A stretch of DNA of 64,000 bases from the NCBI RefSeq assembly GCF_002844195.1, contig NZ_PEND01000004.1, forward strand, positions 372,001 to 436,000, written 5' to 3'. Source of the stretch: Halegenticoccus soli (GTDB lineage Archaea > Halobacteriota > Halobacteria > Halobacteriales > Haloferacaceae). The notes beneath the pieces were generated by a model. The model saw nothing but the letters and a program-made list of their open reading frames with translations. It did no database searches and was not told the DNA's origin. The position numbers and the translations under genes are program-made. Of the stretch, positions 1-64,000 are shown one piece after another. Within the stretch, counting starts at the first letter, position 1. Every line of letters begins with the position of its first letter.

Positions 1-50
1 ATCGAGGTCAGTCGCGGTGCGCCTCCGCCTCGGACCGCGGTGGCGTCGCC

Positions 51-746
51 CTACTTGGCGGGCGCTTCGATCCCCAACTCTTCGAGCAGCGTCTCCGCGG
101 CCGCCCGCGACGACTCCGGACCGCGACCCGTGATGAGGTCGCCGTCGACGGTGACGCTCGTGTCCGAATCGAGTTCGGCGTCCCAGTTGCCGCCGGCGGC
201 CTTCACCTCGTCTTCGACCCAGTAGGGGAGCTTCCGACCGTCGGGCATCCGGTCGTTCTCGTCGACGATCTCCTCCTCCCACTCGTTCGGGAAGCCCGTG
301 ACGTCCCGCTCGGAGACCACGTACTTGCCCTCCTCAGTGTGGGTGAACCCGAGGATCCCGACGGCGTGACAGAGGATCAGCGCCTTCCCCTCGTCGCCGG
401 AGACGGCGTCCGCGACCAGCTTCCGCGCGTGGCGGTCCTGGTTGACGTCCCACTCGGTGCCGTGGCCGCCGGGGAGGACGACCGCGTCGTAGTCGGCGGC
501 GTCGACCGTGGCGATCGGAACCGGGTCGTTCAGCCGCTCGTCGTTCTCGTGCACCTCCCGAACGCGCTCGGCGGTCTCCTCGCCGACGGTGTCGGGATCT
601 ATCGAGCGCTCGTCGACGACCGGCGGCGACCCGCTCGGGGTGGCGACCGTGATGTCGAACCCGGCCTCGTCGAGCGTCGTGAGCGGCTCGACGCACTCTT
701 CCCCCCAGTACCCCTCCTCGCTGACGACGAACAGTGCTGACGGCAT
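51..746 (-). CDS. DJ-1/PfpI family protein (class I glutamine amidotransferase-like)
   Basis: 231 aa. The nucleophile-elbow motif LCHAVG places Cys126 and His127 where DJ-1/PfpI/Hsp31 proteins have their catalytic cysteine, and Glu16/Glu17 in GYWGEE fit the conserved acidic partner. The family includes deglycases, chaperones and intracellular peptidases; which activity applies here cannot be told from sequence. No signal peptide, so cytoplasmic. The ATG at 746 is chosen because the protein then begins with the usual first strand (MPSALFVVSEEGYWG); a longer upstream reading is Arg/Pro-rich and unlike the family. A weak TATA-like TTTTCGG lies about 25-30 nt upstream, consistent with a leaderless transcript. 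It is monocistronic. Confidence 0.85.
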   Translation of the reverse strand: MPSALFVVSEEGYWGEECVEPLTTLDEAGFDITVATPSGSPPVVDERSIDPDTVGEETAERVREVHENDERLNDPVPIATVDAADYDAVVLPGGHGTEWDVNQDRHARKLVADAVSGDEGKALILCHAVGILGFTHTEEGKYVVSERDVTGFPNEWEEEIVDENDRMPDGRKLPYWVEDEVKAAGGNWDAELDSDTSVTVDGDLITGRGPESSRAAAETLLEELGIEAPAK

Positions 747-924
747 ACCCGTACGTTCACGCCGGCCGCCGAAAAGGCTCACGCCCGCGGAAGGTGACGC
801 GGGGCGGGTCGGACGCGGATCGGCGACAGGCAGGCGGCAGCGCGGCGGATCGCCGGTCGCGCGGGCGAAGAGCGGTCCGCGCGGGACGACCGACACCGCG
901 ATGCTCGCGCGACCCGCTCAGCTC

Positions 925-2301
925 TCAATCTTCGCGTCCGGGCAGCGGCTCGACGCCCTCGGATCGCCGCGAGCCGTCCAGGAGGTGGCAGGTCGCGGAC
1001 CAGCCGTCGTCGACGGCCGCGGCCCGCGGTCGGCGGCGCTCGCAGGGCGTCGAGAACTCCTTGGCCAGGAGCGCCGCGGCCCTGTCGGAGTCGCCGTCGA
1101 CGACGAGCCCGAGCGCCTCGGAGAGGACCGCCTCGGCGCGCTCGTCGGTCAGCGCCTCCGGGAGGTCGAACGCCCGTCGGATCGCCGCGCGCGCCTCGTC
1201 GGGCGGCGTCCCGGTCGCGCGCGCTCCGTCGGTAGCCCCCGCCGTCGCGGTCGACTGCGCGGCCGCGAGGTCGAGCGCGGATTCGCGGCCGACCTCGCCG
1301 CGGTCGAGCTTCGCTCTCAGGTCCATCACGCGCCGCCAGTGGACCTGCTCGAACTCGTAGCCGTCGGGCTGTACGATCTCCGGACAGCGGGTGTGGAACC
1401 GACAGCCCGACGGGGGGTCCGAGGGGCTCGGCACGTCGCCGGTCAGCTCGATCCCCCGACCGCGCTCCCGCGGGTCGGGGGTCGGGATCGACGACAGGAG
1501 CGCCCGCGTGTACGGGTGCTGCGGGTCGGCGAACAGCCGCTCCGTCGGGCCGACCTCGACGATCTCGCCGAGGTACATCACGGCGACGCGGTCGCACACC
1601 TCGCGGACGACGCTGAGGTTGTGGCTGATGAACACGACCGCGAGGTCGAACTCCTCCTGGAGCCGGCGCATCAGCGCCAGGATCTCGGCCTGGATCGACA
1701 CGTCGAGCGCCGACACGGGCTCGTCGGCGACGATCAGGTCCGGGTTGAGCACGAGCGCCCGCGCCAGCCCGATCCGCTGTTTCTGCCCGCCGGAGAACTC
1801 GTGGGGGTACCGGTCGACGTCGTCCGCGGAGAGGCCGACCCGCTCCAGGAGGTCCTGCGCGATCCGCCGCCGCCGGTCCCGATCGCGCATCCCGTGGATC
1901 CGGAGCGGCTCCGCGACGGACTCGCCGACGCTCATCCGCGGGTCGAAGCTGGAGGTCGGATCCTGGAAGATCATCTGCGCGCGGCGGCGGAACCGCTTGA
2001 GCTCCGCCTTCGACGCGGCGCTCACGTCCGCGCCGTCGAACAGGACCTCCCCGTCGGTCGGCTCTTCGAGCCGCAGCAGCGTCGTCGCGGCGGTCGACTT
2101 CCCGCAGCCGGACTCGCCGACGATGCCGAACGTCTCGCCGGGGTACACGTCGAAGCTGATCCCGTCGACCGCCCGGACGCGGCCGACCTCGCGCCGCAGC
2201 ACCCCCTCGGTGATCGGGTAGTGCTTTTTGAGACCGCGGACGCGCAACAGCGGTTCGCCGGATCGGTCCGCCGCCGGCGGTTCGTCGGGTCGGCCCGTCA
2301 C
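925..2301 (-). CDS. dppF: Peptide/nickel-type ABC transporter ATP-binding protein (DppF/OppF type)
   Basis: 458 aa nucleotide-binding subunit. Walker [10 protein letters not shown] is at residues 62-70, followed by the ABC signature FSGGQKQR and Walker B LIVADEP. The C-terminal oligopeptide HPY region starts with CRFHTRCP. This is the last gene of the five-gene importer and overlaps the preceding ATPase gene by 4 nt (ATGA). The family energises uptake of oligopeptides, dipeptides or nickel chelates across the cytoplasmic membrane; the substrate is not evident. The oddity is an insert of about 110 residues between CRFHTRCP and the closing Cys-rich end (PCERRRP to TCHLL), making it far longer than the usual 320-330 aa. 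Confidence 0.93.
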
Positions 2302-3353
2302 CGCCCGTCACCCCCGTCCGCTCGGCCGACGCCCTCGTTCGAGTCCGCGGCCCGCCGCTCGCGGATCGCGGACTCGTCGTAGCCGTCGTGGTAGTAGACG
2401 CACGAGACCTCGTGTCCTGGCGATCCAGCGGTCCCCATCGCCGGCTGGTCGCCGGCTCCGCACTCGTCGACCGCGTGTGGGCACCGGGGGTGGAACCGGC
2501 AGCCCGACGGCGGGTCCCGCGGATCCGGGAGCGCCCCCCCGAGCGGTCGCATCGCGCCGCCCCTGCCGGGGAGGCAGTCGAGCAGCGCCAGCGTGTAGGG
2601 GTGCGATGGGTTTTCGAGCACCTCGTACACCGTCCCCCGCTCCATCACCTTGCCGGCGTACATGACGACGACCCTGTCGGCGATCTCGGCGACGACGCCG
2701 AGGTCGTGGGTGATGAGGAGCACGCTCATCCCGAACTCCTCCTGGAGGTCGCACAGGAGCCGGAGGATCTGCGCCTGGATCGTCACGTCGAGCGCGGTCG
2801 TCGGCTCGTCGGCGATCAGGAGGTCCGGGTCGCAGGCGAGCGCCACGGCGATGACGACCCGCTGTTTCATCCCGCCGGAGAACTCGTGGGGGTAGTCGTC
2901 GAACCGCGCGGCGGCGTCGGGGATGCCGACCCGGTCGAGCAGGTCGATCGCCCGCTCGCGGGCCTCGCGCTTCCCCGCGTCGCGGTGCAGCCGGATCGCC
3001 TCGACGATCTGCCTGCCCACCGTGTGCATCGGGTGCAGCGCGCCCTGGGGGTTCTGGAAGACGTGGCCGATCCGGCCGCCGCGGTACTCCCGGAGCTCGC
3101 GGTCCGAAAGCGACAGGAGGTCGACGCCGTCGAAGACGACCTCGCCCCCGACGATCTCCCCCGGCGGCATCGGGATCAGCCGCGTGATCGACTCGCTGGC
3201 GACGGTCTTGCCCGACCCCGATTCGCCGACGACGCAGACGGTCTCGCCGCGGCGGACGTCGAAGCTCACGCCGTCGACCGCGCGGATCGTTCCGGCGTCC
3301 GTGCGGAAGTACGTTCGGAGATCCCTGACCGACAGGAGCGGTTCGTCCCCCAT
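2298..3353 (-). CDS. dppD: Peptide/nickel-type ABC transporter ATP-binding protein (DppD/OppD type)
   Basis: 351 aa, standard family length. Walker A GESGSGKT lies at residues 43-50, with signature FSGGMKQR, Walker B LLIADEP, and a C-terminal HPY segment with four cysteines ([14 protein letters not shown] and a later SC). It pairs with the DppF-type ATPase downstream as the asymmetric ATPase dimer of the importer. The start at 3353 follows the permease stop by 2 nt and gives the typical N-terminus [13 protein letters not shown]. The same frame stays open far upstream inside the permease gene, but that part is antisense-like, Arg-rich sequence and is not used. Confidence 0.93.
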
Positions 3354-3355
3354 CG

Positions 3356-4519
3356 TCACACCTCCGACCGCGGATCGAGCGCGTCGCGGAGCGCGTCGCC
3401 GAGGAAGTTGAACGCCAGCACCGTGAAGAACAGGAACACGCCCGGCACCGTCGAGATCCACCACGCGCCGGCGAGTTCGCCCCGGCCGTCGGCGATCGTC
3501 TGCCCCCACGAGAACGTCGTGGGGTCGCCGAGGCCGAGGAACGACAGCCCCGCCTCCGCGAGGATGAGGAAGGGGATGGTGAGCGTCGCGGCCGTGATCA
3601 CGGTGTTCGACACGTTCGGGATGACGTGCCGGCGGAGGATCCACGCCTTGCTCGCGCCGGCGTTCTCCGCGGCCCTGATGTACTCCTCCTCGCTGCGCTG
3701 GAGCGCCTCGCTCCTGACGAGCCGCGCGACGCCGCCCCAGCTCAGGAGGCCGAACACGAGGATCATCAGGAACAGGCTCCCGCCGTACAGGTAGACGATC
3801 AGGATGAAGAGGAAGAACGTCGGCACCGTGAGCAGCAGGTCGACGAAGCGCATCGACACCTCGTCCACCAGGCCGCCGAACAGCGCGGCGCTCGTGCCGA
3901 CCGCGGTCCCGACGACGACGATGATCGCCGTCGCGATGAGCCCCACCTGCATGCTCACCTCCATGCCGAAGACGAGCAGGTGCAGCATGTCGTGGCCCTG
4001 CGCGTTGGTGCCGAGCGGGTACTGCCACGTGCCGTGGCACATCCCGTTCACGACTTCGCCGGCGCAGGTCGTCGGCACGTCAGCGGCGACGCTCGTGAAC
4101 ACCGGCGGCTGTCTCCGCGCCAGCAGGTCCAGTTCGGGTCGCGGCAGGAACGTCGGGCCGACCGTCCCGACCGCGAAGACGACGGCCAGGTAGCCGAGGC
4201 TGATCACCGCGGCTGTGTTCCGCTTGAACTGCCGCCAGTAGTGTCTCGTCATCCGCGGATCGTCGTACAGCGGCAGGACGACGTAGAAGGTCCCGAGGAG
4301 CAGCGTCAGCCGGAACAGCCAGTCCAGCGGGGCCGGATCGCCGAGGAGCGGGAGCGGACCGCCGACCGCGACGTCGGCGGCGACGCCGAGGGCGAACGCG
4401 GCCATCGCCCCCAGGAACGCCGTCTGTCGCCGGGAGAGGCCGCCGAACTCCGATTCGAGCGCGTCCCAGTCGACGCGCTCGAACGAGGCGTCGTCCGAGG
4501 GTTTCGCGTCCGTCGCCAT
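3356..4519 (-). CDS. dppC: Peptide/nickel-type ABC transporter permease (DppC type)
   Basis: 387 aa inner-membrane permease. The N-terminal part has an extra cytoplasmic and membrane segment (about residues 1-115) before the DppC-like core, which contains the EAA-type loop RLVRSEALQRSEEEYIRAAENAGAS region followed by the conserved SFLGLGDP. About six or more transmembrane segments are apparent. The extracellular segment between the first two core helices holds a CAGEVVNGMCHGTWQYPLG stretch with two cysteines, as in haloarchaeal relatives. The gene starts within the stop of the upstream permease (TGATG, 1 nt overlap), so the two are translationally coupled. Confidence 0.92.
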   Translation of the reverse strand: MATDAKPSDDASFERVDWDALESEFGGLSRRQTAFLGAMAAFALGVAADVAVGGPLPLLGDPAPLDWLFRLTLLLGTFYVVLPLYDDPRMTRHYWRQFKRNTAAVISLGYLAVVFAVGTVGPTFLPRPELDLLARRQPPVFTSVAADVPTTCAGEVVNGMCHGTWQYPLGTNAQGHDMLHLLVFGMEVSMQVGLIATAIIVVVGTAVGTSAALFGGLVDEVSMRFVDLLLTVPTFFLFILIVYLYGGSLFLMILVFGLLSWGGVARLVRSEALQRSEEEYIRAAENAGASKAWILRRHVIPNVSNTVITAATLTIPFLILAEAGLSFLGLGDPTTFSWGQTIADGRGELAGAWWISTVPGVFLFFTVLAFNFLGDALRDALDPRSEV

Positions 4520-5490
4520 CAGCGATCACCGTAGTCGATCCGCGGGTCGAGCACCGTGTAGGCGATGTCCTGGACGAGGTTGCCGACGATCGCCACGAAC
4601 ACGGGGATCAGGGTCGTCGCGAGCACGAGCGCGGTGTCGTTCTGGGTGATGGCGCGGTAGCTCAACAGCCCGAGCCCGGGGATCTGGAACACGACCTCCG
4701 TCAGGTACGACGCGACGAACAGCAGCCCGAGGATGTCCGCGACGAGGATCGTCGAGATCGGCACCGACGCCGCGCGGAAGATGTGGCGGATGACGCGCCA
4801 CTCGCTCGCGCCCTTCGCGCGGGCCGTCTTGACGAAGTCCGCGTGGACGTACTCCAGCGACTCCGCCCGGGCGTACCGCATCTGGCTCGCGATCGCGGCG
4901 GTGCTGAGCACGATCACGGGCAGCACGAGCTGCTTCGCGTTCGCCAGCGTCCACACCCCGTGGCTCGTGTCGTAGTACGACGGAAACCACCCGAGGTGGA
5001 CGGCGAAGAGCAGGATGAGCATGATGCCGAACCAGAAGTTCGGGATGCTCACGCCGAAGAAGGCGAGGAACGTCCCGGCGTAGTCCGCCTTCGTGTACTG
5101 GTGGGTCGCCGAGTACAGGCCGATGCCGATGCCCGCGACGACCGAGAGGACCGTGGCCGGAATCCCGTACATCAGCGAGTAGGGGTAGGCGTCGGCGACC
5201 GCCTCGATCGCGGGCTGCGAGCGCGTGTGCGACCAGCCCCAGTCGCCGGTGACCATCCCGATCATGTACTCCTTGTAGCGGTCGAACAGCGGCCCGTCCT
5301 TTCCGGTGACCCGCTGGTACGTCTCCCGCGCCTCGTCCGCGCTGGCCCCCTCCTGGGCCTGCTGGAACGCGAACTGCGCCTGCTGGGCGTCCGGTGTGAC
5401 GGCGAGGAGGCCGAACGTCAGCGACAGCATGACGAACGTCGCCACGAGGGCCCACGCGACCCGCTGTGCGACGTACAATCCCATGCCCAT
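4519..5490 (-). CDS. dppB: Peptide/nickel-type ABC transporter permease (DppB type)
   Basis: 323 aa. The N-terminus YVAQRVAWALVATFVMLSL is the typical DppB first helix (RR..WA...F), and the central loop RYARAESLEYVHADFVKTARAKG is the EAA motif that contacts the ATPases. About six transmembrane helices. It forms the translocation pore with the DppC-type permease. It begins 6 nt after the stop of the substrate-binding protein gene and overlaps dppC by 1 nt. Two start codons are possible (MGMGL); the first is used here. Confidence 0.92.
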   Translation of the reverse strand: MGMGLYVAQRVAWALVATFVMLSLTFGLLAVTPDAQQAQFAFQQAQEGASADEARETYQRVTGKDGPLFDRYKEYMIGMVTGDWGWSHTRSQPAIEAVADAYPYSLMYGIPATVLSVVAGIGIGLYSATHQYTKADYAGTFLAFFGVSIPNFWFGIMLILLFAVHLGWFPSYYDTSHGVWTLANAKQLVLPVIVLSTAAIASQMRYARAESLEYVHADFVKTARAKGASEWRVIRHIFRAASVPISTILVADILGLLFVASYLTEVVFQIPGLGLLSYRAITQNDTALVLATTLIPVFVAIVGNLVQDIAYTVLDPRIDYGDR

Positions 5491-5496
5491 TGTGTC

Positions 5497-7311
5497 TCAC
5501 TGATCGACGTACTCGTAGTCGTCCAGCGCCTCGTCGATCAGCTGCTTCGCCCTGGCGTAGCTGTGGCTGTCGCCGACGCCGGTCCGCGTGACCTTCGAGT
5601 TGTCGAACCAGTCGGACCACTCGGGCTGGTAGGTGTGCGCGGGCGTCACGTAGCCGCGGTTGATCTGCTCGGCGATGGCCTTCTTGTTGATGGCGTAGGC
5701 GAACGCCCGTCGGACCTCGGGCTCCCGGAACGGCTCCCAGCCGTTCGCGCGCTGGTTGTACGCGAGGACGGAGATGTACGGCGTGGGCGACAGCGTGACG
5801 TTCACGTTATTCATGTCCTTGAACTTGTCCGCCTTCTCCGACGGCAGCTCCGCCTGGGTGATCTCGCCGGTTTCGAGCGCCGAGAGCTGCGTGCTCTCCT
5901 CGCTGAACACCTGGTAGGCGTAGCGCTCGAACAGCGGCGCGTTCTCGTACCCTTCGACCTCGCGGAGGTAGTAGTCGTCGTTGCGGACGGCGCGGAAGCG
6001 CGACTCGCGCTCCCACGACTCGTATTTGTACGGCCCGAGGTTGCCGGTGTACGCGAGCGTCCGCACCTCCTCGTCCTTGTTCAGCCCTTCCCCGTCCTGT
6101 TCTTCGACGTAGGGCTCGATCAGCTCCTTCGGCATGCAGTACGCGCCCCACATGATCGGCTTCCGGGGGAAGTCCGGGTCCACCTCGGGCAGGCGCACCT
6201 CGAAGGTGAACTCGCCGGTCTGTTCGACCGGGATGGGTTCCTCCCCGGCGAACCAGTCGCCGCGGTTCGTGTCGCCGGCCCAGTTCTCCTCGGCCTGGCG
6301 GACCTCCGTGATGAAGTACACCCAGTCCTCGGCGGTCATCTGGCCGTAGGGATCGCTCCACCGGAGGTTCTCGCGGAGCTTGAACTCGTACGTCTGTTTG
6401 TCCTCGGTGTTGATCGCCTCGACCCACCGCGGCTCGACCTCCATGTTCGAGTTGACGGTGTACGCCCCGTCCATCGTCAGTCCGACGCGGAGACTGGAGG
6501 GTTCGTCGCTGATCTGGACGAAGTTGAGCGTCGAGGCGTCGGTCGTCTCGCCGTGGATGTACTCGCCCCGCGGCGAGGAGGCGCTCCCCTCGAAGTGCCA
6601 CTTCTGGTAGTCCCACCCGAAGTTGAAGCCGGTTTCCGTGTGCTTCACGTCGGAGCGGAACCCCCAGATGTCGTCGCCGAAGCCGATCATCCCGAACGGC
6701 TGGTCCTCGCTGATGAAGCCGAACAGGTCGGCGAACCCCGCCTGTCGCTTCTGCGCGTCCGTCTCCTGGGCCAGTTCGTCGATCTCGGCCGCGACGTCGC
6801 GGTCGCCGCTCGGGCGGTAGCCGTAGAAGTTGATGGTCGCGCGGTCGGTCTTCCGCTCGTCGATGAAGAAGGGCGCGATGGAGGTCGGGGTCATCGGGTA
6901 GGTGTTGAAGCCGATCCCCCAGAGCAGGTCCCACGGCTCGGCGCTGACCGACTCGTCGCGGTCGCCGCCGTTGAACGTCGCCTCGCCCCCCTCGGGTTTG
7001 TTCGACGCGTAGCGGTCGAGGAGCGTGTTGAACGGGGCGGAGTCGAACTCGACGCCGATCCCGATCTTGCCCAGCTCCTGTTTCATGAACTGGGCGGTCG
7101 TCTTGCCGGTCTCGGTCCCCGTCCGGTAGACGAACTTCAGCGTGACCGGCTCGCCGTCGGGGCCGACGAGCGTGTTTCCGAGGTCGTCGTCCTCCCCGTC
7201 GCCGCCCCCGTCGTTGCCCGCACAGCCCGCGAGACCCGCGACCCCGCCCGCCGCGACGATCTTCATCATCCCGCGCCTATCAGTCATCCAAGCATTGTCG
7301 CCAAATGGCAT
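5497..7311 (-). CDS. ABC transporter substrate-binding lipoprotein (peptide/nickel SBP_bac_5 family)
   Basis: 604 aa extracytoplasmic binding protein and first gene of the importer operon. The N-terminus has a Tat-like DRRGMMKI followed by a hydrophobic stretch and the lipobox LAGC (Cys30), then a Gly/Asp-rich linker, the usual haloarchaeal tether. The rest resembles family 5 solute-binding proteins, for example YKYESWERESRF, RNDDYY and VRRAFAYAINKKAIAEQIN. Length is at the upper end of the family. An internal ATG at 7287 (MTDRRG) would also give an intact signal, but the TATA box spacing favours 7311. Substrate unknown (oligopeptide, dipeptide, opine or metal chelate). Confidence 0.92.
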   Translation of the reverse strand: MPFGDNAWMTDRRGMMKIVAAGGVAGLAGCAGNDGGGDGEDDDLGNTLVGPDGEPVTLKFVYRTGTETGKTTAQFMKQELGKIGIGVEFDSAPFNTLLDRYASNKPEGGEATFNGGDRDESVSAEPWDLLWGIGFNTYPMTPTSIAPFFIDERKTDRATINFYGYRPSGDRDVAAEIDELAQETDAQKRQAGFADLFGFISEDQPFGMIGFGDDIWGFRSDVKHTETGFNFGWDYQKWHFEGSASSPRGEYIHGETTDASTLNFVQISDEPSSLRVGLTMDGAYTVNSNMEVEPRWVEAINTEDKQTYEFKLRENLRWSDPYGQMTAEDWVYFITEVRQAEENWAGDTNRGDWFAGEEPIPVEQTGEFTFEVRLPEVDPDFPRKPIMWGAYCMPKELIEPYVEEQDGEGLNKDEEVRTLAYTGNLGPYKYESWERESRFRAVRNDDYYLREVEGYENAPLFERYAYQVFSEESTQLSALETGEITQAELPSEKADKFKDMNNVNVTLSPTPYISVLAYNQRANGWEPFREPEVRRAFAYAINKKAIAEQINRGYVTPAHTYQPEWSDWFDNSKVTRTGVGDSHSYARAKQLIDEALDDYEYVDQ

Positions 7312-7331
7312 GTTACCTGTGATCGACTACC

Positions 7332-7342
7332 TAAGTAAATAA
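7332..7342 (-). promoter_or_regulatory. TATA box of the peptide-type ABC importer operon
   Basis: On the minus strand the AT-rich stretch TTATTTACTTA is centred about 26 nt upstream of the ATG at 7311, the spacing expected for a haloarchaeal TATA box of a leaderless transcript. Confidence 0.6.
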
Positions 7343-7350
7343 TCTTCGAT

Positions 7351-7372
7351 CGGTGAAACCCTGATTTCACCG
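7351..7372. promoter_or_regulatory. Inverted repeat upstream of the importer TATA box (putative operator)
   Basis: Perfect 8-bp arms CGGTGAAA and TTTCACCG separated by 6 bp. It lies about 9 bp upstream of the TATA element of the importer operon, where a regulator could touch the BRE/TATA complex. The regulator is unknown. Confidence 0.45.
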
Positions 7373-7423
7373 TTCGTCGGGGCTTGGTTACGGGGACGAC
7401 GTGAGAGAAAGCGTAAACGTCGA

Positions 7424-7455
7424 GCCGAATCGCGCCGTGGGCGGCGCGATTCGGC
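7424..7455 (-). terminator. Strong hairpin downstream of the phosphoribosyltransferase gene
   Basis: Perfect 13-bp stem (GCCGAATCGCGCC with GGCGCGATTCGGC) and a 6-nt loop, 63 nt past the stop of the minus-strand hpt gene. Read on the minus strand it is followed by a moderately T-rich TTTACGCTTTCTCTC. It could end or stabilise the hpt transcript. Haloarchaeal termination mainly uses T-tracts, so this role is only likely. Confidence 0.4.
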
Positions 7456-7518
7456 GAGAAGGGACGCGGGTCTTCGTCGGCGGGAGACGGGGGAGCGGGG
7501 GACCGGGGAAGAGCGATC

Positions 7519-8085
7519 CTATCCGTCGCCGTGCTCGTCGACGATGATCACTTCGCCGTCCTCGACGGTGACGTTGATGAGCGTCTTCACGTCGTAGTCG
7601 GTGTCGTCGAGTTCGTTCGGCCCGGCCTTCTTGATGACGGCGACCACGTCGACGATGTCCGCGCCGATCTCCGACAGCGCGTCGAGCACCGCCTTCATCG
7701 TGCCGCCGGTGCTGAGCACGTCGTCGAGCACGAGCACCCGGTCGCCCTCGCCCACGTCGTTGATGTACATCTCGCCCTCGGAGTAGCCGGTCTGCTGCGA
7801 GAGGGCGACCTCGCCGTCGAGGCCGTACTGCCGCTTGCGGATGACGACGAGCGGGATGTCCGTCATGAGCGAGACGGCCGTCGAGATGTGGATCCCCATC
7901 GCCGCGGGGGTGACGATCTTGTCGACGTTCTCCAGCTCCGCCTTCCGGATGATCTTGATGACGATCTCGCGGAGGAGGCCGGGTTCCAGCATCGGGACCC
8001 CGTCGCTGATCGGGTGGACGAAGTACTCGTACTCGCCTTTCTCGATGATCGGGGCCTCGAGCAGCGATCGCTGCAACTGGTCCAT
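7519..8085 (-). CDS. hpt: Purine phosphoribosyltransferase (hypoxanthine/guanine type)
   Basis: 188 aa. The PRPP-binding motif [13 protein letters not shown] is at about residues 117-129, and the N-terminal half ([13 protein letters not shown]) matches archaeal HGPRTase-like proteins. The reaction is purine base plus PRPP to the nucleoside monophosphate, i.e. purine salvage in the cytoplasm. Haloarchaeal members are closer in fold to adenine PRTases, so adenine or hypoxanthine/guanine preference is not fixed by sequence. The ATG at 8085 is chosen because [12 protein letters not shown] is the typical start and a TTTTAT box lies about 25 nt upstream, giving a leaderless transcript. Confidence 0.88.
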
Positions 8086-8190
8086 GTCGCCCCTACCGTG
8101 GGTCCCCCATAAAAGATGGCGGTTCGGCCCACCCGCGCGGGTGGATCCCACGGGGCGCGGCGGCGATCGACGGCCGGTCGGGGCCGGCGC

Positions 8191-9954
8191 TCAGACGAAC
8201 ACCAGCACCGCCACCGCGATCGTCACGACGACGGTGAGGATGAGCACGCTCGTTCCGATGCCGGCGCTGAGGTTCGACGGACCGGCGGGGCCGTCGGTCG
8301 TCGGCGCGTCGGGTTCGACGCCCGCGCGGCGGAGCGCGGCCTCCGGGTTCCCGGCCGCCCGGACCGCGGCGGCGCTCAGCCGGCCGACCCCGCGGTCGAC
8401 GGCGGCGTACGAGTCGGTGACGCCCCGGACGAGCGCGCGCGTGCCGTAGAACACCGCCGGGTTGTACACCGCGTCCACGTCGGGGACGCGCCCGACCTTT
8501 CCGAGCGGTTTCTTCAGGAGGACGAAGCCGATCGCGCCCGCGGCGGCGAGCGCCAGGCCCTCGGCGACGTGGTCGAACGTGTACGTCACGTAGTCCAGGT
8601 CCGCCGCGTCGGGCAGGATCGCGAAGAGCGCGTCCGGGAACAGCCCGTACAGGACGCACAGCGCGGCGACGGTGACCATCGCGACCTGCTGGCCGCGGTT
8701 GGCGTCCGAGACCGACCCGTCGTACTCGCCGTGGAAGAACGCGTAGTAGCCCAGCTTGATGAACGAGAGGAACGTCCCGACGCCCCCGATCATGAGCAGC
8801 CACCAGAGCGCGTCGATGTGCTTCTTGTGGGCGGCCGCGATGACCATCCCCTTGCTCACGAAGCCGTTGAAGCCGGGGAAGCCGGCGATCGAGAGCGCGG
8901 CGACGACGAACGCGGCGGCGGTGATCGGCATCGCGCGGGCGAGGCCGCCGACGTACTTCAGGTTCTCCTCGCCGGTCCGGAAGATGATCACGCCCACCGT
9001 CATGAACAGCAGGCTCTTGTAGAGGATGTGGTTGAACACGTGGCCGAACGCGCCGGCCGTCGCCAGCGCCGTGCCGATGCCGACCCCCGCGATCATGTAG
9101 CCGACCTGTGACTGGATGTGGTACGAGAGCAGGCGGCGCATGTCGTTCTGGAGCAGCGCCATGCTCGCGCCGAAGACGGCCATCGCGCCGCCCATGTAGG
9201 CGATCCAGAGGTGTCCCTCCGGGAACGCCCGGTACATCGCGTACACGCCGGTCTTCGTCGTGTAGACGCAGAGGAAGACGCTCGCGGCGACGTGCGGGCG
9301 CGGGTACGTGTCCGGCAGCCACGCGTGCAGGCCGATGAAGCCGACGTTGACGCCGATGCCGATCGCCGCGAGCACGGCGGCGATCTCGCCGCCGGCGGCG
9401 AGCCCCTCCGGCGCGGCGCTGAACAGGAACGACCCCGCGTCGACGTAGTACCAGACGATCGCCGCGAGCACGAGGCTCCCACCGACGCCGTGGAGGAGCG
9501 CGTAGCGGAAGCCCGCCCGGACCGCGCGCCCGCCGTAGTGCCAGACCAGGGCGGTGCTCGTCACGGCCATGAGCTCCCAGAAGAACACGAGGGTGAGCCA
9601 GTCGCCGGCGAACACCGCGCCGACGCTGGTGCCGACGTACGACAGCGCGTAGGCGGTCTGGACGTTGTCGGCCCGGCTCGCGTAGGAGTACAGCACCGCC
9701 GCCGCCCCGATGAAGCCGAAGATGAGGCCCATCAGCCGGGCGAACGCGTCGACGTTGAACAGGACGGTCTCGAAGCCGAACAGGCCGACCTGGACGTACG
9801 CCCCGGCCGGCGCGAGCGCGGAGACGGCGACGACGGCCAGCGTCGCCACCATCCCGAGCGCGTGGCCGACCCTGCGCGAGACGAGCGGCACCGCGAGCGC
9901 CGCCGCGAGGACGTAGACGAACGGCGGGACGGCCGCGAGCGCGTCGACGGCCAT
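8191..9954 (-). CDS. Mrp-type antiporter subunit D-like protein (third proton-channel paralogue, NuoL/MnhA-like)
   Basis: 587 aa polytopic membrane protein of the proton-conducting family shared by complex I and Mrp antiporters; last gene of the antiporter operon. The conserved membrane glutamate is present (Glu127 in VFFWELMAV) and a later Lys234 occurs in TTKTGVYAM. The usual lysine of the GxxxKxxxxPLHxWLP signature is replaced: GVNVGFIGLHAWLPD has Asn203. A soluble tail of about 100 residues (CHR-like region with AAVDRGVGRLSAAAVRAAG) ends in one more transmembrane helix. Its start overlaps the upstream stop by 1 nt (TGATG). It probably supplies the third antiporter-like channel in place of a full-length MnhA. 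Confidence 0.88.
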   Translation of the reverse strand: MAVDALAAVPPFVYVLAAALAVPLVSRRVGHALGMVATLAVVAVSALAPAGAYVQVGLFGFETVLFNVDAFARLMGLIFGFIGAAAVLYSYASRADNVQTAYALSYVGTSVGAVFAGDWLTLVFFWELMAVTSTALVWHYGGRAVRAGFRYALLHGVGGSLVLAAIVWYYVDAGSFLFSAAPEGLAAGGEIAAVLAAIGIGVNVGFIGLHAWLPDTYPRPHVAASVFLCVYTTKTGVYAMYRAFPEGHLWIAYMGGAMAVFGASMALLQNDMRRLLSYHIQSQVGYMIAGVGIGTALATAGAFGHVFNHILYKSLLFMTVGVIIFRTGEENLKYVGGLARAMPITAAAFVVAALSIAGFPGFNGFVSKGMVIAAAHKKHIDALWWLLMIGGVGTFLSFIKLGYYAFFHGEYDGSVSDANRGQQVAMVTVAALCVLYGLFPDALFAILPDAADLDYVTYTFDHVAEGLALAAAGAIGFVLLKKPLGKVGRVPDVDAVYNPAVFYGTRALVRGVTDSYAAVDRGVGRLSAAAVRAAGNPEAALRRAGVEPDAPTTDGPAGPSNLSAGIGTSVLILTVVVTIAVAVLVFV

Positions 9955-11807
9955 CAGCCGACCACCCCCGTCGCGACGGCGGCGGAGACGATCCGCTCTA
10001 CGAGCCCCAGGAACGCCACGGCGGACGGGACGAGCCCGATGACCACCGACCCGGCCACGGCCGTCAGGATCGGCGCGAGCATGAACCAGGTGCTCTCCTC
10101 GCCGAGCCAACCGCGGCGCTCCCAGCCGCCGGCCGGCGGGCCGCCGTGGTGGACTTCGTCCGCGTCCTCGTCGTGGGCCGGCTCCTCGGCGGCGTGCTCG
10201 GCCGATTCGACCTCGCCGTCGCGCCGAGCCACAGTCTCGCCGGGGCGGGTGTGGTCGCTCGGGTAGCGGTCGACCGCGTACTCGCCGTCGGCGTCGGCGC
10301 GCTCCTCGGACTCCTCGGCCGGGTCCGACGTGCGGGCTCGGACGTCCGAGACGGACGCGTCGCCGCGCCCGTTCGCCGCGCCGTGGCCGCCGCCGTCGGC
10401 GGCGACGGCGTACCGGCCGCCGAGCGGGTTCTCGATGAGCGGCTTGCGGTCGTGGCCGTCGGCCGCCTCGCCCTCGAAGAACGCCTGGTAGACGATGGGC
10501 CAGAAGTACGCGATGTTGAGCACCCCGGAGACGAGCAGCGCGGCGGTGAAGACGAGCTGTCCCGCGTTCACCGTCCCGATGAGGAGGTAGAACTTGCTGA
10601 CGAACCCGGCCACGAGGGGAATGCCGGCCATCCCGGCGGCGGCGACCGCGAACGCCGCCATCGTGAGCGGCATCCGCTTGCCGATGCCGGCCATGTCGCT
10701 GATGTCGTCCGTGTGGGTCTCGACGTGGATGACGCCCGCGCAGAAGAACAGCGTGAGCTTCATGAACGCGTGGGCGGGGATGTGCAGCAGCCCGCCGAGC
10801 AGCGCGGCCTGCGCGCCGCCGAACGCCCCGACGCCCAGTCCCAGGACGATGTACGAGAGCTGGCTCACGGTCGAGTAGGCGAGCCGGCGCTTGAGGTTGT
10901 CCTGCCTGAGCGCGATGACGCTCGCGGCGAGCAGCGTGAACGCCGCGACGGCGGCCAGCGGCAGGCCGACCCCGAGGTCGGCGACGGTCGCCGGCCCGTA
11001 CACGTCGAGCACGACGCGCGCGATGCCGAACACGCCGCTCTTCACGACGGCCACCGCGTGGAGCAGCCCGGAGACGGGCGTCGGGGCGACCATCGCGTCG
11101 GGGAGCCACGAGTGGACCGGCATGAGTGCGGCCTTCACGCCGAAGCCCCCGGCGAGCAGCGCGAACCCGGCGCGGGCGGCCGTCGGGTCGGACGACGAGA
11201 GCGCCTCGATGCCGCCGGGCGCGAACGTGACCGTCCCGGTCAGCCAGTAGACGAGCACCGTCCCGGCGAGGACGGCGACGCCGCCGCCGAAGGTGTACGC
11301 GAGGTACTTGCGGCCCGCGGCGCGCGCCTCCGCGGTCTCGTCGTGGGTGACGAGCGGGTACGTCGCCACGGTCAGGAGCTCGTAGAACACGAACAGCACG
11401 AGCAGGTTCGAGGCGAACGCGACGCCGACGGCGGCGCTGACGCTCGCGGCGAACGAGGCGAAGTAGCGCGTCTGCGCGTGCTCCGCCAGTCCGCGCATGT
11501 ACCCGATGCTGTAGAAGCTGGTGATGACCCACAGGAAGCTCGCGAGCAGGCCGAACAGCATGCCGAGCGCGTCCGCGCGGAGCGCGAACTCGACGCCCGG
11601 GACGAACGCGCCGAGGTCCGTCACGTAGGCGTCGCCGGCGAAGGTCGCGGGGACCATGCTCGCGACGAGCGCGAACGTGGTCACCGCGGCGAGGATCGTC
11701 CAGCCCTCGCGGACGTTCGGTCGGCGATGCGACGCGACGATGGCGACGATCGCGAGCGCCGGCACCAGTACCGCCGCGAGCGGTCGGAGAGAGGCGATGT
11801 CCGTCAT
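9954..11807 (-). CDS. Mrp-type antiporter subunit D-like protein (second paralogue)
   Basis: 617 aa. Proton-conducting membrane transporter with the conserved Glu143 (FVFYELLTV) and Lys225 (GVKAALMPVHSWLPDA), then PTPVSGLLHAVAVVKSG as in MnhA/MnhD. Fourteen or so transmembrane segments. Between NPLGGRY and the last membrane helices (STWFMLAPIL) there is a hydrophilic insert of about 110 residues rich in Asp, Glu, Gly, Arg and His (nucleotides about 10095-10425). It starts with a 4-nt overlap (ATGA) with the first mnhD and is translationally coupled to it. Acts in the cytoplasmic membrane as part of a Na+/H+ antiporter complex. Confidence 0.9.
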   Translation of the reverse strand: MTDIASLRPLAAVLVPALAIVAIVASHRRPNVREGWTILAAVTTFALVASMVPATFAGDAYVTDLGAFVPGVEFALRADALGMLFGLLASFLWVITSFYSIGYMRGLAEHAQTRYFASFAASVSAAVGVAFASNLLVLFVFYELLTVATYPLVTHDETAEARAAGRKYLAYTFGGGVAVLAGTVLVYWLTGTVTFAPGGIEALSSSDPTAARAGFALLAGGFGVKAALMPVHSWLPDAMVAPTPVSGLLHAVAVVKSGVFGIARVVLDVYGPATVADLGVGLPLAAVAAFTLLAASVIALRQDNLKRRLAYSTVSQLSYIVLGLGVGAFGGAQAALLGGLLHIPAHAFMKLTLFFCAGVIHVETHTDDISDMAGIGKRMPLTMAAFAVAAAGMAGIPLVAGFVSKFYLLIGTVNAGQLVFTAALLVSGVLNIAYFWPIVYQAFFEGEAADGHDRKPLIENPLGGRYAVAADGGGHGAANGRGDASVSDVRARTSDPAEESEERADADGEYAVDRYPSDHTRPGETVARRDGEVESAEHAAEEPAHDEDADEVHHGGPPAGGWERRGWLGEESTWFMLAPILTAVAGSVVIGLVPSAVAFLGLVERIVSAAVATGVVG

Positions 11808-13303
11808 AGCTGAAGGAGGGTGTCGAGGGTCGGTTGCATGAGCTGTTCGAACTCGGCGACGAGCGACCCCAGCGCGACGGCGAGGATCGCCACGACGACG
11901 ACGACCGCGACCATCCCGACGGAGAGCCCGGCCGGCCGGTCGCTCCCGCCGTCGGCCACCGCCGCCCCGGCCGGAGCCGTCCCGGCCGCCGGGCGGCGGA
12001 AGTACATCCGCTCGACGAGGCGGGCGAAGTACGCGAGCGTGAGCAGCGTGCTCGCCAGGATCACGACGGCGATGGGCCACGCCCGCGCCTCGAACGCGCC
12101 GAGGGCGATGTACCACTTGCCGACGAAGCCGACGGCGGGCGGGACGCCCACCATCGCGAGCGCCAGCACCGCGAAGGCGCCGCTGAGCACCGGCGCGCGG
12201 GCCGCGAGGCCGTCGTACTCGTCGACGGTCCGCGCCCCCGCGACGGCCGCGAGCGCCCCGGCCGCCAGGAACAGCCCGCCTTTCATCAGCCCGTGGCCGA
12301 CCAGGTGGACCGTGCCGCCAACCACGCCCGCCTGGTTCGCGAGCGCGAACCCGGCGACGACGAGGCCGAACTGCGAGACCGACGAGTACGCGAGCATGCG
12401 CTTGACCTCGGTCTGCATCACGGCGAGGGCGCTTCCGGCGATGATGCTGACGCCCGCGAGCGTCAGCACCGCGGTCCGCGCCGCGGGCACGGCCGCGAAG
12501 AAGTCGACCGTGAACACGCTGAAGATCACCCGCGCGATCGCGTAGGCGGAGACGGTCGAGACGAGCGCGGAGATGAACGCGCTGACGCTGTCGGGGGCGC
12601 TCGCGTACGCCTCCGGCTGCCACGTGTGCAGCGGGAACAGCGCGGTCTTCACCGCGAGCCCCGCGACGACGAGCGCGAACGAGGCGCGGACGAGCGTCGC
12701 GTCGTAGCCGACCTCGGCGAGGCGCACCGACAGGTCGGCCATGTTGAGCGTCCCCGTGGCGACGAACGCGTAGCCGATCCCGAGGAGGAACAGCGACGCG
12801 CCGACCGTCCCGATGATGAGGTACTTCAGCGCGCCGACCGCGGCGCGCCCCGAGTCGCCCGAGGCCACGAGGGCGTAGGCGGCGAGCCCGGTGATCTCGA
12901 GGAACACGTACAGGTTGAACATGTCCCCGGTGATGCTCATGCCGGACAGCCCGGCGACGAGCAGCAGGTACTGGGTGTAGAACGCGATCGACCGCGGTCC
13001 CGCCCGGCGGGCGTACGCGAGCACGCCGAGCGCGACGACGGCGACGAGCGCCGCGACCGCCGCCGACAGGCCGTCGACGACGAGTTCGATGCCGAACGGC
13101 GGCCTGAACCCGCCGAGTTCGTACGTGACGGTGCGCCCGGAGCCGTACACCCGCGCCGCGACCGTTCCGGCGAGGCCCACCTGCACGAGGCTGGCGAGCG
13201 CCGCGATCGGCCACCCGACGCGCTCGAACTTGTAACCGAGCGCCAGCACGGCGACGGCCGCCAGGATCGGCGAGGCGACGAGGAGGGGCAGGAGATCACT
13301 CAT
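11804..13303 (-). CDS. mnhD: Mrp-type Na+/H+ antiporter subunit MnhD
   Basis: 499 aa polytopic membrane protein. Glu136 (LYVFLEITGL) and Lys219 (GLAVKTALFPLHTWQPEA) fall at the positions known to be essential in bacterial MrpD. In the family this subunit conducts protons and couples to Na+ export. The start chosen is ATG 13303, which overlaps mnhC by 8 nt; a GTG at 13309 would add two residues. A short soluble Pro/Ala/Gly stretch (about residues 430-460) precedes the last helix. It is one of three consecutive D-like genes. Confidence 0.92.
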   Translation of the reverse strand: MSDLLPLLVASPILAAVAVLALGYKFERVGWPIAALASLVQVGLAGTVAARVYGSGRTVTYELGGFRPPFGIELVVDGLSAAVAALVAVVALGVLAYARRAGPRSIAFYTQYLLLVAGLSGMSITGDMFNLYVFLEITGLAAYALVASGDSGRAAVGALKYLIIGTVGASLFLLGIGYAFVATGTLNMADLSVRLAEVGYDATLVRASFALVVAGLAVKTALFPLHTWQPEAYASAPDSVSAFISALVSTVSAYAIARVIFSVFTVDFFAAVPAARTAVLTLAGVSIIAGSALAVMQTEVKRMLAYSSVSQFGLVVAGFALANQAGVVGGTVHLVGHGLMKGGLFLAAGALAAVAGARTVDEYDGLAARAPVLSGAFAVLALAMVGVPPAVGFVGKWYIALGAFEARAWPIAVVILASTLLTLAYFARLVERMYFRRPAAGTAPAGAAVADGGSDRPAGLSVGMVAVVVVVAILAVALGSLVAEFEQLMQPTLDTLLQL

Positions 13304-13652
13304 TCGCACGCACCTCCCGGAGCACGTCCTCGTCGAGCGTCCCGTACTCGGCGTGGATTCGGACGATGAGCGCCAGCGCGACCGCGGTGAGGCTCACCCC
13401 GACGACGATCGCCGTGAGGATGAGCACGTGGGGCAGCGGGCTGACGTACGGTCCCTCGTTCGTGAGCACCGGCGGCGACCCGCCGACTCGGTACGCGGAC
13501 GTGATGAAGAACAGGAAGATCCCGGTCTGGAAGATGTTGAGTCCGACCACCTTCTTCACGAGATTCGTGCTCTCGATGATCATGTACGCGCCGATGCCCA
13601 GGAGCAACACGACGGCGACGTAGTTGTAGCGCGTGAGCAGTAGGTCGATCAT
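13296..13652 (-). CDS. mnhC: Mrp-type Na+/H+ antiporter subunit MnhC
   Basis: 118 aa with three transmembrane helices, related to NuoK. The motif TNLVKKVVGLNIFQTGIFLF and the region PHVLILTAIVVGVSLTAVALAL are diagnostic of MnhC/MrpC. Small hydrophobic subunit of the membrane antiporter complex. It overlaps mnhB by 4 nt (ATGA). Length is normal for the family. Confidence 0.93.
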   Translation of the reverse strand: MIDLLLTRYNYVAVVLLLGIGAYMIIESTNLVKKVVGLNIFQTGIFLFFITSAYRVGGSPPVLTNEGPYVSPLPHVLILTAIVVGVSLTAVALALIVRIHAEYGTLDEDVLREVRANE

Positions 13653-14170
13653 GATTCGTCCTCCACGGTGTCCTCGATCGGTTCGGCCGCCTCGAACCCG
13701 CCCGCGATGAGGAAGAACAGGCCGGTGATGACGCCGGCGACGACCGCGCCGATGCCGAGCTCGATCAGCTCGATGCTGTACTTGGTCCCGTGGTAGATCG
13801 GGTAAACGTCGTACTGGAGGAACTCGCCCCCGAGGGCGATCGCACCGAGGCCGATCAGGACGAAGTTCGCGACCCCGGCGGCCATGAGGATCAGGACCGT
13901 CCCCGGATCGATCCAGTCGCGGACCGGCTCGATGCCGAAGGCGAACGCGAGCATGAGCAGGACGGTCGCGGCGATGGCCCCGCCCTGGAAGCCCCCGCCG
14001 GCCGAGTCGGCGCCGTGGAACATCACGAACAGGCCGAGCGTCAGGATGAACGGCGAGACGACGCGGACCGTCGTCATGATGATCGTGCTCTCGACGTAGG
14101 GGCCGCGCTCCCACTCGCGCGCGGTGTTCCCCTCGGGTCCCCGCTCGGGCCCCGTACCGTCGGCGCTCAC
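13649..14170 (-). CDS. mnhB: Mrp-type Na+/H+ antiporter subunit MnhB
   Basis: 173 aa. After a short soluble N-terminus, VESTIIMTTVRVVSPFIL and LFVMFHGADSAGGGFQGG are the classic MnhB signature; four transmembrane helices follow. The GTG at 14170 is preferred because it overlaps the upstream stop by 4 nt (GTGA), as elsewhere in this operon; an internal ATG before TTVRVV would remove conserved residues. Confidence 0.92.
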   Translation of the reverse strand: MSADGTGPERGPEGNTAREWERGPYVESTIIMTTVRVVSPFILTLGLFVMFHGADSAGGGFQGGAIAATVLLMLAFAFGIEPVRDWIDPGTVLILMAAGVANFVLIGLGAIALGGEFLQYDVYPIYHGTKYSIELIELGIGAVVAGVITGLFFLIAGGFEAAEPIEDTVEDES

Positions 14171-14766
14171 ACGAACACCTCCCGCTTCAGCACGAGCAGG
14201 ACGGCGACGCCGGCCGCGAACACCACGACCGCCTCGCCGAGCGTGTCGAACCCGCGGTAGGCGGCGAGCACCGCGGTCACGACGTTCTTCACCTCGGTCT
14301 GCTCGTAGGCGTTTTCGAGGTAGTACTCGGTGACGCGCGAGTCGACGACGGGCGCGTCGGGGCTCCCGATCGCGGGCATCGCCGGGACGGTCGCCGCGAG
14401 CACGGCGACGAACGCGAGGACGACCACCGCGGTTCGCGGACTCGGCAGTTCGAGCCGCCGCTCGTCGGACGGCCGGACCGTCTTCGCGATCGTCAGCAGG
14501 AACAGGAGCGTGGTCACGCCCGCGCCGACGGCGGCCTCGGTCAGCGCCACGTCGGGCGCGCGGAGGATCACCCAGAGCACCGCGATTCCGAGGCTGTACG
14601 CCGCGGACGCGATGATCACGCCGAGCACGTCCCGGAGGACGGCGGCGACGAGCGCGCAGCCCAGCACGAACGCCAGGATTGCCGCCTGCAGGGGCGTCAG
14701 CGTCATTCCCGCCTGGAGCGGCGTCAGCACTGCTCCTCCGTCGATCGGAATCGGAATCGGGCTCAC
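14167..14766 (-). CDS. DUF4040 / MbhD-MbhE-like membrane protein (MnhA C-terminal equivalent)
   Basis: 199 aa. The first half (PLQAAILAFVLGCALVAAVLRD, then ALTEAAVGAGVTTLLFLL) is the MbhD-like domain found at the C-terminus of MrpA. The second half (ENAYEQTEVKNVVTAVLAAYRGFDTLGEAVV) is the MbhE-like domain that precedes MnhB in fused proteins. Here these domains stand alone, so MnhA is split and its large NuoL-like part is missing next to it. Starts with GTG at 14766 and overlaps mnhG by 4 nt. Five or six transmembrane helices. Confidence 0.88.
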   Translation of the reverse strand: MSPIPIPIDGGAVLTPLQAGMTLTPLQAAILAFVLGCALVAAVLRDVLGVIIASAAYSLGIAVLWVILRAPDVALTEAAVGAGVTTLLFLLTIAKTVRPSDERRLELPSPRTAVVVLAFVAVLAATVPAMPAIGSPDAPVVDSRVTEYYLENAYEQTEVKNVVTAVLAAYRGFDTLGEAVVVFAAGVAVLLVLKREVFV

Positions 14767-15086
14767 TCCGGCTCACCCCCCGAATCGTCGGCTGTCCACG
14801 GTTCGATCCCCTGGTCGTACGCCGCCCGGGCGATCGCGTGGGCCGCGGTCGGGTTCGTCACGAACATGAACAGGAGGAGGAACACCGTCTTCACGGCGGT
14901 GATCTCGCCGCCGAAGGTGATCGCGACGGCTCCGAGCGTCAGCACCGCGCCGAGCGTGTCGCTCTTCGAGGCGGCGTGCGTGCGCGTGTACAGGTCCGGC
15001 AGCCGGATCACGCCCACCGCCGCGACGACGGCGAAGAACGTGCCGGCCGCGACGAGCAGCACGACGGCGATCTCCGCCGGCGTCAT
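14763..15086 (-). CDS. mnhG: Mrp-type Na+/H+ antiporter subunit MnhG
   Basis: 107 aa, three transmembrane helices. The motif GVIRLPDLYTRTHAASKSDTLG is diagnostic for MnhG/PhaG, as is FLLLFMFVTNPTAAHAIARAA. Small accessory subunit of the antiporter complex in the cytoplasmic membrane. Overlaps mnhF by 4 nt. The acidic tail DDSGGEPE is a haloarchaeal trait. Confidence 0.93.
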   Translation of the reverse strand: MTPAEIAVVLLVAAGTFFAVVAAVGVIRLPDLYTRTHAASKSDTLGAVLTLGAVAITFGGEITAVKTVFLLLFMFVTNPTAAHAIARAAYDQGIEPWTADDSGGEPE

Positions 15087-15370
15087 ATGACGCCACCCCG
15101 CTCGACCGTGAACTTCGAGATCGCGATGCTCATGAGGAAGTTGAGGAGCGCGTACACGAGCGCCACGTCGAGGTACATCGGCTCGCCGAGCGCCGCGGCG
15201 ACGAGCGCCAGGATGACGACGGTGTTCGACCCGATGACGTTCACCGCGATGACGCGGTCCTGCATCGTCGGCCCCCTGAGCACGCGGTAGAGGACGACCA
15301 CCGCGAGCGCCGCGAAGGCGCTCGCCGCGCCCAGCAGGACGCCCGAGACGAGCGGCGACGGGGCGCTCAC
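15083..15370 (-). CDS. mnhF: Mrp-type Na+/H+ antiporter subunit MnhF
   Basis: 95 aa with three transmembrane helices. The motif YRVLRGPTMQDRVIAVNVIG is the MnhF/MrpF signature, followed by YLDVALVYALLNFLMSIAISKF. GTG start at 15370, overlapping mnhE by 4 nt (GTGA). In MrpF this subunit is needed for complex assembly and cation transport. Confidence 0.93.
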   Translation of the reverse strand: MSAPSPLVSGVLLGAASAFAALAVVVLYRVLRGPTMQDRVIAVNVIGSNTVVILALVAAALGEPMYLDVALVYALLNFLMSIAISKFTVERGGVI

Positions 15371-16422
15371 TGCTCACCACGCTCCCGGCTCGCGAGCCGC
15401 TCCTCGGGGCTCGGGATCCGCGCGGCGCGGCGGCCGTAGAAGACGAACCGGACCGCGCGCTCCAGCGCGCCGTCGAACAGGTCCTCCCGCGAGGAGCGCG
15501 TGAGGGCGTGGATGTAGAACTCCCGCTCGCTCACGTCGACCGTCAGCGTCCCCGGCGTGAGCGTGATGCTGTTCGCCAGCGTGGTCGCGGGCATGTCGCC
15601 CCAGACGGCCGCCTCGAAGCGTTCGAGGGACGGGTCGATCGGCAGCCGCGGGTGGAGGACGACGTACGCGATCGCGACGTTCGCCTTCGCGATCTCCCAG
15701 AGGAGGTACGGCACGTAGAGGGCCATCCGGGCCGCCTGCCCCGGCAACCGCCCGAGATCGGGCGGTCCTTTCAGCGAGATCTTCGCGAGGACGACCGTCA
15801 CGATCCCGGCGCTCACCGCCCCGGTGAACAGTTCGAAGGCGTCGACGCTGAACCCGCCGAGCACCAGGTAGAACAGGTACGACGCGCCGAAGACGACGAG
15901 GTACTGCGAGAGGCTCTCGCGCCCGACGAGCGCCGCCCGCCTGGCGGGGCGCTCGACCGGGGCCTCCTCGACGTCGAGTCCCGTCTGCGACAGTTCGAAC
16001 TCGAGGGGCCGGAGCATCGGGGCGTTCCCGCCCGGCTGGTACTCGGGATCGACGACGACGCGGTCGAGCCCGTGTTCCCTGGCGTAGTCGAAGAGGACGC
16101 GCGCGAAGTCGCTCGGACTGAACAGGTACTCCTCCGCGCCGACGATGGCGGTTTCGACCGCCACGTCCGCCTCGTCCGGTTCGACGTCCTCGCGCGCCCA
16201 GACCTCGACGCGTTCGAGGAGGTCGCCCGCCCGCTCGAACTTCTCCGCGCGAGTCGGTTCGACGCTCCGCCAGACGGCCGGGTACACGAAGTGGACCGTC
16301 GCAGAGACGCCGCGCTCGGTCGCGTCGTCCTGCGCCACCCTGACGGCGTAGGCGACGGTGTTGCGGAGCGTGGTGGACTCGCCGACCGGAACCAGGATCC
16401 TCGTGTGGTCCTCAGCCGCCAT
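15367..16422 (-). CDS. mnhE: Mrp-type antiporter subunit MnhE with N-terminal universal-stress-like domain
   Basis: 351 aa, about twice the size of bacterial MnhE. Residues about 5-150 form a soluble USP-like alpha/beta domain (ILVPVGESTTLRNTVAYAVRVA, HGLDRVVVDPEY). Residues about 170-340 are the MnhE domain with PYLLWEIAKANVAIAYVVL and TLANSITLTPGTLTVDV, which are diagnostic. It is the first gene of the antiporter operon. The fusion might let the antiporter sense a nucleotide or osmotic signal; that is inference. Cytoplasmic membrane. Confidence 0.92.
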   Translation of the reverse strand: MAAEDHTRILVPVGESTTLRNTVAYAVRVAQDDATERGVSATVHFVYPAVWRSVEPTRAEKFERAGDLLERVEVWAREDVEPDEADVAVETAIVGAEEYLFSPSDFARVLFDYAREHGLDRVVVDPEYQPGGNAPMLRPLEFELSQTGLDVEEAPVERPARRAALVGRESLSQYLVVFGASYLFYLVLGGFSVDAFELFTGAVSAGIVTVVLAKISLKGPPDLGRLPGQAARMALYVPYLLWEIAKANVAIAYVVLHPRLPIDPSLERFEAAVWGDMPATTLANSITLTPGTLTVDVSEREFYIHALTRSSREDLFDGALERAVRFVFYGRRAARIPSPEERLASRERGEQ

Positions 16423-16532
16423 GGTCTCTCCACTCCGTTCGGCGGCCCGTCGTCGACACCGGATCGCTGATCGTTCGAAGTCCTTGCGTCATGCTGGCTA
16501 ATCGTGTGAAACCAGTATCCGTCCACGCAAAA

Positions 16533-16545
16533 CTATTTTTATATC
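16533..16545 (-). promoter_or_regulatory. Probable TATA box of the antiporter operon
   Basis: GATATAAAAATAG on the minus strand is the only AT-rich element upstream of mnhE. It lies about 110-120 nt before the ATG, implying a 5' leader of about 85-90 nt if transcription starts 25-30 nt downstream of it. Confidence 0.4.
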
Positions 16546-16546
16546 A

Positions 16547-16581
16547 GGCGCGCCGTCGACGACCCCTCCGGACGGCGCGCC
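16547..16581. repeat. Inverted repeat between mscS and the antiporter operon
   Basis: Perfect 11-bp arms GGCGCGCCGTC and GACGGCGCGCC with a 13-nt loop. It lies downstream of the mscS stop codon and directly upstream of the TATA-like element of mnhE. It could be the mscS 3' hairpin or an operator for the antiporter promoter. Confidence 0.45.
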
Positions 16582-16646
16582 GACTCGGCCGGCGGAGGCG
16601 GAGTCGGCCGCCCGGCGCGGGGTTCAGACGCGACGCGCCTGCTCGC

Positions 16647-17564
16647 CTATTCGTCCACGTCGGCCGTTTCGTCCGCGTCCAGCGGTTCGTCCCTGTCGAC
16701 CGGCTCGCCCGTCCTGACCGGCTCTGCCACGTCGAGTTCGCCCGTCAGCTCCAGGTACTCGGGCGACATCTCGAACCCCTCCCGTTCGAAGCGCTCCTTG
16801 ACCGCCTGGAAGTACGCCGACCGGACGGACAGGTACTTCCGCCGGGTCGGGTTCTCGATCCAGAAACGGGAGGTGAGCCCGATGCCGGCCGCGGTGACGT
16901 CGTCCACCGTCACTTCGGGTTGCGGATCGGTGAGAATCCGGGGATTCCGCTCCGCCTCCTCGACGAGGACGCGCCGCATGGCGTCGATGTCGCCGCCGTA
17001 CTCGACGCTGAACGCGTAGTCGATGCGGAGTGTGTCCTTGATCGCGTGGTTCGTGACGACGGTGTTGGCGAGCACCGAGTTCGGCACCGTGATGAGCTCG
17101 TTCCTGAACGTCCGAACGCGGGTCGCCCGGAAGCTGATGTCCTCGATGATGCCCTCGTTGTCCTCCCACTCGATCCAGTCGCCGAGGTTGAACATCGGGT
17201 CGGTGATGATGAACACGCCGCCGACGAGGTTGCCGATGATGTTCCGCGAGGCGAAGCCGACCGCGAGCGTCAGGGCGGCCGCGAGCCCGCCGGTCACGGA
17301 CAGGAGCGTCTCCAGCCGGGCGAAGAAGAGCCCGGCGAAGAACGCGACGACGACGACGGCCACGCGGACGGTTTTCATCGTCGGCCGCCGGACCGTCGGC
17401 GTGATCCGCCGGCTCCGGAGCACGCGGTCGGCGAGGGGGACGGCGACGAGCCGACCGATCCCGTAGGTCACCGCGAACGTCGCGGCGAAGATCCCGAGCT
17501 GGACCAGGAATTCGGCGTAGTCGATCCGGCCGAGGGGATCGCTCAGCGGCGGCGACGGTTGCAT
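16647..17564 (-). CDS. MscS-family mechanosensitive ion channel
   Basis: 305 aa. Three transmembrane helices in the first 110 residues. The pore-lining helix continues into the conserved segment LTLAVGFASRNIIGNLVGGVFII and the beta domain entry FNLGDWIEW, then PNSVLANTVVTNHAI, all hallmark MscS features. A soluble alpha/beta domain and an acidic tail follow. In the family such channels release solutes upon hypo-osmotic shock, and the position next to an ion antiporter operon fits osmotic and ionic homeostasis. Transcribed alone. Confidence 0.92.
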   Translation of the reverse strand: MQPSPPLSDPLGRIDYAEFLVQLGIFAATFAVTYGIGRLVAVPLADRVLRSRRITPTVRRPTMKTVRVAVVVVAFFAGLFFARLETLLSVTGGLAAALTLAVGFASRNIIGNLVGGVFIITDPMFNLGDWIEWEDNEGIIEDISFRATRVRTFRNELITVPNSVLANTVVTNHAIKDTLRIDYAFSVEYGGDIDAMRRVLVEEAERNPRILTDPQPEVTVDDVTAAGIGLTSRFWIENPTRRKYLSVRSAYFQAVKERFEREGFEMSPEYLELTGELDVAEPVRTGEPVDRDEPLDADETADVDE

Positions 17565-17656
17565 CGGACGGACGCGTCCGAACTGACGACAATCCGGTTC
17601 CTGGGCGAGTCAGCGACGGTAGCGTCGATCACGGATCGGACTGCGGTCGGCGGGAT

Positions 17657-17668
17657 GGTAGGCCTACC
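17657..17668. repeat. Perfect 12-bp palindrome downstream of coaBC
   Basis: GGTAGGCCTACC, a perfect palindrome, sits 16 bp past the coaBC stop in the 119-bp gap before the mscS start. It may be an operator of mscS or a chance palindrome. Confidence 0.3.
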
Positions 17669-17683
17669 GGCCGACGCGCCGAT

Positions 17684-18838
17684 TCAGTTCAGCTCGTCGG
17701 ACAGTTCGGCGGCGACGCGGTCGCCGAGGGCGGCCTTGTCCCCGGTGAACTCGTCGACGCCGTCGGCGCGGACGACGAGCGCGCGCGTCTCGTCCGCGCC
17801 CATCACCGACGCGTCGTTGGCGACGACGAAGGAGAGGTCGGCGCGGTCCATGATGCGGCGCGCCTCCGACGCCATCGCGTCGTCGTCGCCGGAGGTCTCG
17901 GCCTTGAACCCGACGATCGGGAGGTCCGGGTGCGCCGCGCGGATCTCGTCTACGAGCTTCGGCGTCGGTTCGAGTTCGAGTGTCAGCGGCTCGCCGGAGC
18001 GGATCTTCGTCGCGGCGGGTTCGACGGTGAAATCGGAGATGGCGGCGGCGGAGACGAGCGCGTCGGCGTCCTCGCAGGCGTCCTCGCAGGCCGCGAGCAT
18101 CTCCGCCGCGCTCTCGACGCGCTCGACCTCGGCGTAGTGAACGTCGGGCCCGTCGTGGACGAGCGTCACGTCCGCCCCGCGAACGTGACACGCGCGCGCG
18201 ACGGCGCGCCCGGTCTTCCCGGACGCGCGGTTCGTCAGCGTCCGCACGGGGTCGATCCGCTCGCTCGTGGCCCCGGACGTGACGACGACGCGCTTTCCGG
18301 CGAGGGTCTGGTCGGCCGTCGCCCGGGCGACGGCCGTGACGACGGCCTCCTCGGAGGCGATCTTCGCCTTCCCCTCCTCGATCCGCGGCGGGACGAACTC
18401 GACGCCCCAGGATTCGACCCGCTCCACGGCGTCGAGGACGCCCGGGTGGTCGTACATGGGCTCGTGCATCGCGGGGGCGACGACGACCGGCAGGCCGGCC
18501 CCGAGGGCGGTCGTCGCGCAGGTCGTCACGGGCGTGTCGTCGACGGCGGCCGCGATCTTCCCCACCGTGTTCGCCGTCGCGGGGGCGACGAGCAGCACGT
18601 CGGCCCACCCCTCGCGGCCGCAGAGCTCGACGTGCTCCACGCGCCCGGTGAGCTCCGTGACGACCGGGTTCCCGGTGGCGAACTCGACGGCCCACGGGTG
18701 GACGATCCCCCGCGCGCTGCCGGTCATCACGCCGCGGACCGCCGCGCCCCGGCGGCGGAGCTCGTGGGCCAGTTCGACCACCTTCACGGCCGCGATGCTG
18801 CCCGACACCCCCAGCGCGACGTTCACTCCTTCGAGCAT
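17684..18838 (-). CDS. coaBC: Bifunctional phosphopantothenoylcysteine decarboxylase/synthetase
   Basis: 384 aa fusion. The N-terminal CoaC flavoprotein (about residues 1-175) has GVSGSIAAVKV, ADVLLVAPATANTVGK and APAMHEPMY. The C-terminal CoaB (about 180-384) has VVVTSGATSERIDPVR and NRASGKTGRAVAR. Together they join 4'-phosphopantothenate to cysteine and decarboxylate the product to 4'-phosphopantetheine in coenzyme A synthesis; archaeal CoaBC is known to be bifunctional. The flavoprotein motif carries His where many homologues have Asn (PAMHEPM versus PAMNxxM), seen also in other archaea. Leaderless start at 18838. Confidence 0.93.
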   Translation of the reverse strand: MLEGVNVALGVSGSIAAVKVVELAHELRRRGAAVRGVMTGSARGIVHPWAVEFATGNPVVTELTGRVEHVELCGREGWADVLLVAPATANTVGKIAAAVDDTPVTTCATTALGAGLPVVVAPAMHEPMYDHPGVLDAVERVESWGVEFVPPRIEEGKAKIASEEAVVTAVARATADQTLAGKRVVVTSGATSERIDPVRTLTNRASGKTGRAVARACHVRGADVTLVHDGPDVHYAEVERVESAAEMLAACEDACEDADALVSAAAISDFTVEPAATKIRSGEPLTLELEPTPKLVDEIRAAHPDLPIVGFKAETSGDDDAMASEARRIMDRADLSFVVANDASVMGADETRALVVRADGVDEFTGDKAALGDRVAAELSDELN

Positions 18839-18862
18839 CAGTTCGGAGTGGGCGCGGCATCG

Positions 18863-18870
18863 GTTAAAAA
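18863..18870 (-). promoter_or_regulatory. TATA box of coaBC overlapping the upstream stop codon
   Basis: Minus strand TTTTTAAC, centred about 28 nt upstream of the coaBC ATG. The TAA inside it is the stop codon of the alpha/beta hydrolase gene, so the two genes have no real spacer but separate promoters. Confidence 0.55.
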
Positions 18871-19721
18871 CTCGCGCCTCGATCGCGCCCGCCCGCCGAA
18901 CCGCCGGACGCCTCCGAGAGGAACGCGCGGACGGCGTCGTCGAACGCGTCGGGGTTCTCCATGTTGGAGACGTGGCCCGCGCCGGGGATCACCGCCGTCG
19001 AGGCGTCGGGGACGAGACGCCGGATCACCTCCGCGTGTCGAAACGCGGCGTCGTCCTCGAACTCCCCGTTCACGACCAGCGTCGGAACCTCGATCGCGGT
19101 CAGGTCGACCGCGCGGAAGTCGTACACCGCCCCGAACACCTTGTTGTACTCGCGGGCGTCGAACCCCGACATCGTCTCCCTGACGTACGCGCGGACGCGC
19201 TCGTCGCGGCCGAACCAGTCCGCGCCGCGGGTCAGCGACGCGATCCCGAACGCGACGTCGACCCACCGCTCCGGGCCGAGCAGGCGGACCGCCGCGGCGG
19301 TCGCCCACTTCGGGAGGAGGAGCGACAGGACCGCATCGCGGCGCGTGAGCCGGGTCGAGACGGCCGTGTCCGCGAGGACGAGCGCGCCGATCCGATCGGC
19401 GTATCGGACCGCGTAGGTCTGCGCGATCATCCCGCCGAGCGAGAGCCCGCAGACGTACGGCCGGTCGAGATTCAGCGCGTCGACGAGCGCCTTCAGGTCG
19501 GCGGCGAGCAGCTCGACGGAGTACCGCTGGTCGGCCGAGCCGCCGGTCCTCCCGTGGCCCCGCACGTCGTAGGCGACGACGTCGTACTCGTCGGCGAGCG
19601 TCTCGACCTGCCGGGCCCACATCCGGTGGTCCGTCCAGGCCCCGTGGACGAGGACGAGCGGGTGCCCCCTCCCTCGGCGCTCGTAGTAGGTTTCGACGTC
19701 GTTGGTCCGGACTGTCGGCAT
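18864..19721 (-). CDS. Alpha/beta hydrolase fold protein
   Basis: 285 aa. The oxyanion-hole segment LVLVHGAWTDHRMW, nucleophile elbow CGLSLGGM (Ser), and late His in PGAGHVSNMENPDAF form the standard triad with an Asp/Glu near VPTLVVNGEFEDD. It resembles 3-oxoadipate enol-lactonase and related esterases, but the substrate cannot be named. The start at 19721 (MPTVRTNDVETYYE) is typical; an in-frame ATG four codons upstream is possible. Cytoplasmic. No functional link with coaBC is evident. Confidence 0.85.
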   Translation of the reverse strand: MPTVRTNDVETYYERRGRGHPLVLVHGAWTDHRMWARQVETLADEYDVVAYDVRGHGRTGGSADQRYSVELLAADLKALVDALNLDRPYVCGLSLGGMIAQTYAVRYADRIGALVLADTAVSTRLTRRDAVLSLLLPKWATAAAVRLLGPERWVDVAFGIASLTRGADWFGRDERVRAYVRETMSGFDAREYNKVFGAVYDFRAVDLTAIEVPTLVVNGEFEDDAAFRHAEVIRRLVPDASTAVIPGAGHVSNMENPDAFDDAVRAFLSEASGGSAGGRDRGASF

Positions 19722-20093
19722 TGAGCGGATCATTCGTCGGGGCGCGGCAAAGGCGCTTCTCTCGACGGCCCGCGGCTGTTCCCGACGACCTGCGGCCGAT
19801 TTCCGACGGTCCGCGGCCGATCCTCCCAACGGTGCCACGCAAAAACGTATCAGGCAGGTATCGCACTCGGCGCAAGGTATAAGCCGAAGAGTCACACTCT
19901 CCCAAGTGTGAACTCCGCCGCCGCCGTCGCGGGAGCGCTCCGGACGACAGCGACGGCCACGACTTTTCCCAAAAAACGTCCGTGAACACCGCTCTGGGCG
20001 GGAGTGGCGACCCCGTTCCGGGCGACCGCCGACCGCGGAACCGCGGACGAACATCCACCGACGACGCAGACACCACGACACGGACGGCAGACT
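19722..20093. other. 372-bp intergenic region between a divergent hydrolase gene and dapA
   Basis: No gene is supported here. The region holds a TATA-like element and a dyad at 19876-19911 and an A-run near 19973. The 60 bases before dapA lack a clear Shine-Dalgarno or TATA element. Confidence 0.6.
19876..19911 (+). promoter_or_regulatory. Promoter-like element with dyad upstream of the lysine operon
   Basis: GGTATAAG (19876-19883) is a good haloarchaeal TATA box. Nine bases later is a dyad with 7-bp arms, TCACACT and AGTGTGA (19892-19898 and 19905-19911), around a 6-nt loop. If this is the dapA promoter, the mRNA starts at about 19908 inside or just after the dyad, giving a 5' leader of about 185 nt, unusual for this organism. 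Confidence 0.4.
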
Positions 20094-21080
20094 ATGACGA
20101 CAACAGGCACGACATTCGAAGGGGTGTACCCGGCGATGACCACGCCGTTCACCCCCGAGGGCGACATCGACTTCGAACAGCTGCGAACTGACGCGAGGCG
20201 GCTCGAGGCCGCGGGCGTCGACGGGCTCGTCCCCGTCGGCTCGACCGGCGAGAGCGCGACCCTGACCCACGACGAGCACGTCGAGGTCGTGGAGGCGGTC
20301 GCCGGCGCGGTCGAGGACGTCCCGGTCATCGCGGGCTCCGGGTCGAACTCCACCCGCGAGGCGCTGGAGCTCTCGCGGCGCTCCGCAGACGCGGGCGCCG
20401 ACGGCCTCCTGCTCATCTCGCCGTACTACAACAAGCCCGAGCCGGCGGGGATGCTCGAACACTACCGGACGATCGCCGACGGGGTCGACCTCCCGCAGAT
20501 CGTCTACAACGTCCCCTCGCGGACGGGGCGCAACATGGCGGTCGACACCGTCGTCGAGCTCGCGGAACACGAGAACGTCGCCGGGTACAAGGCCGCGAGC
20601 GGCGACCTCGGCCAGATCTCCGAGATCGTCGAGCGCACCCGAGAGCTCGAGTTCGACGTGCTCTCTGGTGACGACGGGTTGACGCTGCCCGTCCTCGCGG
20701 TGGGCGGCGTCGGGACGATCAGCGTCGTCGCCAACGTCGAGCCCGAGCGGGTGTGCGCGCTGGTCGGCGCGGCGCTGGAGGACGACTACGCGTTCGCCCG
20801 GCGGATCCACCACGAGCTCGGGCCGCTGACCCGCCACCTGTTCGTCGAGACGAACCCCATCCCGGTGAAGGAGGCCATGGAGATCCGGGGCTACGGCCCG
20901 GCGCGCCTCCGCCCGCCGCTGACCCGGCTGTCCGACGGGCACGTCGACCGCCTCCGGGAGCTTCTGGCCGAACTGGACGGCGAGGTCGAGACGGAACCGG
21001 ACGAAGACGCCGACGAGACCGAACCGGACGGCGAGGACGGGGTCGAAGCGGCGGAAGTCGGGGCGGAGGTCGACCCGTGA
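20094..21080 (+). CDS. dapA: 4-hydroxy-tetrahydrodipicolinate synthase
   Basis: 328 aa. Condenses pyruvate with aspartate semialdehyde, the first step of the diaminopimelate route to lysine. The Schiff-base lysine is Lys166 (GYKAASG) and the catalytic tyrosine is Tyr138 (YNVPSRTG); PVGSTGESATL is the pyruvate-binding loop. The last 30 residues are a highly acidic tail beyond the usual family end (about 290 aa). First gene of a six-gene lysine cluster and overlaps dapB by 4 nt. The ATG at 20094 gives a normal N-terminus (FEGVYPAMTTPFT); longer upstream frames are not family-like. Confidence 0.95.
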   Translation: MTTTGTTFEGVYPAMTTPFTPEGDIDFEQLRTDARRLEAAGVDGLVPVGSTGESATLTHDEHVEVVEAVAGAVEDVPVIAGSGSNSTREALELSRRSADAGADGLLLISPYYNKPEPAGMLEHYRTIADGVDLPQIVYNVPSRTGRNMAVDTVVELAEHENVAGYKAASGDLGQISEIVERTRELEFDVLSGDDGLTLPVLAVGGVGTISVVANVEPERVCALVGAALEDDYAFARRIHHELGPLTRHLFVETNPIPVKEAMEIRGYGPARLRPPLTRLSDGHVDRLRELLAELDGEVETEPDEDADETEPDGEDGVEAAEVGAEVDP

Positions 21081-21919
21081 GTTCGGCCCCGTCGTCGGCC
21101 GCATCCGGGACGATTCGGATCGCGGTCACGGGAGCCGGCGGGCGGATGGGCCGCGAGGTGATCCGCGCGGCGGGCGGCCGCGACGGCGTGACGGTCGCCC
21201 TCGCGGTCAACCGGAGCGACGTCGGCGCGGTCGAGGGCGTCGAGGTCGAGGACGCGACCGACCTGCCCGGCCTCCTCGCGGCGCGCGAGCCCGACGTCCT
21301 CGTGGACTTCACGGGTCCCGAGTCCAGCGTCGAGTACGTCGCCGCCTGCGCCGAGGCGGGCGTCCCGGTCGTCGTCGGGACCACCGGCTTCGACGACGCC
21401 GGGGCGGCGGCGCTGCGCGACGCGAGCGAGGACATCCCGGTGCTCGTGGCGGCGAACTTCGCCCGCGGCGTGGCGGCGCTCCGCCGGGCGGTCCGCGAGG
21501 CCGTGGCGGCGCTGCCGGGGTACGACATCGAACTGACGGAGACGCACCACAACGGCAAGCGCGACGCGCCCAGCGGGACCGCGAAGTCCATCCTCGACGA
21601 CGTGGTCGAGGCGCGCGAGAGCGCGGCGGCCCGCGAGCGGGCGGGAGACCGCGACGACGACGCCGCGGGCGTCGTCCACGGCCGGGAGGGCGAACAGCCG
21701 CGACGGCGGGGCGAGATCGGCGTTCACGCCCGGCGGGCGGGCGACGTCACCGGCGAGCACGAGGTGCTCCTCGCCGGCAACCACGAGCTGCTCTCGCTCA
21801 CGCACCGCGCGGAGTCGCGGGGCGTCTTCGCGGAGGGGGCGCTCGACGCGGCGGCGTGGGTGGCCGGCCGCGAGGCCGGTCGGTACGACTTCTTCGACGT
21901 GATCGGTGATTCGACATGA
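21077..21919 (+). CDS. dapB: 4-hydroxy-tetrahydrodipicolinate reductase
   Basis: 280 aa. The nucleotide-binding loop VTGAGGRMGREV is at about residues 17-28. The substrate motif ETHHNGKRDAPSGTA contains His157, His158 and Lys161, aligned with the catalytic His159/His160/Lys163 of the E. coli enzyme. Reduces the DapA product with NAD(P)H. GTG start overlapping the dapA stop (GTGA), so translation is coupled. The insert ARERAGDRDDDAAGVVH is acidic and of normal position. Confidence 0.94.
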   Translation: MSSAPSSAASGTIRIAVTGAGGRMGREVIRAAGGRDGVTVALAVNRSDVGAVEGVEVEDATDLPGLLAAREPDVLVDFTGPESSVEYVAACAEAGVPVVVGTTGFDDAGAAALRDASEDIPVLVAANFARGVAALRRAVREAVAALPGYDIELTETHHNGKRDAPSGTAKSILDDVVEARESAAARERAGDRDDDAAGVVHGREGEQPRRRGEIGVHARRAGDVTGEHEVLLAGNHELLSLTHRAESRGVFAEGALDAAAWVAGREAGRYDFFDVIGDST

Positions 21920-22761
21920 GCTTGCGATCGGACGTAGACGACCTGTGGCAACGGCGCGAAAACGGCGAGATCGACGCGGAGACGGCCGGATCGGACGCGC
22001 TCTCGACGCTCGAAGAGTTCCTCACCGCGCTCGAAACGGGCGAGGTCCGGGCCGCCGAGAACGTCGGCGGCACCGGCCCGGGCGCGTGGACGGTCAACGA
22101 GTGGGTGAAGCGGGGCATCCTGCTCAACTTCAGCCTCCGGGAGATCCGGCCGCGGACCTACGGCGGCGTCGCCTACCACGACGTGCTCGCGCTCCGCGAC
22201 ACGTCGGACCTCCCCGCCCGCGGCACGCGCAACACGCCCGACGGGACCACCATCCGCCGGGGGGCGTACCTCGGCGAGAACTGCATCATGATGAGCCCCT
22301 CGTTCGTCAACATCGGCGCGCACGTCGGCGACGGGACGCTCGTCGACTCCTGCGACACCGTCGGCTCCTGCGCGCAGATCGGCCGGAACGTCAAGCTCGG
22401 CGCGAACACGCTGATCGGCGGCGTGCTCGAACCCGTCGAGAGCAACCCGGTCGTCGTCGAGGACGGCGTCTCCCTCGGCGCGGGGTGTCGGGTCACGTCC
22501 GGGTTCGTCGTCGGCGAGAACTCCATCGTCGGGGAGAACACGCTCCTGACCCCGCGGATCCCCGTCTACGACCTCGTCGAGGACGAGGTGATCTACGGTC
22601 ACCTCCCCGCGGAGCGCCGAGCGTTCACCCGGTTCGTCGAGTCGTCGCTCGGCGACCACGAGCTGTTCGCCGGCGGCGCGTACAAGCCCGCCGTCGTCGC
22701 GCTCGACGTGGAGGAGGACACCATCGACGCCACCCGCAGGGAGGAGGCCCTGCGCGAGTGA
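21916..22761 (+). CDS. dapD: 2,3,4,5-tetrahydropyridine-2,6-dicarboxylate N-succinyltransferase
   Basis: 281 aa hexapeptide-repeat acyltransferase. The left-handed helix segment covers about residues 110-215, and PSFVNIGAHVGDGTLVDSCD plus VGSCAQIGRNVKLG are diagnostic for DapD. It transfers succinyl from succinyl-CoA to tetrahydrodipicolinate, so this organism uses the succinylase branch rather than direct dehydrogenase or LL-aminotransferase. Overlaps dapB by 4 nt (ATGA). Confidence 0.94.
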   Translation: MSLRSDVDDLWQRRENGEIDAETAGSDALSTLEEFLTALETGEVRAAENVGGTGPGAWTVNEWVKRGILLNFSLREIRPRTYGGVAYHDVLALRDTSDLPARGTRNTPDGTTIRRGAYLGENCIMMSPSFVNIGAHVGDGTLVDSCDTVGSCAQIGRNVKLGANTLIGGVLEPVESNPVVVEDGVSLGAGCRVTSGFVVGENSIVGENTLLTPRIPVYDLVEDEVIYGHLPAERRAFTRFVESSLGDHELFAGGAYKPAVVALDVEEDTIDATRREEALRE

Positions 22762-22798
22762 CCGGCGCGCGGCGCGAAAACGGGAACGAGAACACGAG

Positions 22799-24067
22799 AT
22801 GACCGACGACAACCCGCCGATCCGACGGCTGGCCGACTGGGACGCCGAGACGCTTCTCGGCCTCGCCGACGAGTACGACACCCCCCTCTACGCGATCGAC
22901 CTCGACCGGGTCCGCGAGAACTGCGAGCGCCTGCGGGCGGCGTTCCCCGACGCCGAGGTCCGGTACGCCGCGAAGGCCCACACCGGCCGGGCGGTGCTCG
23001 AAACCGTCCGCGACGCGGGCGTCGACGTCGAGTGCGCCTCGGCCGGCGAGGTGATGCGCGCGCTCGACGCCGGCTTCCCCGGGGACCGGATCCAGTACAC
23101 CGCCGTGAATCCGCCGGCGCGCGACCTCGATTACGTCGTCGATCGCTGGCGCGAGCACCCCGACCTGACGGTGACGGCGGGGGCGACGGACACGATCGAC
23201 CGCCTCCGCGAGCGCGGCTTCGACGGGCGGCTCTGCGTCCGCGTGAACCCGGGCGTCGGCGCGGGCCACCACGAGAAGGTGCGGACCGGCGCGAACGCGA
23301 AGTTCGGCGTCCCCTACGACCGCGCGGCGGAGACGGTCGAGAGCGCCCGCGCCGACTTCGACCTGGTCGGCATCCACGCCCACGCGGGCAGCGGCATCTC
23401 CGGCGACGACCTGGCGAACCACCGCGAACTCGTCAGGCGGATGGGCGACCTGGCCCGCGCGGTCGAACCGCTGGAGTTCGTCGACGTGGGCGGGGGCTTC
23501 GGCGTCCCGTACCGCGAGGACGAGCCGCCGCTGGACCTCGATGCGGTCGCGGCGGCCACGAGGAACGCGCTGGGCGACGTCGACGCGACGCTCGCCGTCG
23601 AACCCGGCCGGTACGTCGTCGCGGACGCGGGCGTCCTCCTGACGCGGGTGAACACGGTCAAGGAGGCCGGCGGCGCGACCGTCGTCGGCGTCGACGCGGG
23701 CATGACGACGCTGCTGCGGCCCGCGATGTACGACGCGTATCACGCGATCAGGAACGTCACGGATCCTAACGGACCGGCAATTCCTGTCACCGTCGCGGGG
23801 CCTATTTGTGAAAGCGCGGATGTGTTATGCGAAGACAGACCACTGCCCCGCCCCGCGCGCGGCCACGTCCTCGCCGTGGGGAACGCCGGCGCGTACGGGT
23901 ACGAGATGGCGAGCACCTACAACTCCAGACCGCGGCCGGCCGAGGTCGCGATCGCCGGCGGGACCGCCGAACTCGTCCGGGGGCGCGAACGACTGACCGA
24001 CCTGACCGCGCTCGAAACCGAGCACCACCGAACCGAACCGACCGACGAAAACGGAACCGAACCATGA
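22799..24067 (+). CDS. lysA: Diaminopimelate decarboxylase
   Basis: 422 aa, PLP-dependent fold-type III enzyme that decarboxylates meso-diaminopimelate to lysine. The PLP lysine is Lys59 (VRYAAKAHTG). The Gly-rich phosphate loop VDVGGGFGVPYRE and the active-site CESADVLCED are both present. It lies 37 bp after dapD and overlaps dapF by 4 nt. Because haloarchaea lack peptidoglycan, the DAP made here should serve lysine only. Confidence 0.95.
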   Translation: MTDDNPPIRRLADWDAETLLGLADEYDTPLYAIDLDRVRENCERLRAAFPDAEVRYAAKAHTGRAVLETVRDAGVDVECASAGEVMRALDAGFPGDRIQYTAVNPPARDLDYVVDRWREHPDLTVTAGATDTIDRLRERGFDGRLCVRVNPGVGAGHHEKVRTGANAKFGVPYDRAAETVESARADFDLVGIHAHAGSGISGDDLANHRELVRRMGDLARAVEPLEFVDVGGGFGVPYREDEPPLDLDAVAAATRNALGDVDATLAVEPGRYVVADAGVLLTRVNTVKEAGGATVVGVDAGMTTLLRPAMYDAYHAIRNVTDPNGPAIPVTVAGPICESADVLCEDRPLPRPARGHVLAVGNAGAYGYEMASTYNSRPRPAEVAIAGGTAELVRGRERLTDLTALETEHHRTEPTDENGTEP

Positions 24068-24978
24068 GCCTACGACACGACAGCCACGTACCGTTCGAAA
24101 AGTACCACGGAACCGGAAACGACTTCATCGTCGTCGACGCCGACGCCTACGTCCCGACCCGGAGCGCGTTCGCGACGACCTACTGCGACCGCACCACCGG
24201 CGTCGGGGCGGCGGACGCCCCCGGCGTCGAACTGGACGCCGCCCCCGGGGAGGACGCGCGCGTCGGGGCCGACGGCACCCTCTTTCTGGCGCTGGAGGGG
24301 CAGTACTCCCCGCCGCGCGTCATCATGACCCTCGTCCAGCCCGACGGCTCGACCGCCGCGATGTGCGGCAACGGGGCCCGCTGCGCGGCCGCCTGGGCCG
24401 CGGGGCGAACCAACCGCCGCGAGGTGATGGTGGACACGCAGGCCGGCACCCGGTACGCGCGCGTCCACGACGACGGCGACGTCACCATCGAGATGGGCGT
24501 CCCCTCGTTCGACCCGCGCGACGTGCCCCTCGCGCGCGACGAGCCGCTCGTCGAGGAGACCGTCGAGGGCGTCGAGGTGACGGCCGTCGACACCGGCGTC
24601 CCCCACGCCGTCGCCTTCGTGGACGACGTGGACGCGGTCGACCTGGAGGCCGTCGCCCCCGCCGTTCGCGGCGCCGACGCCTTCCCCCGCGGCGCGAACG
24701 TGACGTTCGCCTCCCCCGACGGCGACGGCGGGTTCGACCAGCGGACCTTCGAACGCGGCGTCGAGGGCGAGACGCTCTCGTGCGGCACCGGCGCGGTCGC
24801 CGTCGTCGCGGCCGCAAAGCGCCTCGGTCGCCACGAGGGCGACGGCCCGGTCACGGTCAGCCCGCCCGGCGGCGACCTCGAAATCACCGTCCCCGACCGC
24901 GGGGCCGCGACGCTCCGCGGTCCGGTAGTACGCGAGTACGCCGGCGAGCTCCGCCGTCGCCCGCCGAAGCGGGCGTAA
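24064..24978 (+). CDS. dapF: Diaminopimelate epimerase
   Basis: 304 aa, cofactor-independent racemase converting LL- to meso-diaminopimelate. The two catalytic cysteines are Cys101 (MCGNGARC) and Cys240 (LSCGTGAVAV). The N-terminal KYHGTGNDFIVVD is the family signature. ATG at 24064 overlaps the lysA stop (ATGA). Confidence 0.95.
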   Translation: MSLRHDSHVPFEKYHGTGNDFIVVDADAYVPTRSAFATTYCDRTTGVGAADAPGVELDAAPGEDARVGADGTLFLALEGQYSPPRVIMTLVQPDGSTAAMCGNGARCAAAWAAGRTNRREVMVDTQAGTRYARVHDDGDVTIEMGVPSFDPRDVPLARDEPLVEETVEGVEVTAVDTGVPHAVAFVDDVDAVDLEAVAPAVRGADAFPRGANVTFASPDGDGGFDQRTFERGVEGETLSCGTGAVAVVAAAKRLGRHEGDGPVTVSPPGGDLEITVPDRGAATLRGPVVREYAGELRRRPPKRA

Positions 24979-24993
24979 CCTCGGACACCTCCC

Positions 24994-26127
24994 GTGTCCT
25001 TCGATCCGATCGCGTTCCTGGAGTCCGCCGTCCGGATCGCCTCCCACGAGGAGGTCGGGCAGATGCGCGACTTCCTCGTCGGCACCCTCGCGGACCACGG
25101 CGTCGAGGCCGACGTCGACCGCGCCGGAAACGTCGTCGCGAGCAGGGGCTCCGGGTCGCCGCACCTCGTTTTGAACACCCACATCGACACCGTCCCCCCG
25201 CACGTCCCCTACGAGCGCGAACCGGGCGTGATCCGCGGCCGCGGCTCCTGCGACGCGAAGGGACCGCTCGCGGCGCTGCTCGCGGCGTTCCTCGCTGTCG
25301 ATCCGAGGGAGGACGGGGAGGGCGGACGGATCTCCCTCGCCGTCACGCCCGACGAGGAGCGCCTCTCGACCGGCGCCGCCGCCCTCACCGGGAGCGCCGG
25401 CGACTCCCCGTTCGCGTCCCTCGTCCGGGGCGGCGACGCCTTCGTCGTCGGCGAGCCCACCGGCCTCGACGTGTGTAACGCCGCCAAGGGGCGGTTCGAG
25501 GGGACGATCCGCCTCTCGGGGTCGAACGCGCACGCGGCGGAGCCGGACTCCGGCGCGAACGCCGTCGCCGCCGCCGAGCGCGCGCTCTCGGCGCTGCGAA
25601 CGTTCGACGCGGACCGCGAGCCCCACCCGTCGCTCGGCCCGGCCACGCTCACCCCGACCGTGATCGAGGGGGGCGAGGCGACGAATCAGGTGCCGGCCGA
25701 GTGCCGCATCGTCGTCGACCGTCGGAGCGTCCCGCCCGAGACGGCCGAGGGATTCCGGGAGGCGCTGGGGGGGCACCTCCGCGAGGCCGTCCCCGCCGAA
25801 ATCGGCGTCGAGTTCCGCCTCGCGGAGCGCGAGACGCCCTTCCTGGAGGCGTTCACCACGCCCGAGGGCGACCCGCTGGTCCGGACGCTGGCCGACGCCG
25901 CGGCGCGGGCGAGCGACGGCGCGGGCGGCGGCGTGCGCCCCTTCACCGCCGCGACCGAGGCGTCGTACTTCGCCCCCGCGCCGACCGTCGTCTTCGGGCC
26001 CGGAGCGCTCGCGGACGACGCGGGCGCGGTGGCCCACTCGGACCGCGAGTACGTGAACACGGACGAGGTTCGGGCGGCGGCCGAGGCGGTCGAGACGACG
26101 CTCCGGGCGACGCTCGCCGACGGCTGA
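24994..26127 (+). CDS. dapE: Succinyl-diaminopimelate desuccinylase (M20 metallopeptidase family)
   Basis: 377 aa M20 family amidohydrolase. Metal-binding motifs are NTHIDTVPPH (His, Asp), GRGSCDAKGPLA (Asp), TPDEERLS (Glu-Glu) and FTAATEASYF in the C-terminal part; a dimerisation domain covers about residues 170-290. The context with dapD makes N-succinyl-LL-DAP the likely substrate, removing succinate. GTG start at 24994, 15 bp after dapF. It closes the cluster. No N-succinyl-DAP aminotransferase (DapC) gene is present next to it. Confidence 0.88.
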   Translation: MSFDPIAFLESAVRIASHEEVGQMRDFLVGTLADHGVEADVDRAGNVVASRGSGSPHLVLNTHIDTVPPHVPYEREPGVIRGRGSCDAKGPLAALLAAFLAVDPREDGEGGRISLAVTPDEERLSTGAAALTGSAGDSPFASLVRGGDAFVVGEPTGLDVCNAAKGRFEGTIRLSGSNAHAAEPDSGANAVAAAERALSALRTFDADREPHPSLGPATLTPTVIEGGEATNQVPAECRIVVDRRSVPPETAEGFREALGGHLREAVPAEIGVEFRLAERETPFLEAFTTPEGDPLVRTLADAAARASDGAGGGVRPFTAATEASYFAPAPTVVFGPGALADDAGAVAHSDREYVNTDEVRAAAEAVETTLRATLADG

Positions 26128-26193
26128 AACAGCCGGAATCGGCCTCTCGGACTGTCTGCGCCGGCCATATCGCCGGCGACCGGCCGACGCATG

Positions 26194-26201
26194 ATTTATA
26201 G
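26194..26201 (+). promoter_or_regulatory. TATA box of the universal stress protein gene
   Basis: ATTTATAG lies 24-31 nt upstream of the ATG at 26225, the spacing of a leaderless haloarchaeal promoter. Confidence 0.6.
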
Positions 26202-26224
26202 TTTCGAAGGATTCTCTAACGATC

Positions 26225-27130
26225 ATGCATATCGATTCCACGGTCGCGCTCCAGGCGATGCCGTCCGGCGGGCGGGACGGGGCGGCCGACGGAGTCGTTC
26301 TCGTCCCGGTCTTCGGCGAGGGGGCGATGACGAACGGCAGGGAGCTCTCGTACGCGCTGGCGACGGAAGGCGACGCCGAGTTGCTGTTCCTGCACCCGGT
26401 GACCGTTCCGGCCCCCGTCGAGCCGTCGGGCGACGTGCAGGCCGACCACGGAGAGGTCGCGGAGCTCGCCTGGCGCGCCCGGAACGACGCCGGGATCGAC
26501 GCGTCCGGGACGGTTCGCGTCGGCCGCGACCCCGTTCGCACGGTGCTCGACGAGGTCGATCGGGCCGGGATCGAGACCCTCGTGCTCCAGGAGTCGATCG
26601 ACCGGGGGCTGCTCGAGGGCGTCCGCCTGACCACCGTCGAGCAGATCACCGTCCACGCCGACGCGGACGTCGTCGTGACGAACGGGCAGGGGAGCCTCGG
26701 CGCCGTGTCGTCGGTCCTCGTTCCGGTGGCGGGGGGGCCGCACTCGGGGTTCGCCGTCGAGGTCGCCGGCGCCCTCGCGCGGTACAAGCGGGCCTGGATC
26801 GACCTCCTCCACGTCGTTCCGCCCGAGGCGGACGACGAGTGCCGACGCGAGGCGGAGGCGCGTTTCGACGCCGCCCGCGAGCGCCTCGGCGACTTCGAGC
26901 GGGTCGACTCCTGGACGCTCGAAGCCGACGACGTCGCGGAGGCGATCATCGAACAGTCCGAGTACTACGACGCGACGGTGCTCGGAGCGCCGACGAAGAG
27001 CCGCCTCCGGCAGCTCGTGTTCGGCTCGACGACTGACGCGGTCAGGCGCGACGCGACCACGCCGGTCGTCGTCGCCCGGCGGAACACCGACGAGTCCCTT
27101 CTCGACCGCTGGCTGCTCGCCGAAGGGTAA
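26225..27130 (+). CDS. Tandem universal stress (UspA) domain protein
   Basis: 301 aa. Two Usp-type domains can be traced: the first from VVLVPVFGEGAMTNGRELSYALA to about residue 150, the second from SSVLVPVAGGPHSGFAVEVAGALA to about 285, ending in TVLGAPTKSRLRQLVFGSTTDAVRRDATTPVVVARR. The second domain keeps the GxPxxxxxxxxxFGSxxxxV ATP-loop-like pattern; the first is degenerate. Function in stress signalling is known only in general terms. Monocistronic with its own TATA box. Confidence 0.85.
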   Translation: MHIDSTVALQAMPSGGRDGAADGVVLVPVFGEGAMTNGRELSYALATEGDAELLFLHPVTVPAPVEPSGDVQADHGEVAELAWRARNDAGIDASGTVRVGRDPVRTVLDEVDRAGIETLVLQESIDRGLLEGVRLTTVEQITVHADADVVVTNGQGSLGAVSSVLVPVAGGPHSGFAVEVAGALARYKRAWIDLLHVVPPEADDECRREAEARFDAARERLGDFERVDSWTLEADDVAEAIIEQSEYYDATVLGAPTKSRLRQLVFGSTTDAVRRDATTPVVVARRNTDESLLDRWLLAEG

Positions 27131-27223
27131 CCGCCGCAGAGCGGGGTACGGACCCGCTCTCGGGATTCCGTCCGGGACGACTACCAGTCAACTACTTAAC
27201 CTTTCGGCCGCGAGGGGGAGGTG

Positions 27224-27442
27224 ATGTCCGACGACTCCTCCGAGGCGAACGGGTGCCCGAAGTGCGGCCACGACGAAGTCGACGTGGGGCAGATTTCGAC
27301 CACGGGCGGCGGCCTGAGCAAGATGTTCGACATCCAGACGAACAACTTCCAGGTGGTCTCGTGTACGAACTGCGGCTACTCCGAACTGTACCGCGACGTG
27401 CGGGACCGCGGCGCGGACCTGGCCGATATCTTCTTCGGGTAG
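27224..27442 (+). CDS. Small zinc-ribbon protein
   Basis: 72 aa. Two CxxC knuckles, CPKCG and CTNCG, frame GLSKMFDIQTNNFQVV; the final SELY motif matches a known family of short Zn-ribbon proteins described as nucleic-acid-binding. Actual ligand unknown. The ATG at 27224 is preferred over a GTG three bases earlier because GGGAGGTG lies just upstream as a Shine-Dalgarno. A TATA-like CTACTTAACC is about 25-30 nt upstream. Confidence 0.82.
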   Translation: MSDDSSEANGCPKCGHDEVDVGQISTTGGGLSKMFDIQTNNFQVVSCTNCGYSELYRDVRDRGADLADIFFG

Positions 27443-27527
27443 TCCGTCCCGCACGCCGCGTGTCTCCGGTCGGAGCGGGCGACGTTACCCCGTCCGAGAA
27501 CGATCGGCAGTCGTCCCGCCGGTCGGC

Positions 27528-28193
27528 TTACCGCCGCGCGTGCGCCGTCCCGGCTTCGTCCGCCGAGGGCCTCCGCTCGGGTTCGTCGCCGGTGCCGCGC
27601 AGCAGCAGCACGAGCCCGAACGCGAGCGGCGAGAGGAGCGCGGCGACGAACCCGCCGCCGACCAGCTCCGCGCCGGAGACGCCCGCGAGTCCGCCGCCCC
27701 CGCCGTCGCCGCCGGCCGCCGCGGGCGCGTCGCCGACGAGCACCGCGCCTTTCATCACCATCGCCTCGTGCGGCGCGCAGGCGTACTTGAAGACCCCCGA
27801 CGCGTCGAACCGGTGCTCGAACGTGAACCCGGCCTCGCCGACGAGCTCGCTCCCGAACGACCCGTCCTCGGCGGCGACGTTGTGGACGCCGCCCTCGCCG
27901 GTCCACTCCCAGACGACCGTCGTTCCGGGGTCGACCTGAACGGCCGCGGGGCCGAAGCCGAACGCCCCGCCGTTGCCCTGCGCGCCGACCTCGACGGTGA
28001 CCGACTCCTCCCCTCGCTTGTCGACGACGCCGTCGTAGTTGTCGACGTCGTCGAACCAGCCGCCGAAATCCGGTTCGGACTGCGCGGCGACCGTTCCGAC
28101 GCCGCCGCCCGACGCGCCGACGGCGCTGGCGGCCAGCGCGCCGCCCGTCGCCCGCAGGACCGACCGCCGGGAGAGTGCGCGTTCGGCGGTCAT
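27528..28193 (-). CDS. Halocyanin (blue copper protein, membrane-anchored)
   Basis: 221 aa. Tat signal (LSRRSVLRATGGALAASAVG) ending near VAAQ, then a plastocyanin-like domain (about residues 40-155). Copper ligands are His104 (GGVHNV), Cys139 (YACAPH), His142 and Met147 (MVMKG). A Gly-rich linker and one C-terminal transmembrane helix (FVAALLSPLAFGLVLLL) keep it on the outer face of the membrane. Halocyanins carry electrons. It overlaps the multicopper oxidase gene by 4 nt (ATGA), so it is probably the oxidase's electron donor or acceptor. Confidence 0.92.
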   Translation of the reverse strand: MTAERALSRRSVLRATGGALAASAVGASGGGVGTVAAQSEPDFGGWFDDVDNYDGVVDKRGEESVTVEVGAQGNGGAFGFGPAAVQVDPGTTVVWEWTGEGGVHNVAAEDGSFGSELVGEAGFTFEHRFDASGVFKYACAPHEAMVMKGAVLVGDAPAAAGGDGGGGGLAGVSGAELVGGGFVAALLSPLAFGLVLLLRGTGDEPERRPSADEAGTAHARR

Positions 28194-29341
28194 CCCTCGT
28201 ACCCCGCGTAGTCCATCAGGCTCCGGAAGATGTCGGTGTCCATCGCGTCGGTGTAGACGATGCCGGTCAGCATGCCGCCGGGGTAGGAGTTCCCGTTCCG
28301 GACGTGGTCCACCTTGTGACAGTGCATGAGGTAGATGCCGGGGTCGGCGTCGGCCTCGAGCTCGACGGTGTACCGCTCTGCCGGCGCGATGTTGAGCACG
28401 TCCCGTTCGAACCGCAGCGCCTCGGACATCCGGCTGCCGTCCTTCTCGACGACGCGGAAACGGTGGTTGTGGGTGTGCATGGGGTGGGCCATGAACCCGC
28501 CGTTGACGAAGTGGATCCGGACGGTGTCCCCGCGGTCGACGACGATGGGCGAGCCGTCCTCGGGGTGGAGCGTCCGCGGCGCGCTCTTGCCGTTGATGGT
28601 GAACGCGTCGGGCCGGCGGTTCGTGATGTCGTAGCTCACGTCCTCCCCGCCGTACTGCCGCGACAGGCGGCTGTCCCACTCCTTGATCGTCATGAAGTAC
28701 TCCTTGTCGGCGGGCTCGTACCCCTCGGGGTCGACCCGGAGGATCCCGTACATCCCCATCTCCATGTGCATGGGTGTCTGGTAGTGGCAGTGGTACAGGT
28801 GGGTCCCCGGGACGTTCGCCGGGATGGTGTAGGTGTGCTTCTCGCCGGGGTTCACGGTGATCCCCGTCGTCGTGGGCACGCCGTCGTTCTCCCACGTCTT
28901 GCGCACGCCGTGGAAGTGCAGCGTGTGGGGGTGGGCGCTGTCGGTGTTGTCGAGGGTGATCTTCAGGTCGCTCCCCTCGGTGGTCCGCAGAACGGGTCCG
29001 GGGACGCTCGCCGGCCCGTCGTCGGCCTGGAACGCCCAGACCTGCGGAAACGCGACCGGGCCGCCCATCTCCTTCCCGGGGTGGACCTCGTGGCGCGCGG
29101 GCACGGAGCGGAGCGTCACCTCGTGTCCGCGCTCGTCCAGATCGACGACCTCCGGCGGCGACGTCAGCGGGAGCTTCTCCTCCGCCTTCTGCTTCGCCGC
29201 CGCGCCGGGAGCCGAACCCACGTCGGCCGTGGGGGCCTGCGCGCAGCCTGCGACCGCGACTGCGCCGGTCGCGCCGGTCGCCGCCAGAAATTCGCGCCGC
29301 GAGATGCCGGTGCCGGGTGCGCCGATTCGATCACGGGTCAT
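28190..29341 (-). CDS. Two-domain multicopper oxidase (Tat lipoprotein)
   Basis: 383 aa. The signal SRREFLAATGATGAVAVAGC is a Tat motif followed by a lipobox (Cys33). Four copper motifs are visible: HPHTLHFHG (137-145), HLYHCHYQTPMHM (His181, His184, Cys185, His186), HPMHTHNH (286-293) and MHCHKVDH with Met357 (His340, Cys341, His342, His346). Both domains therefore have a Cys of type-1 kind. Two-domain enzymes of this kind include small laccases and NirK-like reductases; oxidase activity is the more likely. The start at 29341 is supported by a TATA box at about -28. Confidence 0.85.
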   Translation of the reverse strand: MTRDRIGAPGTGISRREFLAATGATGAVAVAGCAQAPTADVGSAPGAAAKQKAEEKLPLTSPPEVVDLDERGHEVTLRSVPARHEVHPGKEMGGPVAFPQVWAFQADDGPASVPGPVLRTTEGSDLKITLDNTDSAHPHTLHFHGVRKTWENDGVPTTTGITVNPGEKHTYTIPANVPGTHLYHCHYQTPMHMEMGMYGILRVDPEGYEPADKEYFMTIKEWDSRLSRQYGGEDVSYDITNRRPDAFTINGKSAPRTLHPEDGSPIVVDRGDTVRIHFVNGGFMAHPMHTHNHRFRVVEKDGSRMSEALRFERDVLNIAPAERYTVELEADADPGIYLMHCHKVDHVRNGNSYPGGMLTGIVYTDAMDTDIFRSLMDYAGYEG

Positions 29342-29365
29342 ATCTGCAGGTGGGGACGGAAATCC

Positions 29366-29372
29366 GATATAA
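29366..29372 (-). promoter_or_regulatory. TATA box of the multicopper oxidase-halocyanin operon
   Basis: TTATATC on the minus strand, 25-31 nt upstream of the ATG at 29341; leaderless spacing. Confidence 0.6.
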
Positions 29373-29482
29373 CGGTGGAGTGGTTCTCTAACGGCGGGAA
29401 CCGGGCGCTCCGTCCTTTCGGCTTCTCCCGCCGGCGGCATATACCGATTAGCCGATTCCCAGTCGGTGGGAATCGGGGACGC

Positions 29483-29537
29483 GACGGGGACGGAGAGGAC
29501 GACGGAGGCGGAAACGGTGACGGGGACGGAGAGGACG
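29483..29537. repeat. Purine-rich direct repeat between the oxidase promoter and purB
   Basis: A 19-bp unit, GACGGGGACGGAGAGGACG, occurs twice, 36 bp apart, inside a G/A-rich tract of roughly 29470-29580. The 315-bp gap 29342-29656 holds this tract and the oxidase promoter. No gene is supported, since frames through the tract are of Ser/Pro or Gly/Asp low complexity. Confidence 0.5.
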
Positions 29538-29656
29538 GCGGTGACGGAGACGACGGGAAGAAGACGGGCGGCGATGGATCGAACTCGACCGCGCCCCGTC
29601 GCGCCGCCCGTCCCGTGTACTCCGCGCCGTCCCGGTCGCTCGGCGGTCCCGTTCGT

Positions 29657-31120
29657 CTATGCCCCGTTCGGTTCGTCGGTCTCGTCGGCCCCGCCGGTCT
29701 TCGCACCCCCGTCGCCCTCGTCGGCGGCCTCCCCGTCCAGTTCGTCGACCAGTTCCGAGGCGAGGCCGGTGTACCCCGCGGGGGTCAGGGCCCGAAGCTC
29801 CGCGCGGACGCCCTCGTCGACGTCGAGGTCGGAAAAGAGGTCGCGGAAGTCCTCGATCGTCACCCGCCGGCCCCGCGTCAGCTCCTTCACGCGCTCGTAC
29901 GCGTCGGCGTCCCCCTCGCGGCGGAGGATCGTCTGGACGGCCTCGCCGACGATCTCGGGCGTCGCCTCCAGTTCCTCGCGCATCACCCGCTCGTTCGGAA
30001 CGACCTTCCCCAGCCCGGCTTCGGTCTTGCCGTACCCGATGAGGCAGTGACCCAGCGCCGTCCCGATGTTGCGCTTCACGGTCGAATCGGAGAGGTCGCG
30101 CTGGAGCCGCGAGGTGGTGACGTAGTCGGCGAGGAAGGTCAGGTCCGCGTTCGCCTTCGAGAGGTTCCCCTCGCTGTTCTCGAAGTCGATGGGGTTGACC
30201 TTGTGCGGCATGGTCGACGAGCCGGTTTCGCCCTCGACCGCCCGCTGGCGGAGGTACCGATCCGAAACGTAGAGCCACGCGTCCCGGTCGAGGTCGAGCA
30301 GGACGTTGTTCACCCCGCGAAGCGCGTCGAAGAGCTCGGCGAGGTCGTCGCAGGGGTTCACCTGCGTCGCCAGCGGGGCGTGTTCCAGCCCGAGGCTCTC
30401 CACGAACTGTCGGGAGAACGCGCGCCAGTCCACGTCCGGGTAGGCCGCGACGTGGGCGGCGTAGGTTCCGGACGCCCCCGCGAGCTTCCCGGCGAGGCCG
30501 GCGGTGGCCCTCCGGACCCGTCCCTCGGCCCGGGCGAGCCGGGCGGCGTAGACGGCCATCTCCTTGCCGAACGTCGTCGGGGTCGCGGGCTGGCCGTGCG
30601 TCCGCGCGAGCATCGGCGTATCGCGGTGCTCCCGGGCGAGCCCCGCGAGTTCGTCGCGAACGTCGGCCAGCGCGGGCAGCAGCACCTCCTCGACGGCCGG
30701 CTTGACGAGCAGCCGCCACGCGAGGTTGTTCACGTCCTCGCTCGTCAGCCCGAAGTGGATCCACGGGTGGACCGACTCGGGCGTCTCCGTCCGGACGAAG
30801 TACTCGACGGCCTTCACGTCGTGGTTCGTCGCCGAGTAGCCCGCCGCGCCCTCCGTCTCCAGGCGCTTTATCAGCCGGGCGTCGTCCGCGTCGAACTCCT
30901 CGTACAGCGCGCGGAGCTCGGCGCGCTCCCCTTCGCCGAACGACAGTGGCGTCGCGTCCAGGTCCGCGAGCGCGAGCAGGTACTCGGCCTCGACGCGGAC
31001 GCGGGCGCGCATGAGCGCCGACTCGCTGACGTAAGGCGAAAGCGGGGCGGTCCGCCGCGCGTACCGCCCGTCGAGCGGCGACACCGCGGCGAGCGGGTCG
31101 CTCCGGGACAGGTCTGACAT
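29657..31120 (-). CDS. purB: Adenylosuccinate lyase
   Basis: 487 aa. The fumarase/aspartase-family signature SSTMPHKVNPIDFENSEGN lies near residue 300 and holds the catalytic Ser loop; ARTHGQPATPTTFGKE and TSEDVNNLAWRLL are further conserved parts. Splits adenylosuccinate and SAICAR, releasing fumarate, in purine synthesis. The last 35 residues are a Gly/Asp-rich tail. Divergent from purNH, with a 168-bp shared upstream region. Confidence 0.95.
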   Translation of the reverse strand: MSDLSRSDPLAAVSPLDGRYARRTAPLSPYVSESALMRARVRVEAEYLLALADLDATPLSFGEGERAELRALYEEFDADDARLIKRLETEGAAGYSATNHDVKAVEYFVRTETPESVHPWIHFGLTSEDVNNLAWRLLVKPAVEEVLLPALADVRDELAGLAREHRDTPMLARTHGQPATPTTFGKEMAVYAARLARAEGRVRRATAGLAGKLAGASGTYAAHVAAYPDVDWRAFSRQFVESLGLEHAPLATQVNPCDDLAELFDALRGVNNVLLDLDRDAWLYVSDRYLRQRAVEGETGSSTMPHKVNPIDFENSEGNLSKANADLTFLADYVTTSRLQRDLSDSTVKRNIGTALGHCLIGYGKTEAGLGKVVPNERVMREELEATPEIVGEAVQTILRREGDADAYERVKELTRGRRVTIEDFRDLFSDLDVDEGVRAELRALTPAGYTGLASELVDELDGEAADEGDGGAKTGGADETDEPNGA

Positions 31121-31288
31121 GGTTCACCCTGCCCGCGGCGTCCGCAAAAGCGTGTCGGTGCGGTGTGCCACTTCCGTGTATATGTCCGCGGACGAGATCG
31201 CCGAATACGCCAGAAATAATGCACGCATCTGCACATCCGCGTCGCGGTAACCGCAACTGTTTTTCCCCCGGCGGGGGCTGTATCGACC

Positions 31289-32866
31289 ATGCTCAAGATC
31301 GCCGGCCTGGCGAGCAACCGCGGACGGAACCTGCTGCACATCGCAGATCGCGCCCCCGGCGGGGCCGAACTGGCCGTCGTCCTCTCGAACCGGGAGGGCG
31401 CGCCGGTGCTCGACGCCGCCTCCGAGCGCGGCATCCCGACGGAGGTCGTGACGCTCGGCGACGACGAGTCGCGGGAGTCCCACGAGCGCCGGATCCTCGA
31501 CCGCCTCGACGGCTACGACTTCGACCTCGTCTGCCTCGACGGCTACATGCGGATCCTCACGGCGGAGTTCGTCGAGAACGCGCCGACGACGCTGAACGTC
31601 CACCCGTCGCTCCTGCCCGCGTTCCCCGGGACGGACGCCCACGAGCAGGTGCTCGACGCCGGCGTCCGAACGACCGGCTGTACCGTCCACGTCGTGACCG
31701 AGGAGGTCGACGCCGGCCCGATCGTCACGCAGGAGGCCGTGCCCGTCTACGAGGACGACGACGCCGAGAGCCTCAAGCGCCGCGTCCTCCACGAGGCCGA
31801 GTTCGCGGCGTACCCGCGGGCCGTTCGCTGGTTCGCCGAGGACCGGGTCGCTGTCGAGGACGGACGCGCGACCGTCGAGGGCGACGAGGGCGGCGACTTC
31901 CCCGAACGGCGGCTGCTCTCGGACGAGCGCCGGGCGACGCTGCGCTACGGCGAGAACCCGCACCAGGACGCCGCGCTCTACGTCGACGACGGCTGCGAGG
32001 AGGCGAGCGTCGTCCACGCGGACCAGCTCAACGAGGGCGCGAAGGCGCTGTCGTACAACAACTACAACGACGCCGACGGCGCGCTCGACCTGATAAAGGA
32101 GTTCGACGAGCCCGCGGCGGCGGTGATAAAGCACGCGAACCCGGCGGGCTGCGCCGCGGCGGACGCGCTCGCGGAGGCGTACGAGCGCGCGCTCGCCACG
32201 GATCCGATGAGCGCCTTCGGCGGCATCGTGGCGCTGAACCGCGAGTGCGACGCCGAGACGGCGGAGCGGATCGTCGACTCGTTCAAGGAGGTCGTGGTCG
32301 CGCCCGGCTACACGGACGCGGCGCTGGACGTGCTTCGGGAGAAGAAGAACCTGCGCGTGCTCGACGTGGGCGAGTTCGGCGGCTCGACCGAGCGGTTCAC
32401 CGAGAAGCCGCTCGTCGGCGGCCGGCTCGTCCAGGAGCGCGACCGCTGGACGCCGACCCGCGACGATCTAGAGGTCGTCACTGAGCGCGCCCCGACCGAC
32501 GAGGAGGTCGAGACGATGCTGTTCGCGTGGAAGGTCCTGAAGCACGTCAAGTCGAACGGCATCCTCTTCGCGAAGGGAACGGAGACGGTCGGCGTCGGCA
32601 TGGGGCAGGTCAGCCGCGTCGACGCCGTTCGCCTGGCGGCGATGAAGGCCGACGAGCACGCGGAGGGAAAGTCGGCCGAGGGCGCCGTGATGGCCTCGGA
32701 CGCCTTCTTCCCGTTCCCGGACGGCATCGAGGAGGCGGCGACGGCAGGGATCTCGGCCGTCGTCCAGCCCGGCGGCTCTGTCAACGACGAGGACGTGATC
32801 GAGGCCGCCGACGAGCGCGGAATGTCGATGGCGTTCACCGGACGGCGGTGCTTTAGACACGACTGA
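31289..32866 (+). CDS. purNH: PurN-PurH fusion: GAR formyltransferase with AICAR formyltransferase
   Basis: 525 aa. Residues about 1-190 are PurN (phosphoribosylglycinamide formyltransferase) with LCLDGYMRILT, LNVHPSLLPAFPG (catalytic Asn-His) and VDAGPIV (Asp). Residues about 200-525 are the AICAR transformylase domain of PurH with RYGENPHQDAALY, SYNNYNDADGALDL, IKHANPAGCA and MSAFGGIVALN. The IMP cyclohydrolase domain of bacterial PurH is absent; archaea use a separate PurO. Thus both formyl-transfer steps of purine synthesis are joined in one protein, a known haloarchaeal arrangement. Confidence 0.93.
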   Translation: MLKIAGLASNRGRNLLHIADRAPGGAELAVVLSNREGAPVLDAASERGIPTEVVTLGDDESRESHERRILDRLDGYDFDLVCLDGYMRILTAEFVENAPTTLNVHPSLLPAFPGTDAHEQVLDAGVRTTGCTVHVVTEEVDAGPIVTQEAVPVYEDDDAESLKRRVLHEAEFAAYPRAVRWFAEDRVAVEDGRATVEGDEGGDFPERRLLSDERRATLRYGENPHQDAALYVDDGCEEASVVHADQLNEGAKALSYNNYNDADGALDLIKEFDEPAAAVIKHANPAGCAAADALAEAYERALATDPMSAFGGIVALNRECDAETAERIVDSFKEVVVAPGYTDAALDVLREKKNLRVLDVGEFGGSTERFTEKPLVGGRLVQERDRWTPTRDDLEVVTERAPTDEEVETMLFAWKVLKHVKSNGILFAKGTETVGVGMGQVSRVDAVRLAAMKADEHAEGKSAEGAVMASDAFFPFPDGIEEAATAGISAVVQPGGSVNDEDVIEAADERGMSMAFTGRRCFRHD

Positions 32867-33009
32867 AAGGATGTCTAACGCTCGCGGCTGAGCGGAGCGA
32901 AGTCGCGGCGCGTCAGGTACTCCCTCGCTAGCGCTCAGTCGTGCCTGACGCCCGAAAGAGGAGCGTCAGCGAGTCCTTCGGCGTTTCCGCCGCGGTCAGT
33001 GGCGGTCGT

Positions 33010-33762
33010 TCACACGCTCGCGAGCACCGTCACTAGCACGACGTGGACGGCCACGTCGGCGCCGAAGTGGGCGACCATGGCGGCCTCGATTCCCTGTTGC
33101 CAGTAGAGCCAGCCGAACACGATCCCGGTGACGCCGTTGAGGACGACCGTCCGGGAGACGACGAGCGGCGTGAGTTCCGTCACCTCCGCCATCAGGGGGA
33201 GGTGGGCGAACCCGAAGGCGATCGCCGCGAGGACGATGCACGCGCCGACCGCCTCCGGTCGGGGGTCGCCTTCGGGCGTCCTGACGATCTTCCACGACGC
33301 CCAGACGAGCAGCGTCAGAAAGCCGAACCGGAGCAGGAGCTCCTCGAACAGTCCGCCGTAGAGCGTCGCGAAGGCCCGCTGCCACAGCGGCGGAAAGACC
33401 CTCGTCGCGCCGTCGCCGATCAGTTCGGCGAACAGGCTGTCGACGAGAAAGATCCCCGCGCCGACGGTGACGCCGGTCGCGAACGAGTTCCGCAGCCGAC
33501 CGACCGCCGACGCCGGACGCTCGGTGGTGAGGAGCGCTGACACCACCGGCGCTCCGAGACCGACTTTCGGACCGAGGGCGACGCCGATCAGGACCGCGAC
33601 GGCGAGAACGACCCCCGCCTGGACGGTCACGACGACGACCGTCCCGCTCGTTCCCACCACCGACACCGGCGCGGCCGACAGCGCGTACGGAAGCCCGGCG
33701 AGGAACCCGACGATACCGGCGAACCACAGGACGACGAACAGCCTCCACGTTCCCGAGTCCAT
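33010..33762 (-). CDS. CPBP family intramembrane metalloprotease
   Basis: 250 aa, about seven transmembrane helices. The three family motifs are present: EELLLR (EExxxR), FGFAHLP (FxxxH) and HFGADV near the end. Family members include CAAX prenyl endopeptidase Rce1 and bacteriocin-processing or immunity proteins. The haloarchaeal substrate is unknown. The gene converges with purNH across a 143-bp spacer that contains no recognisable gene. Confidence 0.87.
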   Translation of the reverse strand: MDSGTWRLFVVLWFAGIVGFLAGLPYALSAAPVSVVGTSGTVVVVTVQAGVVLAVAVLIGVALGPKVGLGAPVVSALLTTERPASAVGRLRNSFATGVTVGAGIFLVDSLFAELIGDGATRVFPPLWQRAFATLYGGLFEELLLRFGFLTLLVWASWKIVRTPEGDPRPEAVGACIVLAAIAFGFAHLPLMAEVTELTPLVVSRTVVLNGVTGIVFGWLYWQQGIEAAMVAHFGADVAVHVVLVTVLASV

Positions 33763-33991
33763 CCTCCGAAAAGACGATTCTACGATACATCAAATCGAGG
33801 GTGAGTTTCTCCCCGATGAGCGTGAATCAAGCCGCGTCTCACGCGGTGCAAAGTCGTCGCGGACAGCGCCGTCGAGGGGGTGAGCGCGCGACCGATCGCT
33901 CACCGCCGGTGGCGCACCGAAGCGCCGAAGGCCGCGGTTCGAAAACGGCCAGTTCGTTACCCTAAAGCGGCGGCGCTCTGACTGTCGATGC

Positions 33992-36439
33992 ATGGAGTAT
34001 CACGAGGCGGCGGACTTCCTGTTCGATCTTCGTCGGTTCCGGGTGAAACCCGGGACGGAGTCCGTCCGCGATCTGCTCGCACACCTCGGCGACCCGCACG
34101 AGGGCGTGCAGTTCGTCCAGATCGCGGGCTCGAACGGGAAGGGGAGCACCGCCAAGATGGTCGAATCTATCCTCCGCGAGGACGGTTACCGGGTCGGTCT
34201 CTACACCTCACCGCACCTGGACGACGTCCGCGAGCGGATCCGCGTCGACGGACGGAAGATAACCCGATCCGCGCTCTGTCGGTTCGTCGAGGAGGCGAAG
34301 CCCTTCCTGATCGAGCGCGCGGCCGCGGGCGATCCGCTCACCTTCTTCGAGGTCGTGACCGCGATGGGCCTGTGGCGGTTCGGCCGTTCCGGGGTCGACG
34401 TGGGCGTCCTCGAAGTCGGCCTCGGCGGGGAGTTCGACGCGACGAGCGTCGTCGATCCGGCCGCGGCCGCGGTCACGAACGTCACGCTCGAACACACCGC
34501 GGTGCTCGGCGACACGATCGAGGAGATCGCGACGACGAAGGCGCGGATCGCTCCCCCGGACGCGCCGCTCGTCACCGCCGCGACCGGGGACGCCCTCGCG
34601 ACGATCGGGAACGTCGCCGACGAGGTCGTCACCGTCGGCCGGGACGAGGACGACCCCGACGTGACCGTCGCGTACGGCGGCCGGGAGAACCACACCGAGT
34701 CGCGGGTCACCGTTTCCGGTCCCGACTGGTCCGTCGAGACGCGAATTCCGTTGCTCGGAGCGTACCAGGCGCAGAACGCCGGTATCGCGTGCGTGCTCGC
34801 CCGCCAAGTGGCTGACGCGTCGGAGGGGACGCTCGCCCGCGGGCTTCGAAACGCTCACTGGCCCGGTCGCTTCGAGGTGATGGAGCGCGAGCCGCTCGTC
34901 GTCCTCGACGGGGCACACAACCCCAGCGCGTGCGCCGAGCTCGCGGCGGTGCTCTCCGAGTTCGACTACGGCGACCTCCACCTCGTGTTCGGCGCGATGC
35001 ACGACAAGGATCACCGGGGGATGGTCGAGTCGCTCCCGACGCCCGATTCCGTGGTGACGTGCAGGCCGAACCTCGATCGGGCCGAGGATCCCGAAGTGCT
35101 GGCGCGCGTCTTCAGAAACGCCGGCGTCGACCGCGCGACTGACGCCCGCGCCGTAGCCGACGCGCTCTCGACGGCGTGGAACCGGGCCGCACCCGGCGAC
35201 TGCGTGCTCGTCACCGGATCGCTCTTCTGCGTCGCCGAGGCGCGGACGACGTGGACGCGCGCGGCGATACCGAAGCGAATTCGCGGCTTAGACGGGGCTC
35301 GGGAGGCGTTGGAGGGCGCCAGCGTCCCTCCCGCCGGCGTCAGGGAGGCGAGGGGGGAGGCCGTCCACCGGGTGATCAAGACGCGGGTCGAACGTCGACA
35401 GGCGAGGCGCCTGAAGGAGGCGCTTCTCGACCTCGGCGGCGAGTGCGCCGTCGGCGGTCCGAGGAGCGGCGGCGAACTCGCCGACGTCGTGCTGATGGGG
35501 ACGGACGCCCAGTTCGAACAGCTGGTCGACGCGCTCGACGATCGACCGACCGGCCTCGATGGCCTGGCCGACGACCTCCGTCGCCGGCCGGACGTGGAAC
35601 CGTCGTCCGAACCCGGCGGGTATCCCTGGGAGGACGGCACCGCCGTGATGGGGATCCTCAACGTCACGCCGGACAGCTTCCACGACGGGGGCGAGTACCT
35701 CGACCTCGACGCCGCCGTCGCGCGCGCGGAGGCGATGGTCGACGCAGGCGTCGACATCATCGACGTGGGGGGTGAGAGCACTCGACCGGGCGCGGAGGCG
35801 GTCCCCGTCGACGAGGAGATCGAGCGCGTCGTTCCGGTCGTCGAGGCGCTCGCGGACCTCGACGCGCTGCTCTCGGTCGACACGCGGAAGGCGGACGTCG
35901 GCCGCGCGGCTCTCGATGCCGGCGCGGACATCCTCAACGACGTGACCGGCCTCGAAGACCCGGAGATGCGCTTTCTCGCGGCGGAGCGCGAGGTCCCCGT
36001 CATCGTCATGCACAGCATTGACGCGCCGGTGGTGCCCGAGAAGGACGTCGAGTACGACGACGTCGTCGAGGACGTGATCGCCGAACTCGGCGAGCGGGTT
36101 CTGCTCGCGGAGAAGGCGGGGATCCCCCGCGAGCGCGTCATCGTCGACCCCGGACTCGGGTTCGGTAAGTCGAAGGCGGAGAACTTCGAGATCCTCGGCC
36201 GTCTCGGCGAGTTCGACGCCCTCGGCTGTCAGGTGCTCGTCGGCCACTCCCACAAGTCGATGTTCGAACTCGTCGGCGCGGAGGCGGGCGACGGCCTCCC
36301 GGCGACGATCGCGGGGACCGCCCTCACGGTCGAACGGGGCGCGGACATCGTCAGGGTGCACGACGTGGCCGAGAACGTCGCCGCCGTCCGCGTCGTCGAG
36401 GCGGCCGACTCGCCCGAGCGGTTCGAAGAGGCGAACTGA
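33992..36439 (+). CDS. folCP: FolC-FolP fusion: dihydrofolate/folylpolyglutamate synthase with dihydropteroate synthase
   Basis: 815 aa. N-terminal FolC (about residues 1-420) has the P-loop GSNGKGST (46-53), YTSPHLDDVRERI, TNVTLEHT and DGAHNPSACAEL. The C-terminal FolP (about 545-810) has MGILNVTPDSFHDGGEY, IDVGGESTRPGA, NDVTGL and GHSHKSMF. The middle about 120 residues is a linker with a conserved helical part. It joins pterin to p-aminobenzoate and adds glutamate. The fusion is known in haloarchaea. The ATG at 33992 fits the family start (MEYHEAADFLFDL), and CCCTAAAG about 28 nt upstream may be its TATA box. Confidence 0.93.
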   Translation: MEYHEAADFLFDLRRFRVKPGTESVRDLLAHLGDPHEGVQFVQIAGSNGKGSTAKMVESILREDGYRVGLYTSPHLDDVRERIRVDGRKITRSALCRFVEEAKPFLIERAAAGDPLTFFEVVTAMGLWRFGRSGVDVGVLEVGLGGEFDATSVVDPAAAAVTNVTLEHTAVLGDTIEEIATTKARIAPPDAPLVTAATGDALATIGNVADEVVTVGRDEDDPDVTVAYGGRENHTESRVTVSGPDWSVETRIPLLGAYQAQNAGIACVLARQVADASEGTLARGLRNAHWPGRFEVMEREPLVVLDGAHNPSACAELAAVLSEFDYGDLHLVFGAMHDKDHRGMVESLPTPDSVVTCRPNLDRAEDPEVLARVFRNAGVDRATDARAVADALSTAWNRAAPGDCVLVTGSLFCVAEARTTWTRAAIPKRIRGLDGAREALEGASVPPAGVREARGEAVHRVIKTRVERRQARRLKEALLDLGGECAVGGPRSGGELADVVLMGTDAQFEQLVDALDDRPTGLDGLADDLRRRPDVEPSSEPGGYPWEDGTAVMGILNVTPDSFHDGGEYLDLDAAVARAEAMVDAGVDIIDVGGESTRPGAEAVPVDEEIERVVPVVEALADLDALLSVDTRKADVGRAALDAGADILNDVTGLEDPEMRFLAAEREVPVIVMHSIDAPVVPEKDVEYDDVVEDVIAELGERVLLAEKAGIPRERVIVDPGLGFGKSKAENFEILGRLGEFDALGCQVLVGHSHKSMFELVGAEAGDGLPATIAGTALTVERGADIVRVHDVAENVAAVRVVEAADSPERFEEAN

Positions 36440-36659
36440 TCGGTCCCCCTCGGCCGCATTGCGTACTGACGGCACCTCGGTCCGACGCGCCGCGGCGTGC
36501 CGTGCTTCCGCGGACCGCGGCGCGGTCGTCGTCAGGTCACACGGATTCTGGCCGCCTTTTCCGGGATAAATCTCCGCCGGGGTGCCGTCGAGCGGGGCGG
36601 ACGGTTCCGTCCTCCGCGGATACGAAACGTTGAAACGGGCGACGACTGAAGGAGGAGCC

Positions 36660-36944
36660 ATGGAACTGCGGGTCATCGAGAAGACCGACGAGGAACTCCG
36701 CATGGAGATCGCCGGCGAGGACCACACCTTCATGAACGTCCTCAAGGGGGCGCTGCTCGAAACCGAAGGCGTCGCCGCCGCCACCTACGACATGAACCCG
36801 GAACAGTCCGGGGGGCAGGTCGATCCGATCCTCTCGGTGAAGACCGAGGGCGGGATGGATCCGCTCGACGCCGTCGCCGCCGCGTCGAGCCGCATTCGGG
36901 ACACGACCGCCGACCTCCGGGACGCCTACAGCGCGGCGATCTGA
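36660..36944 (+). CDS. rpo11: DNA-directed RNA polymerase subunit L (Rpo11)
   Basis: 94 aa. MELRVIEKTDEELRMEIAGE and DHTFMNVLKGALLET are typical of archaeal RpoL, the alpha-like partner of RpoD; YDMNPEQSGGQVDPILSVKT is its conserved middle. An A-site Shine-Dalgarno GGAGGAG at 36651-36657 sits just before the ATG, so this is not leaderless. The frame is open further upstream, but the RBS and family start decide for 36660. Single gene. Confidence 0.93.
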   Translation: MELRVIEKTDEELRMEIAGEDHTFMNVLKGALLETEGVAAATYDMNPEQSGGQVDPILSVKTEGGMDPLDAVAAASSRIRDTTADLRDAYSAAI

Positions 36945-37061
36945 ATCCGCGACGCAGAAGGCGGCTCGTTCGCGGTTCGAACTGAGGGCCGAACGAACCG
37001 GAGCGTACCGGATTGGCCGAGAAACCGTTCCCTCGACGCCGAAATCCGAGATCCGCGGGAG

Positions 37062-37676
37062 CTACGGCCGCGACTCACCCGGCTCGTAGCTCTCCGAGGT
37101 GCGGTACGTCTTCTCGCCGGCCTCGATCCGCACGTCGAGCCAGTTCTCCATCGGCACGAGCGGGCACTCGTAGCGCTCGGAGTACGCGCAGAACGGATTG
37201 TACGCGAGGTTGAAATCCAGGACCCACGCGCCGTCGTCTCCCCTGTCGTCGCTCGTGTCGAGGTCGAGGTACCGGCCCGCGCCGTAGGTCTCCTCGCCGC
37301 TCGTCGCGTCCCGGAACGGGACCCAGAGGCCCCCTTCGTCCGGATCGGACTTGTACGCGTGGAGGACGCACTCCGCGCCGTCGCCGGACTCGTCGTTCTG
37401 CCCTCCGGGGACCTCGAAGTGGAACTCGCCCCAGTCGACGTACTCTCTCTCCCCCTCCGTGGTCGTCGCTATCGCGATCGTCTCCTTGTCCTCGTCGTCG
37501 TGCTCGTGAAGCGGTATCTCGAACCGGAAGGCGGGATCGGGCGGGAAGTACTCGAGCCCCGTGAACGACTCGCGCTCGTCGGGGGGCAACGGCGAGTGCG
37601 GGTGGTCGCGGAAGTACTCGTCCTTCTCGCGACGGCGGCGTTCGACGGACTCGTACCATTCGTCGGGAGCGCTCAT
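37062..37676 (-). CDS. DUF1684 family protein
   Basis: 204 aa. Contains the family features WYESVERRRREKDEYFRDHPHSPLPPDERESF region, VPFRDATSGEETYGAGRYLDL and DFNLAYNPFCAYS. The conserved pattern RFxIPF-like strand plus YGAGRYL and NPFCAY is found in DUF1684 proteins of bacteria and haloarchaea. Biochemical function unknown. No signal peptide. Possible TATA (GTTGATACTC) about 28-36 nt upstream. Confidence 0.85.
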   Translation of the reverse strand: MSAPDEWYESVERRRREKDEYFRDHPHSPLPPDERESFTGLEYFPPDPAFRFEIPLHEHDDEDKETIAIATTTEGEREYVDWGEFHFEVPGGQNDESGDGAECVLHAYKSDPDEGGLWVPFRDATSGEETYGAGRYLDLDTSDDRGDDGAWVLDFNLAYNPFCAYSERYECPLVPMENWLDVRIEAGEKTYRTSESYEPGESRP

Positions 37677-37840
37677 GACAGTTGAGTGGTGAGCGGCGGA
37701 GGAGTATCAACGTTCGCCGGCCGTGCGCGGTCCGCGACAGTCGCGTCGAACCGATCGTCGAGTCGATCCGGTCGGTGCGTCGACCGCCGCGTCCTGACGC
37801 CGGATGCGTGCGGCGGTGTCGGCGGCGACGACGCGGAGGC

Positions 37841-38653
37841 TCAGAGCCGAACCGGCACGTCACGGTCGGCGAGGTACTCCTTGACCTCGCGGATCGTGTA
37901 CTCCTCGAAGTGGAAGATCGAGGCGGCGAGGGCGGCGTCGGCGCCGGCGTCGGCGAACACCTCGTAGGCGTCCTCCGGGCCGCCGCAGCCCGAGGAGGCG
38001 ATGACGGGCGTCGAGACGCTGTCGCAGACCGCCTTCGTCAGCGGCACGTCGTAGCCGTCCTTCGTGCCGTCGGCGTCGATCGAGTTGACGAACAGCTCGC
38101 CAGCGCCGCGCTCCTCGGCCTCCTTCGCCCACGCGACGACGTCGACGTCGGTCCCTTCGCGGCCGCCCTTGACGGTGCACTCGAACCAGCAGGACTCGCC
38201 GTCGACCTGCGCGTAGTACTCGCCGTCTTCGTCGAACCGCCGCTGCGCGTCGACGCTGATGACGATGCACTGGCTGCCGAACGCGGTCGCGCCTTCGGTG
38301 ACCAGTTCGGGGCGGGAGAGCGCCGCCGTGTTGATCGAGACCTTGTCGGCCCCGGCGCGCAGCGTCTCCTTTATGTCCTCGCGGGTCCGGATGCCGCCCC
38401 CGACGGTCAGGGGGATGAACACCTCGTCGGCCACCTTCGAGACGGTGTCGAGCATCGTCTCGCGGCCGTCGGAACTCGCGGTGATGTCGAGGAAGACGAA
38501 CTCGTCGGCCCCGGCCTCGTTGTACCGCTTCGCCATCTCGACCGGGTCGCCGGTGTACTTCAGATCCTCGAAGTGGACCCCGGTGTAGACGGCGGCGTTC
38601 CCGTCCTCGTCGAGGTCGACGTCGATACAGGGGATAATTCGCTTCGTCAGCAT
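37841..38653 (-). CDS. hisF: Imidazole glycerol phosphate synthase cyclase subunit
   Basis: 270 aa TIM barrel. The catalytic acids are Asp11 (IIPCIDVD) and Asp135 ([10 protein letters not shown]); [13 protein letters not shown] and [12 protein letters not shown] are the two phosphate-binding loops. With HisH it makes imidazole glycerol phosphate and AICAR in histidine synthesis, so its by-product feeds the PurH domain encoded 5 kb away. It is a stand-alone his gene, as usual for haloarchaea. A Tyr/Asp-rich insert ([14 protein letters not shown]) is normal for archaeal HisF. Confidence 0.95.
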
Positions 38654-38725
38654 TCGCTACCGGGAGTTCGCGGGTGCCGGGTTTGACGGTTTCGACTACG
38701 GCGACAGTTCCGTTCCCGCGCCGCG

Positions 38726-40456
38726 TCACCCGGTCAGGCGGTACACCCGCGCCTCCCACGGGCGGAGTTCGACCGGCTCGACCGCGCTCGCGGCCGCCTC
38801 GTAGTTACAGATCAGGAGCTCGGCGTCCTCGCCGTCGAACTCGGCGGGCGGGTCGAATCGGGGCCGGCCGTCGCCGAAGTTGAGGACGACGAGCGCCCGC
38901 TCGTCGCCGCGCGTCCGCGCGTACGCCCACACCTCCTCGTGTTCGGCGAGCAGGAGGTCGTAGTCGCCGTAGACGAGGACGTCGTGCTCCTCCCGGAGTT
39001 CGACGAGCCGCCTGTAGTAGTGCCACACGGAGTCCTCGTCCGCGCGGGCGCGCTCGGCGTTGATCCGCCCGCGGTTCGGATTGACGGGGATCCACGGCTC
39101 GTCGTCCGTGAACCCGGCGCGCTCCCCGGACGACCACTGCATCGGCGTCCGGGCGTTGTCCCGGCTGCGGTAACGGACGAGGTCGAGCGCCTCCTCCCGC
39201 GTCTCAATCCGGCCGTCGAGCTTCGCCGTCGCCACGTTCTGCAGCGTGTCCACGTCCCGGACCTCGTCGAGGCTCTCGAACGGGTAGTTCGTCATCCCGA
39301 GTTCCTCGCCCTGGTAGACGTACGGCGTCCCCCGAAGGGTGTGGGTGAGCGTCCCGAGCAGCTTCGCGGACTCGCGGCGGTACTCGCCGTCGTCGCCGAA
39401 CCGGGACACCATCCGGGGCTGATCGTGGTTGTTCAGGTGGACGCTGTTCCACCCGTCCTCCGCCAGGCCGCGCTGCCAGTGGGTGATCGTCCCCTTCAGC
39501 TCGCGGACCGTCCACTCGCCGCGGTCCCAGCGGCCGTGGGGGCCGAAGTCGAGGCGCAGGTGGTCGAAGTTGAACGCCATGCTCATCCCGTCGCCGTCCT
39601 CGCCGACGTACTCCCTCGCCTCCTCGACGGAGAGGTCGACCATCTCGCCGACGGTCATCACGTCGCGCCCGGCGAGGACGCGGTCGTACATCTCGCGGAG
39701 GAACTCGTGGATCCGCGGCCCGTTGACGAACTGTTCCGCCCCGCGGACGACGGCACCGTCGTCCTCGCCGTCCGGCAGCCCCTCGGGCTTGGAGATGATG
39801 TTGATCACGTCCATGCGGAACCCGTCGATCCCCTTCCCCAGCCACCACTCCATCATCTCGTAGATCTCCTCGCGGACCGCCGGATTCTCCCAGTTGAGAT
39901 CCGGCTGCTTCTCGTCGAAGATGTGGAGGTACCACTCGCCCGTCGCCTCGTCGTAGGACCACGCCGGGCCGCCGAAGAACGACTCCCAGTTGTTCGGCGG
40001 GGCCTCGCCGTCCGGCCCCCTGGGGCCGCCGTCGCAGTCGACCTCGCGCCCCTCCCGCCAGATGTAGTAGTCGCGGTAGTCGCTGTCCGTCGACTGGCGC
40101 GACTCGCGGAACCACTCGTGCTCGTCGGAGGTGTGGTTGACCACGAGGTCCATGACGAGCTTGATGTCGCGCTCGTGGAGGCCCGCGAGCAGCTCCTCCC
40201 AGTCGTCCATCGTCCCGAACTCCGCGGCGACGCTGCGGTAGTCGGCGATGTCGTAGCCGTTGTCGGCGTTGGGCGACTCGTAGACGGGGTTGAGCCAGAC
40301 GACGTCGATTCCCAGCTCGTCGAGGTAGTCGAGCTTCTCGACGATGCCCGGAATGTCGCCGATCCCGTCGCCGTCCGAGTCGTTGAAGCTGCGCGGGTAG
40401 ATCTGGTAGACGATAGATTCCTTCCACCAGGACCGTTCTGAACTCGGACCAGTCAT
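38726..40456 (-). CDS. GH13 alpha-glucosidase (oligo-1,6-glucosidase type), copy 1
   Basis: 576 aa. N-terminal catalytic barrel with VYQIYPRSFNDSDGDGIGDI. Nucleophile Asp216 (GFRMDVIN), acid/base Glu271 (VGEM), third acid Asp345 (NNHDQPR), and DLVVNHTSDEHEWF region I. No signal peptide, so cytoplasmic hydrolysis of alpha-glucosides. The start at 40456 is preferred because MTGPSSERSWWKESIVYQIYP is the family length; an upstream AT-rich segment (about 40480-40530) probably holds the promoter. It lies directly downstream of a close paralogue. Confidence 0.9.
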   Translation of the reverse strand: MTGPSSERSWWKESIVYQIYPRSFNDSDGDGIGDIPGIVEKLDYLDELGIDVVWLNPVYESPNADNGYDIADYRSVAAEFGTMDDWEELLAGLHERDIKLVMDLVVNHTSDEHEWFRESRQSTDSDYRDYYIWREGREVDCDGGPRGPDGEAPPNNWESFFGGPAWSYDEATGEWYLHIFDEKQPDLNWENPAVREEIYEMMEWWLGKGIDGFRMDVINIISKPEGLPDGEDDGAVVRGAEQFVNGPRIHEFLREMYDRVLAGRDVMTVGEMVDLSVEEAREYVGEDGDGMSMAFNFDHLRLDFGPHGRWDRGEWTVRELKGTITHWQRGLAEDGWNSVHLNNHDQPRMVSRFGDDGEYRRESAKLLGTLTHTLRGTPYVYQGEELGMTNYPFESLDEVRDVDTLQNVATAKLDGRIETREEALDLVRYRSRDNARTPMQWSSGERAGFTDDEPWIPVNPNRGRINAERARADEDSVWHYYRRLVELREEHDVLVYGDYDLLLAEHEEVWAYARTRGDERALVVLNFGDGRPRFDPPAEFDGEDAELLICNYEAAASAVEPVELRPWEARVYRLTG

Positions 40457-40747
40457 TACGATCGCTAGCCCGCAGACCGATCTTGATTCCGTCGATTTTG
40501 AAATTCGCAATCGAGTTAAAAATTCGTCGAAGACTCCGCCTCCGCTCCGACGGATCGATCGGGCCGGAACAGCTCCTCCCGACGCCACCGACCCCGCGGG
40601 AGCGGCGACGGGCACTCGACGAACGACGAACGCGCCCGAGGAAGGATATCGGGGCGCGACGCGACGAAAAACGAGCGGTCGGCGACGGGCGCGACGACGG
40701 GCCGGCGAGGAGCCCCCGTCCTCAGGCCGCCTGCGCTTCCGTCGTCC

Positions 40748-42508
40748 TCAGGCAGCGTGCCCTTCCGTCAGGTAGTACACCCGCGCCTCCCAGGGGCGGA
40801 GGGTGAACGATTCGACGTCGGTCCCGGCGTCGCCGTAGTTTCCGATGAGCAGTTCGGCGGCGTCGCGGTCCGCGTCGACGCGGTCGGGCAGGTCGAACGC
40901 CGCCTCCTCGGACGAGAAGTTGAGCGCCACGAGCAGGCGTTCGTCGCCGAGCGTCCGGGTGTACGCCCAGATCTTCTCGTGGTCGGAAAGGAGCAGGTCG
41001 TAGTCGCCGTAGACGATCACGTCGTACTCCTTCCGGAGCCGGATCAGATCGCGGTAGTAGTGCCACACGGAGTCCGCGTCCGCGCGGGCGGCCTCGACGT
41101 TGACCTCGCGGCAGTTCGGGTTCACCTTGATCCACGGCTCGCCGTCGGTGAAGCCGGCGTTCTCGCCGCCGGTCCACTGCATCGGCGTCCGGGCGTTGTC
41201 CCGGCTGTTCGCCCACAGCCCCTCTTTGACCTCCTCGAAGCTGTCGATCTCGCCGCCGTCGAGCGCGCTCCGCACCGGGTTGAGCGTCTCCACGTCGCGG
41301 AACTCGTCGAGGCTCTCGAACGGGCAGTTCGTTATCCCGAGCTCCTCGCCCTGGTAGACGTACGGCGTCCCCTGGAGGGTGTGCAGGAGCGTCCCGAGCA
41401 GTTTCGCGGACTCGCGTCGGTACTCGCCGTCGTCGCCGAACCGCGAGACGATCCGCGGCTGGTCGTGGTTGCCGAGGTAGAGGCTGTTCCACCCGTCCTC
41501 CGCGAGGCCGTACTGCCACTTCGAGAAGACGCCCTTCAGGTCGGTGAGATCCCACTCCGCCGTCTCCCAGATCCGTCCCGCGCGGTCCAGGAGGACGTGC
41601 TCGAAGTGAAACAGCATGCTCAGTCCGTCGCCGTCCTCGCCGACGTACGTCCGCGCCTCGTCGATCGGCATCCCGTCGCCGATCATCTCCCCGACCGTCA
41701 GGAGGTCGCGCCCGGCGAGCACGCGGTCGTTCATCTCCCGCATGTACTCGTGGATCCGGGGGCCGTCGATCGTTCCCCCGAGGTCCGAGTCGTTCGTCGG
41801 CGGGTCGTGCGCGGTGACGCTCTCGGGTTTCGAGACGAGGTTGATCACGTCCATGCGGAACCCGTCGATCCCCTTCTCCAGCCACCACTCCATCATGTCG
41901 AACACCTCGTCGCGTACCTCGGGGTTCTCCCAGTTCAGGTCCGGCTGTTTCACGTCGAAGAGGTGGAGGTACCACTCGCCCGTCGCCTCGTCGTACTCCC
42001 AGGCGGGACCGCCGAAGAACGACTCCCACTCGTTCGGCGGGGCTTCGCCCTCGGGGCCCTTGTGGCCGGTCCACCCGTCGACGTCGGTCCGGCCCCGCCG
42101 CCAGATGTAGTAGTCGCGGTAGTCGCTGTCCGTCGACTCGCGGGATTTGCGGAACCACTCGTGCTCGTCGGAGGTGTGGTTGACCACGAGGTCCATGATG
42201 AGCCTGATGTCGCGCTCGTGGAGGCCCGCGAGCAGCTCCTCCCAGTCGTCCATCGTCCCGAACTCGTCCATGATGGCCCGGTAATCGGCGATGTCGTAGC
42301 CGTTGTCGGCGTTGGGCGACTCGTAGACGGGGTTGAGCCAGACGACGTCGATTCCCAGCTCGTCGAGGTAGTCGAGCTTCTCGACGATGCCCGGAATGTC
42401 GCCGATCCCGTCGCCGTCCGAATCGTTGAAGCTGCGCGGGTAGATCTGGTAGACGACCGCCTCCTTCCACCACGCGCGGTTGACGTCTTCCGCCGTGTGA
42501 CTGCTCAT
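40748..42508 (-). CDS. GH13 alpha-glucosidase (oligo-1,6-glucosidase type), copy 2
   Basis: 586 aa. Catalytic residues Asp220 (GFRMDVIN), Glu274 (VGEMIGDG) and Asp349 (GNHDQPR) are intact, as is VYQIYPRSFNDSDGDGIGDI. The domain order is the same as copy 1: barrel, subdomain B with EWESFFGGPAWEYDE, and a C-terminal beta domain. A putative TATA (TTGCTAAATGC) lies about 25-33 nt upstream. Nearly identical to copy 1 over its first part at the DNA level but clearly diverged later. The two genes are separated by 291 bp with an AT-rich patch. Confidence 0.9.
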   Translation of the reverse strand: MSSHTAEDVNRAWWKEAVVYQIYPRSFNDSDGDGIGDIPGIVEKLDYLDELGIDVVWLNPVYESPNADNGYDIADYRAIMDEFGTMDDWEELLAGLHERDIRLIMDLVVNHTSDEHEWFRKSRESTDSDYRDYYIWRRGRTDVDGWTGHKGPEGEAPPNEWESFFGGPAWEYDEATGEWYLHLFDVKQPDLNWENPEVRDEVFDMMEWWLEKGIDGFRMDVINLVSKPESVTAHDPPTNDSDLGGTIDGPRIHEYMREMNDRVLAGRDLLTVGEMIGDGMPIDEARTYVGEDGDGLSMLFHFEHVLLDRAGRIWETAEWDLTDLKGVFSKWQYGLAEDGWNSLYLGNHDQPRIVSRFGDDGEYRRESAKLLGTLLHTLQGTPYVYQGEELGITNCPFESLDEFRDVETLNPVRSALDGGEIDSFEEVKEGLWANSRDNARTPMQWTGGENAGFTDGEPWIKVNPNCREVNVEAARADADSVWHYYRDLIRLRKEYDVIVYGDYDLLLSDHEKIWAYTRTLGDERLLVALNFSSEEAAFDLPDRVDADRDAAELLIGNYGDAGTDVESFTLRPWEARVYYLTEGHAA

Positions 42509-42693
42509 TCGTCTCGATGCTCACGCCCCTCGCATTTAGCAATTGTTGGCGACGGGCGACGACGGGGGCGACGGGGGCGACGAGGGGCCGCGACGGGGCG
42601 AGGCGGACGTCGGTCTCGCGTGCAACGTCGGCGGGAACCCGCGGGCGCGACGATTCGCCTGTGTTTTTGTAGGGCGCGCCCGTAGCCAATCGC

Positions 42694-42930
42694 ATGAGCG
42701 ATCCGCACGACTCCCGGCCGACGAGCGAAGGAGGAGACCAGAGCGTTCCGAGCGAACGCCGCGAGGAGGCGGAGACGGACTTCGAACACCAGGAGGCCGA
42801 GGACACGACGGCCGGCCCGCGGTCGACCGCGCCGCAGAGCCCGTACTCCATGCGCCAGGTCGGAATCGGGTTCGCCGTGCTGCTCGTCGGCCTCGCGATC
42901 ACGTTCGGTATCCCGCTCGCCCTGACGTAG
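42694..42930 (+). CDS. Small single-pass membrane protein, hypothetical
   Basis: 78 aa. The first 50 residues are highly acidic and disordered-looking; a single C-terminal helix VGIGFAVLLVGLAITFGIPL is followed by only three residues. Tail-anchored topology is likely, with the acidic part in the cytoplasm or outside. A TATA-like GTTTTTGTAG is 22-31 nt upstream of the ATG, and codon use is similar to its neighbours, so it looks expressed. Function unknown; similar short proteins are common in haloarchaea. Confidence 0.65.
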   Translation: MSDPHDSRPTSEGGDQSVPSERREEAETDFEHQEAEDTTAGPRSTAPQSPYSMRQVGIGFAVLLVGLAITFGIPLALT

Positions 42931-43105
42931 GTTCCGTTCGTCCCCGGGCGGGTTTCGTTCGTTCCGACGCGAGTTCGACTCGCACACGGAACCCCGCTCG
43001 CCCTCGGGGGAGACGGCCGCTCCCGGCCGCGGCATCCGCGGTTCGGACGCCCGCCGTTTTCGGCCAACCTAAAAATTCAAGTTCCCGCTCGGATACCGGG
43101 AGGTA

Positions 43106-43822
43106 ATGAGCCACACTCTCGACCGCGAATCGCCCGCCGAATACACCTTCGACGACGTGAGCGTCGTCATGGGAACCTACGACGAGGAGGCGGCGATCGG
43201 GACCGTGTTGGACGATATCGAGCGGGCCACGGACGGCCGGGCCGAGGTCGTCTGCGTCGACGGATCCTCGGACCGGACGCCGGAGATCGCCCGGGGCCGC
43301 GGCGCGCGCGTCGTTCGCCAGCGCCCCAGGGGGTACGGCGTGGCCGTCCGCGCGGCGCTTTCGAACGCGAGTCGACCCGTGATCGTCACCACCGACTGCG
43401 ACGACACGTATCCGATGGACCGGCTCCCCGACTTCCTCGACGCGATCAACGACGGCTACGACGTGGTGAGCGGCGACCGCCTCTACTACGGCGCGGAGGC
43501 GATGCCGGCGCTCAACCGGCTCGGCAACCGCGCGTTCGCGGCGCTCGCCAGCGTCCTGACGGGTCGGCGCGTCCACGACACGACGACCGGCATGCGCGCC
43601 TACAGGCGCGAGGTGATCGAGCGGATCGAGTGGACGGAGAACACGGGACTGTCGGCCGAGCTGCTCATCCGGCCGATCGCCCGGGGGTACGCCGTCCGCG
43701 AGCTCCCCATCGACTACCGCGAGCGCGCGGGCGAGACGAAGCTCGACCCGATCTCCGGCGGCGCGGCCATCGCCAAGTCGATCGCGAAGGTCTGTCTCGA
43801 AGAGCGCGCCCGGAAGCGATAG
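43106..43822 (+). CDS. Family 2 glycosyltransferase
   Basis: 238 aa GT-A fold enzyme. SVVMGTYDEEAAIGTVL, VVCVDGSSDRTPEIA and TTDCDDTYPMD (DxD-like metal motif) are typical. No transmembrane helix at the end, so probably a soluble dolichyl-phosphate-glucose/mannose synthase-like or polyprenyl sugar transferase. The promoter is well seen: CCTAAAAATT (about 43067-43077) as TATA and GGGAGGT (43098-43104) as Shine-Dalgarno. Nearby GT39-like and RGP-like genes make surface glycosylation plausible. Confidence 0.85.
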   Translation: MSHTLDRESPAEYTFDDVSVVMGTYDEEAAIGTVLDDIERATDGRAEVVCVDGSSDRTPEIARGRGARVVRQRPRGYGVAVRAALSNASRPVIVTTDCDDTYPMDRLPDFLDAINDGYDVVSGDRLYYGAEAMPALNRLGNRAFAALASVLTGRRVHDTTTGMRAYRREVIERIEWTENTGLSAELLIRPIARGYAVRELPIDYRERAGETKLDPISGGAAIAKSIAKVCLEERARKR

Positions 43823-43847
43823 CCGGCCGCCGTCCCGTTTCCGCCGC

Positions 43848-45473
43848 TCAGAGCGTCGCGTCCACGCGCTCGGCCGCCCGCAGCGCGAGCGCCGCGATCG
43901 TCAGCGTCGGGTTCATCGCGCCGCCCGTCACGAAGACGCTGCTGGAGGCGATCCAGAGGTTGTCCAGGTCGTGCGTCCGGAGCTCGGGGTCCACGACGCT
44001 CTCTTCGGGGTCGGTCCCCATCCGGGTCGTCCCCATGTGGTGGAAGGCCGGCCCCGTGTTCTCCGGGCCGACCGTCCAGGTGATCTCGACGCCCAGCTCG
44101 TTCAGAATCGCCCGCTGGATCTCGTTGGCGCGCTCGATGGTGCGCCTCGTCCGGCCGTCGATGCGCCAGCGGATCGCCGGGACCGGGTTGCCGCGGTCGT
44201 CGGTCCGGGACGGGTCGAGGGTGATCCTGTTTTCTGCCCGCGGGAGCTGGCCGACGAGCGCGCCCATCCCGATCTCGTTGCCGTACGCCTCGCGGAGCGA
44301 CGCGAGCAGGTCGTCGCCCCACTCGTCGGCGGAGAGCGCCATCTCGACCGGCGACGGGCCGGCGTAGTTCAGAAACTCCAGTTTGAGGGGGGCGAAGTCG
44401 GCGTCCGCGCCCGGGATGCCCGCGGTCGCCCTCCCGGGATCGTCGTAGAACTGGTGGCACTCGCTCGTGATGAACCCGACGTGGTTCTGCCGCGTCGGCT
44501 CGTCCAGGCGGCCGCCCATCCCGGCGAACAGGTGGTCCATGAAGTACCGGCCGACCAGGCCGCTCGAATTGGCGAGCCCGTCGGGGTGCTTCTCCGACTT
44601 CGAGAGGAGGAGCAGGCGAGGCGTCTCGACGCCGCCGCAGGCGACGACGAACCGCCTCGCCTCCTGTCTGTACGTCCTGCCGTCCGGCGTCGCGTAGACG
44701 GCCGCCTCGACCGTCTCGCCGGCCCGGTCGTGTTCGAGGCGCTGGACCGGCGCCCGGTCGACGACGCGCGCCCCCGCCTCCTCCGCCCTGGCGACGTGCA
44801 CCTCGGCGGTGTACTTCGCCCCCGACGGACAGACGGGCTTGCAGGTGCCGTACCCGACGCAGCCGCCCCTGCCGTCGTACGGCTCCGAGTTGCGCGCGTT
44901 CGGCACCGAGTGCGTGACCACGCCGAGTCGCCCGCACGCCTCCGCGAACAGCGAGTCGGCGTAGGAGGGGCGGAAGCCGGGCATCGGAAACGGCTCCTCG
45001 CGCGGCGGGGCGAAGGGGTTGTCGTCCGCGCCGGCGACGCCCAGTTCGGCCTCGGCCCGCGCGTAGTACGGCCGGAGGTCGCGGTAGCCGATGGGCCAGT
45101 CGTCCGCCACGCCGTCGCGGCTCCGGCGTTCGAAATCCGACTCGTGCAGGCGCATCACCATCCCCTGCCAGTGGAGCGTCGATCCGCCGACGCCCTTCAC
45201 GCGGGCGGCGTTCAGCGGGTAGCGCCGCTCCCCGGTCGACGTGAACGCGTCGCGCTCGCCGCCCATCTCCCAGACGGCCCCGCCGCCCGGGCGGATGCTC
45301 CGCTCCATCTGTTCGAGCCGCTCGTCGGGGTCGAACCGGCGGCCGGCCTCCAGAACCACCACGTCCCGGCCGCGTTCGGCGAGCGCGGCCGCGATCAGCG
45401 CCCCCGCGGGGCCGGAACCGACGACGCACACGTCGACGCGGTCCGACGGCCTCCGATCCGCTCCCGGATTCAT
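43848..45473 (-). CDS. GMC family FAD oxidoreductase (glucose/gluconate dehydrogenase-like catalytic subunit)
   Basis: 541 aa. FAD-binding loop VCVVGSGPAGALIAAALAE at about residues 15-33; the GMC segment GGSTLHWQGM, and C-terminal FHHMGTTRMGTDPEESVVD followed by SSVFVTGGAMNPTLTIAALALRAAE. A cysteine cluster (GGCVGYGTCKPVCPSGAKY) resembles that of membrane-bound gluconate and sorbitol dehydrogenase large subunits. Overlaps the subunit-3-like gene by 4 nt (ATGA). It likely oxidises a sugar or polyol and passes electrons outward, but a cytochrome subunit is missing nearby. Confidence 0.88.
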   Translation of the reverse strand: MNPGADRRPSDRVDVCVVGSGPAGALIAAALAERGRDVVVLEAGRRFDPDERLEQMERSIRPGGGAVWEMGGERDAFTSTGERRYPLNAARVKGVGGSTLHWQGMVMRLHESDFERRSRDGVADDWPIGYRDLRPYYARAEAELGVAGADDNPFAPPREEPFPMPGFRPSYADSLFAEACGRLGVVTHSVPNARNSEPYDGRGGCVGYGTCKPVCPSGAKYTAEVHVARAEEAGARVVDRAPVQRLEHDRAGETVEAAVYATPDGRTYRQEARRFVVACGGVETPRLLLLSKSEKHPDGLANSSGLVGRYFMDHLFAGMGGRLDEPTRQNHVGFITSECHQFYDDPGRATAGIPGADADFAPLKLEFLNYAGPSPVEMALSADEWGDDLLASLREAYGNEIGMGALVGQLPRAENRITLDPSRTDDRGNPVPAIRWRIDGRTRRTIERANEIQRAILNELGVEITWTVGPENTGPAFHHMGTTRMGTDPEESVVDPELRTHDLDNLWIASSSVFVTGGAMNPTLTIAALALRAAERVDATL

Positions 45474-46018
45474 CTCTCGGGTCCCCGCCTGTAGCTCTCG
45501 GTTCCGCCCGGGTACCCCTGCGGGTTCTCGATGCCGACGAGCCTCCCGCCGGCGGGCGACGCGTAGAAGGCGTAGAGGAGTTCGTTCACGAGGTAGTACC
45601 GCAGGCGCTCGGGGTCGAGCCCGTCCGGGTTCGGCTCGGCGGTGGCGACGCCGACCTCGCGGAGCAGGCCGTCCCTCGCGCCGCCGTCGAGCGCGGCGTA
45701 CCGCCCGCCGTACCAGCTCTCCGCGTACGAATCGAGCGTCGAGAGGGCGCTCTTCACCCCTTCGGCGTACGCCCGGCGGTCGCGGATCCGGCCGACGACG
45801 TACGTCTCGACGAACGCCGGGACGCCCGTCGCTTCGGAGGGGTAGAGGGCGGTCGCGACGGCGGCGAGCGTCTCGACCTCCCGGTCGTCGAGGGCGGCAC
45901 CGTCGCGGTTCCCGCCCTCCTCCGCGCGGAGTTCCTCCCAGGTGAGCGCCGCTCCGCCGCCGAGCACCACCCCGCCGGCCGCGAGCGCGGCCAGCGCGTC
46001 GCGTCGCGTCAGCTCCAT
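45470..46018 (-). CDS. Gluconate 2-dehydrogenase subunit 3-like protein (Tat-exported)
   Basis: 182 aa. Tat signal at the N-terminus (LTRRDALAALAAGGVVLGGGAAL), then an alpha-helical domain with TLAAVATALYPSEATGVPAF, which is the family signature, and the end SPAGGRLVGIENPQGYPGG. Subunit 3 is known to help export and stabilise the GMC catalytic subunit, which itself lacks a signal. First gene of a two-gene operon with its own operator-like dyad in front of it. Confidence 0.87.
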   Translation of the reverse strand: MELTRRDALAALAAGGVVLGGGAALTWEELRAEEGGNRDGAALDDREVETLAAVATALYPSEATGVPAFVETYVVGRIRDRRAYAEGVKSALSTLDSYAESWYGGRYAALDGGARDGLLREVGVATAEPNPDGLDPERLRYYLVNELLYAFYASPAGGRLVGIENPQGYPGGTESYRRGPER

Positions 46019-46028
46019 CGGAGCCGGA

Positions 46029-46042
46029 TTAGGCGAGCCTAA
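46029..46042 (-). promoter_or_regulatory. Iron-box-like dyad A upstream of the gluconate-dehydrogenase-like operon
   Basis: Arms TTAGGC and GCCTAA separated by 2 bp, i.e. TTAGG-N4-CCTAA. It lies 11 nt upstream of the start codon; a TATA-like CATAAGTTT (about 46041-46049) is next to it at about -27. A repressor here would block the initiation site. Confidence 0.65.
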
Positions 46043-46119
46043 ACTTATGAGTTGCCATGTTCCGACGGTTCGGGGGCGTTGGGATCCGCGCGCTCTCCGC
46101 CGGACTCTCGACGAATCCG

Positions 46120-48378
46120 TCACCCCGACGCCGATCCGCCGTCGGCCCGGGCGGAGGTCTCGACGGAGACGCCGTCGACGTAGTCGCCCCCGGGGCCGAC
46201 GTACGTCCCCTCCGTGCCGCAGTCGGTCGTCAGCGCGCAGACGCGGGTTTCCGGCGGCCAGATCGCCCGGACGCGATCGTCGCGGACGTCGACGGTGAGC
46301 TCCTGCCGGTAGGTCACCGTCCCCCCGGCACCGTCGACGAACGTCACGGCGAGATCGATCTCGCTCGCGCCGTCCGGCACCGCGACCGGGGGCGAGGGCG
46401 GTTCGTCGTTCTCGGCCGGGCCGCCGTCGCCGGCGAGCCCGTCCCCCGCGGCGAACGCGCGGTTCGTGACCCGCGCGCCCCCCGGGCCGACCGTCCAGTC
46501 GACCGTCATCGCGTCGCCGACGTCGTCGACCCGGTAGCGCGCGTAGCCCGCCGCCGTCTCGATCCGGACCGAGGCGGTCCGCGATCCCGCGGGCGCGCCG
46601 ACGGTCGTGGTCGCCTCGACGCGCTCGCCCCGGAGCACCGTCAGGCGCCGCAGTACCGGCTCGACCGGCTCGACCGCGCCCGTCCACTCGCCCCGGTAGG
46701 CGTACCGGTAGAGCGCGCGGTCCCCGACGGCGTCGACCGTCTTCACGTCGCGCTCCGGCCCGCGGTCCTGGGCGTATATCACCGGGCCGTCGAACCCGGG
46801 GTCGTTGCGGAGGTGCTGGAACGGGTGCGCGCTCCAGTTCCCGTACGGTGTCGGGACGAACACGAGCGCGCGGTCGAACTCGGTCCGCTCGACGGGCTCG
46901 TACGCCCTCGCGAAGTTCTCGGTTCGGAGGCGGTTTTCCGACGCCGGATCGTCCAGCGCCCGCTCCTCGGCGACGGCGACGACCGGCGCGGCGACGAGGA
47001 GCGCGACGAGCACCGCGGCCCGCGCGGCCGACGGGGAGAGGTGACGGCCCGCGGCGGCGCGCAGGCCCCGCACGAGCGTCACCGCCCCGGCGGCGGCGAA
47101 CGCCGACAGCGGGACGACGAGGTCGAAGTGGTAAAACGGCCCGAGAAGGTCGAAAAGCCCGTTCAGGAGGCCGTTGTGCGTCCCCCAGAAGAAGAAGTTG
47201 CCGACGACGACGGAGACGAAGAGGCCCGCTAGCGCGAGCGCCACCTCGTCGCCCGTCATGCCGGTCGGCGACGGGCGCGGGAGGCCGCCGCGGAGATCGG
47301 AGAGCAGTCCGCCGACGCCGAGCGCCGCGAGGAGGGTGCCGATCGGGGCGGCGACGGTCCACTCCGAGAGCAGCACCTCGACGACGCTGACGGTCGTCGC
47401 GAGCGCCAGCCCGGCCGTGTAGTCCACCTCGTACCCGAGGATCTCCCGCCGTCCGAGCCCCAGCCCGTCGTTCGGGGCGAACGCCTCGTAGGGGAACAGG
47501 AAGGGATCGCCGGTCACGAGCGCGTTGTAGCCGAGCGTCACGCCGACGAACGCGAACCCCGGGCCGGCGATGGCCGCGTACCGGCGGAGCGCCGGGCGGA
47601 GGTCGCCGATTCGCCGCGCCGCCGCGAGCGTCGCCGCCGCGTGCGCCGCGAACGGGAGCGCGAACAGGAGCGCGGTGTAGGGTCGCGAGAAGAACGCGAC
47701 GCCGATCGCCGTCCCGGCGAGCGCCGCGTCGCCGACGCGCCCCGTTCGGGCGGCCCGGACGTAGCAGACGGCGAACGCCAGGTTGAACAGCGTCGTCGGC
47801 GCGTACGCGAGAAACACCGACGACGTCATGAGAAACAGCGGCGACCCGGCGAGCGCGACGACGGCGACGACCCCCGTCCGGCGGTCGAACGCCGTCGCGG
47901 TTAGCGCGTACGCGAGGGCCGCGTTGCCCGCCGCGACGAGGCCGAGCGCGACCCTGTAGTCGCCGGCGAGCGCCCTCCCGAGCGCGAAGACGGCGGCCGC
48001 GACGGGCGTGTACTTGGGGTACAGCCGCAGCCCGCCGGAGGGGTCCGCGTCGGCGACGAAGAACCACGGCCGGACCGCGTCTCCGAGATCGCCGGGGGAG
48101 AGGAACAGCCGCCCGTCGAGCAGCATGGCGGCCTGGTTGAGGTAGACGGCCTCGTCGTCGTTGACCGAGTGATACGGGAAGAGATCGACGGCGAGGACGT
48201 ACACGAGCGCGCCGGTCGCGAGCGCGGCCGCCGCGGCGAGGAGCCGCTCCCGGTTCCCGGCGCGGACCGCCTCGGCCGCGCGCCGGCGCGCGGCGAGCGC
48301 GACTCGGCGCGCCAGTTGACGCGCGGCCCGGCGCACGCGACGTGTCAACCGACGCGCGGCTCGACGCACGCGTCGCAT
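46120..48378 (-). CDS. GT39-like multi-pass membrane protein (putative lipid-linked sugar transferase)
   Basis: 752 aa. Residues 1-35 are an Arg-rich cytoplasmic region with RRVRRAARRL repeated. About ten transmembrane helices follow. The first external loop has NDDEAVYLNQAAMLL, matching the acidic DE motif of PMT/ArnT-type (GT39/GT83) glycosyltransferases. The last about 280 residues are a soluble extracellular beta-rich domain. The gene begins at the stop codon of the ABC ATPase (1-nt overlap), so it belongs to the ferric importer operon. Substrate unknown; polyprenyl-linked sugar is the usual donor of the family. Confidence 0.75.
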   Translation of the reverse strand: MRRVRRAARRLTRRVRRAARQLARRVALAARRRAAEAVRAGNRERLLAAAAALATGALVYVLAVDLFPYHSVNDDEAVYLNQAAMLLDGRLFLSPGDLGDAVRPWFFVADADPSGGLRLYPKYTPVAAAVFALGRALAGDYRVALGLVAAGNAALAYALTATAFDRRTGVVAVVALAGSPLFLMTSSVFLAYAPTTLFNLAFAVCYVRAARTGRVGDAALAGTAIGVAFFSRPYTALLFALPFAAHAAATLAAARRIGDLRPALRRYAAIAGPGFAFVGVTLGYNALVTGDPFLFPYEAFAPNDGLGLGRREILGYEVDYTAGLALATTVSVVEVLLSEWTVAAPIGTLLAALGVGGLLSDLRGGLPRPSPTGMTGDEVALALAGLFVSVVVGNFFFWGTHNGLLNGLFDLLGPFYHFDLVVPLSAFAAAGAVTLVRGLRAAAGRHLSPSAARAAVLVALLVAAPVVAVAEERALDDPASENRLRTENFARAYEPVERTEFDRALVFVPTPYGNWSAHPFQHLRNDPGFDGPVIYAQDRGPERDVKTVDAVGDRALYRYAYRGEWTGAVEPVEPVLRRLTVLRGERVEATTTVGAPAGSRTASVRIETAAGYARYRVDDVGDAMTVDWTVGPGGARVTNRAFAAGDGLAGDGGPAENDEPPSPPVAVPDGASEIDLAVTFVDGAGGTVTYRQELTVDVRDDRVRAIWPPETRVCALTTDCGTEGTYVGPGGDYVDGVSVETSARADGGSASG

Positions 48379-49526
48379 CAGCCGTCGACGGTGCCGGCGC
48401 GTTCGGAGCCCCGGGGGAACCACGAGAGCTCGTGGTCGGCTTCGAGCCCCACTCGCACGCGCTCGTCGACGGCGATCCGGTCGTCGTGGTTGTGCATGCA
48501 GCCGATCCGCTCGCCCGTGTCGAGTTCGACCTCGTACAGGACGGTCGGCCCGAGGTAGCGCCGCGAGGCGACGGTTCCGTGGCCGGCCGCCTCCGTCGGG
48601 ACCGCCCGTACGTCGTCGGGGCGGACGAGCACCTCGACCGCGGACCCCTCGTACTCGGGCGCGAGACCGTGGATTCGCTCGCGGTCGATCGCGCCGATGC
48701 CGGTGTCGACCGCGTCAGCGCCGACCGTCCCCGAGAGGAAGCTCGCGTGGCCGAGGAAGCCGGCGACGAAGCGCGACTCGGGGTGCTGGAACACCCGTTC
48801 CGGTCGGCCGATCTGTTCGATCCGCCCGTCGTTGACCACGGCGACGCGGTCGCTGATCGACATGGCCTCCTCCTGGTCGTGCGTGACGGAGACGGCCGTC
48901 ACGCCCGCTCGCTTTATGATTCGGCGGACCTCCTCGCGCATCTCGACCCGGAGGTCGACGTCGAGGTTGGAGAAGGGCTCGTCGAGCAGCAGGATCTCCG
49001 GTTCGGGCGCGAGCGAGCGGGCGAGCGCCACGCGCTGCTGCTGGCCGCCCGAGAGTTCGCTCGGGTAGCGTTCGCCCCGCGTTTCGAGGTTCACGAGGTC
49101 GAGCAGTTCGTCGACGCGGCGCTCGCGGTCGGCGGCGTCCCGGCCCTTCAGCCCGAAGGCGACGTTCTCTCGGGCGGTCAGGTGGGGAAACAGCGCGAAC
49201 TCCTGGAAGACGACGCCGATTCCCCGCTTCTCGGGCGGGACGAATGCCTCCGCGCCGGAGACGACCTCGCCGTCCAACCGGACCTCGCCGCCGTCGGGGC
49301 GTTCGAGCCCCGCGATCAGCCGGAGCGTCGTCGTCTTCCCGCACCCCGAGGGACCGAGGAGCGTCAGAATCTCTCCCCTCTGAACCGAGAGCGAGAGGTC
49401 GCTTATGACCGTTTCCGCGCCGTACCGCTTCGACACGCCGGCGAGTTCGAGCACCGTCTCGCTCTCGCGGGCGTCGCCGCCCGGCGCGTCCGCGGCGTCT
49501 TCCGTCCGTAGCGTGCTATTTGACAT
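48378..49526 (-). CDS. ABC transporter ATP-binding protein (ferric iron/spermidine/sulfate type)
   Basis: 382 aa. Walker A GPSGCGKTT (58-66), Q-loop VFQEFALFPHLTA, signature LSGGQQQRVALARSL, Walker B EILLLDEPFSNLD, and H-loop VSVTHDQEEAMS. The C-terminal TOBE domain (about 290-375) is of the PotA/FbpC kind. It energises the permease encoded directly upstream, overlapping it by 11 nt. With a FutA-like binding protein upstream, the cargo is most likely Fe3+; thiamine or other anions are the alternatives. Confidence 0.9.
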   Translation of the reverse strand: MSNSTLRTEDAADAPGGDARESETVLELAGVSKRYGAETVISDLSLSVQRGEILTLLGPSGCGKTTTLRLIAGLERPDGGEVRLDGEVVSGAEAFVPPEKRGIGVVFQEFALFPHLTARENVAFGLKGRDAADRERRVDELLDLVNLETRGERYPSELSGGQQQRVALARSLAPEPEILLLDEPFSNLDVDLRVEMREEVRRIIKRAGVTAVSVTHDQEEAMSISDRVAVVNDGRIEQIGRPERVFQHPESRFVAGFLGHASFLSGTVGADAVDTGIGAIDRERIHGLAPEYEGSAVEVLVRPDDVRAVPTEAAGHGTVASRRYLGPTVLYEVELDTGERIGCMHNHDDRIAVDERVRVGLEADHELSWFPRGSERAGTVDG

Positions 49527-51129
49527 CGTATCCCTCCTGGGAGATGATGACGAGCATCGACAGCGCCGACACGCCGAGCAGGATGAGCGCCGGCACCGCC
49601 GCGTAGCCGAAGTACCCCTCGCCGTAGGCCGCCCAGATACGCGTGACGAGCGTGTCGAACCCCGTCGGCGCGAGGAGCAGCGTCGCGGGCAGCTCCTTCA
49701 TCGTCGTCAGGAACACGAGCGCCGCGCCGCCGAGCAGCCCTGGCGCGACGAGCGGCAGCGTCACCGCCCGGAACGCGCCGGCGGGCGTGCGCCCGAGCGT
49801 CCGCGCGGCCTCGGGCAGCGCGGGGTTGACCCGGAGGAAGGACGCCCGCATCGACCCGACCGCCTGCGGGAGAAAGCGCACCACGTACGCGAACACCAGG
49901 AGGTACAGCGTCTGGTACAGCGGCGCGGCGTACGACGTGCCGAGGTAGACGAGCGCGAGGCCGATCACCACCCCCGGGACCGCGTAGCCGACGTAGGTCG
50001 CCCGCTCGAACGCCTGCGCGAGGCGCGAACGGGACCGCGCCGCCAGGTAGGCGACGGGGAGGCCGGCGGCGGTGGCCACGAGGGCCGCCGCCGCGGAGAC
50101 GCCGACCGAGTTGAAGACGTGCGCGAGCTCGAACCCGAGCGTCGCGCCGCCGACGCCGCTCGTCCCCCGGAGGAGCCACGTCCCGAGGATGCCGAGCGGC
50201 ACGGCGAGCGCCAGCGCCGGGACGATCGCACAGAAGAGCAGCGCCGGGGCGGTCCACCGGCCGAGCCGGACCACGTCGCCGTAGCGTCCGCCGGATTCGA
50301 CGTACAGCGGCCCGTCCCCGCGGATGCGCGATTCGAGCGCGAGGATCGCCAGCGTGACGGCGACGAGCTGGAGCGACAGCAGCGCCGCGAGGTCGCGGCC
50401 GAAAGTGGTGAACTCGACGTAGATGACCCGCGTGAAGGCGTCGAAGCGCATGATCGCGGGCGTACCGAAGTCCGAGAGCGCGTACAGCGCGACGAGCAGC
50501 GAGCCTGCGGCGACCGCCGGCCGGATCTGCGGGACGGTCACGCGCCTGAACGCCTCCCACCGCGTGTGCCGCAGCGTCCGCGCGGCGTCGACCAGCCGGG
50601 TGTCGAGCGACTTGAGCGCGGCGCGGGTCGTGATGTACACGTACGGGTACGTGTACAGCGTGAGCACGAGGGTCGCGCCGCCGAAGCCGTAGATGCGCGG
50701 GAGCGATTCGACGCCGAGCGGCGCGAGCGCCCGCTGGAACGCCCCTCTCGGGCCGAACGCGGAGACGAAGGCGAACGCGCCGATGTAGCTCGGGACGACG
50801 AGCGGCAGCGACACCGCGACAGTCCAGAAGCGCCGGAGGGGGAGGTCGGTTCGGACGGTGAGGTACGCGAGCGGCACGCCGAGCAGTATCGACGCGCCCG
50901 TGACCGCCGCGACGAGCGCCGCGCTGTTCGCGAACACTTCGACCGTCGCGGGGCGGGTGAGAAGCGCGACCGCCTCGGCCGGCCCGACGGCGACGGCCGT
51001 CCGGACGAGCCACACGAGCGGGAGTAGCACGGCGGCGGCGACGGCGGCGCTCGCCACCGTGAGCGGGAACGCCGCCTCCCCGCCACCTCGGGCGTTTCGA
51101 GCGGTCGCCGTCTCTCGCTCGGGCGTCAT
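49516..51129 (-). CDS. ABC transporter permease (ferric iron FbpB/SfuB type, two-domain)
   Basis: 537 aa with about twelve transmembrane helices in two homologous halves. Each half has an EAA-like loop: LVDAARTLRHTRWEAFRRV in the first and LPEAARTLGRTPAGAFRAVTLPL in the second, as expected for fused permeases of this class. It lies 13 nt after the binding-protein gene and overlaps the ATPase gene. Middle gene of the importer operon. Confidence 0.9.
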   Translation of the reverse strand: MTPERETATARNARGGGEAAFPLTVASAAVAAAVLLPLVWLVRTAVAVGPAEAVALLTRPATVEVFANSAALVAAVTGASILLGVPLAYLTVRTDLPLRRFWTVAVSLPLVVPSYIGAFAFVSAFGPRGAFQRALAPLGVESLPRIYGFGGATLVLTLYTYPYVYITTRAALKSLDTRLVDAARTLRHTRWEAFRRVTVPQIRPAVAAGSLLVALYALSDFGTPAIMRFDAFTRVIYVEFTTFGRDLAALLSLQLVAVTLAILALESRIRGDGPLYVESGGRYGDVVRLGRWTAPALLFCAIVPALALAVPLGILGTWLLRGTSGVGGATLGFELAHVFNSVGVSAAAALVATAAGLPVAYLAARSRSRLAQAFERATYVGYAVPGVVIGLALVYLGTSYAAPLYQTLYLLVFAYVVRFLPQAVGSMRASFLRVNPALPEAARTLGRTPAGAFRAVTLPLVAPGLLGGAALVFLTTMKELPATLLLAPTGFDTLVTRIWAAYGEGYFGYAAVPALILLGVSALSMLVIISQEGYDVK

Positions 51130-51142
51130 CGTCCGGTCCCGC

Positions 51143-52312
51143 TCACAGCACGCCGACCTCCCGCATCAGCTCGATCGTCCCCTCGAAGTCCGACAGCTGG
51201 GTGAGGTCGAGCCCCTTCGGCGGGTTGAGTTCGTCGATGGTCGGGAGGTCTCCGATCGGCTCGACGCCGGGGATGAGCGGGTACTCGAACGTCTCGCGGG
51301 CGAAGTAGTCCTGCGCCTCGGCCGAGAGGAGGTGGCGGACGAAGTTCGACGCCAGCGTTCGGTTCTCCGCGGTCTTCAGCACGCAGGCGCCGGCGACGTT
51401 GAAGATCGCCCCCGCGTCGCCCTCCGTGAACGCCGTGTCGATCGGCGCCTCGCCGCCGCGGCCCGCCAGCACCCGCTGGATGTAGTAGTGGTTCGCGAAC
51501 CCGGCGCCGATCTCGCCGTCTGCGACCGCCTGCGAGACGAGGAACTCGTCGCCGTACTCCCGGACGCCGAGGTCCATCATCCCGCGGAGCCACCGCTTCG
51601 TTTTCGCGTCGCCTTCGAGCACGCGCATCGCCGTGACGAACGACTGGAAGGAGCTGTACGTCGGCGCCCACCCGACGTTGTCCGCGAACTCGTTCGCGTC
51701 GGGGAACGCCATGATGTCGGTCGGGACGTCGGACTTCGAGAACTGCTTCGTGTTGTAGGGGATCGTCCGCGCCCGTCCCGACGTCCCGATCCACTGGCCG
51801 TCGGGGTCGCGGAACTCCTCGCGGACGAGTCCGAGCACGTTCTTCGGGAGACTCACCGTCCGTCCGTCGTTCTTCAGTTCCCCCATCGAACCCGCGTCGA
51901 CGGTGAAGAACACGTCCGCGGGGCTGTTGTCGCCCTCCGTCTCGATCTGGTTGACGAGCTCCGCGGCGGAGTTGTACCGGACCTTGATCGTGAGATCGGC
52001 GTAGAGGTCCTGAATGAACGCGATCAGTTCGCCGACGAGCGCCTCGCCGCGGGCCGAGTAAACGGTGAGCTCGCCGCTCATGTTCGGCATGTCCGCCATC
52101 GACGTGCCGCCGGTGATCTCCCGGTCGCCGAACGGGGACCGGCCGGAACCGATCTGGCCGACCGCCTTCCGGCCGCCCGGCGCTTTCTGTTCGTCCTGCG
52201 TCTGTCCGAGAAGTCCGTTACAGCCGGCGAGCGCCGCGGCTCCGACGGTCGCACCCGCCCCGAGAAGCCGCCGTCGGGTGACCCTGCGACGCGAAGACTC
52301 GTCCGTCGTCAT
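51143..52312 (-). CDS. Ferric-type ABC transporter substrate-binding lipoprotein
   Basis: 389 aa. Tat signal with RR and lipobox (TRRRLLGAGATVGAAALAGC, Cys31). Then LTVYSARGEALVGELIAFIQ and NSPADVFFTVDAGSMGEL, which match bacterial iron(III) binding proteins (FbpA/FutA type); VSQAVADGEIGAGFANHYYIQ contains the tyrosine pair that binds iron in many members (Tyr-Tyr). Linked to a perfect operator-like dyad 8 nt upstream, fitting iron control. Molybdate or thiamine transport is less likely. Confidence 0.9.
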   Translation of the reverse strand: MTTDESSRRRVTRRRLLGAGATVGAAALAGCNGLLGQTQDEQKAPGGRKAVGQIGSGRSPFGDREITGGTSMADMPNMSGELTVYSARGEALVGELIAFIQDLYADLTIKVRYNSAAELVNQIETEGDNSPADVFFTVDAGSMGELKNDGRTVSLPKNVLGLVREEFRDPDGQWIGTSGRARTIPYNTKQFSKSDVPTDIMAFPDANEFADNVGWAPTYSSFQSFVTAMRVLEGDAKTKRWLRGMMDLGVREYGDEFLVSQAVADGEIGAGFANHYYIQRVLAGRGGEAPIDTAFTEGDAGAIFNVAGACVLKTAENRTLASNFVRHLLSAEAQDYFARETFEYPLIPGVEPIGDLPTIDELNPPKGLDLTQLSDFEGTIELMREVGVL

Positions 52313-52319
52313 ATAACCT

Positions 52320-52335
52320 TTTAGGCTTGCCTAAA
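52320..52335 (-). promoter_or_regulatory. Iron-box-like dyad B upstream of the ferric importer operon
   Basis: Perfect 7-bp arms TTTAGGC and GCCTAAA with a 2-bp centre, lying 8 nt upstream of the start codon and just downstream of the TATA box at 52338-52345. A protein bound there would cover the transcription start of a leaderless mRNA. Confidence 0.75.
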
Positions 52336-52337
52336 CA

Positions 52338-52345
52338 GTATATAG
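52338..52345 (-). promoter_or_regulatory. TATA box of the ferric importer operon
   Basis: CTATATAC on the minus strand, 26-33 nt upstream of the ATG at 52312. Confidence 0.65.
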
Positions 52346-52394
52346 CTACCGATTCGGACGACCGACCGGCCGGACGGAATCGGCGGAGCGCGGT

Positions 52395-53555
52395 TCAGTC
52401 GTCGGCCGTCACGGGCGGCGTCCGCGCGGTCGCGAGGCGGTCGAGGCAGTCGAGCCAGTCCCGCATGTGTTCGCCGACGTAGTTGAAGAACGCGCCGTTG
52501 CCGTACGCCGACCAGTCGCCCTCGGCGAGGGCGTCGGCCATCGCGCCGAACGCCTCGGCGTACGAATCGGCCCCGTCCCCGACGCCGTCTACGACCTCCC
52601 AGAGGTGCTCGTTCAGTTCGAGCCCCGGCACCTCGTTGTTCAGGTCGTCGAAGGTGGACCGCGGGGCCTTGTTGTGCTCACAGAGCGGGTAGCCGTTCAC
52701 GATGTCCTTGCCCAGGAGGTCCGCCGCGCGCTTGAGGAACACGCCGCTCCAGATGTCGTCGAACCGGCCGACGCTCCACTCGTTGTCGTCCATCGGAAGC
52801 TGGTAAAACGCGGGGATCACTTCGCGCTTGAAGGCCAGGTTCATCGAACAAACCGTGAGGTAGTGCCCCCGCTCGGCGACGAAGTTCCCGGCGTAGTCGT
52901 CCGCGGCGGTCCGCGTCCGCGCCTGCCCCCGAAGGTCGCCGTCCGTCAGGATGCGCACGGCGTCGAGATCCGGCACGTTCGTCCACAGCCCCTGGGAGGC
53001 GATGACGTCGTCGACGACCGTCGTCGCCGTCTCGACCGCCTCGTCCATCGCCGAGTACGGGTAGCCGCGGGGGTACAGCCCGTGTTCGTCCGCGTTCTGG
53101 TAGAGCACGTTGACCCACCGCTCGTCGGATCGAACCGACTCGATCGGCCCCTCGTGGGCGAGGTTCTCGAAGTGCGTCCCGAAGAAGTCGAAGTCCGGGT
53201 GCGGCAGCGTGTCGTCGTCGATGAAAAACCCGTAGTCGAACCGCTCGTCCGCCCACATGTAGAGGAGGCCGAAGCTCGTCTCGGCGTGGCTCGCCGCCGG
53301 GATCAGGTGGGCGTACTCTTCGACCCCGTGGTCGGCGAACCACTCCCGCCTGCGGGTCCCGTCGAACACGTCGCCCGAGACGCCCTCCTCGCGGAGCATC
53401 GCGCGCATCTCGTCCGCCTCGCAGAAGTCCTCCGTGACGAGCAGGACATGGAGCCGGTCGAGGTCGAACCCGTGCTCGCGGGCGTTCTCGAAGTACGCCC
53501 GCATGCAGTCGAATTCGCGGATCGTGGGGACGATTACGCACGTGTCTGCGGCCAT
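52395..53555 (-). CDS. Reversibly glycosylated polypeptide (RGP/UDP-arabinopyranose mutase) family protein
   Basis: 386 aa. CVIVPTIREFDCM at the start, YGFFIDDDTLPHPD (DDD metal/nucleotide motif), ERGHYLTVCSMNLAFKREVIPAF and VGRFDDIWSG all match plant RGP/UAM proteins, including the order of motifs. In plants they interconvert UDP-arabinopyranose and furanose and become autoglycosylated; archaeal copies are often named alpha-1,4-glucan-protein synthase without proof. Cytoplasmic, no membrane helix. It has its own promoter whose TATA box overlaps an iron-box-like dyad. Confidence 0.82.
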   Translation of the reverse strand: MAADTCVIVPTIREFDCMRAYFENAREHGFDLDRLHVLLVTEDFCEADEMRAMLREEGVSGDVFDGTRRREWFADHGVEEYAHLIPAASHAETSFGLLYMWADERFDYGFFIDDDTLPHPDFDFFGTHFENLAHEGPIESVRSDERWVNVLYQNADEHGLYPRGYPYSAMDEAVETATTVVDDVIASQGLWTNVPDLDAVRILTDGDLRGQARTRTAADDYAGNFVAERGHYLTVCSMNLAFKREVIPAFYQLPMDDNEWSVGRFDDIWSGVFLKRAADLLGKDIVNGYPLCEHNKAPRSTFDDLNNEVPGLELNEHLWEVVDGVGDGADSYAEAFGAMADALAEGDWSAYGNGAFFNYVGEHMRDWLDCLDRLATARTPPVTADD

Positions 53556-53569
53556 CGGTTAGCACCGAT

Positions 53570-53589
53570 TTTTTAGGAGCCCCTAAAAA
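53570..53589 (-). promoter_or_regulatory. Iron-box-like dyad C over the RGP-family gene promoter
   Basis: 8-bp arms TTTTTAGG and CCTAAAAA separated by 4 bp (AGCC), so the same TTAGG-N4-CCTAA core as dyads A and B. Its outer T-rich arm is also the best TATA candidate, about 30 nt upstream of the ATG at 53555. Confidence 0.65.
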
Positions 53590-53653
53590 CGTGTCGCTCC
53601 GTCCGGGACGCCGGTCGTTCGCTCCGCCGAGGAGCCGCGGCGACGACGGGCGC

Positions 53654-55825
53654 CTACTCCAGTTCCCGGGAGATGACGCTCCGCAGGTCGGCGACGGCTT
53701 CGGCGTCGTACGAGAGCGTTTCCCCCGCCACGTCGATCGTCAGCGTCCCGGTCGCCGTCGCCTCCCCGAGCGCGACGACCGGCGCGATCCCGTCGAAGCG
53801 CTCGCGAACCGCGTCGGGATCTGTCGTCTCGATCACCGCCCGGCCCGGCGTCTCGTCGAACAGCGCGACGGCGTCCTCGGTCTCGACAGTCGCGCCGGCG
53901 GCCTCAGTCACCATCTCGGCCAGCGTCACCGCCAGGCCCCCGCGGCTCACGTCGTGGACCGCGAGCGTCGCGTCCTGGTTCGCCGCGTCCGCCAGCGCGG
54001 CGACGACCTCGCCCGGGTTCTCCGGCAACGTCGGGAACCGATCGCTGCCGCCCACCTGCGCGAGGTACTCGGAGCCGCCGAGCGCGCCGCCCGCACCGCC
54101 CACGAGGAGCAGCGTCCCCTCGCCCGACAGCGCCGCCGGCGGCGCGTCGTACCCCGCTTTCGTTCCGACCATCGCGAGCGTCGGCGTCGGCGGGATCGGA
54201 CCGGACGCGGAGTCGTTGTACAGCGACACGTTCCCGCCGACGACGGGCGTCTCCAGGCTCCGGCACATGTCCGCCAGGCCGTCGACGATCGCCTCGAACG
54301 CGCCGTACACCTCCGGCTTCTCGGGGTTGCCGCCGTTGAGGCAGTCGACCGCGGCGAGGGGGGTCGCGCCCTTGGCCGCGAGGTTCGTCGCGTTCTCCAG
54401 CGCGACGGCCCGCGCGCCCTCGTACGGATCGGCGCTCGTCCAGTCGGGGTTCGAGCCCGAGGTGATGGCGAGTCCGATCCCACTTCCGCGACCCTCGCCG
54501 CCCGCCTCCCTGACTGCCATCACGGCCGCGTCGTCGCCCGGCGGGACGGCGGTCCGCAGGCCGACCTCGTGGTCGTACTGCCGGTAGACCCAGCGCTTGC
54601 TCGCGGCGTTCGGGCTGCCGACGACCGCCTCGAACGCCTCCGCGAGGTCGACGTCCGGCAGATCGCGGTCCGGCCGCCCCGGTTCGACGGCGTCGAGGTC
54701 GTTCGTCGGCGCGCCGTCGGCGAGGAACTCCGGGGGCACGTCGACGACCGTCTCGCCGTCGAAAGTGCAGACGTAGTTCCCCTCGGTCACCTCGCCGACG
54801 ACCGAACAGCCGAGGTCGAAGCGCTCCGCGATCTCCGCGACGCGATCGACGTCCCCCGGCCGAACCTCGTAGCACATCCGCTCCTGGGACTCGGCGAGCA
54901 GGATCTCCACCGCGTTCATGTTCGGCTCGCGCTGGTGGACGCGATCCAGTTCGATCCGCGCTCCGAGGCCGCCTTTGGCCACCAGTTCGCTCGACGCGCC
55001 GCCGAGGCCCGCCGCCCCGAGGTCGCGCGCCGCGAGGATCAGCCCCTCGTCGAGCAGGGCCTCGTTGGCCTCGATGAGCAGCTTTTCGGCGTAGGGGTCG
55101 CCGACCTGCACGGCCGGGCGGTCCTCGGTTTCGGCGTCCTCGGCGAGGTCCTCGCTGGCGAAGCTCGCGCCGCCGAGGCCGTCGCGCCCGGTCGCGTTGC
55201 CGACGAGCACCAGTTTGTTTCCGGCCCCCTGCGCCTCGGCGGTGACGAGCCGATCCGCCGTGACGAGGCCGACGCAGGCGACGTTCACGAGCGGGTTGCC
55301 CGCGTAGCCCTCGTGGAAGTCGACGCTGCCGGCGACCGTGGGGACGCCGATGCAGTTGCCGTAGTGGCTGATCCCCTCGACCACGCCCTCGAAGAGGTAG
55401 CGGGAGTGCTCGCGGTCGAACGGTCCGAAGTACAGCGAGTCGGCGAGGGCGATCGGGTACGCGCCCATCGACAGCGTGTCGCGGACGATGCCGCCGACGC
55501 CCGTGGCGGCCCCGTCGAACGGGTCGACGTACGAGGGGTGGTTGTGGCTCTCGATGCCCAGGGTGACGTATGTCTCGTCGGACGCGCGCGCGCCGTCGCT
55601 CTCACGATCGCCGTCGATCGCCGGAAGCGCAACGACCGCCGCGTCGTCGCCCGGACCGACGACGACCTGCTCGCCGTCGGAGTCGAATGCGGACAGAAGC
55701 GGTCGGGACGATCGGTACGCGCAGTGTTCGCTCCAGAGGTTCTCGAACAGCGCGGTTTCGGCGGGCGTCGGCTCCCGCCCGAGTTCCGCGGCGACGAGAT
55801 CGTGGTCCGCGTCGGGGAGGCTCAT
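53654..55825 (-). CDS. purL: Phosphoribosylformylglycinamidine synthase subunit PurL
   Basis: 723 aa, the small-type PurL that works with PurS and Pur[39 protein letters not shown] and [11 protein letters not shown] are family signatures; a duplicated ATP-binding half follows with [14 protein letters not shown] and [11 protein letters not shown]. Converts FGAR and ammonia to FGAM in purine synthesis. PurS and PurQ genes are not in the window. A TATA-like ACATTAGATC lies roughly 25-30 nt upstream. Confidence 0.95.
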
Positions 55826-55948
55826 CCATTCTCTTGTTCAGATGGGCGGATCTAATGTCTTTCCATGTGCACGAACGTGTATTCGAGACGGGGAGCAATT
55901 CTTCCGTTCCGGTAATTCTATAGACGCCGGTCGTCTCACTCTCGATCG

Positions 55949-56146
55949 ATGGACGAAGCACACATCTGGGGGATCATCGGCGTTCTGCTCGCCGTCGGCG
56001 GACTGGCAGTGATCGCGCCGGAGTTCATCGCGGAGCTACAGCACAGCGGCGTCGGGGAACCGATCGTCCTCTACGGCGTCGGCGTCGTCGTCGCCGTCGC
56101 TCTCACGGCGCTCATCATCCTCCCCAGCCTGGTGACGGGCGAATAG
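55949..56146 (+). CDS. Small two-helix membrane protein, hypothetical
   Basis: 65 aa. Two transmembrane helices, IWGIIGVLLAVGGLAVIAP and IVLYGVGVVVAVALTALIIL, with a short loop ELQHSGVGEP. A TATA element TTCTATAG is about 26-33 nt upstream of the ATG (55916-55923), supporting real expression. No family is recognised; could be a subunit or regulator of a membrane complex. Confidence 0.6.
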   Translation: MDEAHIWGIIGVLLAVGGLAVIAPEFIAELQHSGVGEPIVLYGVGVVVAVALTALIILPSLVTGE

Positions 56147-56234
56147 CGGCCGAAGCGAACGGCATCCACTCGAACGCGCCGGCGACTCGGAACGGATCGA
56201 GTGGCTTTTTTAGGATTCCGGACAACCACCAGCC

Positions 56235-56918
56235 GTGCTATCGGTCGAGCTGCACGCGCATTCGGCGCTGTCGTACGACGGACGGGATCCGGTCGAACTG
56301 CTCCTGGAGCAGGCGGCGGCCGTCGGCCTCGACGCCATCGCGATCACCGACCACGACGAGATCGACGCGAGCCTCGAAGCGGCGGACCTCGCGCCGGAGT
56401 ACGGACTCGTCGGCGTGCCGGGCACGGAGATCACGAGCGCCGCCGGTCACGTCCTCGCGCTCGGCGTCGAGGAGCTGATCCCCGCGGGGCTGTCGTTCGA
56501 CGAAACGCTCGACCGTATCCGGGGACAGGGGGGCATCGCGGTCGTCCCTCACCCCTTTCAGACGTCCCGCCACGGCGTCGCGCCGCACGTCTCGCGCGAG
56601 CAACTCGCGAGCGCCGACGCGATCGAGGTGTACAACTCGCGGCTCCTGACCGGGCGGGCGAATCGGCGGGCCGAACGGTTCGCCGCGGCCCGGGGGCTGC
56701 CGATGACCGCCGGCAGCGACGCCCACATCAGCGAAATGGTCGGTCAGGCGGTGACCGAGGTCGTCGCTGACGAGCGGTCACTCGACGCCGTCCTCGACGC
56801 GATAGCCGCCGGGCGCACGAGCGTCGTCGGCTCCCGAACGCCGTGGCACATCAGCTTCCGGCAGGCCGCCGGCGGGGCGAAGCGACGCCTCAGGCGCGGG
56901 TTCGCCGACTTTCTCTGA
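56235..56918 (+). CDS. PHP-domain metal-dependent phosphoesterase
   Basis: 227 aa. The PHP motifs are complete: ELHAHSALSYDG (His-x-His), AITDHDEID (Asp-His), EITSAAGHVLALG (Glu, His), VVPHPF (His), and GSDAHISEM (Asp-x-His). The family hydrolyses phosphate esters using a trinuclear metal centre; the substrate here is unknown. GTG start at 56235; CTTTTTTAGG at 56205-56214 is the likely TATA box. It is followed after only 2 nt by the asparagine-synthase-like gene, so the two are cotranscribed. Confidence 0.87.
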   Translation: MLSVELHAHSALSYDGRDPVELLLEQAAAVGLDAIAITDHDEIDASLEAADLAPEYGLVGVPGTEITSAAGHVLALGVEELIPAGLSFDETLDRIRGQGGIAVVPHPFQTSRHGVAPHVSREQLASADAIEVYNSRLLTGRANRRAERFAAARGLPMTAGSDAHISEMVGQAVTEVVADERSLDAVLDAIAAGRTSVVGSRTPWHISFRQAAGGAKRRLRRGFADFL

Positions 56919-56920
56919 CC

Positions 56921-58027
56921 GTGTCCCGCGACGCACGCACCCTCCGTGGTGCGTCCCCCGCTCTCGTCCGCGAGGCGATCGACGATCGGGATCCCCTCCC
57001 GGGGTCGGCGGGGTTCGCGGGCGAGGTGGACGGCCGGCTCGTCAGGGACGTGCTCGGTCGCCAACCCCTGTTCTCGGAGGCGGACGACCGATTCGCCTGG
57101 AGCTTCGATCCGGCGGATCTCGACGACCCCGTCCGCGTCCCCGCCGGAGTCGTCCGGGGTCGGTGCGGCGACGAGCGCGTCTGGACGCTCCTGAATCCGC
57201 CGGCCGCCTCGGCGGCCGACGCGCTCGACGCCGTTCGCGCCGCCGTTCGAACGAGCGTCCGAGAACTCGACCCGAACGGCCTCGCCGTCGCGTTCTCCGG
57301 CGGCGTCGACTCGGCGCTCGTCGCCGCGGGCGCCCCCGACGCGCCGTGTTACGTCGCCGGATTTCCCGACGCGCACGACGTGGCGGCCGCCAGGGCCGCC
57401 GCCGAGGCGATGGGACGCGACCTGCGGGTCGTCGAACTCGCCCACGCGGATCTCGAACGCGCGATCCCGGCGGTCGTCCGGGCGACGGGGCGGACGAACG
57501 CGATGGACGTGGGGATCGCTCTTCCCCTCTATCTCGTCGCGGAGCGGGCGGTCGCCGACGGTTTCGATCGGGTGGCCGTCGGCCAGGGGGCCGACGAGCT
57601 GTTCGGCGGCTACGCGAAGGTCGCGAACGCCCCGGACGATCACCGCGTCGAGGCGGAGACGGTCCGGGGCGCGACGCGGGAGGTGATCGCGACGCTCCCG
57701 AACCAACTGGAACGCGACGTGCTGGCGCTGCGCGCGGCGGGCGCGGAGCCGGTCGCGCCGCTCCTGCACGATCGAGTCGTCGAAGCGGCGCTCTCTCTTC
57801 CGGGACCGCTTCTCGTCTCGGAGGGAGAACGGAAGGTCGCGCTTCGGCGGGCGGGCGAGGGGTTGATTCCGGAGTCGGTCGCGACGGCGGACAAGAAGGC
57901 GGTCCAGTACGGGAGCCTCGTCTCGCGGGAACTGGACCGGTTGGCGCGGCGAGCGGGGTTCAAGCGCCGGATGGACGATCACGTCGGCCGGTACGTCCGC
58001 TCGCTGATCGAGACGGACGGCGTTTGA
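56921..58027 (+). CDS. Asparagine synthase-related protein lacking the glutaminase domain
   Basis: 368 aa. The PP-loop AVAFSGGVDSALVAAGA (SGGVDS at 126-131) and the later GQGADELFGGYAKV and TADKKAVQYGS are asparagine-synthetase C-domain features. The N-terminal 100 residues do not start with a catalytic Cys and show no clear glutaminase domain, so ammonia or another amide donor is used, or the enzyme adenylates a different substrate. GTG start at 56921 (MSRDARTLRGA). Cotranscribed with the PHP gene. Confidence 0.82.
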   Translation: MSRDARTLRGASPALVREAIDDRDPLPGSAGFAGEVDGRLVRDVLGRQPLFSEADDRFAWSFDPADLDDPVRVPAGVVRGRCGDERVWTLLNPPAASAADALDAVRAAVRTSVRELDPNGLAVAFSGGVDSALVAAGAPDAPCYVAGFPDAHDVAAARAAAEAMGRDLRVVELAHADLERAIPAVVRATGRTNAMDVGIALPLYLVAERAVADGFDRVAVGQGADELFGGYAKVANAPDDHRVEAETVRGATREVIATLPNQLERDVLALRAAGAEPVAPLLHDRVVEAALSLPGPLLVSEGERKVALRRAGEGLIPESVATADKKAVQYGSLVSRELDRLARRAGFKRRMDDHVGRYVRSLIETDGV

Positions 58028-58077
58028 GGCGAGCGGGCGACGCGTGCGGGTGTTGGCGAACAGACGACGGGAGCTGG

Positions 58078-58120
58078 GCCGCGAAACGGTTCGTCGTGCT
58101 CTCGCGGGCCGTTTCGCGGC
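58078..58120. repeat. Inverted repeat after the asparagine-synthase-like gene
   Basis: Perfect 12-bp arms GCCGCGAAACGG and CCGTTTCGCGGC separated by 19 nt, 51 nt after the stop codon. No T-tract follows, so a terminator role is only possible. Confidence 0.45.
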
Positions 58121-58267
58121 GACTCGTCAGCTCATGGCGATACTGGTCGCGCTTTCGTATATGAACTTCCGGCGCACCGCTGGTTTCGTCCCGTTTCACC
58201 TCCGAAGCGACGGGGGTCGACCGTGACCTGCGCGCAGTAGATTGGTCATCCGGATATCTATCTAGAA

Positions 58268-58283
58268 ATATTTCGCGAAATAT
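58268..58283. repeat. Perfect 16-bp palindrome in an AT-rich pocket
   Basis: ATATTTCGCGAAATAT, symmetrical about the central GC step, set in a short AT-rich stretch (TATCTAGAAATATTTC) that contrasts with the GC-rich surroundings. It lies between convergent genes, not at the start of any gene seen. Confidence 0.55.
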
Positions 58284-58397
58284 GGTCGTCGGTCGGTGGC
58301 AGGCCGTCGTTGCGCCACTTGCTCCGCGGCGTCCCGTTCGCGACCTCGGTCCGGAACGATCGACGGCCGTATCGGACGCGCTGCCGTCCGCGGCCGC

Positions 58398-58868
58398 CTA
58401 CTCGCGTTGCGCGGCGACGCGGATCGCTTCGATCCCCAGTTCGGCAACGTCCGGATCGAGATCGGCGTCTCGGAGGTCTCCGGCGGTGTACCAGTCCCAC
58501 GCCTCCGGGCCCTCCTCGCCGTCGTCCGGGGCGATCCGCCGGTCATCGACGGTCGCGTAGAAGATGTGGTCGACGTGCTGGTGGCCGACTTCGTCGCCGT
58601 AGACGTTGACGTCTTCGAGCAGCAGGTGCCGCGGCCGCGGGATCGTCCGCGCGGTCGGCGAACTGATCTCGGGCTGATCGACGAGCAGCGTCGGCTCCAG
58701 CCCAGTCTCCTCGCGGGCTTCGCGGAGCGCGGCCTCGTGCGGCAGTTCGTCGCGGTCGACGTGCCCGCCCGGCGGCAGGCGGATGCCGAGGCGCCGGTGT
58801 TCGTGGAGGGCCGTCGCACTGTCGTGTACGATGTACGCGGTCGCCGTGAAGTGGCGCGTCGTCTCCAT
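58398..58868 (-). CDS. NUDIX hydrolase
   Basis: 156 aa. A complete Nudix box runs from Gly35 to Leu57: G-x5-E41-x7-R49-E50-x2-E53-E54-x-G-L, within GGHVDRDELPHEAALREARE. This family removes nucleoside diphosphates linked to other groups (house-cleaning of damaged nucleotides, NDP-sugars or nucleotide cofactors); the substrate is open. The surrounding sequence HRRLGIRLPPGGHVDRDE is like 8-oxo-dGTP-type or MutT-related proteins in haloarchaea. Monocistronic, convergent with the asparagine-synthase-like gene. Confidence 0.9.
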   Translation of the reverse strand: METTRHFTATAYIVHDSATALHEHRRLGIRLPPGGHVDRDELPHEAALREAREETGLEPTLLVDQPEISSPTARTIPRPRHLLLEDVNVYGDEVGHQHVDHIFYATVDDRRIAPDDGEEGPEAWDWYTAGDLRDADLDPDVAELGIEAIRVAAQRE

Positions 58869-59023
58869 GCCCGGCTGGTTACGGCGCCGCGGCTTCGACG
58901 TTCCGACTTCCGACCGGGTCGGTCGCGTCGCTTCGACGTCGGGTGGAAAAAACTCGTCGCAAACGCGAGGCGAGAGCGCCCACGAAGGGCGAAAGACGGA
59001 GCGAGAGCGGCGGTGAACGGGCG

Positions 59024-60040
59024 CTACGGAAGCTGCACCCGCTCTTCCGCTTCGAGCAGTTCGTGGTACCGGTTGCGGATGGTGACCTCGCTGATGTTGG
59101 CGACGTCGGAGACCTCGCTCTGGGTCACCTTCTCGTTGGTGAGCAGCGACGCCGCGTACACCGCGGCCGCCGCCAGTCCCACCGGGCTCTTCCCGCTGTG
59201 GATTCCCGCCTCCTTCGCCGTCTTCAGCAGCTGCCGCGCCCGCCGCTCGGCCTCGTCCGAGAGATCGAGCGACGAGGCGAACCGCGGGACGTACTGCTCG
59301 GGGTCCGCCGGCTGGATCTCCAGGCCGAGTTCACGGACGATGTAGCGGTACGTCCGGGCGATCTCGTCCTTCTCGACGCGGGAGACGCTGGTGATCTCGT
59401 CGAGGCTACGGGGAGCGCCCGCCTGCCGGGCCGCCGCGTACAGCGACGCGGTGGCGACGCCCTCGATCGACCGACCCGGGAGGAGGTCCTCGCTCAGCGC
59501 GCGGCGGTAGATCACCGAGGCGGTCTCGCGGACGTTGTCGGGGAGGCCGAGCGCGGAGGCCATGCGGTCGATCTCGCCGAGCGCCTGCTTGAGGTTGCGC
59601 TCCTTGGAGTCGCGCGTGCGGAACCGCTCGTTCCACGTGCGCAGTCGCTGCATCTTCTGGCGCTGCCGCGAGTTGAGCGCCTTGCCGTAGGCGTCTCTGT
59701 CCTGCCAGCCGATGTTGGTCGACAGCCCCTTGTCGTGCATCATGTTCGTCGTGGGCGCGCCGACCCGGGACTTTTCGTCCTTCTCGGCGGCGTCGAACGC
59801 GCGCCACTCGGGACCGCGGTCGACCGAATCCTCCTCGACGACGAGTCCGCAGTCCTGGCAGATCGTCTCGCCGTGCTCCGTGTCCGTCGCGAGTGCCCCG
59901 CCGCACTCCGGACAGCGGAGTTCGCGCTCCTCCGATTCGGTCTCTTCTGCGCCTGACTCGGCCTTCTCCTCCGCGCGACCCTCTTTTCGCGTGTGCGTGC
60001 GTTCGCTCTCGCTCGTGTAACTTCGGACGCTCTCTGTCAT
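59024..60040 (-). CDS. tfb: Transcription initiation factor IIB (TFB)
   Basis: 338 aa. An N-terminal acidic extension of about 40 residues precedes the zinc ribbon (Cys43, Cys46, Cys61, Cys64), the B-finger region with GPEWRAFDAAEKDEKSRVGAP, and two cyclin repeats (about 125-215 and 220-310); ISEVTIRNRYHELL is the end of the second. TFB bridges TBP at TATA/BRE and RNA polymerase. Haloarchaea encode several TFBs; this is one of the paralogues, number not determinable. The ATG is preceded by a run of seven A residues without Shine-Dalgarno. Confidence 0.95.
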   Translation of the reverse strand: MTESVRSYTSESERTHTRKEGRAEEKAESGAEETESEERELRCPECGGALATDTEHGETICQDCGLVVEEDSVDRGPEWRAFDAAEKDEKSRVGAPTTNMMHDKGLSTNIGWQDRDAYGKALNSRQRQKMQRLRTWNERFRTRDSKERNLKQALGEIDRMASALGLPDNVRETASVIYRRALSEDLLPGRSIEGVATASLYAAARQAGAPRSLDEITSVSRVEKDEIARTYRYIVRELGLEIQPADPEQYVPRFASSLDLSDEAERRARQLLKTAKEAGIHSGKSPVGLAAAAVYAASLLTNEKVTQSEVSDVANISEVTIRNRYHELLEAEERVQLP

Positions 60041-60104
60041 TTTTTTGGTGGGGGGAGAGAAGGGTCTCTAACGGGCCTATGCGAATCTGAATACCGGCCC
60101 CACG

Positions 60105-60114
60105 GACTTAAGTC
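60105..60114. promoter_or_regulatory. Palindromic TATA-like element upstream of tfb
   Basis: GACTTAAGTC, a perfect 10-bp palindrome about 65-75 nt upstream of the tfb ATG. It is the most AT-rich site in front of tfb and would give a 5' leader of roughly 40 nt. The 248-bp gap 60041-60288 holds this element and the gatC promoter. Confidence 0.4.
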
Positions 60115-60288
60115 TGGTGCCCGTTCGAACGGCTCTCTCGGCCGAAAACGGGGATTTCCTCCGGCAGCGCTCGCCGGTCTTCGGCGCGAGAACTCCGGGG
60201 CGGTGACGGCGTCGGGGGGTCGGGCGACAAGCGAGTCGCCCGACGTCGCACCGAAACCCTTACTCCCGGCCCGGAGTACGCTCGAAGT

Positions 60289-60567
60289 ATGAGTGATTCG
60301 CCCGTAGACGCCGATGAGGTGCGGCACGTCGCCGAACTCGCGCGGATCGACCTCGACAGGGAGGAAGTCGAGGCGTTCGCGTCGCAGTTCGCCGACATCC
60401 TCGCGTACTTCGACGCGCTGGACGAGGTGCCCGAGGTCGAACAGGAGGCGGACCTCGTGAACGTCATGCGCCCCGACGAGGTCCGCGAGTGCCTCTCTCA
60501 GGAAGAGGCGCTCGCGAACGCGCCGGAGACGGAGGACGGGTACTTCAAGGGGCCGCGGGTGTCCTGA
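60289..60567 (+). CDS. gatC: Asp-tRNA(Asn)/Glu-tRNA(Gln) amidotransferase subunit GatC
   Basis: 92 aa. VRHVAELARIDLDREEVEAFASQFADILAYFD and VNVMRPDEV match GatC; the end FKGPRV is the conserved anchor to GatA. Stabilises the GatCAB complex that amidates misacylated tRNA. One base separates its stop from gatA. gatB is not in the window. Confidence 0.93.
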   Translation: MSDSPVDADEVRHVAELARIDLDREEVEAFASQFADILAYFDALDEVPEVEQEADLVNVMRPDEVRECLSQEEALANAPETEDGYFKGPRVS

Positions 60568-60568
60568 C

Positions 60569-61900
60569 ATGGCGGAGCTGAACGCGTTCATCACCGAAGA
60601 GACGGTCGAGAGCGACGCCGACGGTCCGCTCTCGGGGAAGACGATCGCCGTGAAGGACAACATCAGCACCGAGGGGCTGCGGACGACCTGCGGATCGGCG
60701 ATGCTCGAGGAGTACGTGCCGCCGTACGACGCGACCGTCGTGACGCGGCTCAAGGAGTCCGGCGCGACCATCGTCGGCAAGACCAACATGGACGAGTTCG
60801 GGATGGGCGGCACCACCGAGACGTCCGCCTACGGCCCCACGAAGAACCCGGTCGACCACTCGCGCGTCCCCGGCGGTTCGTCCGGCGGGAGCGCCGCGGC
60901 CGTCGCGGCCGGCGACGCGGATCTCGCGCTCGGCACCGACACCGGCGGCTCGGTTCGCAACCCCGCCGCCTTCTGCGGGGTCGTCGGTATCAAACCCACC
61001 TACGGCCTCGTCTCGCGGTACGGCCTGGTCGCCTACGCGAACAGCCTCGAACAGATCGGCCCGCTCGCCCCGACCGTGCGGGAGGCCGCCGAACTGCTCG
61101 ACGTCATCGCCGGTCCCGACGACAGCGACTCGACGACGCGCGAGGAGGGGGCCGACTCGAACTACGCGGCCGCGGCCGACGGCGACGTGGACGGGCTGAC
61201 GGTCGGCGTGGTCACGGATCTCGTCGAGGGGGCGGACGACCGCGTCGTCGAGGTGTTCGAGGACGCCGTGGCCGACCTCGAATCGGAGGGCGCGACCGTC
61301 CGCGAGGTGAGCCTCGACTCGCTCGAACACGCGGTGCAGGCGTACTACGTCATCGCGATGTCGGAGGCGTCGTCGAACCTCGCGCGGTACGACGGCGTCC
61401 GGTACGGCGTCTCCGCGAGCAGCGCGAGCGGTGGCTCGGAGGACGGGCGGAGCGAGTCCTCCGGCGTCTCCGGCGGCTTCGAGGGCAACTGGAACGACTC
61501 GTTCGCGCGGTCGCGCGAGGCGGGGTTCGGCCCCGAGGTCAAGCGGCGCGTCCTGCTCGGCACCTACGCGCTCTCGGCGGGGTACCACGAGAAGTACTAC
61601 AAGAAGGCCCAGGACGCCCGCGCGTGGATCAAGCGGGACTTCGACGAGGCGCTCTCGGAGGCCGACGTGCTCGCCTCGCCAACGATGCCCGTCCTCCCGC
61701 CGAAGCTCGGCGAGAGCCTCTCGGACCCGCTGCAGCTGTACCTCATCGACGCGAACACCGTCCCCGTGAACCTCGCGAACCTCCCCGCGATCTCCGTCCC
61801 GGCGGGCGAGGCTGACGGCCTCCCTGTCGGCCTCCAGCTCGTCGGGTCCAAGTTCGGCGAGGCGGAGATCGTCCGGGCGGCGAGCGCCGCGGAATCGTAG
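60569..61900 (+). CDS. gatA: Asp-tRNA(Asn)/Glu-tRNA(Gln) amidotransferase subunit GatA
   Basis: 443 aa amidase-signature enzyme that hydrolyses glutamine and supplies ammonia to GatB. The triad is Lys29 (IAVKDNIS), cis-Ser104 (PGGSSGGSAA) and Ser128 (TDTGGSVR), with the spacing of bacterial GatA. An N-terminus shorter by about 50 residues is usual for archaeal GatA. A short Ser/Gly-rich insert (ASSASGGSEDGRSESS) sits around residue 285. Together with gatC it forms a two-gene operon. Confidence 0.94.
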   Translation: MAELNAFITEETVESDADGPLSGKTIAVKDNISTEGLRTTCGSAMLEEYVPPYDATVVTRLKESGATIVGKTNMDEFGMGGTTETSAYGPTKNPVDHSRVPGGSSGGSAAAVAAGDADLALGTDTGGSVRNPAAFCGVVGIKPTYGLVSRYGLVAYANSLEQIGPLAPTVREAAELLDVIAGPDDSDSTTREEGADSNYAAAADGDVDGLTVGVVTDLVEGADDRVVEVFEDAVADLESEGATVREVSLDSLEHAVQAYYVIAMSEASSNLARYDGVRYGVSASSASGGSEDGRSESSGVSGGFEGNWNDSFARSREAGFGPEVKRRVLLGTYALSAGYHEKYYKKAQDARAWIKRDFDEALSEADVLASPTMPVLPPKLGESLSDPLQLYLIDANTVPVNLANLPAISVPAGEADGLPVGLQLVGSKFGEAEIVRAASAAES

Positions 61901-61908
61901 TCTCGACG

Positions 61909-61983
61909 CCGCGCTCGGGCTCCGCGTTCGGGGTTCGCGCCCGGATCCCGCGCTCGGACGCGCCGTTCGAATTCCGCGCTCGG
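61909..61983. repeat. Imperfect direct repeats downstream of gatA
   Basis: The decamer CCGCGCTCGG occurs three times, at 61909, 61948 and 61974, with partial similarity extending beyond each. It lies in the 163-bp gap between gatA and trkA. No function is apparent. Confidence 0.4.
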
Positions 61984-62063
61984 ACCCGCGCCTCGTGAAC
62001 GATACGCGCGCCCAGGGCACGGATTGAAAACGTTTTGACCCCGCCGGTCACACCTCCGGTGAG

Positions 62064-62765
62064 ATGTACATCGTCATCGTCGGCGCCGGCAACATCGGCG
62101 AGCCTCTCATCGAGATCGCCACCGCCGGCGGCAACGAGGTCGTCGTCATCGAACGCGACGAGCGGAAGGCCGAACGGGCGGCCGCGGAGTACGACTGCCT
62201 CGTCCTCAACGACGACGCGACGGTGAGGGACACGCTCATCGACGCCGGGGCCGACCGCGCCGACGCCCTCATCTCGACGACGGACCAGGACGCCACGAAC
62301 ATCATGGTCTGTCTGCTCGGCAGCGAACTCGAGATCCCCCACATCGTGTCCGTCGTCCACAACCCCGACCACATGGACCTGTTCCGCCGGATCGGGGTGA
62401 ACACGATGGAGAACCCCCAGCGGCTCATCGCCGAGTACCTCTACCGGGCGGTCAAGCGCCCCTCCATCGTCGACTACATGCGCATCGGCGAGAAGGCCGA
62501 GGTGTTCGAGATCCGCGTCGGCGACGACGCGCCCGTCGTCGGCATGACGATCCAGGAGGCGGCGCACGAGGGGCTCTTTCGGGACAGGATCCTCATCGTC
62601 GCGGTCGAGCGCGCGGGCGAGACCGAACCGATCATGCCGCGCGGCGACACCGAGATCCGCGCCGGCGACCTGCTCACCGTCTACTCCGAGGAGGGCGCGA
62701 CGCCGGCCGTGACCGACATCTTCGGTCACTTCGAGGACCACAGCCAGGCACAGGAACCGCGCTGA
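62064..62765 (+). CDS. trkA: TrkA family potassium uptake regulatory protein
   Basis: 233 aa. N-terminal RCK/TrkA-N Rossmann domain with IVIVGAGNIGEPL (NAD(H)-binding GxGxxG) and VVVIERDE as its acidic end. The C-terminal TrkA-C domain covers about residues 145-225 (PVVGMTIQEAAHEGLFRDRILIVAV). It gates the Trk potassium transporter encoded directly downstream. Potassium accumulation is the main osmotic strategy of haloarchaea. The palindromic AAAACGTTTT at 62027-62036 is at TATA distance, and GGTGA precedes the ATG as a weak Shine-Dalgarno. Confidence 0.9.
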   Translation: MYIVIVGAGNIGEPLIEIATAGGNEVVVIERDERKAERAAAEYDCLVLNDDATVRDTLIDAGADRADALISTTDQDATNIMVCLLGSELEIPHIVSVVHNPDHMDLFRRIGVNTMENPQRLIAEYLYRAVKRPSIVDYMRIGEKAEVFEIRVGDDAPVVGMTIQEAAHEGLFRDRILIVAVERAGETEPIMPRGDTEIRAGDLLTVYSEEGATPAVTDIFGHFEDHSQAQEPR

Positions 62766-62766
62766 G

Positions 62767-64000
62767 ATGTCTCGCCACGTCTCGCGTCGCCGCGGTCGGC
62801 GCAGCACCGTCGCGGGGGTCCCGGCGGACCTGGCGACGATCGCGCGCGACGTCGGGTCCCTGCTCGCCATGCAGGCGGCGCTCATGACCGTCACGGTCGG
62901 CGTCGCCGCGGTCTTCGGCGAATGGTACGCGGCGCTCGCGTTCCTCGTCGCGGGCGGCCTGACGGCCGGGGTCGGGCTCGGCGCGCGGCGGCTGTTCGCC
63001 GAAGCTCCCAATCCGCGGGCCAAACACGGCATGATCATCGCCGCCGCCGGGTGGCTGTCGACGGCCGCCTTCGGGGCGCTGCCGTTCCTGTTCGCGGCGC
63101 ACTTCGTGCCCACCGAGGCGATGCAGTCGTACGTCCCCGCGGGGGCGGACTACGCGCAGTCGAGCCTGATCTACTTCCGGAACCCGCTCCACGCCCTGTT
63201 CGAGAGCATGAGCGGGTGGACCGGCAGCGGCCTCACCATGGCGGTCCACGAGCCGTCGCTCCCGCGGTCGATCCAGTGGTGGCGCTCTCTCATCCAGTGG
63301 GTGGGCGGCGTCGGCGTGATCGTCCTCACGGTGTCGATACTCGCGCGCCCGGGGAGCGGGAGCTACGCGCTCTACCGGGGCGAGGCCCGCGAGGAGAAGA
63401 TCCACCCGAGCGTCATCTCCACGGTTCGCACCGTCTGGAAGATCTTCGTGCTCTACACGGTTATCTCGGTGGTGGCGCTCTTCGCGGCGATCCGCGCGAG
63501 CGACTACGGGTCGCAGCTCCCGCTCCGGGAGGCGGGGTGGCAGGCGCTCAACCACGCGATGACCGGGCTCGCGACCGGCGGGTTCAGCGTCACCGACAAC
63601 TCCATCGCGACGTACAACTCGCCGCTCGTCGAGGGCGTCCTCCTGCCGATCATGACCCTCGGGGCGATCGCGTTCCCCATCCACTACGTCGTTCTCGAGG
63701 ACAGGAACCTCCGGCTGCTCGCGTCCGACCTCCAGACGCGGTGGCTGTTCATCCTGTTCGCGGTGGGCTCGTTCCTCCTCGCGACGCAGAACGTCGTCGC
63801 GCTTCCCGCGACCGAGGCGGCGTTCACCGGCGGGGCCGACTGGCTCGGACTCCCCTCGCTCGGGCTGGTGACCGTCGCGCAGGCCGACGCGCTGCGCGAC
63901 TCCGTCTTTCAGTTCGTCAGCGCGCTCACCTGCACCGGCTTTCAGTCCTCGCCCATCGGGGAGTGGAGCGCGGGCGGGAAGCTCATCGTCTCCGGCGCGA
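62767..64000 (+). CDS. trkH: TrkH-type potassium transporter (partial, cut by the window end)
   Basis: The reading frame begins at ATG 62767, 1 nt after the trkA stop, and stays open to the window edge, so at least 411 residues. It reads MSRHVSRRRGRRSTVAG and then membrane helices typical of TrkH/KtrB. Three of the four potassium-filter loops are visible: SGWTGSGLTM, TGLATGGFSV and SALTCTGFQS, each with the key glycine. IQWVGGVGVIVLTVSIL is a further signature. It imports K+ together with TrkA. The 3' end lies outside the window. Confidence 0.92.
   Translation, partial: MSRHVSRRRGRRSTVAGVPADLATIARDVGSLLAMQAALMTVTVGVAAVFGEWYAALAFLVAGGLTAGVGLGARRLFAEAPNPRAKHGMIIAAAGWLSTAAFGALPFLFAAHFVPTEAMQSYVPAGADYAQSSLIYFRNPLHALFESMSGWTGSGLTMAVHEPSLPRSIQWWRSLIQWVGGVGVIVLTVSILARPGSGSYALYRGEAREEKIHPSVISTVRTVWKIFVLYTVISVVALFAAIRASDYGSQLPLREAGWQALNHAMTGLATGGFSVTDNSIATYNSPLVEGVLLPIMTLGAIAFPIHYVVLEDRNLRLLASDLQTRWLFILFAVGSFLLATQNVVALPATEAAFTGGADWLGLPSLGLVTVAQADALRDSVFQFVSALTCTGFQSSPIGEWSAGGKLIVSGA

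Follow-up and report, generated by a model that had tools for sequence, protein, structure and literature searches.

The 64-kb stretch of Halegenticoccus soli DNA analysed here (the window) carries an RGP gene (52395–53555, minus strand) whose product we propose, with a probability of about one half, to act first in a lipid-linked glycosylation module that is induced by iron starvation, with the adjacent ferric-iron-binding lipoprotein (SBP) as candidate acceptor. A preliminary description had treated the RGP gene singly; from sequence comparisons, the unit is a conserved module of several genes. The regulatory and co-functional parts of this reading are held with high confidence, lipid-linked sugar transfer by the module is moderately favoured, and the SBP as recipient of the sugar is a tentative proposal. 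According to PMC9937993, characterised GT75 members were limited, as of 2023, to those of plants and two bacterial proteins, and we found no description of the module in the open-access PMC literature. The module would give the archaeal GT75 branch a predicted pathway, partners, an inducer and a candidate acceptor; if the reading is correct, it links metal homeostasis to archaeal surface glycosylation and suggests a role for DUF7846, an unassigned domain.

The RGP gene starts at an ATG at 53555 and encodes 386 residues. Its product matches the Pfam RGP profile PF03214 at E 1e-16 and 61.5 bits (curated cut-off 23.8), gave no match in NCBIfam, and has MtdL as its best solved relative by sequence (E 5e-24). 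A structure model built from 48 aligned sequences (pLDDT 81.6, pTM 0.86; model residue n is protein residue n+1) superimposes on MtdL (7yua) with Z 35.3, aligning 356 of 385 model residues at 24% identity, and on rice UAM2 with Z 26.3. The next best score, to general GT-A enzymes, is 14.9; because Z falls so far, the protein is a whole GT75 protein rather than a GT-A domain alone, and the fold comparison accounts for the GT-A domain, the GT75-specific core and the C-terminal helical region. The motifs FFIDDDTLP, SMNLAFKRE and GRFDDIWSG occur in order, as had been described, and the kinship with RGP claimed from them is borne out by the model and by the catalytic residues discussed below. On profile and modelled fold, the gene is a haloarchaeal branch of GT75. 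The relatives that carry it are Halobacteria, the closest named homologue being that of Halomarina halobia (85%). In two genomes (G043 and G045) RGP is present twice, the additional copy also being of haloarchaeal type (63–64% identical to that of the window). One haloarchaeal genome has, beside its usual copy, a canonical plant-like RGP (L134, G132:C2:1525556-1526527) that scores 452 bits to PF03214 and carries CRCFGF and RGYPFS motifs.

Active-site residues were mapped through the MtdL alignment onto 104 haloarchaeal sequences (103 distinct homologues plus that of the window), with residue roles taken from excerpts of PMC9937993. D113–D115, R163, D196, S237, R264, D267 and H294 are present in 104/104 and are the equivalents of the DDD motif, Arg159, D195, S228, R257, D260 and H287 of MtdL, which with Hyg20 represents the bacterial GT75 GDP-L-fucose/L-galactose pyranose mutases. 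The set thus includes the DDD motif (D113–115), the autoglycosylated Arg (R163, counterpart of the covalent Arg159 of MtdL), the metal (Mn)-binding His (H294) and the catalytic Asp (D267) that mark GT75/RGP proteins. In contrast, five residues that are equally invariant differ from MtdL: H90 (D87 in MtdL), T93 (R90), M238 (Q229), K296 (R289) and R299 (H292). Likeness to plant RGP/UAM lies in the GT75 fold shared with rice UAM2 and in the RGYP motif and, we presume, also in PTIR and in the Met and Lys that stand in place of MtdL Q229 and R289.

The sugar and base pocket is another matter. At the positions of MtdL S86 and D87, all 104 haloarchaeal proteins have Ser89 and His90; MtdL itself has Ser and Asp, whereas in active plant enzymes the pair is Asp and Ser (PMC9937993); this plant-type pair is absent from the haloarchaeal proteins. 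The base-selecting positions look mixed, Ser89 being MtdL-like and Pro10 standing where T13P mimics plants, a pairing judged by eye on the PTI motif, which the printed alignment does not cover. Because this pocket differs from that of plant UAM, the UDP-arabinopyranose-mutase-like identity given in the preliminary description holds for the GT75 fold but is not supported for the substrate, UDP-arabinose; the substrate cannot be read from these residues. That description had also named loss of the active-site Asp or Arg positions as the outcome that would count against it, and the alignment gives this in part: MtdL D87 is missing, but active plant enzymes carry Ser there, and the covalent Arg163 and the other Asp residues are kept in 104/104. 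Mutase activity is not assured, since His90 and Thr93 replace MtdL residues that bind sugar and ribose. A protein that glycosylates itself or senses sugar, makes no furanose and merely hands the sugar to GT2 or GT-C could also retain Arg163 throughout; it is further suggested by the invariant His90 and Thr93 in place of MtdL D87 and R90, given that D87N and D87S abolish MtdL activity (PMC9937993, in excerpt). We consider it unlikely in view of the universal retention of D113–115, D196, S237, R264, D267 and H294 and of the Ser found at position 87 in active plant enzymes.

The second line of evidence for an iron-controlled module is the promoter. An iron-box dyad, the putative operator, lies at 53571–53588 across the probable RGP TATA element, with the core TTAGGAGCCCCTAA at 53573–53586 and the extended form TTTTAGG AGCC CCTAAAA at 53571–53588. 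It conforms to the TTAGGN4CCTAA palindrome, and the operator of Halegenticoccus soli is slightly off-consensus inside the dyad, with A..C where C..G is commonest. Allowing one mismatch, the core occurs four times in the window compared with a mean of 0.12 in shuffles; the exact core occurs at 14 sites in the 4.6-Mb genome versus 1 for the reversed control pattern, and at 192 sites versus 0 in the loci of 80 named relatives (1.018 Mb), which were chosen for carrying the RGP gene. Among 103 distinct haloarchaeal loci (109 less 6 duplicates), the dyad upstream of RGP is exact in 83, has 1 mismatch in 16, 2 mismatches in 3 and 4 mismatches in 1, so that 99/103 lie within one mismatch. The exceptions are L074 and L106 (2 mismatches each), L094 (2 mismatches, displaced) and L089 (4 mismatches). 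Two of these, L089 and L094, are metagenome-assembled and keep the RGP gene with no good dyad in front; they are natural controls for loss of iron control.

The position of the dyad accords with the earlier proposal that it overlaps a TATA box. Of the 16 one-mismatch dyads shown, 15 have TTTGG as their left half, which is therefore more T-rich. Alignment of 99 RGP promoters reveals three invariant T residues at dyad positions -1 to +1, preceded by 6–12 nt by a weakly conserved BRE-like stretch (0.6–0.95 bits at best), and we infer from these patterns that the T-rich left half is the TATA element, with a BRE nearby. The dyad begins a median of 28 nt, and mostly 25 to 35 nt, before the RGP ATG, a spacing that suits the T-rich left half as the TATA box of a leaderless transcript; such transcripts are habitual in haloarchaea. 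As a rare TTAGG palindrome ahead of iron-uptake genes, the element has the properties of a DtxR-family iron box. By these comparisons the RGP dyad is a real iron-box-type element, as first proposed, and binding by a DtxR-family repressor is putative. Metal control of the gene, also proposed earlier, is supported by the conservation of the box across species, and the attached plant-UAM substrate is not.

Three further boxes are found in the window. The second (52319–52336, exact core 52321–52334) precedes the iron-binding lipoprotein gene, the third (46027–46044, exact core 46029–46042) precedes a Gluconate_2-dh3/GMC pair, and the fourth (43057–43074, one mismatch) precedes a GT2 gene. Using mechanically called starts, a dyad with no more than one mismatch was found upstream of 61/69 RGP, 68/73 SBP and 24/28 GT2 genes, compared with 0/70 GT-C, 0/34 ATPase, 2/44 permease and 31/376 other ORFs; the dyad is exact upstream of 68/73 SBP homologues.

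For the genome-wide sites, flanking ORFs were inspected and 7 proteins were run against Pfam. Directly behind boxes we found four Peripla_BP_2-type periplasmic-binding proteins and one class-III aminotransferase. A ferritin-like fragment below the Pfam cut-off lies roughly 0.8 kb from its site; a short stretch at L007 had no Pfam match, the full ORF there being Gluconate_2-dh3-like; and for several sites no gene could be assigned. Judged by its members, this is mainly an iron-uptake regulon. The genome contains 17 matches to DtxR-family repressors, of which three are strong (60–71 bits) and are candidate repressors. The palindrome and its iron-uptake-type targets resemble those of DtxR/IdeR-type boxes and the haloarchaeal FerR/Idr regulon, but here boxes also precede glycosylation genes, some of which may already be listed by Leyn and Rodionov in 2015. 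Sugar modification of a siderophore, or of its export, might account for both the iron control and the proximity of the SBP, and the Peripla_BP_2 proteins and class-III aminotransferase behind boxes elsewhere, which we take to have a siderophore role, point in that direction. This is improbable, for the SBP beside RGP belongs to the type that binds bare ferric iron (best PDB match 7w3w) and GT-C enzymes act outside the membrane on lipid-linked sugars. In each of two regions (G000:C1:145873/145909, L002/L003; C10:85806/85842, L014/L015), two exact boxes start exactly 36 bp from one another, with ORFs on either side, possibly one box per divergent promoter.

The composition of the module emerges from the gene neighbourhood. 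Following the RGP gene in the window are genes for the SBP (51143–52312, minus strand), an iron-type ABC permease (49516–51129, minus strand; BPD_transp_1), an ABC ATPase (48378–49526, minus strand; ABC_tran, TOBE_2) and a GT-C membrane glycosyltransferase with PMT_2 and DUF7846 domains (46120–48423, minus strand; start uncertain, GTG 48423 or ATG 48378). Among the loci of 80 relatives, 36 have homologues of all four downstream of RGP, the ATPase match of L107 and L123 lying beyond GT-C; 31 have SBP and GT-C, 8 have the permease as well as these two, and 2 have GT-C by itself, namely L074 and L106, where RGP adjoins GT-C with no SBP. The remaining three are L080 and L086, with 170 and 1930 bases of downstream sequence, and L092, whose GT-C gene lies beyond the 6-kb flank on the same contig (G007:C11). 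The permease (46/80 loci) and ATPase (37/80) are not in every locus, and from these counts both are dispensable, leaving RGP, SBP and GT-C as the core.

GT2 belongs with this core by co-occurrence. In 60 relatives, RGP, the PMT_2/DUF7846 GT-C and GT2 (presence called at E of at most 1e-50) occupy identical sets of 45 genomes. GT-C lies within 15 kb of RGP in 45/45 of them; GT2 does so in 29/45 and stands apart in 16/45. A wider sample took in 392 genomes of the phylum. PF03214 and PF25230 (DUF7846) were present together in 64 of these, and neither was found alone; all 64 are listed under the same order or family, and each has the two on a single contig no more than 6.7 kb apart. Haloferax volcanii has both. 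These presence sets reflect shared ancestry and are not independent draws, so that chance values calculated for their identity exaggerate its significance. Congeners nevertheless differ in whether they carry the module (G000/G001, G008/G034, G011/G187, G339/G040). A GalE-type epimerase gene, considered as a fourth member, lies upstream of RGP in 17/80 loci but is found in 57/60 genomes, and not in G000 at the cut-off, so it is not module-specific.

The GT2 gene (43106–43822, plus strand; PF00535) encodes a dolichol-P-mannose-synthase/ArnC-like protein with 5mlz as its best PDB match, followed by ArnC. Homologues were found in the flanks of 28/80 loci, a number limited by flank length, and 27 of these lie behind the GT-C gene on the opposite strand. 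When the 220 nt upstream of the matched start were searched in 30 of the 45 GT2 genes found, an iron box was present in 30/30 (16 exact, 14 with one mismatch). Where GT2 is far from RGP, the box is kept in 10/10 loci examined, which indicates that it goes with the GT2 gene and not with the neighbourhood. These results bear on another reading of the RGP gene, as encoding an ordinary UDP-arabinopyranose mutase with an incidental iron box inherited from neighbouring uptake genes. Fold and motif similarity, and the possession of its own box by the neighbouring SBP gene, would agree with it; we regard it as highly improbable, as RGP has a separately conserved box of its own, usually 25 to 35 nt ahead of the ATG, GT2 keeps its box at a distance, and the RGP pocket residues differ from those of UAM.

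For the GT-C protein, a profile search against PDB sequences gave no match, and its relatives were found by fold. All of the listed matches to the model (pLDDT 83.9) above Z 10 are GT-C-fold proteins, and nearly all are polyprenol-linked transferases; the PIG-U chains of GPI transamidase, also among them, are not lipid-linked sugar transferases. The best scores were to oligosaccharyltransferase (24.3), archaeal AglB (24.0), ArnT (22.9) and PMT (22.8), with AftB (17.4), AftA (15.9) and EmbA-EmbB (15.1) below; the DUF7846 beta domain, from about model residue 580, is barely covered by the comparison. The GT-C membrane fold is accompanied by an Asp-Glu pair in what is predicted to be the first outer loop, and the N, D and E of the NxDE motif are invariant. 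From the model, the fold alone does not tell either the sugar or the acceptor. GT2 and GT-C together resemble ArnC-ArnT, in which a GT2 makes Und-P-Ara4N and a PMT_2 GT-C transfers it: the module GT2 matches ArnC by sequence and the GT-C model matches ArnT by fold. The module differs in being archaeal and iron-boxed, in adding a GT75 enzyme and in having DUF7846. Similarly, MtdL and Hyg20 are bacterial, whereas the RGP protein is archaeal, iron-boxed and encoded beside GT2, GT-C and SBP genes. In mycobacteria, a polyprenol-linked furanose donor, decaprenyl-phosphoryl-arabinofuranose, is used by GT-C enzymes, and the module GT-C fold matches AftA/AftB/Emb at Z 12 to 17. The mycobacterial furanose arises on the lipid carrier, whereas in the module it would come from a putative NDP-sugar mutase.

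The candidate acceptor is the SBP. Whole-domain homology (best PDB 7w3w, E 5e-64) and a conserved NHYY Tyr-Tyr pair, presumably the iron ligands, mark it from sequence as an FbpA-type ferric-iron-binding protein. A GSG motif lies in the linker between the lipid Cys and the iron-binding domain, and the column of its Ser56 is one of those with at least 97% conservation over 71 aligned proteins. A script recognised the lipobox in 69 of 73 module SBPs, and in 68/69 of these a GSG lies no more than 70 aa from the lipid Cys; the SBP of L078 has GYG at the aligned place and GSG elsewhere. A stricter regular expression matched 51/73 module SBPs and 0/685 other ORFs. SBP homologues occur in 11/15 genomes that lack the module; of the 9 compared, one has the motif (L238, whose congener G339 carries the module), one has a chance GSG (L241) and seven have none. 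Module SBPs share as little as 40% pairwise identity (median 54%), which argues that the motif is not mere closeness, and yet the module-less SBPs are more distant still (34–47% to the SBP of the window), so that clade confounds the contrast. Most of the 9 module-less SBPs have an exact iron dyad upstream, and iron control of the SBP is thus older or wider than the module.

Decoration of a general surface glycan under iron limitation, either the S-layer N-glycan or an exopolysaccharide, is a possible alternative to the SBP as the target, though not one we favour. By fold, oligosaccharyltransferases are no further from the GT-C model than ArnT and PMT are, and L074 and L106 keep RGP and GT-C with no adjacent SBP; against this, the SBP gene adjoins RGP in 45/45 module genomes and, in the SBPs sampled, its linker motif goes with the module. 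The same two loci combine absence of the SBP with weakened RGP dyads, which agrees with the module reading, though in two cases only. According to that reading, a DtxR-family repressor would occupy the dyad in plentiful iron and block TBP/TFB; as iron falls, the dyads would be freed and the GT75, GT2, SBP and GT-C genes switched on. The GT75 enzyme would then isomerise an NDP-sugar from pyranose to furanose through a covalent Arg163-sugar adduct with Mn2+, GT2 would load the product onto dolichyl phosphate, and outside the membrane GT-C would pass it on to an acceptor, for which the neighbouring SBP, perhaps through the Ser of its GSG motif, is the likeliest candidate; glycosylation there could stabilise, tether or tune the SBP. 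We offer the step order and acceptor as hypotheses. In its most specific form, with an unusual sugar, probably a furanose, passing from the GT75 mutase through GT2 and the DUF7846 GT-C to the GSG linker as an iron-receptor sugar switch, the scheme is speculative and doubtful in its entirety.

Two other sets of neighbours deserve mention. A UPF0104/LPG_synthase_TM flippase-like gene, mapped approximately 1.1–1.2 kb upstream of RGP and ending just ahead of it, occurs in 12/80 loci (L050, L051, L056 and others) and has its own iron box in 10/12; it is possibly a flippase for a lipid-linked sugar. Excerpts of a proteome study of Haloferax under iron starvation (PMC11349517) report increases of 11.6-fold for HVO_1859 (UPF0104) and 12.7-fold for HVO_0655 (GalE family), and the text of its section 3.3 names no RGP among the proteins changed >10-fold. 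Finally, the same cluster of the window includes, at 43848–46044, a pair preceded by the exact third box: a Gluconate_2-dh3 small subunit-like protein (45470–46018, minus strand; PF13618, 36.6 bits) and a GMC oxidoreductase (43848–45473, minus strand; PF05199, PF00732), with homologues of the latter in the flanks of 20/80 loci.
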